Source: Phormidium ambiguum IAM M-71 | Lineage (GTDB): Bacteria > Cyanobacteriota > Cyanobacteriia > Cyanobacteriales > Aerosakkonemataceae | Assembly (NCBI RefSeq): GCF_001904725.1 | Contig: NZ_MRCE01000005.1 | Span: forward strand, 66,269-130,268 | Length of the DNA stretch: 64,000 nt | Reading direction: 5' to 3' | Part shown: positions 1-64,000 of the stretch, piece after piece | Position numbering within the stretch: position 1 is the first letter of the stretch | Layout of the letters: each line of letters begins with the position of its first letter | Translations under genes and position numbers: made by a program | Notes under the pieces: generated by a model | Database searches by the model: none | The model's input: only the letters and a program-made list of their open reading frames with translations | Told to the model about the DNA's origin: nothing

Positions 1-165
1 ATTAACTAATCGAGAAATTGCTCGTAATGTTGTACTTTTTCCCGCACCATTAGCACCAATTAAAGTAACAACTTCGCCAGTATTAACAACTAAGTTAATA
101 TCCTTTAAAGCTTGAATTCCGCCATAATTAACCCAAAGATTGTTGATTTCTAAAAGTCTAGACAT
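1..165 (-). CDS. livF: LivF-type ABC transporter ATPase (N-terminal part, runs off the window)
   Basis: Only the first 55 codons are in the window; the gene continues past its left edge. The translation begins MSRLLEINNLWVNYGG and reaches a Walker A motif GANGAGKST near residues 38-46, followed by TLRAISRLV, as in the LivF branch of branched-chain/neutral amino acid importer ATPases. It would energise uptake through the permeases encoded upstream in the same direction, together with the LivG-type ATPase that ends 82 bases before it. The spacer contains a hairpin of the ATCCCCGACT family. The family assignment is secure; the exact substrate (neutral amino acids, as in cyanobacterial NatABCDE) is inferred from the whole operon. 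Confidence 0.85.
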   Translation of the reverse strand, partial: MSRLLEINNLWVNYGGIQALKDINLVVNTGEVVTLIGANGAGKSTTLRAISRLVN

Positions 166-208
166 AATAGATTTAAACCTGTTAATTCAATAATTTACTC
201 TGCCCTAA

Positions 209-237
209 ATCCCCGACTGATTGAAGAAGTCAGGGAT
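209..237. repeat. ATCCCCGACT hairpin repeat (copy 1)
   Basis: Imperfect palindrome between livG and livF: ATCCCCGACT pairs with AGTCAGGGAT around the loop GATTGAAGA. The same element, in a more perfect form, lies at 22605-22629. It is a dispersed cyanobacterial intergenic hairpin and may act as a weak terminator or processing site within the transporter operon. Confidence 0.6.
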
Positions 238-246
238 CTAAAAAAT

Positions 247-1050
247 TTACTCATCTCCCAAATATGCTTCAATTACAGCAGGGTCGTTTCTGACTATAGC
301 AGGTTCGCCTAAAGCAATTAATTGACCAAAATCTAATACCGCAATTCTGTCGCACAAACCCATAACTAAGGGTACATGATGTTCAATTAAAATAATAGTT
401 AAGTTAAAGCGATCGCGGATTTGGCGAATAAACTCACTTAGTTGATGTTTTTCACTAGGATTCATTCCTGCCGCAGGTTCATCTAATAGTAATATTTGTG
501 GTTCTAAAGCTAATGCGCGGGCAATTTCCAAGCGACGTTGATCGCCGTAGGGAAAGTTTTTGGCTTTTTCAGTAGTGCGATCGATCAATCCCATCATTTC
601 CAACAATTCCAAAGCCTTTTGTTTAGTTTCTTTCTCTTGCTGATTAGCCACAGGTAAAGCCAACATTCCCGAAACCAAAGCAGGTACAGGATGAATATTT
701 CTACTATGAATATGCCGCCCAATCATCACATTTTCCAAAGCCGAAAGTTCACCAAACAAGCGAATATTTTGGAAAGTGCGAGAAATACCTTTACTAGCAA
801 TTTGGTGAGGACGAAGTTGAGAAATTTCTTCACCTTGATAAATCAATTTTCCACTAGAAGGCGGTAACAAACAAGTAATCAAATTAAACAAAGTTGTTTT
901 TCCGGCACCATTCGGGCCGATTAAACCAAATATCTCATTTTTGTTCACAGAAAATGAGACATTATTTACCGCGACTAAACCACCAAAGCGACGAGTTAAA
1001 CCTTTGGCTTCTAGAATTGGGTTGTTTTCCGCTAAATCTTGTTGGCTCAT
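247..1050 (-). CDS. livG: LivG-type ABC transporter ATPase
   Basis: This is the cytoplasmic ATPase of a branched-chain/neutral amino acid importer, about 267 aa. Walker A is GPNGAGKTT, the LivG-type insert follows (SRTFQNIRLFGELSALENV), the signature region is YGDQRRLEIARAL, and Walker B is LLLDEPAAGMNP. I chose the ATG at 1050 (MSQQDLAENN) over the longer reading from 1092, because the extra 14 residues (MTIDRIILRIYLIV) do not resemble the family and an AAGGAT sequence precedes 1050. It is co-oriented with livF downstream. The permease genes lie upstream, but a plus-strand lipoprotein gene (1190-1555) sits between, so livG/livF may have their own promoter. Family assignment is firm. Confidence 0.9.
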   Translation of the reverse strand: MSQQDLAENNPILEAKGLTRRFGGLVAVNNVSFSVNKNEIFGLIGPNGAGKTTLFNLITCLLPPSSGKLIYQGEEISQLRPHQIASKGISRTFQNIRLFGELSALENVMIGRHIHSRNIHPVPALVSGMLALPVANQQEKETKQKALELLEMMGLIDRTTEKAKNFPYGDQRRLEIARALALEPQILLLDEPAAGMNPSEKHQLSEFIRQIRDRFNLTIILIEHHVPLVMGLCDRIAVLDFGQLIALGEPAIVRNDPAVIEAYLGDE

Positions 1051-1189
1051 AACTATTAAGTATATCCTTAGAATGATGCGATCGATCGTCAAATGCGTCT
1101 GATTAAATATTGCTAATCGAACTCTACCGAGTAATTTTTATGTTGTAAAATCATTTGTTAACCACATTTTAAAATCTCAAGGAAAAAGA

Positions 1190-1555
1190 ATGAAATTTGC
1201 ATTCAATCATCAAAAACTCACAGCATCTTTTGTACTATTAGGAGTTTTAGCACTTACAGCTTGCGGGGGAAATCAACCTGCTGCTGATACTACCCCGGCA
1301 ACGCAAACTCCTGCTACAACAAATACTCCAGCAGCAACTCCCGCCGCCAACACAACCGCTACTACCGCAGGTGTTCCACCAAAAGGAACTGACTGTCCCA
1401 GTGACGCACCAATTAAAGGCGTAGATACTGCCAAGCGGGGCAAAATTTATCACACAACAAGTTATCCAGATTACAAACAAGTGAAAGCAACTATTTGTTT
1501 CAAAGATGTTGCTTCCGCAGAAAAAGCTGGTTACAAATTACCCCAAGCAAAATAG
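1190..1555 (+). CDS. Small lipoprotein with a C-terminal Cys/His 'CPxxxPIKG...YH...CF' domain
   Basis: 121 aa. A signal peptide ends in a lipobox (LALTACGG, Cys near residue 25), then comes an Ala/Thr/Pro-rich linker (residues 28-65) and a compact C-terminal module with the pattern CPSDAPIKG, KIYHTTSYPDY, ICFKDVASAEKAGYK. That pattern (two Cys, a central YH, ending in AGY) matches a small domain often found at the end of nuclease or surface proteins and called the sunset domain in some annotations; I recall this pattern rather than having checked it. An AAGGAA ribosome site lies just before the ATG. The gene is transcribed against the flanking amino acid transporter genes, splitting them into two groups, and is followed by an inverted repeat at 1568-1611. 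Function is unknown; a periplasmic or outer-membrane location is inferred. Confidence 0.75.
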   Translation: MKFAFNHQKLTASFVLLGVLALTACGGNQPAADTTPATQTPATTNTPAATPAANTTATTAGVPPKGTDCPSDAPIKGVDTAKRGKIYHTTSYPDYKQVKATICFKDVASAEKAGYKLPQAK

Positions 1556-1567
1556 TTGATTGTCATC

Positions 1568-1611
1568 AGTCATTGGTTATTAGTTACTTGTGACATTATT
1601 AACCAATGACT
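1568..1611. repeat. Inverted repeat AGTCATTGGTT / AACCAATGACT (copy A)
   Basis: Perfect 11-bp arms at 1568-1578 and 1601-1611 sit between the convergent ends of the small lipoprotein gene and livM; the distal arm overlaps the livM stop codon. The same arm sequence recurs at 3502-3562 between livH and the binding protein gene. It may act as a bidirectional terminator here. Confidence 0.6.
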
Positions 1612-2536
1612 ACTGTTCCTGTCGTTTAATTTTTTTCAATAAATCAGGAGTTACTAAACCTTGCGGGAAAAAGATTGTTCCCAAAACAATTAACACACCA
1701 AAAACAATTAACCGACCATCTCTTAAGAATTGAGCAAACCAAATTGGTAAACCGGGAATATCTGCCATAGCCCGTAAAATTTCCGGCAAAGCAGTAAATA
1801 CCATACCTCCTAAAACAGGCCCGATGAAAGTCCGACTACCACCAATTAACACGGAAGTTAGATAAATAATACTAGCATCAAAAGTACCTTGTCTCGCATT
1901 CCAAGTATTCAAAAAATGTGCGCTTACAGCACCAGCTACACCAGCTAAAATTGCGCCTAAAGTAAAAGCTAACACCTTGTAATTAGTAGGATTAATTCCC
2001 ATTGCACCTGCCGCTAATTCATCTTCCCGAATCGCCACAAATGCTCGACCAACTCGGATAATTTCTAAACGATATAATAAAAACATACTAATTAAAAGTA
2101 AAGGCAAAGCTACCCACAAATACTCGATCGGAGAAGCAAAAGGTTGGGGAACTCCAAAAATTCCCACAGCGCCGCCAGTAATTTCTAAATTTAGCGATAA
2201 TACGCGCAATATTTCCACAAAAGCAATTGTTGCTAATGCCAAATATATCCCTTTAAGTCTTAAAGCTGGAATTCCTACTATAATTCCCAAAATGCCAGAA
2301 ACCACAGCAGCAATTAACATTTCCAGCAATAACAAAGGAATGGGAAATAACCCTTCGGTGATGGTAAAAACTTGCGTAGATAAAATCGCCGCAATATATC
2401 CACCCAACGCATAAAAACCAGGGCTAGCTAAAGATAATTGACCCGTCATTAATGGTAAATAAAGCGAAAGTCCTAGCAATGCACCTAGAACCATTGAAAC
2501 AATTAAAGGGCCATAAGTGTTCAAAAATTCATTCAT
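1610..2536 (-). CDS. livM: LivM-type ABC transporter permease
   Basis: 308-aa inner-membrane permease with about eight to nine hydrophobic segments. It has the LivM hallmarks GIVGIPALRLKGIYLALATIA (internal part) and the cytoplasmic ATPase-coupling loop RVGRAFVAIREDELAAGAMG. It forms the translocation channel with the LivH-type permease encoded just upstream; only six bases separate the two genes. Its stop codon overlaps the inverted repeat that separates it from the oppositely oriented lipoprotein gene. Cyanobacterial counterparts are NatC or NatD of the neutral amino acid permease. The closely related urea permease UrtC is possible, but the binding protein and the gene order fit amino acid uptake better. 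Confidence 0.9.
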   Translation of the reverse strand: MNEFLNTYGPLIVSMVLGALLGLSLYLPLMTGQLSLASPGFYALGGYIAAILSTQVFTITEGLFPIPLLLLEMLIAAVVSGILGIIVGIPALRLKGIYLALATIAFVEILRVLSLNLEITGGAVGIFGVPQPFASPIEYLWVALPLLLISMFLLYRLEIIRVGRAFVAIREDELAAGAMGINPTNYKVLAFTLGAILAGVAGAVSAHFLNTWNARQGTFDASIIYLTSVLIGGSRTFIGPVLGGMVFTALPEILRAMADIPGLPIWFAQFLRDGRLIVFGVLIVLGTIFFPQGLVTPDLLKKIKRQEQ

Positions 2537-2542
2537 TATTAA

Positions 2543-3493
2543 TTAAACCTTTTGAATTAAACGCCGCCCTAATAAACCTTGAGGTCTAACTAGTAGCATA
2601 ATAAATAATATGCCAAAAGCTACTGCATCTTTATAAGCTGAATATTGTCCTGGTACAAATGCTTCTACTACTCCAATTAATAGACCTCCCAAAACTGCAC
2701 CGGGAATGCTTCCTAATCCGCCTAAAACAATTACCGCTAAACCTTTTAACCCGAAAGCAATACCAAAATATGGCCCTGCAATACTTACACTAGAACCAAC
2801 TAAACTGCCAGCTACTCCAGCGAGGAAACTGCTAATAAAAAATGTGAGAACTATAAAACCATCAGTGTTAATTCCTAACAAACTAGCAGTCGTAGGATCT
2901 TCTGCTACAGCCCGCATTGCTTTACCATATTTTGTATAATTAATAAAGTAGGTTAAAATTGCTAAAACTAACACAGAAACCAAAAAAATTACTATTTGCA
3001 CTGTGCGAATAGGGATGGGATTTTCCTCAGTACCAAAGTTAATAGCCGCAGGTAAATTACCAAAAGTATTTCCTGGGAAAGTGTAATTTTCTGCACCTAC
3101 TAAAACTTGAATTAAGTTGACGATGATTAAAGCTACACCCAAACTAGAAACAACGGTTAAAAGTGGATCGGCCCCTCTAATCCTTAAAGGTCGAAAAGCA
3201 ATTCTTTCGATCGCAACACCTACCAAACCTGCTACGATGCTACCTAGAATTAAGGCAATGGGAAAAGGTAATTTAATAGGTAATGCAGCATTAGCTAACA
3301 AACCATTAAAACCAAATGCTTCTCCCATCAAGGCATAAGTTAAGTACGCCCCCAGAGTAAAAATTGCCCCGTGTGCAAAATTAATAATGCCTAAAATCGA
3401 AAAAATCAAAGTATATCCCAAGGCAAAAATTGCATAGATGCTGCCAATAGATAAACCATTAAGGAATTGTTGAATAAACAGGGTTAAATTCAT
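2543..3493 (-). CDS. livH: LivH-type ABC transporter permease
   Basis: 316-aa integral membrane protein of the LivH family. The N-terminal motif SIYAIFALGYTLIFSILGIINFAHG is characteristic (first segment, about residues 17-42), and the coupling loop TKYGKAMRAVAEDPTTASLLGI lies near residues 195-217. It pairs with the LivM-type permease that follows after six bases. The segment AGPYFGIAFGLKGLAVIVLGGLGSIPGA near the C-terminus is also family-typical. The gene follows the binding protein gene; a small inverted repeat between them could attenuate transcription, so that the binding protein is made in excess, as is common in such importers. Substrate specificity cannot be read from the permease. 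Confidence 0.9.
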   Translation of the reverse strand: MNLTLFIQQFLNGLSIGSIYAIFALGYTLIFSILGIINFAHGAIFTLGAYLTYALMGEAFGFNGLLANAALPIKLPFPIALILGSIVAGLVGVAIERIAFRPLRIRGADPLLTVVSSLGVALIIVNLIQVLVGAENYTFPGNTFGNLPAAINFGTEENPIPIRTVQIVIFLVSVLVLAILTYFINYTKYGKAMRAVAEDPTTASLLGINTDGFIVLTFFISSFLAGVAGSLVGSSVSIAGPYFGIAFGLKGLAVIVLGGLGSIPGAVLGGLLIGVVEAFVPGQYSAYKDAVAFGILFIMLLVRPQGLLGRRLIQKV

Positions 3494-3501
3494 ATTGTTA
3501 A

Positions 3502-3562
3502 TTAGTCATTGGTTTCTAGTCATTGGTTATTGATTAAGTTTAACTCAATTACCAATGACTAA
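3502..3562. repeat. Inverted repeat TTAGTCATTGGT / ACCAATGACTAA (copy B)
   Basis: The arm at 3502-3513 and a second partial copy at 3519-3530 can both pair with 3551-3562, so two alternative hairpins are possible. It is the same sequence family as the repeat at 1568-1611. It lies between the binding protein gene and livH, a usual place for a transcript-stabilising or attenuating hairpin. Confidence 0.55.
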
Positions 3563-3565
3563 TAA

Positions 3566-4756
3566 CTATTTTTTCACGGCTGCGAACTTGCCATTATTAC
3601 CATTAGCATCAACTTGTAGTTGTGCCACATAAAATTCTTTTTGAATTACATCACCCACAGGAGTAAAAGCGATTTCACCCAAAGGAGTATCGTACTTGCG
3701 AGTTAGTAATTCCTTATTTAACTCAGAGCGTAATTGGTTCAATGGCATTTTGGCAATATCACTTCTTTTATCGACAGCGTTCAGTGCTTCTACAAATACT
3801 TGAACCGCAGCAAAAGCTTGGGCGCTAAATTGAGGTGGTTCCTTTTTATATTGTTGCAGATAAGCTGCACGAAAAGCTTGATTAACTGCGTTGGAATGTT
3901 GCGGACTGTAAGCTTGGGCAACTAATACGCCGTTACAACTTGCCTTACATACAGCAAAAATATTAGAAGTATTAAAACCATTTCCGCCAATGATAATACC
4001 TTTGTAACCTAATTCTCGTAATTGTCTGACTAAATTTCCCCCATCCGCAGCCAAGCCAGAAATAATAATTAAATCTGGTTTTAAGTTAATGGCGTTAGTT
4101 GCTTGGGCTTGAAAATCAGTATCAGTTGTGAGAAACTTTTGTACAGTGACAATATCAAGTCCTTTTTCCTTAACAGTTTTTTGAAAAATTTCGGTTTCCG
4201 ATTTGTTAAAAGCATCATTTTGGGCGTAGAAAACAGCAACTTTTTTGATATTAGGATTTAACTTCAAAGCTGCGTTAATGGAATTGGGCGCAACAATAGA
4301 AACGGGTGCAGAAACACGGGCAACATAATCGCCTATTTCAGGAATACCTTTAGCGGTATTAGAAGCAGCAAGTACGGGAACTTTTGCTCTTTCGGCAACA
4401 GGGTCAGCACTAAAGGCTTGTTGGGATAAAGTTGGGCCAACAATTCCGACAACTTTGTTTTGATTAATGAGAATTTGAAAAGCGTTAATTGCTCCGGTTT
4501 CATCTCCGCCAGTGTCTTGTACAATTAATTTAATAGGAGTACCATCAACGCCGCCTTTGTCATTAAAATATTTTTCAGCGATTTTGGCACCTTGAATGCC
4601 TTCTTGTCCTAAAAGAGCAACGTTACTTGTTTGGGCTAAAGCAACTCCAATCGGAATACCTTGAGAAGTGGAATTTGTTTGTGTGTTTGAGTTAGTTTGC
4701 GTACAGGCTGTTAGGAATAAAGCTAAGCCAGCAAACAATGCAGTAGTTTTTTTCAT
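3566..4756 (-). CDS. Branched-chain/neutral amino acid ABC transporter substrate-binding lipoprotein
   Basis: 396 aa, with a lipoprotein signal peptide ending LALFLTACTQ (lipid-modified Cys at residue 18), then a type I periplasmic binding fold. Family signs are GIPIGVALAQT at the mature start, GAKIAEKYFNDKGGVDG, VVGIVGPTLSQQAFS and VPVLAASNTA (substrate-site serine/threonine region). It captures an amino acid for the LivHMGF membrane complex encoded downstream on the same strand. NatB of the cyanobacterial neutral amino acid system is the likely counterpart; urea-binding UrtA is less likely because UrtA-specific features were not seen. It is the first gene of the operon, with 367 bases of noncoding DNA upstream. 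Confidence 0.88.
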   Translation of the reverse strand: MKKTTALFAGLALFLTACTQTNSNTQTNSTSQGIPIGVALAQTSNVALLGQEGIQGAKIAEKYFNDKGGVDGTPIKLIVQDTGGDETGAINAFQILINQNKVVGIVGPTLSQQAFSADPVAERAKVPVLAASNTAKGIPEIGDYVARVSAPVSIVAPNSINAALKLNPNIKKVAVFYAQNDAFNKSETEIFQKTVKEKGLDIVTVQKFLTTDTDFQAQATNAINLKPDLIIISGLAADGGNLVRQLRELGYKGIIIGGNGFNTSNIFAVCKASCNGVLVAQAYSPQHSNAVNQAFRAAYLQQYKKEPPQFSAQAFAAVQVFVEALNAVDKRSDIAKMPLNQLRSELNKELLTRKYDTPLGEIAFTPVGDVIQKEFYVAQLQVDANGNNGKFAAVKK

Positions 4757-5123
4757 AGTTGGCTACTATCTGTGGGTGGATATATTTTATATGATTTCGG
4801 ATTTCAAATTATATAATCAGGACAGTCAAAAATATCGACAAGACTGACGCACCCTAAAATTTGGTTTTGCAAATGATTAAAATTTGGCAACCTGCAAGGG
4901 CTTTCGTAATTGATATTGCTTTAACTAAGAAAAGTTATAAAATTGTGGAAATAAATTGCATTAAATCGGCAGGTTTTTAGGCAGCAGATGTGAGTAAAAT
5001 ATTAAATGCTATACAGACAATGAGATTTTAGTATAGAGCGATCGGAAAACTTTTCATCCTAATTTCATTTTTATGTGGAATACTTAAAGTTCAGTTGCTC
5101 CCTTGTACTCAAGGACATTTCTC
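4757..5123. other. Intergenic region between divergent transporter and efflux operons
   Basis: 367 bases, AT-rich, holding the divergent promoters of the amino acid transporter (minus) and the metal efflux operon (plus). No convincing ORF, NtcA-type GTA-N8-TAC palindrome or repeat was seen. The only clear element is AAGGA at 5111-5115, eight bases before the ATG at 5124. Confidence 0.5.
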
Positions 5124-6752
5124 ATGATGCGTCGAGCTAACAGTTCTTTACTTTATGCACCGCTTTTGAGCTTGCTGGTACTAACTACTCCCACAGTTGT
5201 TTTAGCTCATGCTGGACATGATGGACATGAATTTGAAGGTGGAAATGAAGCCGCGCCGTCTTCTGAAGCGATTCAAGTTGATACAGAAACAGCAAAACGG
5301 CTGTCTATTAAAGTAGAGCCTGTGAAGCGACAGATGTTGGATGTGAGCATTAAAACTACTGGGCAAATTGAAACTTTGCCTAGTAAAAAAGTGGAGGTGA
5401 CAACACCGATTTCTGGGGCAAAAGTAGTGGAGTTGTTGGTTGAGCCTGGTGCTTTTGTGAAAGCTGGTCAACCTGTGGCAGTTTTGGCTGCACCTGACTT
5501 GGTGGAATTGCGAGTGAATTCTCAGGAAAAACAGGCTGAGGCGCAAGGGGATTTGCAAAAAGCACAAGCAGATTTGAAACTAGCGCAGGAAAATTTGGCA
5601 CAACAGCGTCAAATAGCGGCGGCAGAAATTCAACAAGCTATTACAGAAGTGAGGATTGCCAAGGAAAAATATCAAAGAGATAAAGAGTTATCAAATGCTG
5701 GGGCGATTCCGCGACGCACAATGTTGGAGTCAGAAGCTCATTTGCGCGTAGGGGAAGCACAACTAGTGAAAGCGTTGAGTCGCCGGGAAGTTTTGGCGGC
5801 GGAAGCGGAATTAAAACGATCGCAAACTGCTGTTGAGGTAGCTCAGTCGCGCTTGCGTTTGAGCAATACTGCTTATCAAACCAGGTTGCAACAGTTGGGA
5901 ACTCGCGCTAATGAGAAAGGTTTGGTGGTGGTGACGGCGCGGATTTCTGGTGTGGTGGTTGATAGGGAAGCTACACTCGGTCAAGCTTTTGAGGATGCGG
6001 GTGGTAAACTAATGACGATCGCAGATGATAGCAAAGTTTTTGCCACTGCAAATATTTATGAAAAGGATTTGGATAAAGTTAAACTTGGTCAACGGGCAAT
6101 GGCAAGATTTGCCAGTTTACCTAATCGCACATTTAACGGCAGAATAACAGTTATTGGTTCAGTTGTACAAGGGGAAACGCGAGTTTTGCCAGTAAAAATT
6201 GAACTAGAAAATCCTAGCAAAGAATTAAAACCAGGAATGTTTGCCGAGTTAGAAGTTTTTACAGATCAAACAGCGAACCCTATTTTAGCCATTCCTAGTT
6301 CAGCGGTAGTTGATGCAAATAATAGAAAATTGGTTTATGTGCAGAATGGGAATGCTTTTCAAGGTGTAGAAGTTACTTTGGGCGAAACTTCTGGAGATAT
6401 GGTAGAGGTGAAAACTGGTTTATTTGCGGGGGATTTGTTAGTTACGCAACGTGCGCCGCAACTGTATGCTCAATCTTTGCGCGGTGGTAACGCAAAAGCT
6501 AAAACTGCCAAGGAAGAAGTTCACAAAGAGGAAGATTCAGCTAGTAAGAATTTAGAATTTAATATCAAAAATATCGCGCCTTTTTGGTGGATAATTCCGG
6601 GAGTTGGTGCGATCGCATTTGCTGCTTTTTGGTTAGGTAGAAGAACCAAACCTCAGTTAACATCATCATCTCATGCAATAGTTTATAGTAGCAATAATGA
6701 GAAAGGTGAATTGTCTGTGTTGGGGAAGGGGGAGAGCGATCGCACGTTATGA
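5124..6752 (+). CDS. RND efflux periplasmic adaptor (CusB/CzcB-like membrane fusion protein)
   Basis: About 542 aa from the ATG at 5124, chosen over an upstream TTG because AAGGA sits eight bases before it. A signal-like hydrophobic stretch is followed by a His-rich segment (HAGHDGHEFEGG) that could bind metal. A barrel-sandwich lipoyl half (VEVTTPISGAKVVELLVEPGAF region), a long coiled-coil hairpin (about residues 130-255) and the beta-barrel and membrane-proximal domains come next. Unusually, a C-terminal membrane segment (FWWIIPGVGAIAFAAFWLG) precedes a short tail, as seen in some cyanobacterial adaptors. It would link the CusA/CzcA-type pump encoded about 0.9 kb downstream to an outer-membrane channel. 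Metal specificity is not readable. Confidence 0.88.
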   Translation: MMRRANSSLLYAPLLSLLVLTTPTVVLAHAGHDGHEFEGGNEAAPSSEAIQVDTETAKRLSIKVEPVKRQMLDVSIKTTGQIETLPSKKVEVTTPISGAKVVELLVEPGAFVKAGQPVAVLAAPDLVELRVNSQEKQAEAQGDLQKAQADLKLAQENLAQQRQIAAAEIQQAITEVRIAKEKYQRDKELSNAGAIPRRTMLESEAHLRVGEAQLVKALSRREVLAAEAELKRSQTAVEVAQSRLRLSNTAYQTRLQQLGTRANEKGLVVVTARISGVVVDREATLGQAFEDAGGKLMTIADDSKVFATANIYEKDLDKVKLGQRAMARFASLPNRTFNGRITVIGSVVQGETRVLPVKIELENPSKELKPGMFAELEVFTDQTANPILAIPSSAVVDANNRKLVYVQNGNAFQGVEVTLGETSGDMVEVKTGLFAGDLLVTQRAPQLYAQSLRGGNAKAKTAKEEVHKEEDSASKNLEFNIKNIAPFWWIIPGVGAIAFAAFWLGRRTKPQLTSSSHAIVYSSNNEKGELSVLGKGESDRTL

Positions 6753-6837
6753 TAGAGAAGACAAGAGCATAAGTTAAAGAACTACAAATGTTTGTCGTAT
6801 TTGCTTAGGATTTGATAGCTAAATTAATAGAAAAATT

Positions 6838-7419
6838 ATGATTGCAAATCCTCAAGACTATCAAAAAATGACGGCGGAAGAATACCTAGAATGGGAATCT
6901 CAGCAGGAACTTCGCCATGAATATGTTGATGGGGAAATTTTGGCTATGACAGGGGGTACTATTCCTCATAACGAAATTGCTCTCAATTTTTATACAGCAC
7001 TACGACCTCATTTGCGTCAGAGAGGATGCCGAGCGAATGTATCGGATGTAAAAGTTCAGGCAAATCAAAATAGTCGTTATTTTTATCCCGACGTAGTTGT
7101 AACTTGTGACCCAGAAGATTTGAAATCCCGTGACTTTGTGCAACATCCTAAAGTTATTGTTGAGGTGCTTTCTCCTGGTACAGCAAATTACGATCGCGGT
7201 GACAAATTCAAGTATTATCGGCAGATGCCAAGTTTGCAAGAATATGTTTTAGTAGATTCTGAATCTATTTCCGTTGAAGTTTATCATCGCGGAGAAGGTA
7301 AAATGTGGCTTTATTATGCTTATACGAATGGGGATGAGATCGGATTAGAAAGTATTGAGTTTAATTGTGCGATCGAACTTTTGTATGAAGGGATTGTATT
7401 TGATAACCAGCACTACTAA
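6838..7419 (+). CDS. Uma2 family (DUF820) putative endonuclease
   Basis: 193-aa protein of the Uma2/DUF820 family, which has a PD-(D/E)XK nuclease fold and is expanded to dozens of copies in many cyanobacteria. Visible motifs are the N-terminal MTAEEYLEWESQQELRHEY, the YFYPDVVVTC strand with the catalytic Asp, and HPKVIVEVLSP with the Glu of the (D/E)xK-type site. It lies between the efflux adaptor and pump genes, on the same strand, and its 3' end overlaps by four bases the remnant of another gene on the minus strand. The biological role of the family is unknown; insertion into the efflux operon by gene-scale mobility is an inference. Confidence 0.88.
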   Translation: MIANPQDYQKMTAEEYLEWESQQELRHEYVDGEILAMTGGTIPHNEIALNFYTALRPHLRQRGCRANVSDVKVQANQNSRYFYPDVVVTCDPEDLKSRDFVQHPKVIVEVLSPGTANYDRGDKFKYYRQMPSLQEYVLVDSESISVEVYHRGEGKMWLYYAYTNGDEIGLESIEFNCAIELLYEGIVFDNQHY

Positions 7420-7622
7420 TCGCTAAGTTCTTGCTGTTCCAACCAAGTTATTAAATCAGCGACTTGAGAAAAATCCAACAGTGCTATTCCCAAATCTTCC
7501 AACTGTTCGATCGATAAAGTTTGAACTCGCTCAATTGTTGCTGAATTAATTTCACCTAATTGGCGATCGAGTAAGCGCTTTACCTGAATCTTTCCTTTTG
7601 GCGAGCTAATTTCATTCTGATT
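7416..7622 (-). pseudogene. DUF4351 domain remnant (C-terminus of an Rpn/YhgA-type protein)
   Basis: The minus strand has an open frame of about 68 codons ending at the TAG at 7416-7418 that reads ...KGKIQVKRLLDRQLGEI, then RVQTLSIEQLEDLGIALLDF, then LITWLEQQELSD. This is the characteristic DUF4351 tail of Rpn/PD-(D/E)XK transposase-like proteins. It has no start codon, and an in-frame TGA at 7623-7625 cuts it off, so the rest of the gene is missing. It overlaps the end of the Uma2 gene. I interpret it as the surviving end of a larger gene that was inserted or rearranged between the adaptor and pump genes. Confidence 0.7.
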
Positions 7623-7689
7623 TCATTTCTCAATGTCATTCTAAATTGAACAGTGTGCCATCCTGTTCTGTTCCCAGAGCTTAAAAAAT

Positions 7690-10600
7690 ATGCTCAATGC
7701 TATCCTTAAATGGTCGATCGCACGTCGCTGGATCGTTGTTCTCGGCGCGATTCTGGTGACATTTTTAGGTGCGTACAATCTCACCCAAATGCCTCTGGAT
7801 GTGTTTCCTGACTTTGCGCCACCGCAAGTTGAGATTCAAACGGAAGCGCCGGGACTTGCGCCGGAAGAAGTGGAAACTTTGATTACTTTGCCGATCGAAA
7901 GTGCAGTTAACGGTACCCCCGGAGTGGAAACGGTGCGATCGTCTTCTGCGGTGAGCATTTCGGTGGTTAAGGTAATCTTTAAATGGGGGACTGATGTTTA
8001 TCAAGCGCGTCAACTGGTAGCGGAAAGATTGCAGCAAGTTCAAGCAAAATTGCCGGAAGGGGTGGAAAATCCGCAAATTTCCCCGATTTCTTCAGCGATT
8101 GCTACAGTGATTCAGTATGCTTTTACTGCGGAAACTACGCCGTTGATGGAAGTTCGCCGCTTAGTCGATCGAGATATCAGCAACAGATTGCTAGCTGTAC
8201 CGGGTGTTTCCCAGGTGATTGCTTATGGCGGGGATGTGCGTCAGTACCAGGTTTTAGCCGACCCTGCTAAACTGAGAGCTTTCAATGTTTCTTTGGCTGA
8301 AGTTACGGAAGCAGTAAAAGGCGCAAATGTCAATGCTGCGGGTGGTTTTTTAATTAATCCTGACCAAGAGTTGATTATTCGGGGATTGGGGAGAGTTGAG
8401 TCGATCGAACAACTGGCAAAATCAGCGGTAACGGCGCGGAATGGTACGCCTGTTTTGTTGCAAGATGTGGCAGAAGTGAGGATTGGCGCAGCTTTGCAGC
8501 GTGGGGATGGCAGTTTGGATGGGGAAAGAGCGATCGTACTTTTGGTGAACAAGCAACCTCAATATGATACGCCAACTGTGACGAAAGCGATCGCCAAAGC
8601 AATGGAAGAAGTGAAGGCGGGATTACCAAAAGATGTGAAAGTTACGGAAACTTTCCGCCAACAAAACTTTATTGATTCAGCATTAGAAAATGTTACCAGT
8701 TCCCTAAGAGATGGCATCATTATTGTTTCGATTATCCTATTAATGTTTTTGATGAATTGGCGCACAGCTATTATTACTTTGAGTGCGATTCCTTTGTCAG
8801 TTTTGATTGGAATGTTGATTTTAAATTGGTTTGGTCAAGGTATTAATACAATGACATTGGGAGGATTAGCAGTGGCGATCGGATCTGTGGTGGATGATTC
8901 GATCGTAGATATGGAAAACTGTTATCGCGGACTGCGAAAAAACCAAGCATTAAATAATCCTTTGCATCCCTTTCAAGTTGTTTACGACACATCTGTAGAA
9001 GTGCGAGTCAGCGTGATTTTCTCTACAGTAATTATTGGGGTTATTTTCGCGCCGATTTTCTTTCTTACAGGTGTGGAAGGTCGGATTTTTACCCCGATGG
9101 GAGTTGCTTATTTAGTCTCAATTTTCGCCTCTACCTTTGTAGCAATGACACTTTCTCCAGCATTGTGCGCGATTTTGTTGGCGAATCAACGATTGAAAGC
9201 AGAAGATACTTGGGTAACAAGATTATCAGAATCACTTTATCGACCATTACTTAATTTTTCGATTCGTTTTCCCAGCATTATTCTACTAATTGCAGGTGCA
9301 TCTTTAGTCGCATCTTTAGTAATTTTGCCGAATTTAGGAAGGGTGTTTTTGCCAGAATTTCAGGAATCTTCTTTGGTAAATACAATACTTTTATATCCGG
9401 GAAGTTCTTTAGAAGCAACGAATCAAGCTGGATTAGCAATGCAAGATGCACTTAAAGGAGATAAACGTTTTACCTCTGTGCAGTTACGTGCGGGAAGAGC
9501 TCCGGGAGATGCAGATGCGGGAGGAGTAAATCTCGGACATTTGGATGTAGAACTGAGTAAAGAGGGATTAAGAGATCGGGAAAAAAGCATCGAAAAATTA
9601 CGCGAAGAGTTTGCCAAATTACCGGGAGTTGCATCTGGTGTAGGTGGATTTATTTCACACAGAATGGATGAAGTTTTATCGGGGGTGCGAAGTGCGATCG
9701 CCATTAAAATTTTTGGTGCAAATCTCGAAGAACTGCGACGCATTGGTACAGAAGTTCAATCAGCAGTAAATGACATTCCCGGATTAGTAGATTTACAACT
9801 TGAACCGCAAGTTCCGATTAGACAATTACAAATTCAGTTTAACCGAGAAGCTGCCGCTCGTTACGGTTTAACTGTGGGAAATCTCACCGAAATGGTAGAA
9901 ACTGCACTTAACGGAAAAGTCGTTTCTCAAGTTCTGAAAGACCAACAACTTTTTGATTTAATGGTGTGGTTAAAAGAAGATGCGCGAAGTAACTTAGATA
10001 CTATTAGCGATCTATTAGTAGACACTCCCACCAATCAAAAAATCCCCTTAGCGCAAGTTGCTAATATTGATTATGGCACAGGCCCAAACACAATTAACCG
10101 AGAAAATGTTTCCCGTTTGATTGTCGTTTCTGCTAATGTTTCCGGTCGAGATTTGGGATCTGTGGTAGAAGAGATTCAAAATAAAGTAAGTCAGTCAGTG
10201 CAGTTACCAACAGGTTACTTTATTCAGTATGGCGGACAGTTTGAATCCGAGCAACGAGCGACACAAAATTTGTTAGTGTTTGGCGGAGTTGCGATCGCCA
10301 TAATCGCTGTTTTAATGTACTTTGCTGTTAAATCTATAGCTGCAATGTTAATGATTATGATTAACTTACCATTAGCATTAGTTGGTGGAATTTTCTCGAT
10401 CGCTTTAGGAGGTGGCATAATTTCCGTTGCTTCCCTAGTCGGATTTATTACTTTGTTCGGAGTTGCTACCCGCAATGGTTTGTTATTAGTAGATAACTAC
10501 AACAACAAAATCGCCGAAGGAATGCCTTTAAAAACTGTGATTTTTGCAGGTTCAATGGAAAGATTAGTGGCGATTTTAATGACCGCTTTAACTTCAGCAT

Positions 10601-10809
10601 TGGGAATGATACCTTTAGTTATTGGTAGCGGTGCAGGTAAGGAAATTTTGCAACCTTTAGCGATCGTAGTGTTAGGCGGATTGTTTACTTCAACAGCATT
10701 AACTTTATTAGTTCTTCCAGCACTTTATTCTCAGTTCGGTAAATTATTAATCCCGAAACAAACTCAATCAGAGGATAAAGCTATTATAACCGATGGAGTT
10801 AAAGTCTGA
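7690..10809 (+). CDS. Heavy-metal RND efflux pump (CusA/CzcA family)
   Basis: 1039-aa inner-membrane proton/metal antiporter, full length for the HME-RND family. The N-terminus (MLNAILKWSIARRWIVVLGA), the porter-domain start (MPLDVFPDFAPPQVEIQTEA), the TM4 motif GSVVDDSIVDMENC with acidic residues for proton relay, and the C-terminal VATRNGLLLVDNYNN are all family-diagnostic. It would pump metal cations from periplasm or cytoplasm out through a TolC-like channel with the adaptor encoded upstream. The Uma2 gene and a DUF4351 remnant separate the two; an outer-membrane partner is not present in the window. Which metal is exported cannot be told. A strong ribosome site is not obvious before the ATG. 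Confidence 0.92.
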   Translation: MLNAILKWSIARRWIVVLGAILVTFLGAYNLTQMPLDVFPDFAPPQVEIQTEAPGLAPEEVETLITLPIESAVNGTPGVETVRSSSAVSISVVKVIFKWGTDVYQARQLVAERLQQVQAKLPEGVENPQISPISSAIATVIQYAFTAETTPLMEVRRLVDRDISNRLLAVPGVSQVIAYGGDVRQYQVLADPAKLRAFNVSLAEVTEAVKGANVNAAGGFLINPDQELIIRGLGRVESIEQLAKSAVTARNGTPVLLQDVAEVRIGAALQRGDGSLDGERAIVLLVNKQPQYDTPTVTKAIAKAMEEVKAGLPKDVKVTETFRQQNFIDSALENVTSSLRDGIIIVSIILLMFLMNWRTAIITLSAIPLSVLIGMLILNWFGQGINTMTLGGLAVAIGSVVDDSIVDMENCYRGLRKNQALNNPLHPFQVVYDTSVEVRVSVIFSTVIIGVIFAPIFFLTGVEGRIFTPMGVAYLVSIFASTFVAMTLSPALCAILLANQRLKAEDTWVTRLSESLYRPLLNFSIRFPSIILLIAGASLVASLVILPNLGRVFLPEFQESSLVNTILLYPGSSLEATNQAGLAMQDALKGDKRFTSVQLRAGRAPGDADAGGVNLGHLDVELSKEGLRDREKSIEKLREEFAKLPGVASGVGGFISHRMDEVLSGVRSAIAIKIFGANLEELRRIGTEVQSAVNDIPGLVDLQLEPQVPIRQLQIQFNREAAARYGLTVGNLTEMVETALNGKVVSQVLKDQQLFDLMVWLKEDARSNLDTISDLLVDTPTNQKIPLAQVANIDYGTGPNTINRENVSRLIVVSANVSGRDLGSVVEEIQNKVSQSVQLPTGYFIQYGGQFESEQRATQNLLVFGGVAIAIIAVLMYFAVKSIAAMLMIMINLPLALVGGIFSIALGGGIISVASLVGFITLFGVATRNGLLLVDNYNNKIAEGMPLKTVIFAGSMERLVAILMTALTSALGMIPLVIGSGAGKEILQPLAIVVLGGLFTSTALTLLVLPALYSQFGKLLIPKQTQSEDKAIITDGVKV

Positions 10810-10828
10810 GGATTAACAATTTTTTTGA

Positions 10829-10972
10829 ACCGCAGAGACGCAGAGGACACAGAGTAAAGAGACGGAGGAATTTACAACTCAAATAGGATTGCTATAAAAG
10901 CGAAAAATAAGAATCTGTTTAAATTTTTCCTTCTCTCTTCCTCTTCTCTGCGTCCTCTGCGTCTCTGCGGTT
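10829..10972. repeat. Inverted pair of CCGCAGAGACGCAGAGG repeats
   Basis: The arm AACCGCAGAGACGCAGAGG.. at 10829-10855 is matched by its reverse complement at 10946-10972 with one mismatch over 27 bases, leaving a 90-base loop. This is a dispersed cyanobacterial repeat family. It lies between the RND pump gene and the lipoprotein gene, and could fold into a long-armed hairpin in the transcript. Confidence 0.75.
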
Positions 10973-11004
10973 TTAAAAATTCCAATTTTTTAGGAGCAAA
11001 AACT

Positions 11005-11502
11005 ATGATGTCTATCAAATCTCTGTTAATAGTTCTAAGCAGTTTAAGTTTGATTTTTTTAGGAGCTTGTGCTAGTAATAATCAAGCGACAAATCCAGGG
11101 AGTACTCCAACAAGTGCGGCTTCACCTGAATTAACTGCACAACAAAGTAATGTTACTAAAACTGAGTCTTCTGGTCATACAGCAAAACCTTTACAAGGTG
11201 GTCAAGTTGTTGAATCTGGCCCTTATCATTTAGAGTTTGTACCTATCAAGGAAAGTAAGGGTTTTCATTTGGATTTTTACTTACAAAAAGGTGACAATCA
11301 CGAAACAATTCCCAATGCTAAAGTAACCGCTCAAGTTCAGCTACCTGATGGAACCGAAAAGACTATTCTTCTCCCTTATGATGCTGCGGGAAAACACTAC
11401 GCTGCTGTACTTCCTGAAACGGCATCAGGTCAATATAATGTGAAGATTACTTCAGAAATTGGCGGAGAAAAGGTAGACGGACGATTTAGTTTTAATCGGT
11501 AA
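11005..11502 (+). CDS. YtkA/FixH-like lipoprotein linked to metal efflux
   Basis: 165 aa. The lipobox LIFLGACAS places the lipidated Cys at about residue 22, followed by a Ser/Thr/Gln-rich linker. The C-terminal domain (about residues 60-165) starts HTAKPLQGGQVVESGPYHLE and continues through FHLDFYLQKGDN and PNAKVTAQVQLPDGTEK to a final beta-rich part ending GRFSFNR. This is the layout of YtkA/FixH-like small beta-sandwich domains that often accompany copper or heavy-metal transport genes. The ribosome site AGGAGC precedes ATGATG. It follows the pump gene on the same strand after a long inverted repeat, so it may be the last gene of the efflux unit. A metal-binding role is inferred from context only. 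Confidence 0.7.
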   Translation: MMSIKSLLIVLSSLSLIFLGACASNNQATNPGSTPTSAASPELTAQQSNVTKTESSGHTAKPLQGGQVVESGPYHLEFVPIKESKGFHLDFYLQKGDNHETIPNAKVTAQVQLPDGTEKTILLPYDAAGKHYAAVLPETASGQYNVKITSEIGGEKVDGRFSFNR

Positions 11503-11534
11503 ATTTTGATTGATTTTATCAGATTGAAGATCTA

Positions 11535-11565
11535 GCAAGAATGTGCAAAAAGCGCAAGATTATGC
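11535..11565. promoter_or_regulatory. Putative AraC-type operator, site 1 (two 12-bp repeats, 19-bp period)
   Basis: GCAAGAATGTGC at 11535-11546 is followed by GCAAGATTATGC at 11554-11565, starts 19 bp apart. The same arrangement occurs at 13555-13585 and 18118-18148. Direct repeats about two helical turns apart are the usual binding form of AraC-family proteins, and such a regulator is encoded at 12662-13555. The site lies upstream of the secreted protein gene at 11810. Confidence 0.7.
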
Positions 11566-11809
11566 CGGATCTTCAATTTTCCATTTGCCATAATGTCTCC
11601 TATTGGTACGTTTAGGAATTGATTTTGAGAATCAATGTCTAACTCAGTAGAGATTGGCTGAAAGTTAAGTTAATTTGGTGTGAGCAATACTTTGATTAAT
11701 TTCAGGCGACGGAAGTTTCGGCTACAAAACCTCTTGTCTGCTTGATGAAAATACTCATCAATTCCTTCATCTACCAAGCTCTGATTATCAATTGTTTAGG
11801 AGTAGGATG

Positions 11810-12589
11810 ATGAAACGGATTTCTAAAGTTTTGGCGATTTTTTTGGCGACGATCGCTATTTTGGCGATCGCCAATACCACACTTACTAATTTATCTGTGC
11901 CAACCGCACAAGCACAAGAAGCTATAGAGGAAAGCGAAACACCAGATTCTAATATGGGGATATTGCGTAGACTTCCCGGTAATACTGTAGAAGTAAAAAC
12001 CCCAATTGTTCAACCTAATAATCAACCGAATAGTCAGGCACAAAATGCTGATTTAGCCTGTAACAATGCTAATTTTAATTCCTCTACTTTTGGGGGGTTT
12101 TTGTCTCCTCCGCCAGACTATCGGAGAAATGACAAAAGACCTAATAATTATTCCGCTTTTAAGTCAGATTGTTTGAATCCAGCTGCTAATGGCGAATGTT
12201 GGGGACAACCTCGTTACCAATTGTATGCCAGATACAATAATATTAAAGAATGGCGGGGTAAAATTTGCAGTAAGTCTGTACAGAATGCCTACAACAATCA
12301 TGTTGTTTCTTACCGACAATCAAATAATCCATCTTGTCCTATTGGCGGACAAAAATACTGTCAAACTTATTATGGCCCTGTGATAGGTTTTCAAGTAAAA
12401 GGACATAATGAACCTGAAAATAAATGGCGATATTTGGAAAGTAATGGCAAATTAGCTGCCTACGAAATTCCGGCAAATCAAACCAAGATGTATAATTGGG
12501 CTTGGAAAACTTCTCAACCAAGTGATTTTCGTTTAGTTGTCAGATACGCTAAACTTTGGGATGAGTTTGATTTAATGATGGATAAATAA
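11810..12589 (+). CDS. Secreted Cys-containing protein of unknown function in the peptide island
   Basis: About 259 aa from the second of two adjacent ATGs, which is better placed relative to TAGGAG at 11798-11803. A signal peptide (hydrophobic IFLATIAILAIANTTL, cleavage near AQAQ) is followed by a Gln/Asn-rich stretch and a C-terminal region with about seven Cys (LACNNA, SDCLNP, GECWGQ, KICSKS, PSCPIG, KYCQTY) and several Trp. I do not recognise the family. The upstream DNA shares the 19-bp-period repeat (site 1) and a CATCTACCAA leader box with the double-glycine peptide genes downstream, so it is probably part of the same regulon. Possible roles include immunity, a surface partner or an effector; none is shown by the sequence. 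Confidence 0.75.
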   Translation: MKRISKVLAIFLATIAILAIANTTLTNLSVPTAQAQEAIEESETPDSNMGILRRLPGNTVEVKTPIVQPNNQPNSQAQNADLACNNANFNSSTFGGFLSPPPDYRRNDKRPNNYSAFKSDCLNPAANGECWGQPRYQLYARYNNIKEWRGKICSKSVQNAYNNHVVSYRQSNNPSCPIGGQKYCQTYYGPVIGFQVKGHNEPENKWRYLESNGKLAAYEIPANQTKMYNWAWKTSQPSDFRLVVRYAKLWDEFDLMMDK

Positions 12590-12661
12590 GTAATAAGATT
12601 GGGGTGTTATTTCTACCAGTTAGGTAAAATAACAAGATCGCTTACTGGTAGGAGGGGAAGG

Positions 12662-13555
12662 ATGTCACACAAAAAATCACCAGATGTTGATACAAACCGT
12701 GAAAATTCCTTGACAGAGCTTTTTATCAAACCACCCAGGCTTTCTAGTAGGGGAAAAATATGGAATGGGATCGGTTTAGAACAGCACTATCTACCACCAG
12801 GAGAAACTCCTGAATATTCTCTGGAAAAATTTGCTATCACTATTAATCTTGGTCAGAGTTTTCAGATAGAAAGAATTATCGATCGACATCTGCAAAAAGG
12901 TTTAATGTTTACGGGTGCTGTAGGATTTTGTCCGCCGAACACTTCTCAAGTAATTCGTTGGAATAGAGATACTAACATCTTGATAGTTAGTTTAGAAGAT
13001 GAATTACTGAGCAGTCATGCTGTAGAGTTATTGGGTACAGATCAATATGAAATGTTCCCTCATTTGATTACACAAGATGCTTTGATTTATCAAATGGGAT
13101 TGAAACTTCAGGAACAGCTGAAAACTAATAGTTCAGATAGCCGTCTTTATGTTGAATCTGCTGCTACATTTTTGGCTGTTCATATTTTGCAAAATTACTC
13201 AATTCAAAAAGCTTTCATCCGGGAGTATGCTGGGGGTTTACCCAAACATCAGTTAAAACAAGCAATTGATTATATCCAGTCTCATTTAACACAGGAAATT
13301 TCCCTGGATGCGATCGCCAATTATCTCGGCATCAGTCGCTATCATTTTTGTCGTTTGTTTAAACAATCTACTGGTTTGAGTCCACATCAATATGTGATTC
13401 AACAGCGAGTAGAACGAGCGAAACAACTATTAAGGAGAGGTAAGTTGAGTATTGCTGAAACTGCGATCGCTTGTGGTTTTAACCATCAAAGTCATCTCCA
13501 TCGCCACTTTAAACGGTTAACTGGTACTACACCAGGAAGTTTTCTCAATTCTTAG
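12662..13555 (+). CDS. AraC family transcriptional regulator
   Basis: About 297 aa from the ATG at 12662, which follows a strong AGGAGGGGAAGG ribosome site; an earlier TTG at 12599 is unlikely. The N-terminal half (residues 1-190) is an effector-sensing region of the type common in cyanobacterial AraC/PchR-like proteins. The C-terminal 100 residues hold the two helix-turn-helix motifs: EISLDAIANYLGISRYHFCR and KLSIAETAIACGFNHQSHLH, then the family signature FKRLTGTTPGSF. The first of the repeated operators begins at its stop codon (13553-13555) and two others flank the peptide and exporter genes, so it is the natural candidate regulator of the island. Effector unknown; autoregulation is not evident. 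Confidence 0.9.
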   Translation: MSHKKSPDVDTNRENSLTELFIKPPRLSSRGKIWNGIGLEQHYLPPGETPEYSLEKFAITINLGQSFQIERIIDRHLQKGLMFTGAVGFCPPNTSQVIRWNRDTNILIVSLEDELLSSHAVELLGTDQYEMFPHLITQDALIYQMGLKLQEQLKTNSSDSRLYVESAATFLAVHILQNYSIQKAFIREYAGGLPKHQLKQAIDYIQSHLTQEISLDAIANYLGISRYHFCRLFKQSTGLSPHQYVIQQRVERAKQLLRRGKLSIAETAIACGFNHQSHLHRHFKRLTGTTPGSFLNS

Positions 13556-13585
13556 CAAGTTTGTGCAAAAACAGCAAGAATGTGC
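13555..13585. promoter_or_regulatory. Putative AraC-type operator, site 2
   Basis: GCAAGTTTGTGC (13555-13566) and GCAAGAATGTGC (13574-13585) start exactly 19 bp apart, as at sites 1 and 3. The first repeat begins on the last base of the araC-type gene's stop codon. It lies 145 bases before the first double-glycine peptide gene, suited to driving the peptide series 13730-15863. Confidence 0.72.
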
Positions 13586-13681
13586 AAGATATCTTTTCGA
13601 TTATTTGCGACTATTAAAGCAACTTGATGAGATTTTGTACGCTTCAGTAGTAGTGAAAAAATAGTGATTAGGGATTTTCCA

Positions 13682-13729
13682 GCATCTACCAAAGCTGGTT
13701 AATTAAATCAAACAATAGGGATTTAAGCT
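13682..13729 (+). promoter_or_regulatory. CATCTACCAA leader box before peptide 1
   Basis: The segment GCATCTACCAAAGCTGG leads into ATTAAATCAA and then the peptide start. The box recurs at 15157-15170 (before peptide 6), 15631-15644 (before peptide 8) and, as TCATCTACCAAGC, at 11768-11780 (before the secreted protein). It is a shared 5' untranslated segment that marks copied gene units. Confidence 0.55.
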
Positions 13730-13948
13730 ATGTTTCCTAAACCCTCGAAACCAACTTTATTACAGCCTCACCTTGATGCTTTTCAATTACATCAGTTAGC
13801 GATCGAGTTAGATCAAAATAGTGAAGAAAGTTGCACAGGAGGTAGCTTTACCGGAGGAGATATTATTATTACCAAATTTAATCATCCCTCAAATACAGTC
13901 AACTCATCTACCTACTATAGAATTCGTAGTATTCCCACTTTGATGTAG
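13730..13948 (+). CDS. Double-glycine leader peptide 1
   Basis: 72 aa. Residues 1-38 form a hydrophilic leader with spaced leucines (LHQLAIELDQNSEESCTGG) ending in Gly37-Gly38, the cleavage signal of C39-peptidase exporters. A second Gly-Gly (FTGGD) follows five residues later. The predicted released part after Gly38 is 34 residues, rich in Asn, Ser, Thr and Tyr, with no Cys. It is the first peptide gene after the AraC operator. The last eight codons (RSIPTLM and stop) are duplicated as a fossil at 14809-14831. Export by the ABC transporter at 15881-18025 is inferred; the peptide's activity is unknown. Confidence 0.8.
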   Translation: MFPKPSKPTLLQPHLDAFQLHQLAIELDQNSEESCTGGSFTGGDIIITKFNHPSNTVNSSTYYRIRSIPTLM

Positions 13949-14017
13949 GTTTTTGATCTGATACAATCTTACGCGATCGTCGAAGACAAATCCTAGTTGA
14001 ATTCAAGGAGTTAAAAG

Positions 14018-14224
14018 ATGTTTAATAAGCATTCAAACAAAAGCGCCTCTAAATCATCTTTAAAAGATGTACCTGGAAATGAAATGATGGTGGAATTAAC
14101 AGATAACGATGAAGAATCATTGTCTGGTGGAGCTGAACTTATAGCTACTACGCCTTCAAGGTTTGGATTGCTCCTTGCAAAACCTACTGCGCTAGTACTG
14201 CTCTTTGCTAATCCTTTTGCTTAA
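14018..14224 (+). CDS. Double-glycine leader peptide 2
   Basis: 68 aa with a good ribosome site (AAGGAG before TTAAAAG). Leader residues 1-38 end MMVELTDNDEESLSGG, with Gly-Gly at 37-38, the same leader length as peptide 1. The 30-residue core is strongly hydrophobic (FGLLLAKPTALVLLFANPFA), unlike the other cores, and could insert into membranes in the manner of a class II bacteriocin. That activity is an inference from composition only. No neighbouring modifying enzyme is present. Confidence 0.82.
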   Translation: MFNKHSNKSASKSSLKDVPGNEMMVELTDNDEESLSGGAELIATTPSRFGLLLAKPTALVLLFANPFA

Positions 14225-14256
14225 GGTCGATCGCATTTACAGGAGATTAATCTATT

Positions 14257-14433
14257 GTGGTTAAATCACCGAAAAACCAAACATTGCCATTAGATCAAAG
14301 CTTGTACCAAGAAATTTCTGAAGTTGCAGCTAGTCAGTACCAAGGAGGAGCAATTTCTAATGAATTAACTCAGGTTGTTCAACAAAAATCTGTTGTTCCT
14401 TCTCAAACAAAAATAATTATCTTCGCTGCATAG
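14257..14433 (+). CDS. Double-glycine leader peptide 3 (short-leader subfamily, GTG start)
   Basis: 58 aa starting at a GTG that follows AGGAG by 11 bases. The leader LPLDQSLYQEISEVAASQYQ ends in Gly30-Gly31 and closely matches the leader of peptide 10 (18525-18716), so the two form a second subfamily with a 31-residue leader. The 27-residue core is Gln/Val/Ile-rich and lacks Cys (ends TKIIIFAA). The leader pattern leaves little doubt that it is a real gene despite its size. Confidence 0.75.
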   Translation: MVKSPKNQTLPLDQSLYQEISEVAASQYQGGAISNELTQVVQQKSVVPSQTKIIIFAA

Positions 14434-14536
14434 CAAGTAGCTTTTCTTTGAATTACTAACTTGCAGTTTCAACTCTGTTTAAATTGGATGAGTCGATCGG
14501 CAATTGCAGCAGTTAAATAAAAAAAGGGAGGTAACA

Positions 14537-14562
14537 GTTAACTGGTACTACACCAAGAAGTT
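14537..14562. repeat. Duplicated fragment of the araC-type gene 3' end
   Basis: GTTAACTGGTACTACACCA plus RGAAGTTT at 14537-14562 repeats 13516-13541, the codons for LTGTTPGSF at the end of the AraC gene, with one mismatch. It lies just upstream of peptide 4 and is not translated as part of any recognisable gene. It marks an old duplication of the araC-tail-to-peptide segment. Confidence 0.75.
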
Positions 14563-14596
14563 TAATCCTAAGCAATAAATATAAGGAGAAGAGATC

Positions 14597-14767
14597 ATGA
14601 TTCATAACGAAGTTTCCACAAATCATCAGCTAACTGAAAATTCTCTTTGGTTCAATCTCGATGAACTTGATGAGGAATCCCTGTCAGGAGGAGCAGTAGA
14701 GGGTGAGCTAGCCTGGAGTATTGGTTTTAGCGATGCTTTCCGTGCTCCTAGTAACAGCAGCACCTAA
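14597..14767 (+). CDS. Double-glycine leader peptide 4
   Basis: 56 aa, ATG preceded by AAGGAG with 10-base spacing. The leader NSLWFNLDELDEESLSGG ends in Gly31-Gly32, with the LDEESLSGG end shared in style with peptide 2. The core is 24 residues (AVEGELAWSIG, then FSDAFRAP, then SNSST) and contains no Cys. It is bracketed by fossils of the AraC gene tail (14537-14562) and of the peptide 1 tail (14809-14831), so it arose by duplication of the unit that begins at 13516. Confidence 0.78.
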   Translation: MIHNEVSTNHQLTENSLWFNLDELDEESLSGGAVEGELAWSIGFSDAFRAPSNSST

Positions 14768-14808
14768 TCCTTATAAAGGATGCGATCCTGGTACTTGTTG
14801 TTGAGTTT

Positions 14809-14831
14809 TGTAGTATTCCGACTTTAATGTA
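14809..14831 (+). pseudogene. Remnant of a peptide 1-like gene end
   Basis: GTAGTATTCC-ACTTT-ATGTA matches the end of peptide 1 (13927-13949) over 23 bases with three differences. It is not joined to a leader in frame. It is what remains of the original 3' end of the duplicated copy whose core region was replaced by that of peptide 4. Confidence 0.6.
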
Positions 14832-14844
14832 AAGGAGACTCAAA

Positions 14845-14931
14845 ATGAGAAAAATCACTGCTAAACCTGAGTTAGCAGTGTTTTCCTCAAAACCAAAAGA
14901 AATTGTTGTTGTCGGTTCAAAAATTCGTTAA
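14845..14931 (+). CDS. Possible 28-aa peptide without Gly-Gly motif
   Basis: ATG with a well-placed AAAGGAG seven bases upstream and a 28-residue reading (MRKITAKPELAVFSSKPKEI, then VVVGSKIR). It is basic and has no Gly-Gly. It sits between peptide 4 and peptide 5 in the same direction. It could be a truncated peptide gene or a short leader ORF. Only the ribosome site and the position support it. Confidence 0.35.
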   Translation: MRKITAKPELAVFSSKPKEIVVVGSKIR

Positions 14932-14953
14932 TCGAGCTTTAGGAGTTAAAACA

Positions 14954-15151
14954 ATGATTAATTTATTCTCCAAAAAATCAGCATCGCAGGTTAATTTAGA
15001 TAAGATTTCGTCAGAGAAACTGATTGAAAATTTGGACGAAACACGGGAGGAGTTTTTGGCAGGAGGTGCGAATAAATTATTTGTTGGCAACCTTAGCTTT
15101 AATAGCGCTCAACAGGCTGCTGTTACTAATTTCATTTTAATCATTGATTGA
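14954..15151 (+). CDS. Double-glycine leader peptide 5
   Basis: 65 aa from the ATG at 14954, which has TAGGAG in the correct position; a longer reading from 14903 adds residues that do not fit the leader family. The leader ends LIENLDETREEFLAGG with Gly37-Gly38. The core has 27 residues (ANKLFVGNLSFN, then SAQQAAVTNF, then ILIID) and is amphipathic with a hydrophobic end. Its 3' end and the following leader box resemble those at the end of peptide 7, showing that the pair 5-6 and the pair 7-8 are copies of each other. Confidence 0.82.
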   Translation: MINLFSKKSASQVNLDKISSEKLIENLDETREEFLAGGANKLFVGNLSFNSAQQAAVTNFILIID

Positions 15152-15202
15152 TGCCTCGCATCTACCAAGCATTCAATCAAAACTGACAAAGGAGTAAAAT
15201 TA

Positions 15203-15361
15203 ATGATTCGCAAGCCTTTAACCAAACAAGCTCCTAAGACTGTTTTAGATAGCGATCGATTGCCAGCACTAGTGACAGATTTAGCTGAAACTCAGGAAGG
15301 AGCGATCGTCGGTGGAAAAGCAGAATATATTAGTCCCATTCGATCGACATTCACGTTCTAG
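15203..15361 (+). CDS. Double-glycine leader peptide 6
   Basis: 52 aa with AAAGGAG seven to eight bases before the ATG and the CATCTACCAA box in its untranslated leader. Residues 1-38 end LVTDLAETQEGAIVGG (Gly37-Gly38). The core is only 14 residues (KAEYISPIRSTFTF), among the shortest in the cluster. The absence of Cys and of any nearby modification enzyme suggests a linear, unmodified released peptide, perhaps a signal rather than a toxin; this is inference. Confidence 0.78.
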   Translation: MIRKPLTKQAPKTVLDSDRLPALVTDLAETQEGAIVGGKAEYISPIRSTFTF

Positions 15362-15428
15362 ATTGGTGAATTTTCTGAGCACAATGTCCATATACCAATC
15401 AATCAAAACTCATAAAGGAGTACGACCA

Positions 15429-15626
15429 ATGTTATATCAGCCTCCAACTAAAAAAACCTCAAAATCCAATTTAAATGCTTTTAAGCAACCTGTACTATGG
15501 CAAGAGTTGACTAACAATCAACAGGAAGCAATTCAGGGAGGAACATTTGATGTTTTTACTAAAGTTGTACAAAAAGAGGACAATCTGATCTCTCAGCATG
15601 GGTATTTCTTTGTAATCCTTCATTGA
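15429..15626 (+). CDS. Double-glycine leader peptide 7
   Basis: 65 aa from the ATG at 15429 after AAGGAG. An upstream in-frame extension to 15312 overlaps peptide 6 and is rejected. The leader ends VLWQELTNNQQEAIQGG with Gly37-Gly38. The core has 27 residues (TFDVFTKVVQKEDN, then LISQHGYFFVILH), mixed charged and hydrophobic. The untranslated leader is a diverged copy of the AATCAAAACT...AAGGAGT leaders before peptides 6 and 8. Confidence 0.8.
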   Translation: MLYQPPTKKTSKSNLNAFKQPVLWQELTNNQQEAIQGGTFDVFTKVVQKEDNLISQHGYFFVILH

Positions 15627-15863
<237 letters not shown>

Positions 15864-15880
15864 GGTACATTTCTGATTAA

Positions 15881-18025
15881 TTACGGATTCAAAAAATCCA
15901 AATGTTCTCCCGGAAGCTGTCTCAACTCTTCCGGTGTTCCTGTTAGTTTCAATTCACCTTGATCTAACAAAATAATCCAATCTGCTCGTTGAATTACTCT
16001 GGGACGATGGCTAATAATAATTGTGGTTTTGCCTTGACGATAAGCTAAAAGTCGGTTTAAAACTTCGGTTTCGGTGACAGGATCGAGTGCGCCTGTTGAT
16101 TCATCTAAAATTAGCACAGGTGGATCGGTGACAATGCCACGAGCGATCGCTAATCGTTGTCTTTGTCCCCCCGAAATATTAGCGCCAAACTCTCCTAAAA
16201 CAGTTTTGTATTTATCAGGTAACTGACTAATAAATTCATCTGCACCAACGATTTGACAAGCAATAACAATTTGTTCAAAACTTACTTGTGGATAACTAAA
16301 CCGAAAATTATCCACAATTGAACGACTCCAAAAATGCGGTTCTTGTGGCACTAAAATCACCTGCCATCGGAGACACTCTAAAGAAACATCCTGTAGATTA
16401 TAAGCCCCAAATCTAATATTTCCAGATTGGGAAGAATATAAACCAGCAATTAGCTTGGCTAGGGTACTTTTACCACAACCAGATTTACCAATTAATGCCG
16501 TAACTTTTCCCCCTGGAATTGTGACTGAAAAATCTTTGAGTAACGCTACTCTACCAACATGATGGAAATTGAGGTTAGTACAATTAATTTCGACATTACT
16601 CGCAATTTCTACCCATTCTTTTTGAGTATCTTCTGAGCTTTCTGGTGTAGCATCAATGATGTCATTTAAACGCTGAGTCGCTGTTTTTGCTCTAGCAAAT
16701 TCATCCATAAAATTGATTTGGGTGTTAATAAAGTTGGTAAAATTGCGATTCACAGCGTTAAAAGCTAATAATTGACCAATAGTTAGATCTTGGTTAATTA
16801 CTAAAACACTGCCAAACCAAAGAATAGCAATGCTACCAATCCCAGAAATTAAGCTAGAAAAAACATTGTTAATAATGGCAATTTGTAGTAACCTTAATGT
16901 CACATTAGCTAATCTACCTAAACGACCTTGCATTTCGTCCCAAGCTTGGGGTGCGGCGCTGGAAGCTTTCAGAGTTAATGCACCTTTGAAAGTTTCGATT
17001 AAAACACCTTGATTTTCCGAATCTGTGACTAAAACATCACGGGTTTTTTGTTGCAGTGCGGGTAAGAATATGAAGGTAGAAAGAGTCATTAAACCAGCTA
17101 AAATAATGGCTGCTACTGTTAGTTTCCAACTGTAGGTTAGCATTAAAATCAAAGATAAAAAAGCAATAAATAATCCGCTTGGTAAGCTGATGATTACTTG
17201 TGAAACTAATAGATTAACTTCCCGAATATCTCTCAGGCGACTGACTATTTCTCCACTGCGATGAGATTCGTAATAAGTCAAAGGTAGTTGTAAAATTTGT
17301 TGAGCAAATTCTAAGGCTAAACCTAATTCTAATCTTTGGGCGAAGTGAGCAACTAAATAAGATTGAACTAATTGTAATACATTGCTGAAAACGATCGCCA
17401 CCATCACCCCAATAGCCACAACAGTTAATAACTGCAAATCTCCTCTAACTATTACCTCGTCGGTAATAATTTGGATTAAAATTGGTAGAGCGAGGGAAAG
17501 AATGCCAATTGCTAAGTTTAATAGCAATACTTCTGCGAGAAGTCCTTGATAGTTCCAAACTCGTTTGAGGAAGCGGGAAAAACCGGAAATGCGATCGCTC
17601 TTTTGGGCATAAAAACGGTCTTCATCTATTACTAAAAGTAACATGACACCGTTTGTCCATCCTTCCATTAATCCTTGCTTGGTTAAATAGCGAATACCCA
17701 CTCCGGGATCGGCGACAATATATTTATTTCTCCGTTGTCCGTATAAAACAACCCAGTGATAACCTTTCCAATGAATAATTGCAGGTAATGGGACTTCATT
17801 TAGGCGATCGATCAACTCAGGAGATGCTTTGACTGAACGAGTATCAAATCCTAAACTTTCCGCACCTCTTCTTAATCCTAAAAGAGTTGTGCCTAACTGT
17901 CCGGTACCCACTGCTTCTCTGACGCGAGAAATCGCAAATTTTCGCCCGTAATATTGAGCAATGGTAGCGAGACAAGCAGCACCACAATCTTCTTCACTAT
18001 GTTGGATAGTAATTGGATATTTCAT
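15881..18025 (-). CDS. C39-peptidase ABC exporter for double-glycine peptides (PCAT)
   Basis: 714 aa with three parts in order. First is an N-terminal C39 peptidase (catalytic Cys14 in EEDCGAACL, His90 in WKGYHWVVLYG, Asp106 in VADPGVG) that cuts leaders after Gly-Gly. Second is a six-segment ABC membrane domain (about 155-440). Third is an ATPase domain with Walker A GKSGCGKST near 513-521, signature NISGGQRQRLAIARG and Walker B VLILDEST. This is the bacteriocin/peptide exporter architecture, the family of cyanobacterial PteB. It converges with the first peptide series and diverges from the second, with operator site 3 in the divergent promoter. It would act with the HlyD protein at 18882 and an outer-membrane TolC-like protein not found here. 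Confidence 0.93.
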   Translation of the reverse strand: MKYPITIQHSEEDCGAACLATIAQYYGRKFAISRVREAVGTGQLGTTLLGLRRGAESLGFDTRSVKASPELIDRLNEVPLPAIIHWKGYHWVVLYGQRRNKYIVADPGVGIRYLTKQGLMEGWTNGVMLLLVIDEDRFYAQKSDRISGFSRFLKRVWNYQGLLAEVLLLNLAIGILSLALPILIQIITDEVIVRGDLQLLTVVAIGVMVAIVFSNVLQLVQSYLVAHFAQRLELGLALEFAQQILQLPLTYYESHRSGEIVSRLRDIREVNLLVSQVIISLPSGLFIAFLSLILMLTYSWKLTVAAIILAGLMTLSTFIFLPALQQKTRDVLVTDSENQGVLIETFKGALTLKASSAAPQAWDEMQGRLGRLANVTLRLLQIAIINNVFSSLISGIGSIAILWFGSVLVINQDLTIGQLLAFNAVNRNFTNFINTQINFMDEFARAKTATQRLNDIIDATPESSEDTQKEWVEIASNVEINCTNLNFHHVGRVALLKDFSVTIPGGKVTALIGKSGCGKSTLAKLIAGLYSSQSGNIRFGAYNLQDVSLECLRWQVILVPQEPHFWSRSIVDNFRFSYPQVSFEQIVIACQIVGADEFISQLPDKYKTVLGEFGANISGGQRQRLAIARGIVTDPPVLILDESTGALDPVTETEVLNRLLAYRQGKTTIIISHRPRVIQRADWIILLDQGELKLTGTPEELRQLPGEHLDFLNP

Positions 18026-18117
18026 CTTTAATTAGTCTCAGTATTTTTCAGGTAAACATTAATACAAATAGCTTTATACTCGATCGGCAAAACCTCAGAT
18101 TGAATAGCAAAGTCATA

Positions 18118-18148
18118 GCAAGAATGTGCAAAAAAAGCAAAGCTGTGC
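18118..18148. promoter_or_regulatory. Putative AraC-type operator, site 3
   Basis: GCAAGAATGTGC (18118-18129) and GCAAAGCTGTGC (18137-18148), 19 bp apart as in sites 1 and 2. It lies in the divergent region, 93 bases upstream of the exporter start and 96 upstream of peptide 9, so one site could serve both directions. Confidence 0.72.
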
Positions 18149-18165
18149 AATAGAATTAATAAATC

Positions 18166-18191
18166 GTTTACTATCATTAAAGATAGTAAAC
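18166..18191. promoter_or_regulatory. Perfect palindrome GTTTACTATC / GATAGTAAAC
   Basis: Ten-base perfect arms around the loop ATTAAA, located between operator site 3 and peptide 9. It could be a binding site for a dimeric regulator, such as the RppA-like protein encoded downstream, or a hairpin in the 5' untranslated region. There is no U-run, so it is not a standard terminator. Confidence 0.5.
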
Positions 18192-18243
18192 TAAAAGTAT
18201 TTTTCTACTGAAGATTTGACAATCATTTTAAGGAGCTAAAAAA

Positions 18244-18474
18244 TTGTCTCATGAAATTTGGATCAAAAATTCCCCAAAGGCTGGAGTTCAAACAACTCAG
18301 GTAGAAGGATTAGTTCTTGATTTAACTGAACAGGAACAAGAAATGATTTCTGGTTTCGGAGGACGCGACGATGGTTGGGCATCTGAGATTAAAATAACAG
18401 TTCAAAGCCCAGAATTACAGAAAAAGTGGCTTGTTTCTAATTTTAGGTATGAACTTTCAGATTTAACACCTTAA
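18244..18474 (+). CDS. Double-glycine leader peptide 9 (TTG start)
   Basis: 76 aa, the longest of the set. It starts at TTG, supported by AAGGAG nine bases upstream and by the position of the leader motif. The leader VLDLTEQEQEMISGFGG has Gly39-Gly40 after an ISG, so the cut could follow residue 40. The 36-residue core is charged (RDDGWASEIKI, then TVQSPELQKKW) and Cys-free. It is the first gene of the second peptide series, which runs into the HlyD gene. Confidence 0.75.
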   Translation: MSHEIWIKNSPKAGVQTTQVEGLVLDLTEQEQEMISGFGGRDDGWASEIKITVQSPELQKKWLVSNFRYELSDLTP

Positions 18475-18524
18475 CGTGAGAAGTGAGTGATAATAAGATA
18501 CTCAAAAAATGAGGAAATATAACC

Positions 18525-18716
18525 ATGTCCAAAAAATCAAAAGAACAGTTATTACAGTTGGATAAACGCTTGTATCAGGAAATTTCGGAAATCGAAGCTA
18601 GTAATTGGAAAGGAGGAACTTTGTCAGTGCATGAACTAGGTCATGCGTTGGGAAGACCACATATAAATCAATCAACCCCTTTGATAGCAAAAGCTTTAGT
18701 TAATAATGAAAACTAA
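18525..18716 (+). CDS. Double-glycine leader peptide 10 with HExxHxxGxxH core
   Basis: 63 aa, GAGGAAAT before the ATG. The leader LLQLDKRLYQEISEIEASNW ends with Lys29 and Gly30-Gly31, and is homologous to the leader of peptide 3. The 32-residue core begins TLSVHELGHALGRPHINQ: it contains the complete metzincin zinc signature HExxHxxGxxH (His36, Glu37, His40, Gly43, His46). The peptide is far too short for a protease fold. The motif may have been captured from a matrixin-type gene or selected for metal binding. Its last codons overlap the start of peptide 11 by 11 bases, implying coupled translation. Confidence 0.8.
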   Translation: MSKKSKEQLLQLDKRLYQEISEIEASNWKGGTLSVHELGHALGRPHINQSTPLIAKALVNNEN

Positions 18717-18861
18717 TTCAACAATTCAATCAAATCTTTGGCAAGATCTCAGTGAAAGTCAGCAGGAGTTTTTTAAGGGAGGAATGCTGAGAAAACAGGA
18801 TAAATCGCTTAGTCCAGGCGGTGGGGGAGTAAACGAAATTAAGTTTAATGATGGCAATTAA
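18706..18861 (+). CDS. Double-glycine leader peptide 11
   Basis: 51 aa, overlapping the end of peptide 10 by 11 bases and thus probably translated by coupling. A short leader (LWQDLSESQQEFFKGG) puts Gly-Gly at 25-26, the shortest leader in the cluster. The 25-residue core is MLRKQDKSLSPGGGGVNEIK, ending in FNDGN. Twenty bases separate it from the HlyD gene, tying peptides 9-11 and the exporter partner into one transcript. Confidence 0.78.
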   Translation: MKTNSTIQSNLWQDLSESQQEFFKGGMLRKQDKSLSPGGGGVNEIKFNDGN

Positions 18862-18881
18862 GATCGCCCAATTATCATAAA

Positions 18882-20465
18882 ATGACAACAGAAATAAATT
18901 TGGATTCCGTTCTTAAAACCGAATCAAAAAGTCAATATCAGGTGAATCCCAGTTTTCTCCAAACTGCTAAAGCGGATGAATTTTTACCTCCTATTAGTAG
19001 ATGGGCAATTGTTGGCGGATTGTTATTAGTTGGAACAATGGGAACAGCGATCGCTTATGCGGCGATCGCTCCCTACAATGTTACTGTAAAAGCTCCCGCT
19101 ACAGTTCGTCCTGCGGGAGAACTTCGGATTGTGGAAGCGGCGACAGCGGGAATAGTTAAACAAATTGCAGTTAAAGAAAATCAGGTAGTTAAACAGGGAG
19201 AGGCGATCGCTTTTCTAGATTCCTCACAACTTTTAACTAAACAAAGTCAACTCGAAGGAAATATTCAAAGTTACCAACTCCAATTAAATCAAATTTCTGC
19301 TCAAATCAACGCTTTAGAAAATCAATTAACCGCCGAAAATCGAGCTATTCAACGCACAATTGCTTCTGCTCAAGCTGATTTAAGCCGCAAACAAAAAGAG
19401 TATCAAGAACAAAACACTAGCGTACTTACAGAAGTGCAAGCAGCTGAAGCGAACTTGAAATTAGCTGAATCAGAATGGCAAAAATCTCAGGAAGATTTAC
19501 AGAAAGAACAAGCAAATTTACAAACAGTTATTGCTAATTTAAAAGCAGCTGAAGCTAGTTTAAAAGCCGCAATTTCTAAACTTAATCGCTATTCACCTTT
19601 ACGAAAATCTGGGGCAATTTCCCTGGATTTACTGGAAGAAATTAAGCTGGCGGTTGACCAACAAAATCAAGCAGTCACCGGACAAAAAGCTGCTTTAGAA
19701 GTACAAAGAAAAGTAGTTGAAAGCCAAAGTAAAACTGTGGCGAGACAAGAACAAGCGGTAGCTGTAGCCAAAGCTAAATTAATCGGAATTCAAGCTACTC
19801 TTAATCCTAGTAATGCAGCAGTTGTGATTGCTTCCGAACGAATAGCGGAAGAAAAAGCTAAAGGTGAAGCAACTTTAGCGAATTTAAATAAAGAACGCGA
19901 AGCTTTAGTCCAGCGTCGGGTGGAAATTCAAAATCAAATTAATCGAGATCGCCAAGAACTGCAACAATTAAAAGAAGATATTAAAAAAACTATTGTGCGT
20001 TCTCCTGTAAGCGGAACAATTTTTCAATTGAACTTACGAAATTCAGGACAAAATGTAGAATCAGGGACAACAATTGCTCAAATTTCTCCTAGTTCTGGTA
20101 AGTTAATTATTAAAGCTAAAGTAGCGGCTCAAGATATTGGAAAAATTGCGTTAGGACAAAAATCTTTAATGCGAGTTTCTGCTTATCCTTATCCTGATTA
20201 TGGAGTTTTGTCTGGAAAAGTAAGTGCGATCGGTCCTGATACTGTGATTCCGCAAAATAATACTATTGCTCAAACTCCTTCATATTATGAAGTAAATATT
20301 CAACCGGAAAAAAGTTATTTATTTAAAGGCGATCGAACTAATGAATCAGGTTGTTGTCAGTATCCAATTCAACCAGGAATGGAAATAACAGCAAATATTA
20401 TTACTCATCAAGAAACCATACTCTCATTTCTGCTCAGAAAAGCTCGGTTGCTCGCAGATATATAA
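18882..20465 (+). CDS. HlyD family periplasmic adaptor of the peptide exporter
   Basis: 527 aa. A short cytoplasmic N-terminus is followed by one membrane segment (AIVGGLLLVGTMGTAIAYAA, about 43-63), a lipoyl half (VKAPATVRPAGELRIVEAA), a very long alpha-hairpin coiled coil (about 115-370) with Gln/Glu/Lys-rich heptads, then the second lipoyl half (TIVRSPVSGTIFQLNL) and beta-barrel. This is the adaptor for a type I secretion complex, bridging the C39 ABC exporter to an outer-membrane channel; PteA plays this part in the Synechococcus peptide system. It directly follows peptides 9-11, and its stop codon overlaps a possible start of the response regulator gene. Confidence 0.92.
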   Translation: MTTEINLDSVLKTESKSQYQVNPSFLQTAKADEFLPPISRWAIVGGLLLVGTMGTAIAYAAIAPYNVTVKAPATVRPAGELRIVEAATAGIVKQIAVKENQVVKQGEAIAFLDSSQLLTKQSQLEGNIQSYQLQLNQISAQINALENQLTAENRAIQRTIASAQADLSRKQKEYQEQNTSVLTEVQAAEANLKLAESEWQKSQEDLQKEQANLQTVIANLKAAEASLKAAISKLNRYSPLRKSGAISLDLLEEIKLAVDQQNQAVTGQKAALEVQRKVVESQSKTVARQEQAVAVAKAKLIGIQATLNPSNAAVVIASERIAEEKAKGEATLANLNKEREALVQRRVEIQNQINRDRQELQQLKEDIKKTIVRSPVSGTIFQLNLRNSGQNVESGTTIAQISPSSGKLIIKAKVAAQDIGKIALGQKSLMRVSAYPYPDYGVLSGKVSAIGPDTVIPQNNTIAQTPSYYEVNIQPEKSYLFKGDRTNESGCCQYPIQPGMEITANIITHQETILSFLLRKARLLADI

Positions 20466-20503
20466 TGAAGGTAGTTGAGCGATCGAGTTTTATATTTGAT
20501 TTT

Positions 20504-21199
20504 ATGAGAGTTTTGCTAGTCGAAGATGAGCCAGATTTAGGTGCAGCGATTAAGCGAATTTTGCAGCAAGAAAAGTATGTGGTTGATTGGGTGCAAAATG
20601 GGATAGAAGCCTGGAATTATTTATCAGATGAACAAACACAATATACTCTGGCGATCTTTGATTGGTTATTACCAGGAATTTCAGGATTAGAGTTGTGCAA
20701 AAAAGTGCGATCGCAACGCAATTCTTTACCAATTTTAATGTTAACAGCTAAAGATCATGAACAAGATAAAGTTGCTGGATTAGATGCTGGCGCAGATGAT
20801 TATTTGGTGAAACCTTTCGGAATGGCGGAACTTTTGGCGAGGTTAAGAGCACTGCAAAGGCGATCGCCTCAACTCCAACCCCAAAAACTAACAGTTGGAA
20901 ATCTAAGTTTAGATTACAGCACTCGCACTGTTTGTTTTCAAAATAGTAAAGGTGAAAATCAAGTTATTTCTCTCACTACTAAAGAGTTTCAACTGTTGGA
21001 ATATTTTATGAAACATCCTAACTTTGTTCTTAGTACCGATCAAATTCGGAATCAGTTGTGGGAAATGAGTGCAGAACCTATTAGTAATGTTGTGGCGGCG
21101 CAAGTACGTTTATTGCGGCGCAAATTAGCTGCTAGCAATTGTCCTGATTTGATTGAAACTTTACATGGTATGGGATATCGTTTCAACCCTAATTTATGA
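20504..21199 (+). CDS. rppA: OmpR/PhoB-type response regulator, RppA-like
   Basis: About 231 aa from the ATG at 20504 (MRVLLVEDEPDLGAAIKR); a start at 20465 overlapping the HlyD stop is possible but adds a non-conserved extension. The receiver domain shows the acidic pair VEDEPD, the phospho-acceptor in TLAIFDWLLPG (Asp near 53) and the Lys in LVKPFG. The C-terminal winged helix (about 130-231) binds DNA. The sequence resembles cyanobacterial RppA/NrsR proteins. The gene is in the same direction as the peptide-exporter operon and overlaps its kinase gene, so it is likely to be cotranscribed. Whether it controls the peptides or a separate redox/metal response is open. Confidence 0.88.
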   Translation: MRVLLVEDEPDLGAAIKRILQQEKYVVDWVQNGIEAWNYLSDEQTQYTLAIFDWLLPGISGLELCKKVRSQRNSLPILMLTAKDHEQDKVAGLDAGADDYLVKPFGMAELLARLRALQRRSPQLQPQKLTVGNLSLDYSTRTVCFQNSKGENQVISLTTKEFQLLEYFMKHPNFVLSTDQIRNQLWEMSAEPISNVVAAQVRLLRRKLAASNCPDLIETLHGMGYRFNPNL

Positions 21200-22590
21200 A
21201 TCAAAATAAACTATTTAACCGAACTCGCACTCGCTTGGCTTTATCTTATGCTGGAGTGATGGGAATAATTTTAAGTTTGTCGGGATTTGGTGTTTATGAA
21301 GCGATCGCTCATGCTCATCGTGTAGCGATCGATCGTGAGTTAGAATCTGTAGCTGGAACTCTTCATGACAGCATTGAATTAAAGTTAAAACAACCCGGAG
21401 TTTTAGAACCGATTATTAAGGAACTTTTACCCAATCTCTGTTTAACAAGATCTAGTTGTATAACAGAGAAGGTTCGTTCTTCTCATCACGTTCTCAGTGC
21501 TATTAATCAAGGGAATTACTATATTCGATTTTTTGATACTTCAGGACAATTAATTGGTATAGCTGGTACTCATCCAGAGGGTTTACCGTTAGTTCTAAAT
21601 AAAGAGAAATGGCAAAATCTTCAAGATAGTAAAGGTAATTTTCATCATCAAATTACTATATCCTTGCATACCCGCGATTATCGTGATTGGGGATACTTTC
21701 AAGTCGGGCGCAGTCTCAAAGATTTGAATGAGTACCTCAATAATGTTAAATGGATTATGAAATTAGGATTACCAACCACGTTGATTTTAGTAGCTGTTTC
21801 TAGTTGGTGGTTAGCAGGTTTAGCAATGCAACCAATTTACCAATCTTACAGACAAATCCAACAATTTACAGCCGATGCTGCCCATGAGTTACGCACACCT
21901 TTGGCCGCAACACAGGCAACCATAGAATCTGCACATTCAATATCTAATTTGGATGAAAAAGAAATTCAAGAAATTCTCGAAACGATCGCTCGACAAAATC
22001 GCAGATTAATCCAATTAGTCGCTGATTTGTTACTCTTAGCGCGTTTAGAACAGCAAGCTACGCCAAAGCAATTTCAAGTTTGTTGTTTAGATGATATTAT
22101 TGGTGATTTAGTTGAAGAATTTGCGGCTTTGGCTATTTCAAAATCAGTAAACTTAACTGCTGATATTCAAGTTAATAAGTCTTTGAAAGTTATGGGTAAT
22201 GAAGAACAACTTTATCGCTTAGTTTCTAACTTAATTATTAATGCTATTCAATACACTCCCGCTAAGGGTCAAGTAACAGTTATATTAGATAGTATTGACA
22301 ATCAAGCTTTAATTCAAATTCAAGATACAGGTATTGGTATTCCACTTGTTGAACAAAAACGAATTTTCGATCGCTTCTACCGCGTCAATAGCGATCGCTC
22401 TCGTCACACAGGCGGATCGGGATTAGGATTAGCGATCGCTAAAGCAATCATTCAATCCCACAAAGGCAGCATACAATTACAAAGTGAATTAAACAAAGGT
22501 AGCACTTTTACTATTAAATTACCCTTAGAAAATACAGTACAAAAAAGCGATCGGGCAAACTACCCCTTTTACCTAAAATGGTTCTCCTAA
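21196..22590 (+). CDS. rppB: Sensor histidine kinase, RppB-like
   Basis: 464 aa. ATGA overlap with the response regulator stop shows translational coupling. A first membrane segment (about 14-38), a periplasmic sensing region (about 40-180) with two Cys (NLCLTRSSC) and a second membrane segment (about 186-208) lead into the HisKA box DAAHELRTPLAA (His about 233) and an ATPase domain (N box LIINAIQYTPAKG, G1 DTGIGI, G2 HTGGSGLGLAIAKAI). This layout matches RppB/NrsS-type kinases. The Cys pair in the sensor domain could respond to redox or metal. It is followed by a hairpin terminator at 22605-22629, which closes this transcription unit. Confidence 0.9.
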   Translation: MNQNKLFNRTRTRLALSYAGVMGIILSLSGFGVYEAIAHAHRVAIDRELESVAGTLHDSIELKLKQPGVLEPIIKELLPNLCLTRSSCITEKVRSSHHVLSAINQGNYYIRFFDTSGQLIGIAGTHPEGLPLVLNKEKWQNLQDSKGNFHHQITISLHTRDYRDWGYFQVGRSLKDLNEYLNNVKWIMKLGLPTTLILVAVSSWWLAGLAMQPIYQSYRQIQQFTADAAHELRTPLAATQATIESAHSISNLDEKEIQEILETIARQNRRLIQLVADLLLLARLEQQATPKQFQVCCLDDIIGDLVEEFAALAISKSVNLTADIQVNKSLKVMGNEEQLYRLVSNLIINAIQYTPAKGQVTVILDSIDNQALIQIQDTGIGIPLVEQKRIFDRFYRVNSDRSRHTGGSGLGLAIAKAIIQSHKGSIQLQSELNKGSTFTIKLPLENTVQKSDRANYPFYLKWFS

Positions 22591-22604
22591 TATTGTATAC
22601 AGAC

Positions 22605-22629
22605 CCCCGACTTCTTGAAGAAGTCGGGG
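22605..22629. terminator. CCCCGACTTC hairpin (repeat copy 2)
   Basis: Perfect 10-bp stem CCCCGACTTC / GAAGTCGGGG around TTGAA, just after the kinase gene and before the convergent amidohydrolase end. Same family as 209-237. There is no long U-run, so it may be a bidirectional stop or simply a dispersed repeat. Confidence 0.6.
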
Positions 22630-22644
22630 ATCTCGTTTCCCAAA

Positions 22645-23886
22645 TTACCAATTTTCAGAAAAATACTTTTCCACACAACGTACAAAAATTTCCACACCCA
22701 TTCCTAACACAGTTTCATCAAAATCAAATCTGGGGTGATGATGGGGAAAAGCTAAATTTAAATTGGGATTAGCTGAACCCAAAAAGAAATAACAACCTGG
22801 AACTTCTTGCAGAAAGAAAGACATATCTTCTGCACCCATTGTTTGACATTCCGGTATTATTCCTAAAGGAGTTTCCACAACATTTACTGCTACAGACCTA
22901 ACTAATTCCGCAATACCTGGATCGTTAATTGTTGCTGGATATTGTTTGCGATAATCTAATTTGTATGAAGCACCATAAGCTTGGCAAACTCCAGCAATCA
23001 TTTGTTCAAGTTTTTGGGGTAACATTTCGCCAACAGCAGGGTTAAAATAACGTACTGTACCGCCAAGTTCAGCTTTGTCTGCTATGACATTAAATGCGCT
23101 ACCAGCTTGGAATTTACCTATTGTTATTACTGCCGAATCAATAGGATTAACATTGCGGGACACAATAGTTTGTAAATTATTAACTATTTGGGAAGCAACT
23201 AATATTGAATCAACTGTTTGATGAGGCATTGCCCCATGTCCACCTTTACCAAAAATTGTGCAACTAAATGCTTCAGTAGCTGCCATTAATGCACCAGTTC
23301 GTACACCTACTGTCCCCATTGGTAAGACATTCCACAAATGTAAACCAACGATCGCATCAACATCAGGATTTTTTAATACTTCCGCTTCAATCATTGGTTT
23401 TGCACCACCTGGCCCTTCTTCAGCGGGTTGGAAAATAATTTTTACTATTCCGGTAAAATTTTGTCGATGTTCCTGAAGAAAATAAGCTGTTCCTAATGCA
23501 ATAGCTGTATGTCCATCATGTCCGCAAGCGTGCATAATGCCTTCATGTTGCGATCGATAACTCACCTCATTTTCTTCTTTAATCGGTAAAGCATCCATAT
23601 CCGCACGAATAGCTAAAACTTTAGTTTTTTCAGATACTTCTGAACTAAACTTTTCCCCCTTAATAATCGCTACAATACCTGTCTGTGCAATCCCAGTTTG
23701 ATGTTCAATTCCCCATTCAGTTAACTTTTTTGCAATAAATTCTGATGTTAGTTTTTCCTGAAAGGCAAGTTCAGGACGTTCGTGTATGCTTCTGCGCCAT
23801 GCCACAAGTTGAGGCTGTAATTGTCGAATTTCTAGGCGAATTCGAGACAAATCTATGCTCGGAGAATAGGGTAATGAGGATATCAT
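22645..23886 (-). CDS. M20 family N-acyl-amino acid amidohydrolase
   Basis: About 413 aa from the ATG at 23886 (MISSLPYSPS); the upstream extension to 23976 is not family-like. It belongs to the M20/ILR1-HipO group of zinc amidohydrolases that release amino acids from N-acyl conjugates. Visible metal and catalytic motifs are LAIRADMDALPIKE, YRSQHEGIMHACGHDGHTA (Cys and His ligands), FQPAEEGPGGAKPMIEAEVL and a final HHHPRFDF. The dimerisation insert starts near KGGHGAMPHQTVD. It is monocistronic, converging with the kinase gene. Physiological substrate unknown. Confidence 0.88.
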   Translation of the reverse strand: MISSLPYSPSIDLSRIRLEIRQLQPQLVAWRRSIHERPELAFQEKLTSEFIAKKLTEWGIEHQTGIAQTGIVAIIKGEKFSSEVSEKTKVLAIRADMDALPIKEENEVSYRSQHEGIMHACGHDGHTAIALGTAYFLQEHRQNFTGIVKIIFQPAEEGPGGAKPMIEAEVLKNPDVDAIVGLHLWNVLPMGTVGVRTGALMAATEAFSCTIFGKGGHGAMPHQTVDSILVASQIVNNLQTIVSRNVNPIDSAVITIGKFQAGSAFNVIADKAELGGTVRYFNPAVGEMLPQKLEQMIAGVCQAYGASYKLDYRKQYPATINDPGIAELVRSVAVNVVETPLGIIPECQTMGAEDMSFFLQEVPGCYFFLGSANPNLNLAFPHHHPRFDFDETVLGMGVEIFVRCVEKYFSENW

Positions 23887-24067
23887 TTCTAAAACTTTGT
23901 TAGGAGAAATTTGGATTTGGATATAGATTGTTGGTTCAGATTTTTTGCTGCTTACTTTAAAGCAGTTTCTCTTCACACCACTAACTTCCCTTTGGCCATC
24001 GGGAGTTTTTCATATAGCTTAACACAATTATTCGTTGTCATTACAACTCTGAGTTATGACAAGATTA

Positions 24068-24093
24068 TAGAGACGTTGCCAAAAACGTCTCTA
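24068..24093. terminator. Hairpin TAGAGACGTT / AACGTCTCTA
   Basis: Ten-base perfect arms around GCCAAA, downstream of the menB stop codon on the minus strand. A related perfect palindrome occurs at 26837-26864. It is a member of a dispersed GAGACGTT hairpin family and a plausible menB terminator. Confidence 0.55.
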
Positions 24094-24105
24094 TATTTAA
24101 TGCCT

Positions 24106-24939
24106 TTATGGTAGCCAGGGATATTGACGAAAATCTGGTTTACGTTTTTCTAAAAATGCTTGTTTTCCTTCGGCTCCTTCTTCGGTCATATAATAAAGTA
24201 ACGTGGCATTTCCGGCGAGTTCTTGTAACCCTGCTTGTCCGTCACAATCAGCATTGAAAGCAGCTTTTAAACAGCGAATTGCGATCGGACTTTTTTCCAA
24301 GATCTCCTGTGCCCATTTAATTCCTTCCGCTTCCAACCCTGCAACCGGAACCACACAATTAACTAACCCCATTTCTAATGCTTGATTCGCATCATATTGC
24401 CGACACAAAAACCAAATTTCTCTAGCTTTTTTCTGTCCCACAATTCTCGCTAAATAACTAGCACCAAAACCGCCATCAAAACTTCCTACTTTCGGCCCTG
24501 TTTGACCAAAAATCGCATTATCAGCCGCAATTGTTAAATCGCAAATCAAATGTAAAACGTGACCACCACCGATCGCATATCCCGCCACCAAAGCAATCAC
24601 AACCTTCGGCATCGATCGAATTAAACGTTGCAAATCTAACACATTTAATCGCGGTACACCATCATCGCCAACATAACCCGCAGTACCCCGCACGCTTTGA
24701 TCGCCACCTGCACAAAAAGCATATTTCCCATCAGTATGCGGCCCTGCACCCGTAAAAAGTACTACGCCAATATTTCTATCCTCACGGGCATCACAAAAAG
24801 CATCGTAAAGTTCAAAAACAGTTTTTGGTCGGAAAGCATTACGTTTATGAGGACGATTAATCGTAATTTTGGCTATCCCGTCCATTTTGTGATAAAGAAT
24901 GTCTTCGTAAGTTTTGACTGTTTGCCATTCAACTTGCAT
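24106..24939 (-). CDS. menB: 1,4-dihydroxy-2-naphthoyl-CoA synthase
   Basis: 277-aa crotonase-fold enzyme that closes the naphthoate ring from o-succinylbenzoyl-CoA in phylloquinone synthesis; phylloquinone is the photosystem I electron carrier in cyanobacteria. Diagnostic motifs are [14 protein letters not shown], the oxyanion-hole regions [11 protein letters not shown] and [20 protein letters not shown], and the MenB-specific [15 protein letters not shown]. The C-terminus ends [12 protein letters not shown], as is usual for MenB. Length and start fit the family. Other men genes are not in the window, as is common because they are scattered in cyanobacteria. Confidence 0.97.
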
Positions 24940-25362
24940 AGATATGATATAAATATCGACTCAACATACAGTATTATCTGTCCTGAAAAGCCCTTACTGA
25001 TAAGCAATTCTGAAATCAGACTTTTTAGTGAGCCCAGAGAACTAATAGCGCAAGTTACGTAAGTCTCATTTCAAATACATATATTCTGTATTTTGTCAAT
25101 CCTTAAATAGTTATTAAGAATAAGATAAAATAGAAATACAACTAAAAAGTGCTTATCTAAACTAGAAGTCTGATATTCCTTGATTTGCAACTGCTAAAGT
25201 ACGCCGAACAATTGCCAAAAGTAGATATCTATTTTCAGCTAATATAGACGGAAAAAATACTCCGGTCAGATTGCTATTTCTCACAATATCAGCCCCAATC
25301 CAAAATTTAACAATGTAAACACCATCAATTTTTGATGAAAACTTATTCTAAGGAGTAGTGCA
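24940..25362. other. Intergenic region between menB and the TPR gene
   Basis: 423 bases containing the divergent promoters. A + strand frame that extends out of menB to 25062 has no family features and is a shadow. No repeat, RNA or operator was recognised here. Confidence 0.5.
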
Positions 25363-25776
25363 ATGGTAGCCTCTCACAAATTTTCTCAAACAGGCGTTGA
25401 GCAAACAGATACATATCAGGCGTTGCACAAACAGGGCAGTTTATTGTTGGATAAAGGCAATTATCAAGAAGCACTTACATATTTCGATCGGCTTTTAGAA
25501 CTGAATCCTGACAATCAACAAGCTTGGGCATTTCGAGGCGCAGTTTTGATTTTTCTCGAAAGATATACCGAAGCATTGTCAAGTTGCGATCGCGCTTTAC
25601 TCCTCAACCCAAAAGATTCCGAAACCTGGGTAATGCGCGGAGTTGCATTACAGCGTCTCAACCGTTATAAACAAGCATATAATAGTTACGATCGCGCATT
25701 AAATATCGAAAGAAAACCAATCTTAAAACAACTATTTCAGCCCATCTTATCCTTAATTAAACGGCTTAGAAGATAG
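25363..25776 (+). CDS. Small tetratricopeptide repeat protein
   Basis: 137 aa with AAGGAG before the ATG. Nearly the whole protein is three TPR units: about residues 18-51 (LHKQGSLLLDKGNYQEALTY), 52-85 (AFRGAVLIFLERYTEALSSC) and 86-119 (VMRGVALQRLNRYKQAYNSY). A basic hydrophobic tail (PILSLIKRLRR) ends it. There is no signal peptide, so it is probably a cytoplasmic protein-protein adaptor. It is followed by a terminator hairpin with AAAGGGAAAAA / TTTTTTCCCT arms at about 25841-25870. The partner is unknown. Confidence 0.8.
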   Translation: MVASHKFSQTGVEQTDTYQALHKQGSLLLDKGNYQEALTYFDRLLELNPDNQQAWAFRGAVLIFLERYTEALSSCDRALLLNPKDSETWVMRGVALQRLNRYKQAYNSYDRALNIERKPILKQLFQPILSLIKRLRR

Positions 25777-25840
25777 CTACCCTTAATTCAGCCTGGTAGC
25801 GGGAATTAACTTGCAATTAAAACCAATCAAACTACTCAGC

Positions 25841-25877
25841 AAAGGGAAAAAGCAAACCTTGTTTTTTCCCTCTTTTT
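25841..25877 (+). terminator. Rho-independent-like terminator after the TPR gene
   Basis: AAAGGGAAAAA pairs with TTTTTTCCCT around a ten-base loop and is followed by CTTTTTA. The stem is A/T-rich but long. Confidence 0.55.
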
Positions 25878-25936
25878 ATAGATATCAATTACCCCCTACT
25901 TATTCATAAAATATAATTAACTCTTTAAGTAACTTT

Positions 25937-26827
25937 ATGAAAACAAAACTCCCTTTTTTAACCAGCCAAAAGCAAAAAACTTTAAGTATTTGCTTGCTCT
26001 CCCTAACTTTATTCAGTTGCAATAACCCCACAGAAACAAAAACAGTTCTTGCTCGACCTTCATCGCTCACCCAAAACCAAAATTCTGACCGCCAAGCATC
26101 TGTTTGGGCAAATAACTTCACCGATACTAATTGGATGGAAGAATGGGGCGTTAAAAAATCTGCTTCTTGGGGCTTAAAAAACATCGAAGTCATGGAAAAT
26201 TCCGAAAGCAAAATTACTAAATATCTCAGAGTCCGCTATCCAGCAGGATCTGCTAGTCCCACAGTCTCCAGAAAAAAAGAAGCACCTTTAGGCGGCGCTC
26301 AATTTTTCGCTCACTTAAATATGCAACCCCGCGATGCTTTGCGCTTAAGTTACTACGTAAGATTTTCTAATAATTTTGACTTTGTAAAAGGTGGCAAATT
26401 ACCCGGATTATTCGGGGGAAAACTTAACACCGGAGGCAAAATTCCTAACGGAACAAACGGATTTTCTACCCGCTATATGTGGCGGCGCAACGGTGATGGC
26501 GAAGTTTATGCCTATCTCCCTACCAGTAGAGAAAATGGCACTTCATTAGGTAGAGGTAACTGGAAATTTAAACCAGGAAATTGGCATTTTATTGAACAAG
26601 AAGTTATCCTCAATCAACCAGGAAAAAATGATGGCAGAATTCGGGTTTGGTTAGATGGTAAACAAGTACTCGATCGGGATGAATTAAATTTTCGCACTAC
26701 CAATGATTTAAAAATTGAAGGCATTCTTTTTTCCACCTTTTTCGGTGGAGGAGATCCTTCTTGGGCAACACCTAAAGATGTCTATGCAGACTTTGCCAAC
26801 TTTTCTGTATCTTCTGCAAGTTACTAA
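25937..26827 (+). CDS. Polysaccharide lyase family 14-like lipoprotein
   Basis: 296 aa. The signal sequence ends in a lipobox (LTLFSCNNP, Cys near 29). The remaining part is a beta-jelly-roll domain carrying the pattern YYVRFSNNFDFVKGGKLPGL, then FGG and later TRYMWRRNGDGEVYAYLP, which I recognise from family 14 polysaccharide lyases, including alginate and polyglucuronate lyases. It would cut uronic-acid polymers in the periplasm or at the cell surface. It converges with the AlgE-like epimerase gene, separated by a strong bidirectional hairpin, and therefore borders an alginate-like biosynthesis cluster. Such lyases often trim or release the polymer made by the cluster. Substrate is inferred from context. 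Confidence 0.75.
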   Translation: MKTKLPFLTSQKQKTLSICLLSLTLFSCNNPTETKTVLARPSSLTQNQNSDRQASVWANNFTDTNWMEEWGVKKSASWGLKNIEVMENSESKITKYLRVRYPAGSASPTVSRKKEAPLGGAQFFAHLNMQPRDALRLSYYVRFSNNFDFVKGGKLPGLFGGKLNTGGKIPNGTNGFSTRYMWRRNGDGEVYAYLPTSRENGTSLGRGNWKFKPGNWHFIEQEVILNQPGKNDGRIRVWLDGKQVLDRDELNFRTTNDLKIEGILFSTFFGGGDPSWATPKDVYADFANFSVSSASY

Positions 26828-26836
26828 CGCAATTTT

Positions 26837-26864
26837 GTAGAGACGTTGTATACAACGTCTCTAC
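26837..26864. repeat. Perfect 28-bp palindrome GTAGAGACGTTGTA and its complement
   Basis: A self-complementary sequence directly after the PL14-like gene, the same family as the hairpin after menB (24068-24093). It probably contributes to termination. Confidence 0.6.
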
Positions 26865-26928
26865 ATTAGCTCTATAAGTAGTCTGCCATTCTCAGAAACA
26901 AAATTATCGAAAATTTCGTTATAAAAAA

Positions 26929-26966
26929 AATCAGGATGCAGGAAAAAAAATTCCTGCGTCCTGATT
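26929..26966. terminator. Strong bidirectional terminator hairpin
   Basis: AATCAGGATGCAGGAA (26929-26944) pairs with TTCCTGCGTCCTGATT (26951-26966) with one mismatch, flanked by A-runs on the left and TGTTTCTTT on the right. It separates the convergent lyase and epimerase genes. Confidence 0.75.
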
Positions 26967-26997
26967 GTTTCTTTAAGCTCTCAGTTCTTAGTTAAAC

Positions 26998-29900
26998 TTA
27001 AGAAATGGGAGAGTAAACTCGATATTGTTTGGTGATTCCCTGAATAACATTTCCGGCGATCGTATTTCCAGAGTTAGAGATGTTCTTTTCTCCAATACCC
27101 CATTTTGCTTGGTCAATTGGGTCATTGACGATCGTATTTTCTGACACAGTATTTCCTGTAGAAAAGGTAGTATTGTCATCATCAATGTAAATTTCTGAGT
27201 AACCACCCTTAAGTACTTGCGAGTTATTTAGCAGTTTGTTACCGCTGACAACATTGTTAGAAGAAGACCGGAGGCGAATACCATAAGTGGAATTATATTC
27301 CACAATATTGTTTCTGTACTCGTTGTAGTCACCTAGATAAGAATAGATACCGCTGGTTTTGTTGTACCGGGAAATATTACCTTCAAACAAATTGTAATCA
27401 GAAGTGCGCGATAAATTTACTGCTCCTGGTTGAACTGTGATTCCGTTACCACTTCCACCAGTACCATTGTAGGTAGCAACGTTATTAATAAAGTGTGTAT
27501 GTTTGGTAGCAGTTACAACATTAATCCCATGACGATTATTGGAATCAGCAATGTTATCCGCAACCAAAGAATACTCTAAATTATCAATTGTAATTCCGTC
27601 TTTTCCATTATGATCGGCTAGAGAATCCTTGATTGTTAATGCAACTGTAGGAACAGGAGCATAAGAGTTTTCGTGAGGGTCAAAACCGTAGTAGGCAAAG
27701 TTAGTTACGCGCAAATCTTCAAAAGTGCTGTTACCGTAAGTTCCATAATTACCGTAGGCGTTCCGAGTCGAGGTTTGATTACTCTTGTTACCGTCTAATT
27801 TCAGGTGACGAATATTTTGATTGTAGAAGCGAGGAACTGCGATGTTTTCTTCTGCGGAATGTAGTGCAGAACGCAACATTCCCGCATCTTCAAATTCCAC
27901 ATTATTTGCCTGTTTCAAAACAGTATTCCAACCTACACCAGAAAGAGTAACGTTATCGAAGGTAAGCAAAACATTGTCAGAAATGTTGAAAGTTCCAGGT
28001 AAAAGTAATACTGTACCTCCACCATTCATTCCCACTTCTGCGATCGCCTGATTAATCACAACTTGGTCATTACTACCACTAGCAATAAAATCAGCACCAC
28101 CTTTATTTCCAGTATCTTTCGCCGCCACTGCAACTGTCTTCGGCGCATCATGAGGTTGGAAAACTATACTGTATTTTTCATCATTATCGTAAATCGCATT
28201 ACCCGTCATTTCCCCCGGTTTCACATTGATAAAATAAGTACCCGCTGCCAAAGTTTGGGTAATTGAACCTTCTGTCTTTCCACTATCACTTTCCGTCCAA
28301 GTAGTACCTTTATTAGTCGAAGACTTCACAAGTGAACCATCACTATTCAGCAGTCGAATCGTAGTTCCCGCAGCTAAACCATTGAGGAATATGCTCACCG
28401 TTTCTTGTTTACCAAGACTGAATTTATAAAAGTCATTAGCATCGAATTGTCCAACATAATCAGTGAATTTTTGGTAATCAGTCAAACTGCCAATATCACG
28501 AGCAGCTTCCTTAGTATTGCCAGCACCATCATTAGCTTTGTAGTCAACTTTTACATACTGAGGAGCTTGCGTAATACCCGCTAAAGGATCGCCTACTGCT
28601 GGGTCCCAAAGAGTCCTACCAACTGGATCGAGAGTGTAAATTAGTTGAGAATTCGGCCCTTGAATTCTGGTTGTTTTGTATGTTCCTTGGATGGTGTTGT
28701 TCTTGTAAATATTGTAGTCACTCTCTGGATGTTTTTCCTCTATTCCGTACTTCGCAACTACTGCTTTGTTGTTCAGAATAGTATTGTTTTGGGCGACATT
28801 GTTAGTTGAGTAAGTAGTTTGGTTCGTGGTGGTGTTCAAGTAATGGTTAACCAGTATTTCGCTGTAACCTTGGTGTCGATTTTGGGAGTTATTCAGCAAT
28901 TCATTGTTGGAAATTGTACTCTTAGATGCACCTTTTAAATGAATTCCACCGTCACCATTTTCTTCGACGATGTTATTTTTAACCGTTGTACCTTCTGCTA
29001 ATTCTAAGTAAATACCATCTCGCTGATTGAATTTAACGATATTACCCTCTAATGTATTATTGTCAGAAGTTCTCTCCTTTTCTGTTCCTGACTGCACAAC
29101 AATTCCCCGAAAACCGTTATTGGTAACAATATTATTTCTGATAATGTTATTTTCAGAGTCAGTAACTAAATTTATGCCATGTCGGGTATTTGCATCACTG
29201 ATGTTACCTTCAATTAGTGAATCGACAATGTTATCTAATGTGATTCCATCTTGACCATTGTGATCGGCCAAATTGTCTTTAATTGTTAATCTCTGTGTTG
29301 GTACTTTAGCATCACTATTTTCATGAGGATCTAAACCGTAATATTTGAAACTATGAACCCGCAGGTCTTCAAAGCTACTATCTTGGTAAAATCCGAAGTT
29401 GCCGTAAGCGTTCTTGTAACTGGTTTGATTTGCTTTGTTACCATCCCAACTCATGTGCCGAAAATGCTGGTTAGCATAAATTGGTTTATCAATATTTCCC
29501 TTAGATGAATTAGCAGCAGAACGAACCATTCCGGCATTACTAAATACAACGTTGTTCCCTTGTTTGAGAATAGTATTCCAACCAATTCCTGTTAAAGTAA
29601 CATTGTCATACAGCGTTAAAATGTTGTCGGTAATATTAAAAGTTCCATCCAATAAAAGTACAGTTCCGCCACCTGCTTTGCCAACTTGTTCGATCGCCTG
29701 ATTAATCTCAACTTGGTCGTTACTACCATCAGTTAAAATGTCAGCACCACCTTTATTGTTGGTCGTCGAAGACGCTACCGCAACTGTATTTGGTGCGTCA
29801 TGCGGCTGGAAGATTAAGCTATACTTTTCTCCTTGATCGTAAAGTGGATTACCAGTGATTTGATCGACGTGAGAAACTCTAACTTGGTAATCACCAGCGG

Positions 29901-30159
29901 CTAAAGTTCTGGTAATTAATCCCCCTGTAGTTCCACTATTATTCGCCGTCCAAAGCGTGCCTGAATTTACAGAACTGTCAATCAGCGTTCCGTTATTATT
30001 AAACAGTTCCAGTTTTGTACCTGCTGACAAACCACTGAGAAACATACTCACTGTTTGTTGTTGTCCCAAACTGAACTTATATAAATCAGTTGGATCGGAG
30101 ATACTAACAAAGTCAGTCTGCTTGTTGTAATCGGTTAATGAACCTAATTGAAATTCCAT
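26998..30159 (-). CDS. Tandem double-module AlgE-like mannuronan C5-epimerase / parallel beta-helix protein
   Basis: 1053 aa made of two similar halves. Each half has a pre-peptidase C-terminal-like beta domain (about 1-120 and 560-690, YKFSLGQQQTVSMFLSGL type) and a pectate-lyase-like beta helix (about 125-520 and 700-1050) with NosD-type NNxI repeats. Both helices retain motifs typical of alginate C5-epimerases: YYGLDPHE (277-280) and YYGFDPHE (about 827-830) for the DPHE catalytic site, plus RHGIN(L/V)VT. There is no signal peptide, as with secreted AlgE enzymes, but also no RTX nonapeptide module. AGGTG precedes the ATG. It follows the Alg8-like and AlgD-like genes in the same direction. 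It would convert mannuronate to guluronate in a polymer; activity is inferred. Confidence 0.82.
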   Translation of the reverse strand: MEFQLGSLTDYNKQTDFVSISDPTDLYKFSLGQQQTVSMFLSGLSAGTKLELFNNNGTLIDSSVNSGTLWTANNSGTTGGLITRTLAAGDYQVRVSHVDQITGNPLYDQGEKYSLIFQPHDAPNTVAVASSTTNNKGGADILTDGSNDQVEINQAIEQVGKAGGGTVLLLDGTFNITDNILTLYDNVTLTGIGWNTILKQGNNVVFSNAGMVRSAANSSKGNIDKPIYANQHFRHMSWDGNKANQTSYKNAYGNFGFYQDSSFEDLRVHSFKYYGLDPHENSDAKVPTQRLTIKDNLADHNGQDGITLDNIVDSLIEGNISDANTRHGINLVTDSENNIIRNNIVTNNGFRGIVVQSGTEKERTSDNNTLEGNIVKFNQRDGIYLELAEGTTVKNNIVEENGDGGIHLKGASKSTISNNELLNNSQNRHQGYSEILVNHYLNTTTNQTTYSTNNVAQNNTILNNKAVVAKYGIEEKHPESDYNIYKNNTIQGTYKTTRIQGPNSQLIYTLDPVGRTLWDPAVGDPLAGITQAPQYVKVDYKANDGAGNTKEAARDIGSLTDYQKFTDYVGQFDANDFYKFSLGKQETVSIFLNGLAAGTTIRLLNSDGSLVKSSTNKGTTWTESDSGKTEGSITQTLAAGTYFINVKPGEMTGNAIYDNDEKYSIVFQPHDAPKTVAVAAKDTGNKGGADFIASGSNDQVVINQAIAEVGMNGGGTVLLLPGTFNISDNVLLTFDNVTLSGVGWNTVLKQANNVEFEDAGMLRSALHSAEENIAVPRFYNQNIRHLKLDGNKSNQTSTRNAYGNYGTYGNSTFEDLRVTNFAYYGFDPHENSYAPVPTVALTIKDSLADHNGKDGITIDNLEYSLVADNIADSNNRHGINVVTATKHTHFINNVATYNGTGGSGNGITVQPGAVNLSRTSDYNLFEGNISRYNKTSGIYSYLGDYNEYRNNIVEYNSTYGIRLRSSSNNVVSGNKLLNNSQVLKGGYSEIYIDDDNTTFSTGNTVSENTIVNDPIDQAKWGIGEKNISNSGNTIAGNVIQGITKQYRVYSPIS

Positions 30160-30410
30160 AATTCACCTGCAACTTAATTTGCTGATTTATCAACCAGGCT
30201 CTCTTTTACTTGTGGCTTCAGTCGTGAGCTTGGGCTAAACGGTGGAAAACCTTCGTGCAAGAAGAATGTACGGGCGATTAATAATCGCGCTTACCAAGGG
30301 GATTCCTTACAGATTAAGCCTTTCACAAATTAATCAAATTAATCGATCGCTCTAAGTACAAGAGAGCCATTTGTTCGCAATACTTAGCCGAAAGACTTGT
30401 CAAATTGTTT

Positions 30411-32660
30411 TCAAGATAACTTTCCGGGGAGATTTACTCCTTTAATAATTGTATTGACCGCATTCTTTTGCGAAATGTGTTCATCTAAGCAGAGATTTTG
30501 TGCGATCGCCTTTCCTGTGCCAGAATCTACACAATTCGCATTGCCTTCTATAGCTATATACTCCACATTGACGTTCTCAGTATTGTTGAGAACTAAAGCG
30601 TGAGGCTGACTCTGTTCAAACTGAATATTTTTCAGCGTCACTTTCTCCACTCGCTCTAGCACAATACTATCTACTTTGTAGTTCAACTCTGATTCTGGCT
30701 TCGGAGGAACAACTTCTAGAGAAAAACGACTCAATTCAATATTATGTATTCTGTTAATAGATGAGTTAGCTGCCGAAACTGTCCCGATATTGGAATTACT
30801 AGCCTTAACATTTTTAGTAATGTTTGCTGGTTTGATAGTAATAAAAGAATCGGGAACTTGTTCAGTTACATGAGCTTTAATTACTGTGCGTCCAGCACCC
30901 TGACCTTTAATAATGATATTACTGTGATTAATTTCTACAGAACGGAACAAATCTAATTCCCCAATCGGTAAATTAACTTGAATTATCCCTTGTTCAGGTA
31001 GATTATCAATCAATTTTTGCAGTGCCGCACCATCATCTTTCCCATCATTAGGTAGAACACCGTAGTCAATAGCTTTGACAATTTGCGTTGGTGTTGGTTT
31101 AGCTTGCACATTAACGTGCCACACGAAATTAGGAAGATCGTAAGCTGGAGTAAAAACCCTAGCCATTGAACATAAGAAAATGCTAAAGCCAAACAACTGT
31201 GCGTAGTAAAGAAAGTTAGAAGTGCTCAGTTTTAACCATTTACCAAAACCTGTACCTGCAATATCACTCTTTTGGTTGCCACGATTAGACCATTTTTGCT
31301 TTGCCAAGTTCATCTGTGTATAAATTTTAATCAGTGATGAACTCCACTGGGAGGCAATCATATATAAAAGGTGAACTGGTTTAAGATAATCGTCTCTACC
31401 AAGCGAAAAGAGTATTAAAGTCAAACCGCGAGTAAAGAGAAGCCAAAAAAAGATTAAACCAACTTGTACCCAGTTGCCTGTTAGAGCATAAATAATCATT
31501 AATCCAGGCGCAATCAAAGCTGTCCAAATACTCAGTCTTTGATCGAGGATACAGTACCAAATAAACCAACCAACTTTATGTGGGCCAAGGGCAAGGGCAC
31601 GGCTACCATTACGTAGCATATTCCCGAACCAACGCCGCATATTTTGATAAGCACGCATCGGTACAGAACCAGAGATGGTTTCGATCGTATCAACCATCGC
31701 ATCTGGAACATACATCATGTCGTACCCTTCTTTTAGTACCCAGTACCAAGTACTTTTGTCATCGCCAGAGAGAAACTTAAATTCGCCCCACAACCAGTCG
31801 TTGAGCTTATCCTTTTCTAACAAATCGGCGAAGCTAGGATCGAGTGCTGCTTCCGCTCGATATAAAGAAAAACGCCCTGTCAAACACAACACTTTCTTAG
31901 CAAGTCCGTGCGAACACATATACAAATGTCTTTGGGCGAATCGTAAAAATAACCATTCTTCAAAAAACTTGGAACCTAAAACTGTGGCACGTTCATCGGT
32001 AGTTAATGCACCCATTTTGGGGAACATATTAAAAAATGGTAAGCACCCTTTAAGGACACCCGGATTAATTATTGCATCCCCATCCATCAAACCAACAATG
32101 GTGTTTTTCGGTGGGTTGGAACGAGCGAGTAATCTTAAACCTTCTGCTAATGCTTTGCGTTTCCCCCCAGCTGGGTCAAGCATTGGCAGATATTTAATAT
32201 ACTTGTGTTCTGGGTCTTCTTCGTCGAGAATTTTCCCGATCGCTTCAATTTCCTCCGGCGTAGTAACTACAATGACAATTGTTGGATTAATCAGACTTTT
32301 TGCATTATTTGCGATCGCCCGAAATACTTTATCCGTAATCCAAGGTTGCTCTTTAAAAGTCGGTGCAATTAAACAAGCTGTGGGTAATTCTTCCAAGGGT
32401 ATTCTGTTAGCTTTGCGTCGCCAACGAGCAAATACCCATTTGCGATAATACCAACTCCGAAGAAACTGAAAGCCAAACCAACTCCAGCGCACAGCACCCA
32501 AAGTTCCTACTGTTACTGCTGCCCATCCACCATAGACTGCTGTTTGTAGCTGAGGACTTAAGTAATAGAGTCCAGCAAATCCACAGACAGAGATCAACAG
32601 TAATGCCAATAAATTAAGGTAGAATTTCGCTGTTGTCCAAAGATTCGCGCAGTTACTCAT
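30411..32660 (-). CDS. Alg8-like family 2 glycosyltransferase fused to a C-terminal beta-helix domain
   Basis: 749 aa. Two N-terminal membrane segments (about 12-32 and 42-62) precede a processive GT2 domain with DGD (193-195), SGDDK (298-302) and QNMRRW (339-344, the QxxRW motif). The adjoining FGNMLRNGSRALALGP is very like bacterial Alg8 (mannuronan synthase). Several C-terminal membrane segments follow (about 365-510). Unlike normal Alg8, about 220 further residues (528-749) resemble the start of a pectate-lyase-type beta helix (AIDYGVLPNDGKDDGAALQK) and would lie in the periplasm. It sits between the AlgD-like and AlgE-like genes in one direction. The predicted role is polymerisation of GDP-mannuronate at the inner membrane; hyaluronan- or cellulose-like products cannot be excluded. 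Confidence 0.82.
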   Translation of the reverse strand: MSNCANLWTTAKFYLNLLALLLISVCGFAGLYYLSPQLQTAVYGGWAAVTVGTLGAVRWSWFGFQFLRSWYYRKWVFARWRRKANRIPLEELPTACLIAPTFKEQPWITDKVFRAIANNAKSLINPTIVIVVTTPEEIEAIGKILDEEDPEHKYIKYLPMLDPAGGKRKALAEGLRLLARSNPPKNTIVGLMDGDAIINPGVLKGCLPFFNMFPKMGALTTDERATVLGSKFFEEWLFLRFAQRHLYMCSHGLAKKVLCLTGRFSLYRAEAALDPSFADLLEKDKLNDWLWGEFKFLSGDDKSTWYWVLKEGYDMMYVPDAMVDTIETISGSVPMRAYQNMRRWFGNMLRNGSRALALGPHKVGWFIWYCILDQRLSIWTALIAPGLMIIYALTGNWVQVGLIFFWLLFTRGLTLILFSLGRDDYLKPVHLLYMIASQWSSSLIKIYTQMNLAKQKWSNRGNQKSDIAGTGFGKWLKLSTSNFLYYAQLFGFSIFLCSMARVFTPAYDLPNFVWHVNVQAKPTPTQIVKAIDYGVLPNDGKDDGAALQKLIDNLPEQGIIQVNLPIGELDLFRSVEINHSNIIIKGQGAGRTVIKAHVTEQVPDSFITIKPANITKNVKASNSNIGTVSAANSSINRIHNIELSRFSLEVVPPKPESELNYKVDSIVLERVEKVTLKNIQFEQSQPHALVLNNTENVNVEYIAIEGNANCVDSGTGKAIAQNLCLDEHISQKNAVNTIIKGVNLPGKLS

Positions 32661-32766
32661 AATGGCTCTCTAGCCCTCAGTTCTAGACTCGGCTCGGATG
32701 TGGCGATCGAATTACAATTGCAAAGGAAGAAGAATTACCCTGATTAGCTGTTAGAAATGTTCTACA

Positions 32767-34089
32767 CTAAGCAGCAATTTGAGAAAGAACTGGCTTCTCG
32801 ATCTCTACAGTCGGATATACTTCCCAACGAGATAAATCTAAAACAGGCTTTTGACCATAAAGTGAAGACATCACTACACTAAACACAGGATGTTGCTTAG
32901 AAAGCACAATCCCATCACATTCGGTCAACACTTGATTAAAATCAGAACTTACCAACTGATGAATTTGGGGTAACTGCCGTTCCAAATACTCCAGATTGCT
33001 GCCTAACATTTTATCAATTTGCACATCTGGGTCATAAACCATCATTGGTACACCATCACGCCACAAATCACGAATCAGTGCAATGATTGGGCTTTCCCGC
33101 AAATCATCTGTACCACCCTTAAAGCTTAAGCCCAAAATAGCGATCTTCTTGGCTTTCATTTCATGAACTTTAACTCGTGCTGCCTCAATGTGCATTGTAT
33201 TAGAAGGCAGAATCGAATCAACAATTGGTACTTCTACACCTAAACGACGTGCATTGTACACTAGCGATCGCAAATCCTTGGGCAAGCAAGAACCACCAAA
33301 CGCAAATCCCGGCATCAAATACTTCGGTGAAATATTCAGCTTATAGTCTGCACAGACCAATTGCATAATCGCATGGCTGTCCAAACCTAAAGCATCACCA
33401 ATCCTACCGATTTCATTAGCAAAACCTACTTTCAGCGCATGGAACGAATTGTTAATCACCTTCAACAATTCCGCTTCTTCCAAACCAACGTGATAAACAG
33501 GTGCTTTAATACTTTCGTACAAAGCTGCAACTAAATCACCACTAGCAGCATCTAATTCTCCAATCACCGTGTAAGGTGGTTCGTAAAAATCTCTCACCGC
33601 TGTGGTTTCTCGTAAGAATTCTGGGTTAATCGCTACACCGAAACCTTCTCCAGCTTTGCGGTGAGAATATTTTTCGACGATTTTAGTTAAAAGATTCCGG
33701 GAGACTCCGGGAAATACTGTACTCCGTAATACTACTACATGATATTTGTCAGAATTTTTTAATCCTTCGCCAATTTCACGGGCGGCACTTTCGATGTAGG
33801 TCATCACAGGGGAACCGTCTGGGGCGCTAGGTGTTCCCACGCAAATCAGTGACACATCTGCCCAAGGTACAAATTCCTTGCCGCTGCTTACTGCTTTCAA
33901 GTTGCCGTTTTTGATTCCCGAAGCAATCAAATCATCTAGTTCTGGTTCAACGATCGGGCTGCGTCCTTCGTTAAAAGCTTTAACTTTTTCGCTGTTAGTT
34001 TCTACACCAATAACTTCATGGCCCATTTCAGCAAAGCAAGCTGATACGACTGTACCTACGTATCCCAAGCCCCAAACTAAAATTCGCAT
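32767..34089 (-). CDS. algD: GDP-mannose 6-dehydrogenase (AlgD-like)
   Basis: 440 aa of the nucleotide-sugar dehydrogenase family. It has an N-terminal Rossmann motif GLGYVGTV, SLICVGTPS, NPEFLRETTAVRDFYEPPYT, a catalytic Cys segment PGFAFGGSCLPKDLRSL, and ILGLSFKGGTDDLRESP. The phrases CADYKLNISPKYLMPGFAF and YTVIGELD match AlgD-type GDP-mannose dehydrogenases rather than UDP-glucose dehydrogenases, though the latter cannot be wholly excluded. It oxidises GDP-mannose to GDP-mannuronate, the precursor of alginate. It is followed by the Alg8-like synthase in the same direction. The upstream noncoding region (34090-35245) contains a repeated leader-like sequence and probably its promoter. Confidence 0.88.
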   Translation of the reverse strand: MRILVWGLGYVGTVVSACFAEMGHEVIGVETNSEKVKAFNEGRSPIVEPELDDLIASGIKNGNLKAVSSGKEFVPWADVSLICVGTPSAPDGSPVMTYIESAAREIGEGLKNSDKYHVVVLRSTVFPGVSRNLLTKIVEKYSHRKAGEGFGVAINPEFLRETTAVRDFYEPPYTVIGELDAASGDLVAALYESIKAPVYHVGLEEAELLKVINNSFHALKVGFANEIGRIGDALGLDSHAIMQLVCADYKLNISPKYLMPGFAFGGSCLPKDLRSLVYNARRLGVEVPIVDSILPSNTMHIEAARVKVHEMKAKKIAILGLSFKGGTDDLRESPIIALIRDLWRDGVPMMVYDPDVQIDKMLGSNLEYLERQLPQIHQLVSSDFNQVLTECDGIVLSKQHPVFSVVMSSLYGQKPVLDLSRWEVYPTVEIEKPVLSQIAA

Positions 34090-34104
34090 AATGGCACCTT
34101 ACTC

Positions 34105-34185
34105 TATGTTTATACAGGGATGAAATCTTTTGTCCGATTAGTTTCAGACTGTTTTTGTGTACCTGAAGTCAGATTACTGAATTTT
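34105..34185. repeat. Direct repeat upstream of algD, copy 1
   Basis: Begins TATGTTTATACAGGGATGAA and continues through a less conserved TTTCAGAC ... AGATTAC-GAAT part. A second copy occurs at 35002-35080. It lies immediately before the algD start codon and probably contains its promoter or 5' untranslated region (read on the minus strand). Confidence 0.65.
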
Positions 34186-34730
34186 TTCGCCTATGGTTAA
34201 CTTTTTTCTGCTTCTTTATAAAAACAATATACTTTGCTTCTTTCTACTAAGACTGCTTCATATTATTCACATAATTAAAGTACTTTAAAACACTGGATTA
34301 CAGACAGTATGTTCTTCACTATTACTTAAGGTATAAGGGATTTTACGCAAATAATTTGATGTTATTTTTGCAACCTCTAAATACATAACAAATAATAATA
34401 TCAGAACAAAAAAGTTTTTCAAAGGAATTTGTGTTCTAGCATAAATTGGCGATTTATCTGGAAATACTATCTATCTTTCAACAGATGTCAGACTAAAATA
34501 CAGTTAGTAATAAACCCTGGATTTTTACTGGGACTGGGGGCTGTACTTCACAGAGAATCAGGCGATCGGGAATAGCACTCCTGAGAACTCACGCCTTTTG
34601 CCAATTAATGAGGTTTACGAATCACCCTGAGTATGAAAGAACCTAGAAAACTAAAAACTTGGGAAAAATAATTTAGAAATGAGCTTAAGGTGAGTTTTAC
34701 TACTATAGTAAGAATAATATTCTTTCTCTC

Positions 34731-34757
34731 AATCTGTTCCTTTAGGCAGATTTTTTT
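34731..34757 (+). terminator. Rho-independent terminator-like hairpin without an upstream ORF
   Basis: AATCTG / CAGATT arms with TCC/GG support inside the loop, followed by TTTTTTT. No protein gene on the plus strand leads into it, so it could end an unannotated small RNA that starts within 34190-34700. Confidence 0.45.
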
Positions 34758-35001
34758 GTTTATATTTACGATTAAATGAGTTGGTTTATATTTAGTTTCT
34801 ATGCTTAATTTTGAGAATTTGTACTTTCGGATTAGGCGATCGAATAAACTTTTGTAGAGCCAAAATTAAAATTATTTCCAGCGTAAAATTTTGCTTCAAA
34901 AAGGGAACAGGAAACTAATATTTCCTCTTCCCTTTTCCAGGCTTGGGCTGCTAGCCTGAAAATGATTTTGCTTCTCTGGTTAGATCCGTTAAAATGAATA
35001 G

Positions 35002-35080
35002 TATGTTTATACAGGGATGAAGTGCTTTTGCGGATGGCTTTCAGACAGTAGTCTGTGCAGATCTGTAAGATTACCGAATC
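35002..35080. repeat. Direct repeat upstream of algD, copy 2
   Basis: Shares the identical 20-mer TATGTTTATACAGGGATGAA with copy 1 and roughly two-thirds of the next 60 bases. It lies just beyond the stop codon of the Alg44-like gene rather than before any gene, so it is either a second promoter for algD or the relic of one. Confidence 0.65.
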
Positions 35081-35245
35081 CCTTTTCTATTTGGATCGGC
35101 TCCCAAGCAGAGGTAGAGAAAGAGGGAGTTAAGGAAACTTCCGTGCGCCGACAGCCGAACGGTGGGGAGGTGAAGAGAGTTTTGAGTTTTGAGTTAAACT
35201 TCCCCATCCCCCCATCCCCCCACCTCCCCAGTCCCCAGTCCCCAA

Positions 35246-36691
35246 TCAACTTTGACCAGGTAAGCGGAAATTACCTAATCCCAAGCTTTGCCAGTTGGGT
35301 AAACTGAAGGGTTTTTTCTGAAAAGTTAAACGAGTTAACTGTCCTACACCACAAAACTGGTTAGATTGGCTGTATTGGGGTGGTGGCGGAATTCTGACTG
35401 TTACTCTTGCTAAAGGCTGTCCTGCTAAATTAGGAGGGACGCTGGGTGAGAGAGCTTGCGCCTGAGTAGATGGTAATTGTTGCGCGATACCTTGACCGCT
35501 AATAGGTTGAATTAAGTCAATTTCTCCGGCAATAATTTCGGGATAACCTGCTATTTCTACGCTAACGGGTTTCTGCATTTGCAAATTGCTGACTTCGTTG
35601 GCGGGGACTACTGCTTCTACCCAAAGTTCGTTGCAGTCTAACATGGTCAAGATCGATTCTGTGCGATTGATTTGTTCTCCGGCTTCACGATCGGTCTTGT
35701 AAACAATTCCCCCAGTTGATGCAACTACTTCGTGATCTTGTCTAGCTAAATAGCGTCTAGTAGTGCTGACTGGTTGTAGAATGGAACTTGGTTTAAAAGC
35801 TTGAGTTTGCTTGAGTCTTTCCCTGCTATTATCTACTTGAGTCTTTAATGTAGTAACTAACACCGTTTGGGTCTGGATTAACTGCATTAACTTAGTGCGC
35901 TGATCCAACAGGCTGGTGCTGTTGTTATTCAAGGTTACGCCTGTTTGGAAAGCTTGCAAAGAATCCTTAGCGGCGGTCAAATTTGCTTGTGCTTGTTGGA
36001 CTTCGGCGGTTGCTGAGAGCCAAGCAAAACGTAGTTGATCGACTTTTTGCTGCGGGACAATGCCATCTTTAACTAACTGTGCATAGCGTTCATAATCTAA
36101 ACGAGCCGCTGTCGCTTTCGCTTTTGCTGCTTCTAAAGCTGCACTAGTTTGAGCTACTTCTTTCCCAGCCAGTTGTACATTCACCTTACCTAGCGAATTA
36201 TATTGTTGGTTTAGGTCTAATAATTGACTTCTCAGTATTGCTAGAGTTTGTTGAGCAGATTCTAATTGGCTGAGGTTAGTCTGTAGTTCCCCTTCAATTT
36301 GTAAGCGTTCTTGCTGAAACTGATTTTGTTGTTGTTTTTGGTCTTCTTGGGTGCGTTCGATTTGCAGGCGAATTTGTTCTTGCTGAGGACTAGGATCGAC
36401 ACCAATGCGGGCTAATACTTGTCCCGATCGCACTGATACCCCCGGCCTGGCATAAAAAGCTTTCACATTGCCATCTATCGGAGAGCGTAATTCCGTAGTC
36501 CGACCATTAATTAAGCCATTTTCGACAATGTAATGTGTCAGTCGGTAGGAAATTAAACTAACTCCAATACTAGCAGCCGCCAATCCCAACAATACAAACA
36601 TAGTCCCTATAGCCAGTCTTCGCCAAGGAATCGGTTGCTTCGGTTTAACAGGTGTGGCAAATGACTCTTGTACATCAATTTTCTGTATCAT
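35246..36691 (-). CDS. HlyD/Alg44-like membrane fusion protein (no PilZ domain)
   Basis: 481 aa. A short cytoplasmic N-terminus leads to one membrane segment (LAIGTMFVLLGLAAASIGVS, about 26-46). Next are a lipoyl half (TELRSPIDGNVKAFYARPGV), a long Gln-rich coiled coil (about 100-300), a second lipoyl half (VASTGGIVYKTDREAGEQI) and a beta-barrel C-terminus. In alginate systems the co-polymerase Alg44 has this periplasmic layout but also carries an N-terminal c-di-GMP-binding PilZ domain, which is absent here. Upstream of algD and in the same direction, it is a likely partner of the Alg8-like synthase. A transporter adaptor for an unrelated exporter is the alternative, as the coiled coil is longer than in Alg44. 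Confidence 0.75.
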   Translation of the reverse strand: MIQKIDVQESFATPVKPKQPIPWRRLAIGTMFVLLGLAAASIGVSLISYRLTHYIVENGLINGRTTELRSPIDGNVKAFYARPGVSVRSGQVLARIGVDPSPQQEQIRLQIERTQEDQKQQQNQFQQERLQIEGELQTNLSQLESAQQTLAILRSQLLDLNQQYNSLGKVNVQLAGKEVAQTSAALEAAKAKATAARLDYERYAQLVKDGIVPQQKVDQLRFAWLSATAEVQQAQANLTAAKDSLQAFQTGVTLNNNSTSLLDQRTKLMQLIQTQTVLVTTLKTQVDNSRERLKQTQAFKPSSILQPVSTTRRYLARQDHEVVASTGGIVYKTDREAGEQINRTESILTMLDCNELWVEAVVPANEVSNLQMQKPVSVEIAGYPEIIAGEIDLIQPISGQGIAQQLPSTQAQALSPSVPPNLAGQPLARVTVRIPPPPQYSQSNQFCGVGQLTRLTFQKKPFSLPNWQSLGLGNFRLPGQS

Positions 36692-36742
36692 GTTTTACAT
36701 TCTTCTACTAATGAACTTTTAGGAATTAGGCAAAAATCAGCT

Positions 36743-37060
36743 TTAGATATCCTCAATCAACCACTCTGAAGAAAGTTCGCCTAAATCTATCGGAATACTG
36801 ACCGCTTTACCCAAACGGGGCCGATCGCGTGTTTGTTCAATAAAATCTTGTACTTGTAAGGTGGCACCCCAGGCTAGCAAATAGCTGACAACCGTATCTA
36901 GACGTGCCATATATTCTGCTTCCGTTAGGGGAAAGGAAGCTTGCTCTAAATACTTCCACATTATTTGGACAAAAATTTTGCCTTGAGTCCGCCTTAATTG
37001 TATATCGTAAGAGCGTCCCCACTTATTCAGCAATAGTTGACGTAAATTTGCTCCGGTCAT
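36743..37060 (-). CDS. DUF3067 family protein
   Basis: 105-aa cytoplasmic protein of the cyanobacteria/plastid DUF3067 family, with MTGANLRQLLLNKWGRSYDI at its start, VQIMWKYLEQASFPLTEAEY in the middle, and TRDRPRLGKAVSIPIDL near the end. In many cyanobacteria it lies divergently next to petC, as here (226 bases between starts), hinting at a link with b6f or Rieske assembly; no biochemical role is established to my knowledge. It ends 51 bases before the Alg44-like gene on the same strand. Confidence 0.85.
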   Translation of the reverse strand: MTGANLRQLLLNKWGRSYDIQLRRTQGKIFVQIMWKYLEQASFPLTEAEYMARLDTVVSYLLAWGATLQVQDFIEQTRDRPRLGKAVSIPIDLGELSSEWLIEDI

Positions 37061-37285
37061 GACCTACTTTAATAATTAAAGGCTTTATCCGTTAATGTCA
37101 AGAAATTATGAGAGGGGCATCAAAAAATGCAATAATACCAGATGAAAGTTGTAAACCAGTTTCCCAAAGGATTTTTGGGAGATTGCCCTCACGGGAAATT
37201 ACACTTCCATCATTCCAATTCTGAAAAGTTTTGGGATGAGAGCTAAAGGGTTGTTAATTAAAAGATACAGACTCCAGCATAGGTT

Positions 37286-37825
37286 ATGGCTCAAATTTCG
37301 GGATCTGCTGACGTGCCTGATATGGGTCGTCGTCAGTTTATGAATCTTCTAACTTTCGGCACTATTACAGGAACAGCTTTGGGGGCACTGTATCCAGTTG
37401 TTAAATACTTTATTCCCCCATCCAAAGGCGGTGCTGGTGGTGGCGTAATTGCTAAAGATGCTTTAGGCAATCCGATCTCCGCTAGCGAGTTCCTGAATAC
37501 TCACAATGCACGCGAACGCACTTTAGCCCAAGGACTCAAAGGCGATCCAACATACATTGTAGTGACAGAAGACAAGCAAATCGCAGATTACGGCATCAAC
37601 GCCATCTGCACCCACCTGGGCTGCGTCGTTCCTTGGAACATCGCAGAAAATAAGTTTAAATGTCCCTGTCATGGTTCCCAGTATGACAGCACTGGTAAGG
37701 TGGTTAGAGGCCCCGCACCTCGTTCTTTAGCATTGGTTCATGCCACTGTTGAAGATGACAAAGTTAGCTTTACACCTTGGACAGAAACCGATTTCCGCAC
37801 TGGTGAAGAACCTTGGTGGGCATAA
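37286..37825 (+). CDS. petC: Cytochrome b6f complex Rieske iron-sulfur subunit
   Basis: 179 aa, typical length. A Tat-like N-terminus with [15 protein letters not shown] (twin Arg at 15-16) forms the membrane anchor. The soluble domain binds a 2Fe-2S cluster through CTHLGC and CPCHGS, with His ligands in both loops. It accepts electrons from plastoquinol and passes them to cytochrome f. It is followed by petA 121 bases downstream, the standard petCA operon. The C-terminus [12 protein letters not shown] is conserved in cyanobacteria. Confidence 0.98.
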
Positions 37826-37946
37826 AAATTTTAGATTTTAGATTTGGGATTTTCGATTTTATTGAACCAGTCAAAAATCTAAAATTTACTAATTGAAGCC
37901 TTCAATGAATTGATTAAAAGCTTGTCACGGAATCTATTTGTAACAG

Positions 37947-38921
37947 ATGAAAAAAGCTCGTTTAGCGGCGATTAGGGCAATCGCCAAAACGTTCTTGGTG
38001 GCGATCGCCACTTTAGGACTGTTCCTAACCTCCGATTTGGTATTTCCCCAATCAGCTGCTGCATATCCCTTTTGGGCGCAACAAACTGCACCAGAAACTC
38101 CCCGCGAACCTACTGGACGCATCGTTTGTGCTAACTGTCACCTAGCGGCTAAACCCACAGAAGTCGAAGTTCCTCAGTCCGTTCTACCTAACACGGTATT
38201 TGAAGCAGTCGTTAAAGTTCCCTATGATACCTCAGCACAACAAGTGCTCAGCGATGGTTCTAAAGGCGGCTTAAACGTCGGCGCTGTATTGATGTTACCT
38301 GAAGGCTTCAAAATTGCCCCAGAAGACCGCATTCCTGAAGAAATGAAGGAAAAAGTTGAAGGGCTATACTATCAACCTTACAGCGAAGACAAAGAAAACG
38401 TAGTGATTATCGGGCCTTTACCTGGCGATCAATACCAAGAAATCGTCTTCCCAGTCCTCTCTCCCGATCCTAATACCGACAAAAATATTCACTTCGGTAA
38501 ATATGCCGTTCACGTAGGCGGAAACCGGGGACGCGGACAAGTTTATCCCACTGGTGATAAGAGCAATAATAACGTTTACAATGCTTCTGCTGCTGGTACG
38601 ATCGCTAAAATTACCACAACAGAAGATGGTGGTTCTGAAGTAACCATTAACACCGAATCCGGTCAAACAGTAGTTGAAACCATTCCTGCTGGCCCAACAT
38701 TAATTGTTACCGAAGGGCAAATTGTACAAGCAGGCGAACTTTTGACCAATAACCCCAATGTCGGTGGCTTCGGTCAAGTTGACGGAGAAATTGTACTGCA
38801 AGATCCTAATCGCATTAAGTGGTTAATGGCTTTCTTCGCTGCAATTATGCTTTCGCAAACTTTCCTCGTTTTGAAGAAGAAACAAATCGAGAAAGTACAA
38901 GCCGCAGAAATGAATTTCTAA
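37947..38921 (+). CDS. petA: Cytochrome f (apocytochrome)
   Basis: 324-aa precursor. An N-terminal signal peptide (about 1-44) is cut before YPFWAQQT, whose tyrosine amino group is the axial haem ligand. Haem c is attached at CANCH about 20 residues later. A large lumenal beta-rich domain follows, and a C-terminal membrane helix ([19 protein letters not shown]) ends with a short stromal tail KKKQIEKVQ. It transfers electrons from the Rieske protein to plastocyanin or cytochrome c6. It is cotranscribed with petC; a rho-independent terminator follows at 38957-38983. Confidence 0.98.
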
Positions 38922-38956
38922 GTTTGGCTTTTAAGTCAAATGGCAAAATAATTGAC

Positions 38957-38983
38957 AAGGCGGGTAATTTGCCCGTCTTTTGT
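38957..38983 (+). terminator. petCA terminator
   Basis: AAGGCGGG pairs with CCCGTCTT (one G-U pair) around TAATTTG, followed by TTGTTTG. Located 36 bases after the petA stop. Confidence 0.8.
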
Positions 38984-39372
38984 TTGTTTATGAAGCTTTG
39001 CTTTTGATCCCCCTAAATCCCCCTACCCTGCGGGAAGGCTACGCCTATAACAAGGGGGACTTTGAGTTTAAATTTATTGATTAAACCTTGACGAATTAGC
39101 AAATACTCTATCTGTAAAGTGCGTATAGCCTGCAGCATTTAAGAAAAGTAATAACATAACGCACCATTCAACCCTATTGAGTGCCAGTGCATAAGTCCTA
39201 AAGATTAAAGTATAGAACAACTTTAATGAAGTCTTATGGCATAAGCCTTGACGGACTATTTATTAATTGACTATTTTGGATAGGTGCAGTAATAAAAGAA
39301 ACTATTCCACCCTGAATAAGTTAGGTTCTAAGTTAAATAATTACAAATTAAGGTTAAAGGTAACATTGTTTT
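38984..39372. other. Intergenic region with a CCCCCTAAATCC repeat
   Basis: At 39008-39063 lies a dispersed repeat (CCCCCTAAATCCCCCT ... AAGGGGGACTTT) with an inner CCTGCGGGAAGGCTACGCC segment; a shorter copy occurs at 41170-41202. The remainder, to the CTERM protein start, is AT-rich leader with no ORF. Confidence 0.6.
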
Positions 39373-40218
39373 ATGAAAAGTCTTCTAGCCGCTCTTACTG
39401 TCGGCTTTACATCCCTTGTCGGAGTTAGCTACGCAGAAGCAGCAACAATAACCCTTTACGACGGCGGTGCATCAGGTGTCACGCCAGAAAATTACAATGT
39501 GCCACAGTATAGTCCACCTGGGCCGGGATTGTCTTTTACAAACTTAAATCTAGCCACTGGTACGCCAACTGCAACTCGCAGTAGTGTTAATAACGTAAAT
39601 TCCACTGCCAGCAATAACATCTATGCTGGATTTAGCAATTACACTATCTTTCAAACCCCCGTCAATAATCAATTCCCCAACTTAGATCCCAACAATGGAT
39701 ATACCCTTAACTTCGCAGTAGAAATTCTTGGGGGAAGTTTTACTAATTCTGATCGTGCAGGCTTCAGCGTTCTTGTCATCGGCAGTAATGTCGCCCCTGG
39801 CGTACAGTCTAGTATCGAGATAGCTTTTCAAAATGGGAGAATATTTGCTCAAAATGTGGGTTTCACCGCAGGTGAACAAAGCACTTTTAACCCTGTTGGA
39901 GCGGGTTTAGTTAATTATAGTTTACAAGTTTTGGGGACTAATTATACCCTTTCTGCTAACGGTTCGACTATATTAAGTAATCAATTAAGAGATTACACTT
40001 CTTTTGCTGGCCCTATTAATCCTTACAGTTTACCCAATTTTCTCTTCTTTGGTGATAATACTACTAGTGCTAATGGTAACTTTAATTTAGGTGCGATCTC
40101 TGCAAATACAAATGAAGCTAATGCTGCGGCGGTTCCTTATGAATTTTCACCAACAATTGGTTTATTAACTTTGGGTGCTTTTGCCACATTTAGTTATCTG
40201 AAAAAACGCCAAGCATGA
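39373..40218 (+). CDS. CTERM-anchored secreted protein (exosortase substrate)
   Basis: 281 aa. A signal peptide (cut near SYAEA, residue 23) leads to a beta-rich extracellular domain without known motifs. The C-terminus has the tripartite sorting signal: VPYEFSPTIGLL, a hydrophobic helix and a basic end YLKKRQA. This is a PEP-CTERM variant of the PFE-CTERM type, in which PFEFSPT replaces PEP. The gene overlaps the exosortase gene by four bases (ATGA), so it is probably the dedicated substrate of that enzyme. Repeated Asn/Ser/Thr suggests glycosylation or an adhesive role, which is inference. Confidence 0.85.
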   Translation: MKSLLAALTVGFTSLVGVSYAEAATITLYDGGASGVTPENYNVPQYSPPGPGLSFTNLNLATGTPTATRSSVNNVNSTASNNIYAGFSNYTIFQTPVNNQFPNLDPNNGYTLNFAVEILGGSFTNSDRAGFSVLVIGSNVAPGVQSSIEIAFQNGRIFAQNVGFTAGEQSTFNPVGAGLVNYSLQVLGTNYTLSANGSTILSNQLRDYTSFAGPINPYSLPNFLFFGDNTTSANGNFNLGAISANTNEANAAAVPYEFSPTIGLLTLGAFATFSYLKKRQA

Positions 40219-41075
40219 GAGTACCCATTTATAAATTAACAAACCTCCAAACTGGCAAATTATGGTTATTAATTATTGCAGGTTTATTAATCTCTTTCCA
40301 TTTACATTTTGCTTGGCAAGCTGGACTTACTAATTTAGTTGTAACTACAATTCTGTTTACAACTGCGATTTATTTACGCATTCAAAAAAGATTTGTTGAT
40401 TTGAGGTTGGAGAGCGATCGCACTTCCCAAATTTTAGCTTTGACCATTATTATGGTAATTTTGCTCAAATCCCTATTTTGGGAAAATTCTGAATATGTAA
40501 TCAGATTACTCCCTTTAATTATAGGTTTTACCCTAGCTATTTTGGCATCAGGAATTAAAGGAATCAAGCAATATTGGTTAGAATTAATTCTATTATTATT
40601 ATTAGCAATTCCCTTAGAAGCCTTAATCGAACCAATTAATCAAACTTTTCAGATTACAACTTTATTAGCCCAGTTTTCCACCTTTATTTTGTGGTATTTG
40701 GGATTTGATGTAACTCGACAAGGGGAATTTATAATTTTACCAACTAAAGCGACTTGGGTAGGGCCAAATTGTTCGGGAGTTTTAACTATTTTGTGGATGT
40801 TACAATTAGGATTGTTATTTTTAGTCATGTTTCCCACAAAACCAATTCATAAAATATTAGTTCCAGTAGCGGCGATTGCGATCGTCATTTTCATAAACGG
40901 AATTCGGATTGCAATTATGAGTTATATGGCGGCTCATAATTATGCACTATTTGAAATACTTCATTCCGATAAAGCACAAATTTTTTCTACCATCCCTTTA
41001 TTGCTGTTCGCAGCTTTCTGTAAATTTTTACATCAACAACAACTAGAAAAATCCAGTTTAATCAAAACTGAGTAA
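40215..41075 (+). CDS. Exosortase (cyanobacterial type)
   Basis: 286-aa multi-pass membrane protein of the exosortase/archaeosortase family with about eight hydrophobic segments. The catalytic triad is visible: Cys186 in WVGPNCSGVL, Arg231 in FINGIRIAIM and His250 in FEILHSDK. It cleaves CTERM signals of exported proteins and attaches them to the envelope. It is translationally coupled to the CTERM protein before it and followed by an HpsJ-like gene, a neighbourhood described for cyanoexosortases. I cannot fix the subtype, but the PFE-like signal suggests the cyanoexosortase group that goes with that variant. Confidence 0.9.
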   Translation: MRVPIYKLTNLQTGKLWLLIIAGLLISFHLHFAWQAGLTNLVVTTILFTTAIYLRIQKRFVDLRLESDRTSQILALTIIMVILLKSLFWENSEYVIRLLPLIIGFTLAILASGIKGIKQYWLELILLLLLAIPLEALIEPINQTFQITTLLAQFSTFILWYLGFDVTRQGEFIILPTKATWVGPNCSGVLTILWMLQLGLLFLVMFPTKPIHKILVPVAAIAIVIFINGIRIAIMSYMAAHNYALFEILHSDKAQIFSTIPLLLFAAFCKFLHQQQLEKSSLIKTE

Positions 41076-41169
41076 CATAGAATTTATAAAATTTTCGCTT
41101 AACAGCTTACAGTAAAATAATCTCCATATATAATGCAAGTTGCTAGTTACAAATATTCTTGATTCGATT

Positions 41170-41202
41170 CCCCTAAATCCCTCTGAACAAGGGGGACTTT
41201 AA
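41170..41202. repeat. CCCCTAAATCCCTCTG ... AAGGGGGACTTT repeat (short copy)
   Basis: Shorter copy of the dispersed repeat at 39008-39063, here between the exosortase and HpsJ-like genes. It can fold as a loose hairpin (CCCCT / AGGGGG). Confidence 0.5.
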
Positions 41203-41255
41203 TCTCTTTACCTTACCCAAGCAAAATCTCCCGCTTGTTTACCAATAGCCAAAAA

Positions 41256-41942
41256 ATGAAAGAATTTCCTGGCTTTGACTTTGAATGGCGTTCTACCGCA
41301 CTTTTCCGTATAGTTGGCTATGGAATATTAACCTTAGCAGCAATTGATTACCTTAACATTTTCATTCCCGCAAATTTTACTAATCCAGCGTGGGAATTTC
41401 AAATGTTAGCTCAATTAGTAGATAAATCACCTGTACCTTTAATTGGATTAGTGTTTGTATTTTATGGCAAAGATGAATTACGTAAAGATTTAGAAGAATA
41501 CATTTTAAAATTCTTATCTTGGAGTACTTTGGTAGTTGGGATAGGTTATGTTTTGCTGCTTCCTTTAGGAATAAATAATACGTTGCGATTGAATGCTTTT
41601 AATAACGCGCAAATTAATAATCAAGTTAATCAACAAATAACTCAATTACAACAAATTAGCGATCGCCTAAATCAAGCTACATCCCAAACCGAAATCAACA
41701 ATCTTTTTGCCGCCTTAAACCGTCAAGGTAAAACCCCAGACATCAGAAATCCCGAAGAATTAAAAAATCGCATTCAAACTGAAGTTACCACAGCCCAAAC
41801 AAACATCAGAAACCAATCGGAACTCAATCGCAAAAACCTAAGAATTGGGTTAATTAAAAACTCAATAAAATGGAATTTTGGAGCAATAATTTGTGCTGTA
41901 TTATTTATTTATGTTTGGCGAATCACTGATTGGATACGTTAA
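41256..41942 (+). CDS. HpsJ-like membrane protein
   Basis: About 228 aa from the ATG at 41256 (MKEFPGFDFEWRS); an upstream TTG at 41235 is less likely. Three membrane segments in the N-terminal half (around 10-30, 55-72, 88-108), a Gln/Asn-rich coiled coil (about 115-195), and a final membrane helix near 205-222. The pattern WEFQMLAQLVDKSPVPLIGL is typical of HpsJ-like proteins, which are linked to hormogonium polysaccharide secretion and, in some cyanobacteria, to exosortase loci. It lies 180 bases after the exosortase gene. Function is not established. Confidence 0.7.
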   Translation: MKEFPGFDFEWRSTALFRIVGYGILTLAAIDYLNIFIPANFTNPAWEFQMLAQLVDKSPVPLIGLVFVFYGKDELRKDLEEYILKFLSWSTLVVGIGYVLLLPLGINNTLRLNAFNNAQINNQVNQQITQLQQISDRLNQATSQTEINNLFAALNRQGKTPDIRNPEELKNRIQTEVTTAQTNIRNQSELNRKNLRIGLIKNSIKWNFGAIICAVLFIYVWRITDWIR

Positions 41943-41957
41943 TTAAAGGAGTAAATT

Positions 41958-43586
41958 GTGCCATACCTAATTAAAGATCCAGATTCGATCTCTCAAGAAT
42001 TTTATGAATTAGAAGTGGGGGAAAATACCATTGGAAGAGAGAAAGATAATACTATAATTGTTAACGATCCCAGTATCTCTCGTCATCATGCAAAAATTAT
42101 AGTAACTAATAACTTAGTTACTATTAAAGATTTGCAAAGTCGTAATAGCACCTTTGTTAACCAGAGTAAAATTGACTATTGGCAACTCAAAGATGAAGAC
42201 ATAATTCGCTGCGGCAATGTATTTTTTAAGTTTATCACTTCTTTTGAAGTTACCGCAGCAAATGACGACAAAGATGAAAACTTGAACTTGTCAATTGTCA
42301 AAAGTTTATCATTACAACAAAACCATGTAAATATGCAGGATTTACTAAATCAAAATAGTAAAGAAAATCCTGATTCTGTTTTAATGATTCGCCAAAAAAA
42401 TGCCGATCGAAGGACAGTAGATAAATTAAAAATATTACTAGAAGTGAGTAAACAACTTTCCTCACCTGAAGAACCTGAAAAATTGTTAGAAAAAATTCTT
42501 GAGCTACTGTTTAGTATTGTGAGAGTCGATCGCGCAATTATCCTCCTACTTAATGAAGAAACCGGAGAATTAGAACGAAAAGCTGCTAAATTCCGCTTAG
42601 GTGTACCAGAAAAAGAAAAATTTTATAGTACAAAAATAGCTAGATTTGTTTGTCAAAATGGAGATGCTGTTTTAACTTCTGATGCTTGCACAGATAACCG
42701 CTTTCATGATTCGCAATCAATTCTAAAGCAAGCAATTCACGCTTCTATGTGCATCCCAATGAAGCCAAGAGAAAAAGTTATTGGGGTTTTGTATGCCGAC
42801 AATATTTCACTGAGCAATATTTATTCGGAAGAAGACTTAGAATTTCTCACTGCTTTGGTGAATCAAGCTGCGATCGCTATAGAAAATTCACAACTATACG
42901 AACAAATGCAAACAGAAGCAGTGCTGCTGACTAAACTAGAAACTTTTTTCCCAAAAGCAGTAATCAAAAAACTTAAAGAAGAAGGAAATCTAGAAATTAT
43001 TGATACTCAAGTAACAGCCCTTTTTTGTGATATCAGCGGTTTCACAGAAATGTCGGAAAAAATGTCACCCCGTCAAGTAATTGAAATGCTAAACGAATAT
43101 TTTAATGTGATGGTAGAAGATATTGTCTTTAAATATGAAGGCACATTAGAAAAATATATTGGCGATGCTTTGCTTGCCATTTGGGGTGCGCCTTATCAAA
43201 AACCTGATGATGCTGATAGAGCAATTAAAGCCGCAATTGCGATGCAATGGGCTGTTAATTCTTTAAATTTAAAGTGGGGAAAACAGCGTAATTTACAAAT
43301 TCAAATTCATATTGGGATCAATACAGGCAAAGTTGCTGCTGGAAATATTGGTTCGCCTCGCTTAATTCAATATGCAGCAATAGGCGATACAACTAATGTA
43401 ACTAGCCGGATTTGTAGTGTAGCTAATGCAGGTGAGATTTTGATTTCCCAAAGCACTTTTGATAAATTAAGCGATCGCAATCTCCCAATGGAAAAAATGA
43501 CCCCAGTTTTTGTCAAAGGAAAAGCGCAACCTCTTCAGCTTTATCGCCTTAATTGGCAACAAATAAAAAACCAGGTTTCTGCTTAA
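41958..43586 (+). CDS. FHA-GAF-class III adenylate/guanylate cyclase
   Basis: 542 aa from a GTG start after GGAG. Domain order: FHA (residues about 20-95; GENTIGREKD, SISRHHAKI, LQSRNSTFVN), a linker, GAF (about 155-315; VDRAIILLLNEETGELERKA), and a class III nucleotide cyclase (about 345-535). The cyclase retains metal-binding Asp residues in LFCDISGFTEMS and YIGDALLAIWG and the base-pocket region IGDTTNVTSR. It would make cAMP in response to a ligand bound by GAF or to a phosphothreonine partner bound by FHA. The gene starts 15 bases after the HpsJ-like gene and is probably cotranscribed, an intriguing link between surface sorting and cAMP signalling. Confidence 0.93.
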   Translation: MPYLIKDPDSISQEFYELEVGENTIGREKDNTIIVNDPSISRHHAKIIVTNNLVTIKDLQSRNSTFVNQSKIDYWQLKDEDIIRCGNVFFKFITSFEVTAANDDKDENLNLSIVKSLSLQQNHVNMQDLLNQNSKENPDSVLMIRQKNADRRTVDKLKILLEVSKQLSSPEEPEKLLEKILELLFSIVRVDRAIILLLNEETGELERKAAKFRLGVPEKEKFYSTKIARFVCQNGDAVLTSDACTDNRFHDSQSILKQAIHASMCIPMKPREKVIGVLYADNISLSNIYSEEDLEFLTALVNQAAIAIENSQLYEQMQTEAVLLTKLETFFPKAVIKKLKEEGNLEIIDTQVTALFCDISGFTEMSEKMSPRQVIEMLNEYFNVMVEDIVFKYEGTLEKYIGDALLAIWGAPYQKPDDADRAIKAAIAMQWAVNSLNLKWGKQRNLQIQIHIGINTGKVAAGNIGSPRLIQYAAIGDTTNVTSRICSVANAGEILISQSTFDKLSDRNLPMEKMTPVFVKGKAQPLQLYRLNWQQIKNQVSA

Positions 43587-43602
43587 TTGCAAGAAACCTG
43601 GT
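43570..43602. terminator. Hairpin ACCAGGTTTCT / AGAAACCTGGT
   Basis: Eleven-base perfect arms; the left arm covers the last codons of the cyclase gene. It separates it from the convergent GH57 gene and can terminate on either strand. Confidence 0.6.
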
Positions 43603-43665
43603 AGATGAGATTTACGAAATTAAAAAAGTGCGGAGGTGCATTCTGTAGCACAGTCAAAACAACAA

Positions 43666-45255
43666 TTAACCCGCTCGATAAGTGCGATAGTTGATATTGG
43701 GAAAAATGTTATCAATTCCCTCAACTTTTTGTAACCAACCGCTATCAATTTTCCCAGCATTGATGTCATCATAAAGCTTATTAAAACGCATCAAATGCGA
43801 TCGCGTCCGGCGCACAGCATAAGGAACCATCGTCCCAGTTCGCATAATAAACGCCCAATCAGAAGACTGCGCCAGCAACAATTCACGCGCCGCCTGATTT
43901 AACGCCCGCCATTCCAACTCATCAGCTGCATCTCGCGCCGCCAACTCAATCATTCTCTCCGCAGCCTTATGCAAATAAGGATAAATCCAAGCATTAGTTT
44001 CATTCAACCAATACTCATGGAAACCTTTGTAACCCCAACTCGACTGAGCCAAACGAATCACTTGTTGAGTCGGGTATTTCCGCAGATAATCAGCTAAATG
44101 AGTCATTTCATAAGTACTTTGGTCATACCAAGTCTTACGAAACAGAGAATCTAAAAACCAAGGGCCTTCGTACCACCAGTGACCGAACAATTCTGCATCA
44201 TAAGGAGAAAGTACGATCGGTCTTTTCTGCATCACATTATATAAATGCCTCACCTGCTGTTCGCGGTTATACATAAAATTACCCGCGTGTTCCGCAGCCT
44301 TTTCCCGCGCCCAATAGGGGTCATAGAGAGCTTTCTCTCCCAAACCTAACCCCCGACCAGTAATTTTGTGATACTTAATCCCCGTATTCTTGCGTTGACC
44401 ATTGGGCATAATGTAAGGCTTGATATATTCATATTCCGCCTCCCAACCCAAATCCTTATAAAATTCCCGATACTCAGGATCGCCAGGATAACCTAATTGA
44501 GAAGACCAAACCTGATGGGAAGATTCATGATCCCGACCAAAAGCCGCAATCCCAGACTCCGTAAACACCGGAGTATAAGTCCCAAAACGCGGACGCGGAC
44601 GACCATAAAGCATCGCGTGCCCATCAATAATGAAATAGCGCAAACCAGCATCCGCCAGCATTCGCTCTAAACCATCATAATAAGCACACTCAGGCAACCA
44701 TATTCCTCTAGCCGGACGACCAAAACATTCCTCGTAATGTTCGCAAGCAACTTTAATTTGTGCCCACACCGCTTGCGGGTACATATTCATTAAAGGCAAG
44801 TAGCCATGAGTTGCCCCACAAGTGATGATTTCTAAGTTATTGCTATCTTGGTATTGCTTAAAAGCCTTTATCAAGTCACCGTCATAACGTTCCCAGTACT
44901 CACGAGTATCCTGAAAATCCTTAGCGTAGAACTCTGATAAGTACTTCAGATGACCGTGATGACGGTTATGTTCGATTTCCTTTTCAGCCAGTTCTTGTAA
45001 CTTAGCTAAGTGATCGTCATAACGTTCTTGCAAGAGAGAGTCGCGCAGCATAGACACCAGCGGTGGTGTCAGCGTCATGGTGATTTTGAAATCTATACCG
45101 TCTCGCTTTAATCCCTCAAATATGCGTAACAAAGGAATGTAAGTTTCTGTAATGGCTTCATAAAGCCACTCTTCTTCTAAGACATAATCACTCTCAGGAT
45201 GCCGCACAAAAGGTAAGTGGGCGTGAAGAACAAGGGCGAGGTAGCCAATAGCCAT
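43666..45255 (-). CDS. GH57 family 1,4-alpha-glucan branching enzyme (DUF1957)
   Basis: About 529 aa from the internal ATG at 45255 (MAIGYLALVLHAHLPFVRHP), the normal GH57 start; ten extra residues of the longer frame do not fit. The catalytic nucleophile Glu lies in GIWLPECAYYDG and the acid Asp in SPYDAELFGHWWYEGPW. A C-terminal helical region (DUF1957 and following) completes the TK1436-like branching enzyme fold. It adds alpha-1,6 branches to glycogen. Cyanobacteria often carry it in addition to GlgB. Monocistronic, with a T/C-rich run upstream. Confidence 0.92.
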   Translation of the reverse strand: MAIGYLALVLHAHLPFVRHPESDYVLEEEWLYEAITETYIPLLRIFEGLKRDGIDFKITMTLTPPLVSMLRDSLLQERYDDHLAKLQELAEKEIEHNRHHGHLKYLSEFYAKDFQDTREYWERYDGDLIKAFKQYQDSNNLEIITCGATHGYLPLMNMYPQAVWAQIKVACEHYEECFGRPARGIWLPECAYYDGLERMLADAGLRYFIIDGHAMLYGRPRPRFGTYTPVFTESGIAAFGRDHESSHQVWSSQLGYPGDPEYREFYKDLGWEAEYEYIKPYIMPNGQRKNTGIKYHKITGRGLGLGEKALYDPYWAREKAAEHAGNFMYNREQQVRHLYNVMQKRPIVLSPYDAELFGHWWYEGPWFLDSLFRKTWYDQSTYEMTHLADYLRKYPTQQVIRLAQSSWGYKGFHEYWLNETNAWIYPYLHKAAERMIELAARDAADELEWRALNQAARELLLAQSSDWAFIMRTGTMVPYAVRRTRSHLMRFNKLYDDINAGKIDSGWLQKVEGIDNIFPNINYRTYRAG

Positions 45256-45603
45256 AGTGAATGAGCCGTGTTGAAATAGGGTCAAACTGCGGCAGTAAAG
45301 GGAAGCTTTTGCAGTATTTTAAGATTTTAGTCGAAAGCTGTCGGAGAAGAGAAAAGTACTGACGACTTTGCTAAATTTTGCTGATTTATTCGCCGGACTA
45401 AGCGATCGCGCATTTAAATCATTTATTGAGACCGCAGGGGGGAAAAGGTCAAAATTCCCTTTCCCCCTTTTCCCTCTTTTCCCTTTCCCCCTTTCCCCCT
45501 TTCCCCTTTTTCCCCTTTCCCCTTCCCCCCAGTTGCAAAATTAGCGATCGCTTATCCCAAGTTTTCATTAGAATTCCTGTATGTTGTCTGCAACTCTGGA
45601 TTT
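45256..45603. other. Intergenic region with a C/T-rich tandem tract
   Basis: 348 bases of divergent promoter region. 45440-45535 is a nearly pure pyrimidine tract built of CCCTTTCC-like units, a polypurine/polypyrimidine mirror-like sequence that could form a triplex. A plus-strand frame through it is low complexity and not a gene. Confidence 0.6.
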
Positions 45604-46194
45604 ATGCAATTACAAGGATTATCGCCAAGACTAGTCAACGACAGAGAGGATTTAACCTTAACTTCCTCATTAGACCCAGTGCAGTTGGACAGCATCAAAG
45701 CCCAACTGGAAGAAATTTTTCTAGCCTTAGAAGCATTGGCAGGAGTTGATGAACAGGCCATACTCACAGCAGCAACTCAGCTAGAAATGCAGCCAACAAT
45801 GCTAGAACGAGTCGCCTTATGGCAAAGACAGCAGCGTTTAAGTGAAAATGCGGGAATAGTGGAAACGGAAAGATTAGATGTTGAGGATTTGCGATCGCTA
45901 ACCTTAATTATCTGCCAACTAGCCAAACAAAACCAAGAACTAATTCGTCGTGCCGTAGCCCTCCTAGAACAACTAACCGAAGAACAACGAGAAATTCAAA
46001 CCTCCAGTCTCCTAGCTGACTACATCAACACCTTCAGCAAGCTATACTCTGAGGGCAACAAACACCAAACAACATCAACCCCAGAAAACCTAACTCAGCT
46101 AGCACTCAAAAAAATCATGGACTTACTTTTCTACAGCACATCCAGCGGACATCAACGCCTCTGGTTCTCCCTCTTAGAAAAAACACACCAATAA
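45604..46194 (+). CDS. DUF3038 family protein
   Basis: 196-aa cytoplasmic, helix-rich protein of a cyanobacteria-specific family. It starts MQLQGLSPRLVNDREDLTL; recognisable parts are LDPVQLDSIKAQLEEIFLAL, followed later by VALWQRQQRLSENA and LRSLTLIICQLAKQNQELIR. It precedes the DUF4335 gene by 97 bases in the same direction, a conserved pairing in cyanobacteria that suggests a joint function at the cell envelope. No biochemical role is known to me. Confidence 0.82.
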   Translation: MQLQGLSPRLVNDREDLTLTSSLDPVQLDSIKAQLEEIFLALEALAGVDEQAILTAATQLEMQPTMLERVALWQRQQRLSENAGIVETERLDVEDLRSLTLIICQLAKQNQELIRRAVALLEQLTEEQREIQTSSLLADYINTFSKLYSEGNKHQTTSTPENLTQLALKKIMDLLFYSTSSGHQRLWFSLLEKTHQ

Positions 46195-46291
46195 ACCACA
46201 AACACCATAAACAGTCTTTCCCTTACACCCTTCTGCTATAACTCAAAACTTAAGAAAACAACTCTCCCTGACGAATTCAAACATTGCCATT

Positions 46292-48271
46292 ATGTCTTCC
46301 AACTCAGTTCTGCGACGTTACACCCCACCCACCTGCACCCTAGAAATAGTCTCCCAAGGCTCACCCCTACATCGCTGGGTTAGTCGTTCCGTCCTTAACC
46401 AACTCAACTTTTCCCTCAACTTCGACGACCCACGACTACCCGAAGAACAGCGAGTCACCATCAATGGCGATAAAACCCAACTAGAAACACTACACCAAGA
46501 AGTAAAAGCATACATTCAAAATTTTTTAGTCCAGAAACCGGAAAACTTCCCCGGAAACCAAACAATATTCCCAACCCAACCACAAACACCAAGCATCACC
46601 GAAGCAGACAAAGATTTAACAGATAACTTTCCACAAACCACCCAAACCGAATTACCACCCACCACACAAGAGAACTATCAACCAACCACTACCCCCGGAA
46701 CCACTAACTTACCCCCACACAACCTAAACTTAGCCAAAGCAAATCACGGCATTTACTTACAGCCGCGCAATTTGCTTTCCCACGATTTATTCCTGGGTTC
46801 TCTAGCTACCCCAGAATCAGGGCTAGCCATCAACCTCAGTTTGCTGCAATTATTCGACTTAGCCACAGCCCTAGAAGAATACAACGCCGAACAAAAAGGT
46901 ATAACCAATAATCGCCGCACCACAGGGCGCAAACTGCCCCCCTACTGGGCAATTTCTGCCGCAATGGTAGCCGCCACAGTTGGCTTAACCGCAGGAATTG
47001 CCAAAATTGTAGACCAAGGGAAACGCGCACCCGAACCAACCCCCGCCGTTATTAACCCCACCGCTGACCCAAATCAAACCAATCCCGCCACACAACAACC
47101 AGTTGTAGTTGTCCCCTCTCCCTTACCCGCACCAACACCAGGAGTAGTAATCGCCACACCAACACCCGGAACTACCCTACAAACTCTACCATCTGCACCA
47201 GGACTAGCAGGCAACCAAACTCCTAATCCCACCAATACACCCATGTTAGGAAACAACACTACTGGGACTCCTGCTCAAATACCACCATTGGGAATCACTC
47301 CCACCACCCCCACATCTCCACTAGGAACTAATGGAGTAACGACAACTTCCCCCGGAGGATTGCCACCAGGAACATATCGCATAGGTAGCACGCCTACTGG
47401 CACTCCCGGCTTTTCACCTAATCCCAACACCACATCTCAGGGAACTATTAATATCCCAGTAAATAACAACACAACAGCAGCTAACCCGCAAAAACCATCT
47501 GTTACTTCAACACCAACAAGACAAGCCAAACCGCAAACGAGAAACACTCCACAAAACAATTCTCCTAGCCCAACTTCCGTACAAATGTTTCCCAGAGAAA
47601 CATCACCCCAGTTATCACCAATGCTGTCAACTTTTTCAGCAACACCACTAGCAACAACTCCCCTACCTTCCGCTGTGGAACAAAGTACTCAAACTCCAGC
47701 GAAGCCAAGTCCAGCAGCAACACCAACCAAGCCAAAACCACAAGAAAACCCTCAATTAGCTGGATTAGGTCATCAATTAGGAACTTCTACTGCTGAACCT
47801 TTGTTTTCCAATACATTAAGACGACAGCAAAACGCACAAACTACGGAAACCGGAGAACAAAAGAATTCGGAAGTTACAGCTACCAACACTTCCGATGCGC
47901 CGACTGTAGCGACTTTAGCTACTGATACTACTCGCAAAAATAGCTCGGCTGCAAATCCTGGTAATAGTAACTCTCTGTTTGACCAAATACCACAAGTAGC
48001 AGAAGCAAGACAGTTTTTTGAGCAACGCTGGCAACCCCCTTCTGGTTTGACTCAAGAGCAAATTGAGTACACTTTAGCTCTCAATGCGGATGGTACGATT
48101 AAGCAAATAACTCCACGAGGCCAAGTAGCACAAATTTACTTAGACCGTACTCAAATGCCTTTAACAGGTGAACCTTTTGTTTCGCCTGTGGACGGTGGAC
48201 GGACTCCTGAAATTCTGTTGATTTTGCATAAAAACGGTAAGGTAGAAACCCGTTTACAAACTTTGAATTAG
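46292..48271 (+). CDS. DUF4335 domain protein with long Pro/Thr linker
   Basis: 659 aa. The N-terminal DUF4335 region (about 1-205) begins LRRYTPPTCTLEIVSQGSPL, with a Pro/Thr/Gln-rich insert near 85-150. One membrane segment (about 219-240, AISAAMVAATVGLTAGIA) anchors it. About 310 residues of very Pro/Thr/Asn-rich low-complexity sequence would span the periplasm, and a folded C-terminal part (about 560-659, FFEQRWQPPSGLTQEQIEYT) ends it. This is a TonB- or SPOR-like layout. It pairs with the DUF3038 gene upstream. Function unknown. Confidence 0.82.
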   Translation: MSSNSVLRRYTPPTCTLEIVSQGSPLHRWVSRSVLNQLNFSLNFDDPRLPEEQRVTINGDKTQLETLHQEVKAYIQNFLVQKPENFPGNQTIFPTQPQTPSITEADKDLTDNFPQTTQTELPPTTQENYQPTTTPGTTNLPPHNLNLAKANHGIYLQPRNLLSHDLFLGSLATPESGLAINLSLLQLFDLATALEEYNAEQKGITNNRRTTGRKLPPYWAISAAMVAATVGLTAGIAKIVDQGKRAPEPTPAVINPTADPNQTNPATQQPVVVVPSPLPAPTPGVVIATPTPGTTLQTLPSAPGLAGNQTPNPTNTPMLGNNTTGTPAQIPPLGITPTTPTSPLGTNGVTTTSPGGLPPGTYRIGSTPTGTPGFSPNPNTTSQGTINIPVNNNTTAANPQKPSVTSTPTRQAKPQTRNTPQNNSPSPTSVQMFPRETSPQLSPMLSTFSATPLATTPLPSAVEQSTQTPAKPSPAATPTKPKPQENPQLAGLGHQLGTSTAEPLFSNTLRRQQNAQTTETGEQKNSEVTATNTSDAPTVATLATDTTRKNSSAANPGNSNSLFDQIPQVAEARQFFEQRWQPPSGLTQEQIEYTLALNADGTIKQITPRGQVAQIYLDRTQMPLTGEPFVSPVDGGRTPEILLILHKNGKVETRLQTLN

Positions 48272-48582
48272 ATTCCTACACCAATTTAGACTCATATCAT
48301 GTCTGGCTAATTCAACCACAATATCCCCTAGCCCCCTCCCAGGATTACTCCGTTGTCATCAATTAAATTAAATAGACGGGGGGATGAGGGGCACAGGGGA
48401 CAAGGGGACAAGGAGATTTTTACCTTTTACCTTTCTTTCCTTCTGCCTTCTGCCTTCTGCCTTCTGCCTTCTGCTATAAAAATCGCACCGCCTGAAAAAA
48501 GGTTGGTGCGATTTTGTTTGGAGCTTAAAGGGCAAATTTCGATTTACTAAATTTTTATTTTTTATTACAAACAGGGAAGTAG
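48272..48582. repeat. Intergenic region with CTTCTGC heptamer repeats and a terminator
   Basis: 311 bases. CTTCTGC units are repeated five times at about 48439-48474 (short tandem repeat type common in filamentous cyanobacteria), preceded by GGGGACAAGG units. The reverse complement of the same heptamer is found at 50822-50880. The region ends in the terminator at 48479-48515. Confidence 0.75.
48479..48515. terminator. Bidirectional terminator AAAATCGCACC / GGTGCGATTTT
   Basis: Eleven-base perfect arms around a 15-base loop, with A-run and T-run on the outer sides, between the convergent DUF4335 and small Cys-rich protein genes. Confidence 0.8.
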
Positions 48583-48891
48583 CTACACAGAAATTTTTTC
48601 ACTTTGGGTAACTTTGTATGAATCTACGTAGCTTGCTTCTAACTCTTCTACAGGAGAAGCTGGTGTAGATTCCATTGGGATTACCTCTGTTACTTTTAGC
48701 ACCTGAGTTTGCAGGTTGAAGATTTCTTCTAAGCTTTCCCAAGATGGTGCAAAAGGAGGTAAAGCTAAGGAACAGGCTTTCCAGCCACCTCGAACAGGAA
48801 CACCAAGCTGTTGGCAGTTTCCACCTCTTCTTCCTTCTGGGGTGTAAAACCGACAAGACTTACAGGCTGAAGTAACAGGATTGAGCGCCAT
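48583..48891 (-). CDS. Small conserved cyanobacterial protein with a four-Cys N-terminal motif
   Basis: 102 aa. The N-terminal 45 residues hold CKSCRFY, a basic RRGGNCQQL and GWKACSLALPPF: four cysteines in a CxxC-x(n)-C-x(n)-C layout that may bind zinc or an iron-sulfur cluster. The C-terminal half is acidic and less ordered. I have a general memory of such proteins being conserved in cyanobacteria but not of a function. There is no signal peptide. It is monocistronic, with a 672-base noncoding region upstream. Confidence 0.75.
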   Translation of the reverse strand: MALNPVTSACKSCRFYTPEGRRGGNCQQLGVPVRGGWKACSLALPPFAPSWESLEEIFNLQTQVLKVTEVIPMESTPASPVEELEASYVDSYKVTQSEKISV

Positions 48892-49563
48892 CGGATTTCT
48901 CTACTTCTTTGCAGCGGTCACTGCGGAACTTTATTTATAATCCAGTTATCGCAAATTGCTAAAAGAGAAATTTTGGCTTCAAATATTTATCCTGTCTAGG
49001 TTTTAGCGATCCCAAAGGTAAATTAAATTTTAGATTCTTTTCATTTTTACTTTAACAAACTTATACATAATGTAAGTGAGAACTCGATTGATATCTATAA
49101 GAACAGATCTGGGATCAATGTAAACCTTAAGTCACTGACTTATAATAGTTGAATGTTTTGCCTCTAGGGATTACACTTACCAATATATTTATAATTGAAT
49201 AACGCTGAAGAAAATTTTTTCGGTTACTTTATCTAGTAAAATTAGATATCTTACTTGGGGATCGGGTATTTATAAGGAGCTTTTTTTACGTTAATATATA
49301 GTTTTTTATAAAGAAAAAGGTATTTTTAGGTTAGATTACGATCGATTAGAGCAAATCCTTGTTAGGGAAAAATCCTACTTAAGTAGGAGAAGTTATCTAA
49401 AGTCACTGTAAAATACGAAAATTCAGGTAATTTACTGAAATTGTTCAGTTGTTTTGCTTTGATTACATTTTTATAGATGAGAGAGAAAGCTGTATAAGCT
49501 TAAGTAGCAGCAATTAACAGTTTTATCTACGATAATTGTCCTTACTACCCAAGAAGTTTTGCT
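48892..49563. other. 672-bp AT-rich noncoding region
   Basis: Divergent promoter region between the four-Cys protein and the SPOR protein. CCTACTTAAGTAGG at 49374-49387 is a perfect 14-bp palindrome that could be a regulator site. No ORF, repeat array or RNA gene was recognised. Confidence 0.5.
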
Positions 49564-50820
49564 ATGAGTCAACTTTCACCTGTTGAGCCATTGCCAGAAA
49601 CCACTCTGAACCAACCTTGCTCTCCGATGGTACAGGGTGTACTCAGCTGTTTAGATGTGCAGCTAGAGGAAGAAATAGCTCATTATCGCCGTAAACGTCC
49701 GATTAAACCAGCGCACCAGGGGGTTGCGACTAAGAGTGCTGTTGGTAAGAAAGGTTTAGATTTGATTTCTGTTCCAGCTACGGAAAGTCAGGTTCAACCT
49801 GAAAATCCGCCAGTAAAAGAGTTGGTGACAGAGCCGCCTTTAAATCAAGATTTACTAGGGGCGGAAACAACGCCTTTATCTGATGAGGAAACTAGTAATG
49901 CTGCATCTGTTTTAAATGGGAGAGCAAATGTGGCAGGGGAGGCAAAACTAGAGGGGAAAAATCCGCCTGCTAGTTTGGGTTTAACCAATTCTGTGGCGAG
50001 AAAAGAGTTGCCTGATGAGTATTTGGAATCTTCGGAAGCGCTGCTGAAAAATCTGGAGGATGATGAGTTTGTTGAGCCAACAGCAAGTTCTAGTAATAAG
50101 CTGATGACTCCGTTGGGGATTGGTTCGCTGTTGCTGTTGTTGGTGGGAGCGGTTACTCTGGGTTATGTGGCAATGAATCCGGCTACGATTAGCCATTTGG
50201 CTGGGAATAAACAGTCGGAAAATTCTTCGAGAGTGGCGGCTGGTGGTGGCAAAAATGTGGCTGGGATTCCAAATTCGCCTAATCTGGCAGAGCAGGAGTT
50301 TGTGAATTTGAATTTGGAAACGCTGGCTACGGTTAATCCTAGAGGTTCTGCTGTGAGTCGGGTGGTGCCGGGAGCGACGAAGGCTCAAGTGCCTGTAAAT
50401 CCTCCTGCGCCTTTGCCTACTCCGACGGGGAGTTCTTCTAGGCTGGATTTACCTTCGGTGTTGATTCCGCCTGCGGTTCAATCGGGGATTCTTCCTCCAC
50501 AGGTGGTACAACCTCCTGTTCCGACAACTGCGCCGAAGGTTGTGACTTCTCCGAAGCCGAAGGCGGGTGCTACTGGTAATGCTTCGGCGACTAAGCCTAC
50601 TGTTAAGAAGAAGGCGGAGAATAAGTTTTTGGTGATTATGTCTTATGGTGGCGATCGCAGTTTAGCTCAAGCTCGCAAGGTTGCACCACAAGCTTTGGTA
50701 CGCCAACTTAAACCAGGCAGAGCTATTCAATTGTCTGCATTTCCCGATCAAAAAGCTGCACAAAAGAAAGTTCAAGCTTTGCAAAAGCAAGGAATTTCGG
50801 CAAGAGTGTATCGGCTTTAG
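49564..50820 (+). CDS. Single-pass membrane protein with C-terminal SPOR-like domain
   Basis: 418 aa. An N-terminal cytoplasmic region (1-178) contains SCLDVQLEEEIAHYRRKRP, a segment seen in related cyanobacterial proteins. One membrane helix follows (about 180-204, GIGSLLLLLVGAVTLGYVAM), then a Pro/Ala/Ser-rich periplasmic linker and a C-terminal SPOR-like domain (about 352-418; LVIMSYGGDRSLAQARKVAP and AIQLSAFPDQKAAQKKVQAL). SPOR domains bind peptidoglycan stripped of stem peptides at division sites, so a cell-division or wall role is likely but inferred. Heptamer repeats follow its stop codon. Confidence 0.82.
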   Translation: MSQLSPVEPLPETTLNQPCSPMVQGVLSCLDVQLEEEIAHYRRKRPIKPAHQGVATKSAVGKKGLDLISVPATESQVQPENPPVKELVTEPPLNQDLLGAETTPLSDEETSNAASVLNGRANVAGEAKLEGKNPPASLGLTNSVARKELPDEYLESSEALLKNLEDDEFVEPTASSSNKLMTPLGIGSLLLLLVGAVTLGYVAMNPATISHLAGNKQSENSSRVAAGGGKNVAGIPNSPNLAEQEFVNLNLETLATVNPRGSAVSRVVPGATKAQVPVNPPAPLPTPTGSSSRLDLPSVLIPPAVQSGILPPQVVQPPVPTTAPKVVTSPKPKAGATGNASATKPTVKKKAENKFLVIMSYGGDRSLAQARKVAPQALVRQLKPGRAIQLSAFPDQKAAQKKVQALQKQGISARVYRL

Positions 50821-50990
50821 AAGGCAGAAGGAAGGAAAGGCAGAAGGCAGAAGGCAGAAGGCAGAAGGCAGAAGGCAGAAGTGAAGAAAGGCAGAAAGCA
50901 GAAGGCAAAAGTAAAAGATCTCCCTGCGCCCCTGCGCCCCTGCGCCCCTGCCCCCCTGCGCCCCTGCCCCCCTGCCCCTTAGACTTGTAG
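50821..50990. repeat. GCAGAAG heptamer and CCCCTGCG tandem repeats
   Basis: 50822-50905 has GCAGAAG/GCAGAAA units repeated about nine times, and 50925-50978 has about nine CCCCTGCG/CCCCTGCC units. The first is the reverse complement of the array at 48439-48474. These are short tandemly repeated sequences; there are no spacers, so it is not CRISPR. Confidence 0.85.
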
Positions 50991-51024
50991 CATAGGAAGT
51001 AGGAATGCGAAGGGAGCAGCGGTG

Positions 51025-51738
51025 ATGGGATTGATCGATCGCATGATGCGCGTAATTAAGGCAAATGTAAATGATTTAATTAGTAAGAACGAAGATCCGG
51101 AAAAGATTCTCGAACAAACTGTTCTGGAAATGCAGGAAGATTTGATTCAGCTAAGGCAAGCAGTGGCAGCGGCGATTGCGACGAAAAAACGCACGGAACG
51201 AGATGTGAAAAATGCGGAAGCTCATGCTGATACTTGGTATAGTCGGGCGCAGTTGGCGTTAGAAAAGGACAATGAGCAATTAGCTAGAGAAGCTTTAGTT
51301 CGACGTAAATCTTACTGGGAAACTGTTCAAGCATTGCAAGGGCAACTGACTTCGCAAGATACTATTATTACTAAGCTGAAGCAAGACTTGAGAATTTTGG
51401 AGGGCAAGATTGCTGAGGCAAGAATGAAAAAAGATATGTATATTGCGCGGGTGCGATCGGCCCAAGCAGCGGCAAAAATGAATGAGTTAATGGATAGATA
51501 TAATCCTAGTGGGACGTTAAAAGCTTTTGAGCGGATGGAAGAGAAAATTCTCCAATTGGAAGCCCGCTCAGAGGTAATTGAAAATATGGGAAGTCGAGAA
51601 TTAGAAAATAAGTTTGCGGCTTTGGAAAGGGGAAATGATGTTGATGCTGAGTTAGCCCAAATGAAGCAAAGAATTACTGGTGTCAGCGATCCCGATCGAT
51701 CTTTGCCTGCCAAAAAGTTAGGTTTTGATGCAGAATAA
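51025..51738 (+). CDS. pspA: PspA/IM30 family membrane-stress protein (paralogue 1)
   Basis: About 237 aa from the ATG at 51025; an adjacent GTG is also possible. It is an almost wholly helical ESCRT-III-like protein: amphipathic helix MGLIDRMMRVIKANVNDLIS, then coiled-coil hairpin and ALERG..DAELAQMKQRI at the end. It lacks the extra C-terminal Vc helix of Vipp1, so it is more like PspA. It would bind and protect the cytoplasmic membrane under stress. It lies directly upstream of a second paralogue in the same direction. Confidence 0.9.
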   Translation: MGLIDRMMRVIKANVNDLISKNEDPEKILEQTVLEMQEDLIQLRQAVAAAIATKKRTERDVKNAEAHADTWYSRAQLALEKDNEQLAREALVRRKSYWETVQALQGQLTSQDTIITKLKQDLRILEGKIAEARMKKDMYIARVRSAQAAAKMNELMDRYNPSGTLKAFERMEEKILQLEARSEVIENMGSRELENKFAALERGNDVDAELAQMKQRITGVSDPDRSLPAKKLGFDAE

Positions 51739-52017
51739 GAAAAACTGCGATCGCGGCTGAATAATTCCTAAATTAGACAGACTAGCTTGTTGTCTAGAGT
51801 AGTTACACTGGAATTAAGGCAGCCTATTTTCAGTCGCAACGTTTAGTCTGATGTGTAATTCCCTGGAAGAAGCGGCTTACACTTGTAAATTATATAGATG
51901 TTTTTTTGTGGCTGAATTAATTGGCAGATAGCCAACTGAAAAAAGCACTCAAGTTAGGATCTTGCCAACAGTCTGTTTTAATCGCCCCTTGTACACCCCG
52001 AAAGGAAAAGTAAAGTT

Positions 52018-52800
52018 ATGGGATTGTTTGATCGCATTAGCCGAGTAGTTCGAGCCAATCTGAACGATGTAGTCAGTAAGGCGGAAGACCCAGAAAAAAT
52101 TCTAGAACAGTCAATTATTGATATGCAGGAAGACCTGGTGCAGTTGCGTCAAGCAGTTGCTCAGGCGATCGCCACGCAAAAACGCACCCAACAACAGTAT
52201 AATCAAGCTCAAAGCGAAGCGAATAACTGGCAACAACGGGCACAGCTGGCTTTAAGTAAGGGTGATGAAAATCTGGCTAGGGAAGCTTTAGTACGGAAAA
52301 AGTCTCAGACTGAAACTGCTACCGCTCTAAAAGCTACTTTAGATCAGCAAACAGGTCAAGTAGATACCCTGAAGCGGAATTTGATTGCTTTGGAAAGTAA
52401 GATTTCTGAAGCTAAAACTAAAAAGGATATGCTCAAATCCCGGATTGCTGCGGCTAAGGCGCAAGAGCAATTACAAAATGCCGTTGGTAAGCTGGGTACA
52501 AGCACAGCAATGGGTGCTTTTGAGCGGATGGAAGAGAAAGTGCTGATGATGGAAGCGCGTGCTCAGTCGGCGCAAGAATTAACTGGTACTAATTTAGAAC
52601 AGCAATTTGCCGCTTTGGAAGCTGGTAGCGATGTGGATGATGAGTTAATGGCAATGAAAGCTCAGTTGGCTGGCTCTGCGCCAAATCAAGCAGCGTTACC
52701 TGGTACTACTCAATCTACCACTACTCCTACTAGCACTCCATCAAATTCGGCTGTTGATAAGGATTTGGAAGAACTCAAAAGACAAATGGATCAACTATAA
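52018..52800 (+). CDS. vipp1: Vipp1 (IM30), thylakoid membrane maintenance protein
   Basis: 260 aa. It is homologous to the preceding gene (MGLFDRISRVVRANLNDVVS, EDPEKILEQS, FERMEEKVLMMEARAQ) but has the additional Vipp1-type tail: a Thr/Ser/Pro linker and a final helix DKDLEELKRQMDQL. It forms rings and rods that remodel membranes and is required for thylakoid integrity. The 279-base gap to the pspA-like gene contains a probable own promoter and GAAAGGAAAAG before the ATG. The pair arose by tandem duplication. Confidence 0.93.
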   Translation: MGLFDRISRVVRANLNDVVSKAEDPEKILEQSIIDMQEDLVQLRQAVAQAIATQKRTQQQYNQAQSEANNWQQRAQLALSKGDENLAREALVRKKSQTETATALKATLDQQTGQVDTLKRNLIALESKISEAKTKKDMLKSRIAAAKAQEQLQNAVGKLGTSTAMGAFERMEEKVLMMEARAQSAQELTGTNLEQQFAALEAGSDVDDELMAMKAQLAGSAPNQAALPGTTQSTTTPTSTPSNSAVDKDLEELKRQMDQL

Positions 52801-52973
52801 GTTAATAAGTTGTCTAACAAATAAAAGTTGAGCCTGGGTAGATTGCAAGTTCTATACCAGGCTTAATTTTAGAAAAGTTCCGTTACAATTTTGATATTCT
52901 TAAAATTTAGTGTTTAAGTTTTGTCTCATTGTCAAATCCCAAATCTAAAATATAGAATCGAGTCACTTGCCTT

Positions 52974-53354
52974 ATGCTCAATGATCTTTTTCCGTTTAGC
53001 TTTTCTATAAATACTACTGCGATCGCAGGCGCAGGTTTATGGTCACTAGCCTTATATTTAGGTTTTTGGCAGTTCAGCGAATGGATAATGGAGCAATTGA
53101 AACGCTGGTTTAATTTTGCCGAACGTAGCCTCTATACTTCCGAAGCTGAATTTGAAAAAACTCGTCGGGCTAGGGAATCGCAAAATGCTTTCTACGCATC
53201 TATTTTCAGTATTTTTCCCTTCTTAGTAGCAGGTGGAATTTGTAATTATGGAGTAGAGCTTACTTTAGGTGGTAGTTGGGCGATTAGTGTCGGAATGTTA
53301 GCTTGTGTTGGCTGCGGAATTTATGAATTAGGTCGTCGAGATGGGATGAAGTAA
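52974..53354 (+). CDS. Small membrane protein of unknown function
   Basis: 126 aa with three predicted membrane segments (about 15-33, 70-88 and 96-114). Between the first two is a cytoplasmic-looking charged stretch (LKRWFNFAERSLYTSEAEFEK and the following residues KTRRARESQ). No family recognised. Same direction as Vipp1, 173 bases downstream, so joint transcription is possible. Confidence 0.72.
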   Translation: MLNDLFPFSFSINTTAIAGAGLWSLALYLGFWQFSEWIMEQLKRWFNFAERSLYTSEAEFEKTRRARESQNAFYASIFSIFPFLVAGGICNYGVELTLGGSWAISVGMLACVGCGIYELGRRDGMK

Positions 53355-53504
53355 GGGAAAATTCAAAATTTAAACCTGAAAAATTCCCTTACTTAAGATG
53401 CTAGATATTTAATGCAGACTGGGGGTAATTTTTATTAAAACTTTCAATTTGTTTCCCCTAATACCCTGATAGTTAAACTAGCAATTTTAATCAATAACAG
53501 CTTA

Positions 53505-54431
53505 CTAACCTAATCGAGTATATCCACTCTTAAGCGCATCAACTGGATTAAGAATTGCCAGGTCTGGATTTCCATCTATGACAGCTACTAAATCACTTTG
53601 TTTACCTAAATTACTGTTAGAAGTTGTGTAAATTAAGTATCTTCCTGTAGAACCTTGAGGAACTAAGATGTATTGAGATGGTGGTCCACTCAAAACAATG
53701 GTATCTTTTCCGTCTTCAAAATTCAGAATAAAGGCATAATCATCACTACCACTATCCTTGGAATTAAGATAGAACGCTTGAGTACCTGCAAAAGCTGTAG
53801 TTGTGGGAAGACGACCATAACCCAGTACAAATTCGTCTTGTCCTGCTCCACCAATTAGAGTATCAATTTCATTATTACCAACACTAGTAGTTCTGATGTC
53901 ATAAGTTTCACCTGCATTGTCTACAACTACGCTGGTAACATCAACTCCATATATCTGGGTTCTAGCGCCAAATGCAGTGATAACATCACTAGCAGCAGAA
54001 CCATCAAAAAAGCCAATTCTTCCTTCAGCGTATCCAACTTTCTGGTAATGTTCTAAACCTGATTTAAATGTACCTAATCTTACCTGAGTAGCGACATCTA
54101 TATTGCTGAGAAGATAGGCTTTTTCGTTAAAAAATGTGGTGGGATTTGGGCCTTCTGTGGGTATTCCAGAACGTCCTTCTGCTTCGCCTGATATAATAAA
54201 ATGTTGTAAGCCAGATTTAAAAATTCCATTTCTGACTGCTTCTGCTACATCCGGGTTTCTTGCTAGATATGTTTGTTCATCAAAAGCCGGAGATACTAGG
54301 GTACGTCCTTCGGTGATTCCTATATTGCGAAAATGATCTAAACCTGAGCTAACTATTCTCGCATTAACGGCTGCTTGTACGTCAGGATAATTACTTAAGT
54401 AATAAGTTTCGTTAAAAATTGCAAAACTCAT
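53505..54431 (-). CDS. NPDV-repeat protein with RTX-like C-terminus (paralogue 1)
   Basis: 308 aa. Three repeats of about 50 residues have the form YL..NPDV..AV..G.F.SG..HF...G..EGR (about 5-45, 55-95, 103-143). A beta-rich C-terminal domain contains DTLIGGAGQDEFVLG, resembling a single calcium-binding GGxGxD turn, and DSGSDDYAFILNFEDGKDTI. There is no signal peptide, as in type I secreted proteins. A paralogue with four repeats lies at 55950-56951. These proteins are presumably exported and surface-associated; function unknown. Confidence 0.8.
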   Translation of the reverse strand: MSFAIFNETYYLSNYPDVQAAVNARIVSSGLDHFRNIGITEGRTLVSPAFDEQTYLARNPDVAEAVRNGIFKSGLQHFIISGEAEGRSGIPTEGPNPTTFFNEKAYLLSNIDVATQVRLGTFKSGLEHYQKVGYAEGRIGFFDGSAASDVITAFGARTQIYGVDVTSVVVDNAGETYDIRTTSVGNNEIDTLIGGAGQDEFVLGYGRLPTTTAFAGTQAFYLNSKDSGSDDYAFILNFEDGKDTIVLSGPPSQYILVPQGSTGRYLIYTTSNSNLGKQSDLVAVIDGNPDLAILNPVDALKSGYTRLG

Positions 54432-54568
54432 TTATTTTTTCCTCAAGAACTGTGTCTTTGATAACCTTTTTTGGTTACTTTAAACTAATATATTATTTAT
54501 TTTAAATAGATGTGCTAAATTACCGAAAACAGTAAATAAAGTTAGCATAATTAAATTTAATTTTATAA

Positions 54569-55849
54569 TTAGTAAAGTTCTTTTACTACTATTTGGGCGA
54601 TTTTGTCGGCTGCGCCTGACTGACCTCGGACAGAACGGAGACGATCGCTCATTTCTTGCAATTTTTCTGGATGTTCCAAATAGTCTAAAATCATTTCAGC
54701 AACTTTTTCAGGTTGCAATTTCCCTACTAATTCTGGGACAATTTCGGCTTTTGCCCAAATATTCGGCCAAGCAAACAATTTTTTATTTTGCAAGACTAAC
54801 CAGTTAATTAATTTAGCAAAAATTGAACCTAAAACCGGGGCATTTGCTAATAAACCTGGTAAACCATCCCAACTTCGCATCGCGTCTAATTGTTGGGTGG
54901 GAATTAAGACAAACATTGGTACTGCTAAAGCACCTAATTCTGCTGTATTTGCTCCTACGGTTGTGAGACAAAGACGGCATTGTGATAATAATTGGTAAGC
55001 GGGATATTGAGTAGATAATTCTATTGTTAAACCGCTTTTTGTTTTGAGCGAATATTGATTTAATTCTGGAGAAAATACTAAATCGGCACTTGCCCAATCC
55101 AGCTTTTCAATGAGTGGATTTTGTTTGGGATCGGCAAATTTTGCTAAGGTTTGAATGTCTAAAGTTTGGGCAACAAAAATGATAAACTTAGTTGTAGGTC
55201 TTAAATTGTGGATATGTTGGGCGATCGCCAACCCCAAAGGCACACCTTGAGCCAATTTAGCAGGTTTCGATCCCGGCAACAACCCAATCAATTCTACTTT
55301 TCCCCCCATCGCCCCATCGCCCCATCGCCCCATCGCCCCATCTTCCTGAGCTTCTGCCATTAAATCACCGACAACGGTAATTTTATCAACATATTTTTGG
55401 GGAGATTTAGCAATAATTTTGGGTGACATGGCAGCAAATTTGTCGATCCATTGATGCCAACGAGCGTCCCATTCGGCATAAATAACCGTTCGATAATTTA
55501 AACGTTTGCCAATAATTACAGTGTAGAATTGGTCGCCACCTAAAAAGAGAACTACGCCATTTTTTCGCCAATCCCAATTTTCAACGGTTTTACCTGTTAA
55601 GAGAAAGGAGAAAAAATGTTTTGGGGCTTGAATGCGATCGATCTCTGGGTAAGATTGGGCAATTTCCACTTCTTTGCCACTAGCATTAGGGCAGGGAGAT
55701 AAAATTAGGGAGATGCGGATTTTTGTGCGATCGTTTCCCAAGATTTGCCGCAAAGCTTTAACCACTGGACGCACCCAAGTCGCTAATTCTCCGGGGCCAT
55801 TAGAAAGAATTAAAATATCAGAAGGCTGCATAAACATTATGTTAATCAT
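54569..55849 (-). CDS. LpxB-related glycosyltransferase with an in-frame tandem repeat insert
   Basis: 426 aa, of the lipid-A-disaccharide-synthase-related family found in cyanobacteria. Start ILILSNGPGELATWVRPVVK, FLGGDQFYTVIIGKRLNYRT and the C-terminal LTTVGANTAELGALAVPMFV are typical. Residues about 172-186 (EDGAMGRWGDGAMGG) are encoded by tandem GGGGCGAT-type octamers at about 55304-55345, inserted in a loop without breaking the frame. The protein acts at the cytoplasmic membrane if it is like LpxB. The family's true substrate is not established, since LpxB proper is a separate gene. It lies between two NPDV-repeat paralogues. Confidence 0.85.
   Translation of the reverse strand: MINIMFMQPSDILILSNGPGELATWVRPVVKALRQILGNDRTKIRISLILSPCPNASGKEVEIAQSYPEIDRIQAPKHFFSFLLTGKTVENWDWRKNGVVLFLGGDQFYTVIIGKRLNYRTVIYAEWDARWHQWIDKFAAMSPKIIAKSPQKYVDKITVVGDLMAEAQEDGAMGRWGDGAMGGKVELIGLLPGSKPAKLAQGVPLGLAIAQHIHNLRPTTKFIIFVAQTLDIQTLAKFADPKQNPLIEKLDWASADLVFSPELNQYSLKTKSGLTIELSTQYPAYQLLSQCRLCLTTVGANTAELGALAVPMFVLIPTQQLDAMRSWDGLPGLLANAPVLGSIFAKLINWLVLQNKKLFAWPNIWAKAEIVPELVGKLQPEKVAEMILDYLEHPEKLQEMSDRLRSVRGQSGAADKIAQIVVKELY
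55304..55345. repeat. Tandem GGGGCGAT octamer repeat inside the LpxB-related gene
   Basis: Five tandem CATCGCCC-type units (plus-strand reading CCCCATCGCC...) within the coding sequence. They encode the Gly/Asp/Met/Trp-rich insert and keep the frame. Confidence 0.8.
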
Positions 55850-55949
55850 TTATAAATAAGTAGGCGGTGAGTTCTTCAGAACTACCGCCTAACTAACTCG
55901 ATTTGAAATTTTCTTAAGTTAGAAAATTTCTGTTCCCAACTTAACGTTA

Positions 55950-56951
55950 CTAAAACAGTTGGAAACTTCCACCTGGAGAAGTAGAAGTTGCATTTAAAGT
56001 AGAACCCACACCTTCTACAACAGCAACAATATCTCCAGCAGTGGTGTAAATACCAAGATTTACACCATCTGTTCGTTGAGTGTAATTGTTAATTGAACCT
56101 ACCAACTGGACAGTATCAACACCTCTGACAAAGTTCTTGATTAGTGCATAGTCAGCATTGCCACCACCAACATACAATGGAATCGGATTTGGGTTGGATG
56201 GGCTACGAGAAGTACCTAACAGGAAGTTATCGCTGGCTGAACCACCTACTAAAGTATCGATTTCACCAAGTCCAGTGCTTCTGAGAGTGTACTCAAATGG
56301 GCTTCTAGCCAAAGTTACATAGTCAACCCCTGTAATTTCAGTTGGGCTAGCACCAAAACTAGTAACAACGTCGCTGCCAGCACTGCCACTGAAGAAAGCA
56401 AGTCGATTTTCAAACTGGCCAAAGGTGAGATAGTGTTCAAAACCAGAATTAAAATTCACCACACCAGTTACAGGATCGGGAACACCGACTGCTGCTGCCA
56501 CATCTGGATTCAAAATGAGATAATCTTGCTCGTTGAAATAGCTGGGAGAACGTCCTTCATATTGACCATATTGTAAGAAGTGGTCGTAGCCGGAACGGAA
56601 AATTCCTTGAAAAACTGCCTGAGCTACATCTGGGTATTTCGTTAAATAAATTGTTTCCGAGTCGTTACTACCAATGGGGGAGTAACGTCCCTCGTCAGCA
56701 CCAACTAAAGCAAAGTGTTCTACACCAGAACGAACAATCCCTGCTGCTACTGCATTGGCTACATCTGGATTGATAGATAAGTAGGCTGCTTCATTAAAGA
56801 ACGGCGATACTGAGGTACGACGTTCAGCTATACCGTAAAGCGAAAAGTGTTCAAAACCAGAAAAGAAACCTCTGGGGGTATTTACAGAGGCGTTAACGTC
56901 TGGATTCAAAGCCAGATAATATGGTTCCGAAAAATGAAAGAAATAAGCCAT
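55950..56951 (-). CDS. NPDV-repeat protein with RTX-like C-terminus (paralogue 2)
   Basis: 333 aa. It has four repeats (LALNPDV, LSINPDV, LTKYPDV, LILNPDV at about residues 13, 53, 105 and 145), each followed by FxSGxxHF...G..E.R, and a C-terminal domain like that of the paralogue (VGGSASDNFLLG and SDVVTSFGA). One repeat more than the protein at 53505-54431. No signal peptide, compatible with type I secretion. The 867-base region before chlH lies upstream; a short hairpin-free spacer follows. Confidence 0.8.
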   Translation of the reverse strand: MAYFFHFSEPYYLALNPDVNASVNTPRGFFSGFEHFSLYGIAERRTSVSPFFNEAAYLSINPDVANAVAAGIVRSGVEHFALVGADEGRYSPIGSNDSETIYLTKYPDVAQAVFQGIFRSGYDHFLQYGQYEGRSPSYFNEQDYLILNPDVAAAVGVPDPVTGVVNFNSGFEHYLTFGQFENRLAFFSGSAGSDVVTSFGASPTEITGVDYVTLARSPFEYTLRSTGLGEIDTLVGGSASDNFLLGTSRSPSNPNPIPLYVGGGNADYALIKNFVRGVDTVQLVGSINNYTQRTDGVNLGIYTTAGDIVAVVEGVGSTLNATSTSPGGSFQLF

Positions 56952-57818
56952 GCTTCCTCACACTCAAATTAACTAAGTATTGCTTGGGAAAACTGAATCC
57001 CCGGACTCTTTGGCTTTTGAAACCTCTTTGAGTTTAAAGTCTGGGTAAATTTGTGTCTAAATACACCAGAGCGTCTCGCTTATTGAGGTTTAATCAGTAA
57101 AATAGCATTTCCAGTTACTAAGTGGTAAACTCAAAACCAAAATAAATTTGCTTTTGAGACTTTAACTAGATTATCATAAACCAAAAAAATCTTTGCTTAA
57201 AAAAATTTTAAAACTTTTATCATACAAAGAGTAGCAGATAATATCGCTAATTTGTCATTGGTAGATAAAAATCATCATATTTTCTGAATATTTGTGTCTA
57301 TATTTATTAACAAAACATTGGTCTGATTGAAAAAAAAAGTGCAATTAAATTACTATTTTTTCTCTTCTTCGGGATATTTCTCTTATATTAATAAAATTTA
57401 TTTATAGCTCTAATTATTAAATTTTATGGGGTAATTGGTGAGAATTGCTTTTAAATTAATCAATAGTTACAGAAAAATTTTGTTATTGAGATATTTTAGC
57501 AAGTTTTTATATGGAAAAAATATGATGAACGCTAAAAAAATAAGTACATACTTCCGATATTGTCAAGATTCGTAACAAAAAATTACAAAATTTTTATCAA
57601 TTTGTGTCAGATAGGGGCCAAAAGCCGCATTTCTTCAGCATTTTTTGGTAAAACCAACTAATGTGCCCGTTTTCACGATCGGCACTAAGACTTAGATTTC
57701 AGCGAGTCTGGGGTCTTGAGGTTGGGTGAGATGCCATTGATGCCCGCTGCCCACCAGCCAAGGATTAGCTGATTTATTGATTGATGACTAGCTAGCCCAC
57801 AATAAGGAGCCTAACTGA
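56952..57818. other. 867-bp noncoding region upstream of chlH
   Basis: Very AT-rich divergent promoter region between the NPDV-repeat gene (minus) and chlH (plus). No ORF of note. AAGGAG at 57804-57809 precedes the chlH ATG. The long leader could harbour light or redox control of chlH, but no named element is visible. Confidence 0.5.
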
Positions 57819-60800
57819 ATGTTTACCCACGTCAAGTCCACCATTCGACGCATTACACCAGACAACCTGAAGGGGCGGTCTTTACTCAAGGTGGTCTATG
57901 TCGTGCTTGAGCCGCAGTATCAGAGTACATTATCAGCGGCAGTGAATTCGATTAACAAAAATAACCCTGATTTGGCGATTGAAATTAGCGGTTATTTAAT
58001 CGAAGAGTTGCGCGATCGAGAAAACTATGAGGATTTTCAACGCGATATTGCCGATGCTAATGTCTTTATCGCTTCGTTGATTTTTATTGAAGATTTGGCA
58101 GAAAAAGTTGTTGCTGCTGTGGAACCACACCGCGATAATTTAGATGTCGCTGTGGTCTTTCCTTCGATGCCACAAGTGATGCGCCTAAATAAAATGGGCA
58201 GCTTTTCAATGGCACAGTTGGGACAGTCAAAAAGTGCGATCGCTCAATTCATGCGGAAGCGCAAAGAAAAATCAGGTTCCGGTTTCCAAGAAGGAATGCT
58301 GAAATTGTTGCAAACTCTGCCCAAAGTCCTGAAATATTTACCAATGGACAAAGCGCAGGATGCGAGAAACTTCATGCTTAGTTTCCAATATTGGCTAGGC
58401 GGTTCTTCAGAAAACCTAGAAAACTTTCTGCTGATGTTAGCAGATAAATATGTTTTCAAAGGCGAGCAAAAACTGAAATTTCAAGACCCCGTTACTTATC
58501 CCGATATGGGAATTTGGCATCCAATGGCACCGACAATGTTTGAGGATGTCAAAGAATATTTCAACTGGTATAACAGTCGGAAAGATATTTCTGCGGACTT
58601 AAAAGATCCCTTAGCTCCTTGCGTGGGTTTAGTGCTACAAAGAACTCACTTAGTAACTCGTGATGATGCCCATTATGTAGCAATAGTCCAAGAATTGGAA
58701 GCGATGGGCGCAAGAGTTATTCCTATCTTTGCGGGTGGTTTAGATTTCTCCAAACCAGTTGATGCTTATTTTGGCGGAACGGTGAATGGAAATGCTGCTT
58801 CGGCAATAGTAGATGTGGTGATTTCCTTAACAGGTTTTGCTTTAGTTGGCGGCCCTGCCAGACAAGATCATCCGAAAGCGATCGAATCACTAAAACGGTT
58901 AAATCGCCCTTATATGGTGGCGTTACCTTTGGTGTTCCAAACTACCGAAGAATGGCAAGATAGCGATTTAGGTTTGCACCCAATTCAGGTGGCGTTGCAG
59001 ATAGCAATTCCTGAGTTAGATGGTGCGATCGAACCGATTATTTTGTCGGGAAGAGATGGGGCGACTGGAAAGGCGATCGCACTACAAGACCGCATCGAAG
59101 CAATTTCCCAACGCGCATTAAAATGGGCAAAATTACGCCGCAAACCCAAATTAGATAAAAAAATTGCCATCACGGTTTTCAGCTTTCCACCTGATAAAGG
59201 CAACGTGGGAACCGCAGCATATTTAGATGTTTTCGGTTCAATTTATGAGGTAATGAAAGCCCTCAAACAAAACGGTTACGACTTGCCAGAATTACCCGAA
59301 TCAGCGGAAAAACTGATGCAAGAAGTAATCCACGATGCCCAAGCACAATACAGCACTCCCGAACTAAATATTGCCTATCGGATGTCGGTGCCAGAATATG
59401 AAGAATTGACACCTTATTCCGAAAGATTGCATGAAAATTGGGGACCCCCACCAGGACATTTAAATAGTGACGGACAAAACCTATTAATTTACGGCAAAGA
59501 GTTCGGAAATGTCTTCATTGGCGTGCAACCAACTTTCGGTTATGAAGGCGATCCAATGCGTTTGCTGTTCTCTCGTTCCGCCAGTCCCCATCACGGTTTT
59601 GCCGCTTATTACACCTATTTAGAAAGGTTGTGGAAAGCTGATGCGGTGTTGCATTTTGGCACTCACGGATCGTTGGAATTCATGCCAGGAAAACAAATGG
59701 GAATGTCGGGAGAATGTTATCCAGACAACCTAATTGGCACAATTCCAAATATTTACTATTACGCTGCGAATAACCCCAGCGAAGCAACAATTGCCAAACG
59801 TCGGAGTTATGCCGAAACTATCAGTTACCTAACACCACCTGCGGAAAATGCCGGACTTTATAAAGGGTTAAAAGAACTAAGCGAATTAATCGGTTCTTAC
59901 CAAACTTTAAAAGATTCCGGTCGGGGTATTCAAATTGTGAATACGATCGTCGATAAATGCCGTTTGGTGAATTTGGATAAAGACATTGAATTGCCAGAAA
60001 CAGATGCCAAGGATATGTCTGCCGAAGAACGGGATAATATCGTCGGTTTGGTGTATCGCAAACTGATGGAAATTGAATCGCGGTTGTTACCTTGTGGGTT
60101 GCACGTCATTGGAAAACCGCCTAGTGCAGAGGAAGCGATCGCAACTTTAGTAAACATCGCCTCCTTAGACAGAAACGAAGAAGAAATCCTCAGCTTACCC
60201 CGAATTATTGCTAACAGCATTGGACGCAACATTGATGAGATTTATGTTAATAGCGACAAAGGCGTTTTAGAAGACGTTCAGCTATTACAAGAAATCACCC
60301 TCGCTACTCGCGCCGCTGTTGCTGCTTTAGTCAAAGAACAAACCGATGCTGATGGCAGAGTTTCCCTAGTTTCTAAGTTGAATTTCTTCAACATGGGTAA
60401 GAAAGAACCTTGGATCGAAGCATTACAACAAGCAGGTTATCCCAAGGTAGATTCCGATGCAATTAAACCCTTGTTTGAATACTTGGAATTCTGCTTAAAA
60501 CAAGTTTGCGCTGATAACGAATTAGGCGCATTGTTAAAAGCATTAGAAGGCGAATATGTATTACCGGGACCCGGTGGAGATCCAATTCGTAACCCCGATG
60601 TTTTGCCAACAGGTAAAAACATTCACGCCTTAGATCCCCAATCAATTCCTACAGCAGCAGCAGTGAAAGCAGCCAAAATTGTTGTTGACAGATTGTTGGC
60701 AAGACAAAGAGAAGAACTTGGCAGTTGGCCCGAAACAATTGCTTGCGTACTTTGGGGAACTGACAACATCAAAACTTATGGCGAATCTCTCGCCCAAATT

Positions 60801-61796
60801 ATGTGGATGGTGGGTGTAACACCCATTCCTGATTCATTAGGAAGAGTGAATAAATTACAACTAATTCCTTTAGAAGAATTAGGTCGTCCCAGAATTGATG
60901 TTGTAGTGAATTGTTCCGGTGTATTCCGCGATTTGTTCATCAACCAAATGAATCTGCTAGACCAAGCAATTAAGATGGCAGCAGAAGCAGAAGAACCATT
61001 AGAAATGAACTTTGTTCGCAAACACGCATTGCAGCAAGCAGAAGAAATGGGAATCAACTTGCGTCAAGCTGCAACTCGCGTATTTTCTAACGCTTCCGGT
61101 TCCTATTCTTCTAACATCAACCTAGCAGTAGAAAACAGCACTTGGGAAAACGAAGCAGAGTTACAGGAAATGTACCTCAACCGCAAATCTTTCGCCTTCA
61201 GTGCAGATAATCCTGGGATGATGGAAGAGTCAAGAAAGATTTTTGAATCTTCCTTAAAAACTGCGGAAGTAACTTTCCAAAACCTCGATTCTTCCGAGAT
61301 TAGCTTAACAGACGTTTCCCATTATTACGATTCCGACCCGACCAAAGTTGTCGCTAAGTTGCGCGGTGATGGTAAGACACCAGTATCCTACATTGCTGAT
61401 ACCACAACCGCCAATGCACAGGTGCGGACACTATCAGAAACCGTGCGTTTAGATGCGCGTACCAAACTGTTAAATCCCAAGTGGTACGAAGGTATGCTTT
61501 CTCACGGTTATGAAGGTGTGCGGGAACTCTCCAAACGTTTAGTAAATACGATGGGTTGGAGTGCAACTGCTGGCGCTGTGGATAACTGGATTTATGAGGA
61601 TGCTAACAGCACTTTCATCAAAGATGAAGAAATGCGTCAGCGTTTAATGAATTTAAATCCCCATTCTTTCCGCAAAGTTGTAACTACTTTGTTAGAAGCG
61701 AATGGTCGTGGTTATTGGGAAACAAATGATAGCAATTTGGATTTGTTGCGCCAGTTGTACCAGGAGGTTGAAGATCGAATTGAAGGCGTAGAATAG
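57819..61796 (+). CDS. chlH: Magnesium chelatase subunit H
   Basis: 1325 aa, full length for ChlH. The porphyrin-binding subunit inserts Mg2+ into protoporphyrin IX together with ChlI and ChlD, the first committed step to chlorophyll. Family hallmarks are [20 protein letters not shown] at the start, [20 protein letters not shown], with the conserved His-Gly stretch of the CobN/BchH fold, and the C-terminal [21 protein letters not shown] good AAGGAG lies before the ATG. It is probably monocistronic: a strong hairpin follows at 61803-61827. Confidence 0.98.
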
Positions 61797-61802
61797 TAAT
61801 TG

Positions 61803-61827
61803 TAGGGCAGGCATTTTGCCTGCCCTA
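61803..61827 (+). terminator. chlH terminator hairpin TAGGGCAGGC / GCCTGCCCTA
   Basis: Ten-base perfect GC-rich arms around ATTTT, seven bases after the chlH stop. The T-run is short, but the stem is strong. Confidence 0.75.
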
Positions 61828-61889
61828 TTACCTTTATATGCAAGAAATTTACTAACTATCAAATATTGTATTTTAGAGGAATAGTGATA

Positions 61890-63764
61890 ATGACTAATGC
61901 TTTAAAAGAAGAATTATCAAAACAAGAATCAGGTCAAATACGTTCTAATATTGAAAGGATAATATCTAGTTACAGGCACGTATGGGATATTTATACAGAA
62001 CTTTTACAAAATAGTGCTGATGCAATAATTGAAAATTTTGGAGAGGAGAACATTGGCAAAGGAAAAATTAAATTAGAAATTTTTCCAAACGAACGTAAAA
62101 TAATCATTACGGATAATGGTATTGGAATAGAAGAGTCGGAAATCTCAAAAATACTTGTAACTGGGAAATCGTTGAAAAGAGAGCGCAATGTGGGAAAATT
62201 TGGTTTTATGGGGTATGGTTTTACGTTCGTAGCTTTTCAAAGCGATTATCTGAAAATAGAGAGTATTAAAGATAAACTAAAGTCATCTAGAACATATAGA
62301 GATTTATATAGGTTTGTGTATTCACGTTCAGACATACCTAACTCTGAGGAGGAAGAATTTGGAGATAAAGCCGAAAAAGTTAGCGATGAAAATGGTACAA
62401 AAATTACTATTCAATTTCCACAACAATTTCCTGATGAAGTAGTAGAAGAAGCTCTTGCGGCTACGTTCAGAATAGCACAATCTGATGAAATGATTATCGC
62501 CGTTCTTAGAACTCGTTCTATTGTTGGTATGTTAGACCCTGTTTTTAGTAAAAGTGATTGTTTTGAATTTAGCTTGAAAATCAATAACAGGCACATAGAA
62601 GCCAAGACTGGCTATTTAACTATTAGAGAAGTAGTTAAATCCGTACTCAATAGCGATAGCCAATTTTATGATCGAATTACTCAATACGAGCAACTGGTTC
62701 AAGCAACATCTGTACTACCAATTACAGCTCAAGAATTAGCTAGGAAAGCTATTGTTTTAGAAGAAAAAATTGACAATATAAAAATTGGGAAAAGAAACCC
62801 TTTGGATGCTAGAATTATTATTTCTGCAACTAGTAAGTCTCATATTAATCAATTTAATGAACGCTTTAGAAATCAAGATGATATATCATTTGATTTTGAG
62901 TTACAACACGGTTTGTGGTTATCAATTTGTGGTATGCCTGTAGGTATTTGCTTAGACTCCTTTGATCATAGTAATTATCTTCCTTATACAGTAATTGTCG
63001 ATATAAAAGACAAAACGATTAGAAAAGAATTAGATGCCGGGAGAAAAGGTATTAGCGCGTACAGAATGAATCAAATTGCTAATACAGTTTTAGAAATCTT
63101 AAAAGAAAGAAACTTTATTAAGTATCGCCGTTACATCGTTGGTGGTAGTGATAGTAGGATTAGCAATCCTCTTTACGATCCTAGAAAAGAACTGAACGAT
63201 AAATTAAAAGAAAAAACTTGGTTTAAGTCGGATTTGACTCAAAATTATCTTCCTCCCTTAGAAGAACAGGAAGTTGTCAGCCTTTTTGTAGAGTTAGTTG
63301 CAAAAGGAGCTTTAAAAGGTTATTGCCTTAAAGTCCTATCTGGTTATCAAGTTTATGATGGGCTTTACGAATATAGTTTAGAGCAAGCACATGAAGTAGA
63401 GTATTCAGAAAAAAATAAACTAGGAATCCATAGAAACATTTTTAATTCAAATGGAGGAAGCTTAAGAAAAGAAATTTTAATAGAATTTAAAAAGAACTTA
63501 AATGAAATATACAGAGATATAAATTCTAACAAGAAAGATATAAGCCACATTGATATATTAGTGTGTTGGAATGTTGATTTTGATAATAAAGAAAAGTTGC
63601 AGAAAGATAAAGGTGATGTTTTGACTGAAAAGGATGTTACTACTAATGTTTTTTACGGCGTTACACATCAATTAATTGGCTCGGCTCGTCAACAAGCATT
63701 ACCGATAATTGAACTGAAAAAAATTCTAGAAATCATACTTAATTATCAAGGTAAAATCATCTAA
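61890..63764 (+). CDS. Hsp90-type (GHKL) ATPase protein of unknown function
   Basis: About 624 aa from the ATG at 61890, which has AGAGGA upstream; the longer reading from 61866 is unlikely. The N-terminal GHKL ATPase domain shows the N box YTELLQNSADAI, the G1 box DNGIGIEESE and a glycine-rich lid (VGKFGFMGYGF). The remaining 450 residues are unique, with no membrane or signal segments. Standalone Hsp90-like ATPases of this type often occur in accessory or defence loci, but no partner gene is complete in the window. Codon use is more AT-rich than in chlH beside it, suggesting separate acquisition. Function cannot be assigned. Confidence 0.8.
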   Translation: MTNALKEELSKQESGQIRSNIERIISSYRHVWDIYTELLQNSADAIIENFGEENIGKGKIKLEIFPNERKIIITDNGIGIEESEISKILVTGKSLKRERNVGKFGFMGYGFTFVAFQSDYLKIESIKDKLKSSRTYRDLYRFVYSRSDIPNSEEEEFGDKAEKVSDENGTKITIQFPQQFPDEVVEEALAATFRIAQSDEMIIAVLRTRSIVGMLDPVFSKSDCFEFSLKINNRHIEAKTGYLTIREVVKSVLNSDSQFYDRITQYEQLVQATSVLPITAQELARKAIVLEEKIDNIKIGKRNPLDARIIISATSKSHINQFNERFRNQDDISFDFELQHGLWLSICGMPVGICLDSFDHSNYLPYTVIVDIKDKTIRKELDAGRKGISAYRMNQIANTVLEILKERNFIKYRRYIVGGSDSRISNPLYDPRKELNDKLKEKTWFKSDLTQNYLPPLEEQEVVSLFVELVAKGALKGYCLKVLSGYQVYDGLYEYSLEQAHEVEYSEKNKLGIHRNIFNSNGGSLRKEILIEFKKNLNEIYRDINSNKKDISHIDILVCWNVDFDNKEKLQKDKGDVLTEKDVTTNVFYGVTHQLIGSARQQALPIIELKKILEIILNYQGKII

Positions 63765-63779
63765 TATACATCTAATATA

Positions 63780-64000
63780 AATTGTAAGTAATTATGCAAG
63801 AATGGATTGAAACTGCTCAAGAATTAGGTCGGGAAATTCCTGAAGCAAAAAGTAGGTTGATGTTTGTTTAGTTGGTTAATCAGGAAGTGTGTTAGCTCAG
63901 AAAAGTGAAGCTATTTCTAGCATTCCCAGAAGTCATGCAGAGTCTAAAAATATGTTTGAGCAGATGCTAAAAAAATATGAGGGTTGCAGTTTTAGCGATC
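63780..64000 (+). pseudogene. Broken or partial ORF at the window edge
   Basis: A 25-codon ORF (ATG at 63794, MQEWIETAQELGREIPEAKS) ends at a TAG; a shifted frame after a TAA at 63877 continues openly to the window end (SGSVLAQKSEAISSIPRSHA ...). The two could be parts of one gene damaged by a frameshift, or a new gene may start at the GTG at 63889. The rest lies outside, so neither reading can be settled. Confidence 0.35.

Follow-up and report, generated by a model that had tools for sequence, protein, structure and literature searches.

A metzincin-like zinc motif in a cyanobacterial double-glycine peptide from an array of cores resembling pieces of conserved proteins

The window analysed here, 64,000 nucleotides of the Phormidium ambiguum IAM M-71 genome, holds a set of double-glycine (GG) peptide genes with a shared leader and an adjacent exporter, and several of the peptide cores can be identified by sequence comparison as short pieces of conserved proteins that recur in related genomes, move between peptides and appear constrained in their amino acids. 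In our reading, the locus encodes a set of exported peptides, an arsenal whose cores imitate parts of conserved cellular proteins and probably interfere with neighbouring cells; we give this reading a probability of about 0.5.

Eight of the 11 Gly-Gly peptides in the cluster are encoded at 13730-15863, behind an AraC-family regulator gene (12599); the gene for the C39 peptidase-ABC transporter (PCAT) diverges from the peptide gene at 18525, which lies upstream of hlyD (Table 1). Read by eye, the Cys, His and Asp of the C39 peptidase are all present in the PCAT, and plasmid homologues 58-67% identical to it are annotated as peptidase domain-containing ABC transporters. Most peptide starts have AGGAG or GAGG some 8-10 nt upstream. 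The leaders of the window peptides have a GG end preceded by hydrophobic and acidic positions, and six are exactly 38 residues long and align without gaps; a leader HMM gave 1e-9 to 1e-18 for nine window peptides, all nine of which are in the model, and 1e-4 for the 18706 peptide, which is outside it. Curated bacteriocin precursor families returned no match for the 18525 peptide, no NHLP or Nif11 model was listed for the window peptides, and NF038167 (CTB) reached at best 13.6 bits against a cut-off of 32, for two of them. Judged by leader and exporter, the 18525 peptide appears to belong to the known PCAT/GG-peptide kind. On either side of the peptide cluster are genes for an RND pump that resembles the heavy-metal type and for a paired response regulator and histidine kinase (7690-10809 and 20351-22590).

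Table 1. Features of the peptide cluster, with positions in the window.
Feature	Position	Strand	Basis and remarks
AraC-family regulator	12599-13555	+	PF12833, 4.5e-27; homologues beside most related clusters
GG peptide ending in thioredoxin cis-Pro loop IRSIPTLM	13730-13948	+	Module also in L152, L187, L188, L193
GG peptide, ATP synthase c subunit-like end (ALVLLFANPFA-stop)	14018-14224	+	NCBIfam PRK07354, E 0.037, reaching last model position
GG peptide, eCIS-core-like NELTQVVQQ, GTG start	14257-14433	+	Leader type as in 18525
GG peptide, module EGxLAWSIxFxD	14597-14767	+	Common to L187, L188, L190, L195, L208 and the 175-residue protein
GG peptide, RRM RNP2-like core KLFVGNLSFNS (weak)	14954-15151	+	PDB RNA-binding protein 3, E 0.16
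GG peptide, 38-residue leader, short core KAEYISPIRSTFTF	15203-15361	+	ORF and leader
GG peptide, 38-residue leader, core FDVFTKVV	15429-15626	+	L189 and L217 have FDAFTK
GG peptide, photosystem I FX-loop core (12-residue stretch, 15807-15842)	15681-15863	+	PF00223, E 2.4e-9
PCAT, C39 peptidase-ABC exporter	15881-18025	-	EEDCGAAC, HWKGYHW and ADP motifs, read by eye
GG-type peptide, TTG start, module RDDxW...RQK/ELQKKWLV.NF	18244-18474	+	Shared with L189:10195 and L192:9524
GG-leader peptide gene with zinc motif	18525-18716	+	ORF and translation; 31-residue leader, 32-residue core
Zincin motif HELGHALGRPH (metzincin-like module)	18630-18662	+	Residues H36-H46; Pfam Matrixin
Module STPLIAKAL	18672-18698	+	Identical in L189:9666; SSPLLAKAL in L217:6349; weak Hcp resemblance
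GG peptide, VgrG/gp5-like core SPGGGGVNEIKFNDGN	18706-18861	+	PF22178, E 0.13; related modules in L190 and L192, best E 0.019
HlyD-type export adaptor	18882-20465	+	By position and sequence type, not by profile; 40-65% identical adaptors in most related clusters

The clearest source protein is that of the 15681 core, which corresponds to the FX iron-sulfur loop of photosystem I and is the sole module to pass a curated threshold. Its DNA matches the genome's own psaB at 87% over 52 nt (E 7e-10), and its ends, counted against the own psaA and psaB, are psaA-like on the 5' side (16/18 nt) and psaB-like on the 3' side (17/18 nt); the FX-loop module (PsaA/PsaB) occurs in three peptides in three genomes, the window's included. 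Taken singly, matches other than PsaA/PsaB are weak, at E 0.002-0.3 without correction for the 49 and 19 cores in the scans, and they depend on recurrence. Among them are the thioredoxin module, found in five genomes (TIGR01068, E 0.0046 for L193), the AtpE C-terminus (best profile E 0.0094; the own atpE ends in SLVLLFANPFAG), the VgrG/gp5 module GGGxNEI(K/R) (Gp5_trimer_C, best E 0.019, with two Gp5/VgrG matches), an eCIS-core module HELTHVVQQ (E 0.017), a PsbJ-like module GRIPIWIV (E 0.014, assigned to the L217 core TGRIPIWIVS from an aggregate table) and a P-II module, KKIEVIIRPFKLD, starting at residue 2 (E 0.088, top PDB matches being cyanobacterial P-II). Resemblances to Hcp (TIGR03344, E 0.068, for the L189 core that carries STPLIAKAL) and to a porin (LQEEFAAEL, E 0.16) are weak, and several modules have no known source protein. 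As controls, 30 shuffled cores gave no NCBIfam match and one Pfam match at 0.083, and 40 ordinary cyanobacterial GG cores gave none below 0.038 except a known RiPP family. In the PDB, phmmer gave no match to the VgrG-like or the AWSIRFGD module; searching the own genome with concatenated modules turned up little besides atpE and the window peptides; and two window peptides used as queries against 72,556 plasmids retrieved no related peptide, only matrixin and psaB themselves.

Other GG precursors were seen alongside these. In Phormidium tenue FACHB-886, three GG peptides at L216:4491-8382 carry LLLPAVQGAREAARR, TPIKTFFCPSRR and SDGSVRFLKSS, which resemble three separate motifs of DUF1559/SBP_bac_10 proteins; the Pfam scan did not list that family. 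The GG cores of 80-110 residues at L088 and L092 resemble whole beta-gamma-crystallin domains, and L065, L066, L067 and L097 hold KYPSD-repeat GG precursors of a known protease-inhibitor RiPP type, with Pfam Inhibitor_I10 found for two such cores.

The distribution of modules indicates that they are swapped between peptides. STPLIAKAL, thioredoxin and VgrG modules stand behind differing leaders and partners; L190:2552 joins eCIS-core and VgrG stretches, L193:9935 joins P-II and thioredoxin, and the C-terminal half of the 18525 product, STPLIAKALVNNEN, matches L189 (FDAFTK...DKSTPLIAKALCSN) and L217 (FDAFTK...DKSSPLLAKALSNNE). The nine residues of STPLIAKAL are identical in L189:9666 despite seven synonymous nucleotide differences. 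Across modules, pN/pS was 0-0.14 against 0.6-1.1 in the flanking core, from few pairs with high synonymous change; compared with the rest of the same core it was 0.00 against 0.74 for FX, 0.13 against 0.58 for thioredoxin and 0.08 against 0.88 for AtpE, and most other modules followed the same pattern. Borders for these three were set from the source proteins, and those of the AWSI, WAKC and porin modules were chosen by eye for conservation. The low values could also come from repeated overwriting, or gene conversion, by host genes. A protein of about 175 residues without a Pfam match is encoded beside clusters at L062:1484-2017, L152:3574-4062, L191:327-854 and L192:12634-13170; it holds the LAWSIRFGD, IRGTLIL and VLLFANPF modules shared with GG peptides, and at its start it looks like part of the neighbouring AraC regulator.

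The main alternative is that these are captured coding fragments without mimicry, new cores arising by illegitimate recombination with host genes and the products serving as generic secreted peptides, for example at surfaces or in biofilms, like EbfG. Two-fragment mosaics such as that of L193 and the PsaA/PsaB chimera do look like recombination, and PCAT-exported EbfG peptides act in biofilm formation (PMC4997328). However, module amino acids are conserved against strong synonymous change while the adjoining core drifts, and distant genomes share the same small set of modules; we consider this account rather unlikely.

When several hundred genomes of the order were searched by leader, such peptides turned up in only about 15, and a class-wide leader search made almost no additions, so the peptide family is rare. 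Most such peptide sets are accompanied by a PCAT 72-77% identical to the window's, an AraC regulator (47-71%) and an HlyD adaptor. A genome-wide scan found PCATs of 70-77% identity in Tychonema, Atlanticothrix, Phormidium tenue, Mojavia, Coleofasciculus and UBA genomes, among which peptides with recognizable modules were seen in UBA8803, Tychonema and Atlanticothrix. L192 and L213 are the same locus, as are L188 and L219, and each pair should count as one.

The 18525-18716 product has 63 residues, MSKKSKEQLLQLDKRLYQEISEIEASNWKGG as leader and TLSVHELGHALGRPHINQSTPLIAKALVNNEN as core, split after Gly30-Gly31. The first-pass annotation had described a complete HExxHxxGxxH in a 32-residue core behind this Gly-Gly, and the ORF translation bears out both points, with the motif at residues 36-46. 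The gene looks real, because a GAGG Shine-Dalgarno-like site stands about 10 nt before the ATG, its 3' end overlaps the 18706 peptide gene by 11 nt and hlyD then follows; the leader scores 1e-9 against the leader HMM, of which it is itself a part, and an Rfam search returned nothing. Matrixin (PF00413) is the best Pfam match of the core, at E 0.0016 and below the curated cut-off, and tblastn of the peptide against the 72,556 plasmids had a single match, an annotated matrixin gene (E 0.5, 37.5% identity). HExxHxxGxxH is common to the core and to metzincins (matrixin, archaemetzincin), whereas the Met-turn and catalytic domain of more than 120 residues are theirs and are absent from this product, whose core has no Met. 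Resemblance to the metzincin helix spans about 15 residues, and the remainder (STPLIAKAL) is another module; an MMP16 alignment extending to residue 55 was dropped, that part being the separate module. Given the missing Met-turn, the 32-residue core and the short helix-like stretch, the predicted product cannot be a protease. These 15 or so residues are all that remains of the fold, as would be expected of functionless protease-gene debris, against which stand the intact leader, the ribosome-binding site and the 3' overlap with the following gene of an operon-like array; we regard debris as extremely unlikely.

We then asked how far the motif exceeds chance and where it came from. With core composition taken into account, HExxHxxGxx[H/D] is expected 9e-5 times in 77 related cores (1.5e-5 in the window's own cores) and was seen twice independently, in the 18525 peptide and in L192:9086 (UBA8803), so HELGHALGRPH does not appear to be a chance product. 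The shorter HExxH occurs in four peptides against 0.024 expected. L192:9086, STMVHEIGHAHGRGHA, is the only other full-motif peptide; it reads HEIGHAHGRGH, keeping every zinc-ligand position, and its motif stretch, DISTMVHEIGHAHGRGHA, has matrixin as best Pfam family (E 0.0069, below the curated cut-off). These counts and the second peptide weigh against a chance or out-of-frame product non-homologous to metzincins, a reading that draws on the sub-threshold matrixin match and on a 28/33-nt match of the core DNA to an out-of-frame stretch of a gene read as argC in related genomes, and that we judge very unlikely.

The first-pass suggestion of a protease-gene fragment captured by the leader agrees with the general protein-fragment pattern, of which it would be one instance, but no DNA donor is proven for this core. 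A donor search of the own genome gave short matches only, some in metzincin genes, the best simple metzincin match being 20/23 nt; a matrixin gene in a relative matches the core DNA at 24/25 nt, and the argC stretch scores equally well. One genus-mate genome gave no good match to the peptide (best E 0.87).

The motif had also been taken to suggest zinc binding by a metallophore, sensor ligand or inhibitor, which the related peptides leave unsupported. Three other peptides, window 14257, L190:2552 and L193:9688, share the YQEISE..GG leader type of 18525, and their cores open with NELTQ, HELTH and HEVDH; not every member of this subfamily keeps the zinc ligands. Conservation is divided: both full-motif peptides keep every zinc-ligand position, and among peptides with the YQEISE leader or zincin-like cores HELxH is replaced by NELTQ, NELTH or HEVDH, with ligands lost or altered. 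Because related zincin-like cores lack the first His, a metallophore role for the 18525 peptide is unlikely. The broader proposal that the peptides are zinc or iron-sulfur metallophores or sensors, through the zinc motif and the FX-loop Cys pair, could appeal to the intact ligands of the two full-motif peptides and to the flanking RND pump, which resembles the metal-efflux type, and two-component system. Neither of these gene sets was found at related clusters, however, and most modules (AtpE C-terminus, thioredoxin cis-Pro loop, P-II N-terminus, porin) bind no metal, which together with the altered relatives makes the proposal highly improbable.

Under the arsenal reading, the genes of the array would encode double-glycine precursors that the neighbouring C39 peptidase-ABC transporter and HlyD adaptor cleave and carry out of the cell, with the conserved leader as export signal. 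Each core would consist of one or two short stretches copied from conserved proteins, ultimately through gene-fragment capture, the modules later being swapped between peptides and retained by selection on amino-acid sequence; in the 18525 core, a metzincin's zinc-binding helix would come first and the STPLIAKAL module after it. Once released, the cores may mimic pieces of cellular machines and hinder the genuine proteins or their partners in nearby cells, acting as a bacteriocin-like arsenal.

Class II microcins (see PMC10233263 and PMC9746304) share the Gly-Gly leader, the C39 exporter with adaptor and the small peptide cargo of the window cluster. The window peptides have no family match among them, and no immunity gene was identified for the window cluster. 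Cyanobacterial GG-precursor/C39-ABC 'bacteriocin' clusters, like the window cluster, combine a PCAT and HlyD with arrays of short double-glycine precursors whose cores vary greatly. Wang, Fewer and Sivonen (2011), in the portion of the text available, describe those cores as diverse and little conserved; the window-type cores differ in being recognizable pieces of other proteins that recur as swapped modules (PMC3140520). EbfG1-4/PteB of Synechococcus elongatus is likewise a cyanobacterial system of GG peptides with a C39 ABC exporter; a biofilm role is demonstrated there, and the available part of its account mentions no protein-fragment cores (PMC4997328). A literature search, with subscription papers largely outside its reach, found no description of GG cores made from protein fragments. 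Cores that are recognizable, recurrent and constrained pieces of conserved proteins are thus the new aspect, and apparently an undescribed way to build a secreted peptide.

In the laboratory, inhibitory fragments or interfering peptides, short pieces of a protein, could disturb the full protein or its partners (for a review, see PMC7002299). Here such fragments would be natural, encoded and exported. It is possible, if doubtful, that nature has its own 'interfering fragment' system in this locus, which would capture, shuffle and retain short conserved pieces of essential proteins (photosystem I, ATP synthase, thioredoxin, P-II, injection-system parts, zincins) and export them as peptides that work by mimicry.

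Gly-Gly peptides are very common in cyanobacteria and mostly have no assigned function. In this family the cores name their own likely targets or sources, among them the PsaA/PsaB FX loop, AtpE and thioredoxin, so that function can be tested directly with short synthetic peptides. If the cores do interfere by mimicry, bacteria would already be employing inhibitory protein fragments encoded in their own genomes, and the locus would illustrate the making of new peptide cores out of existing genes.
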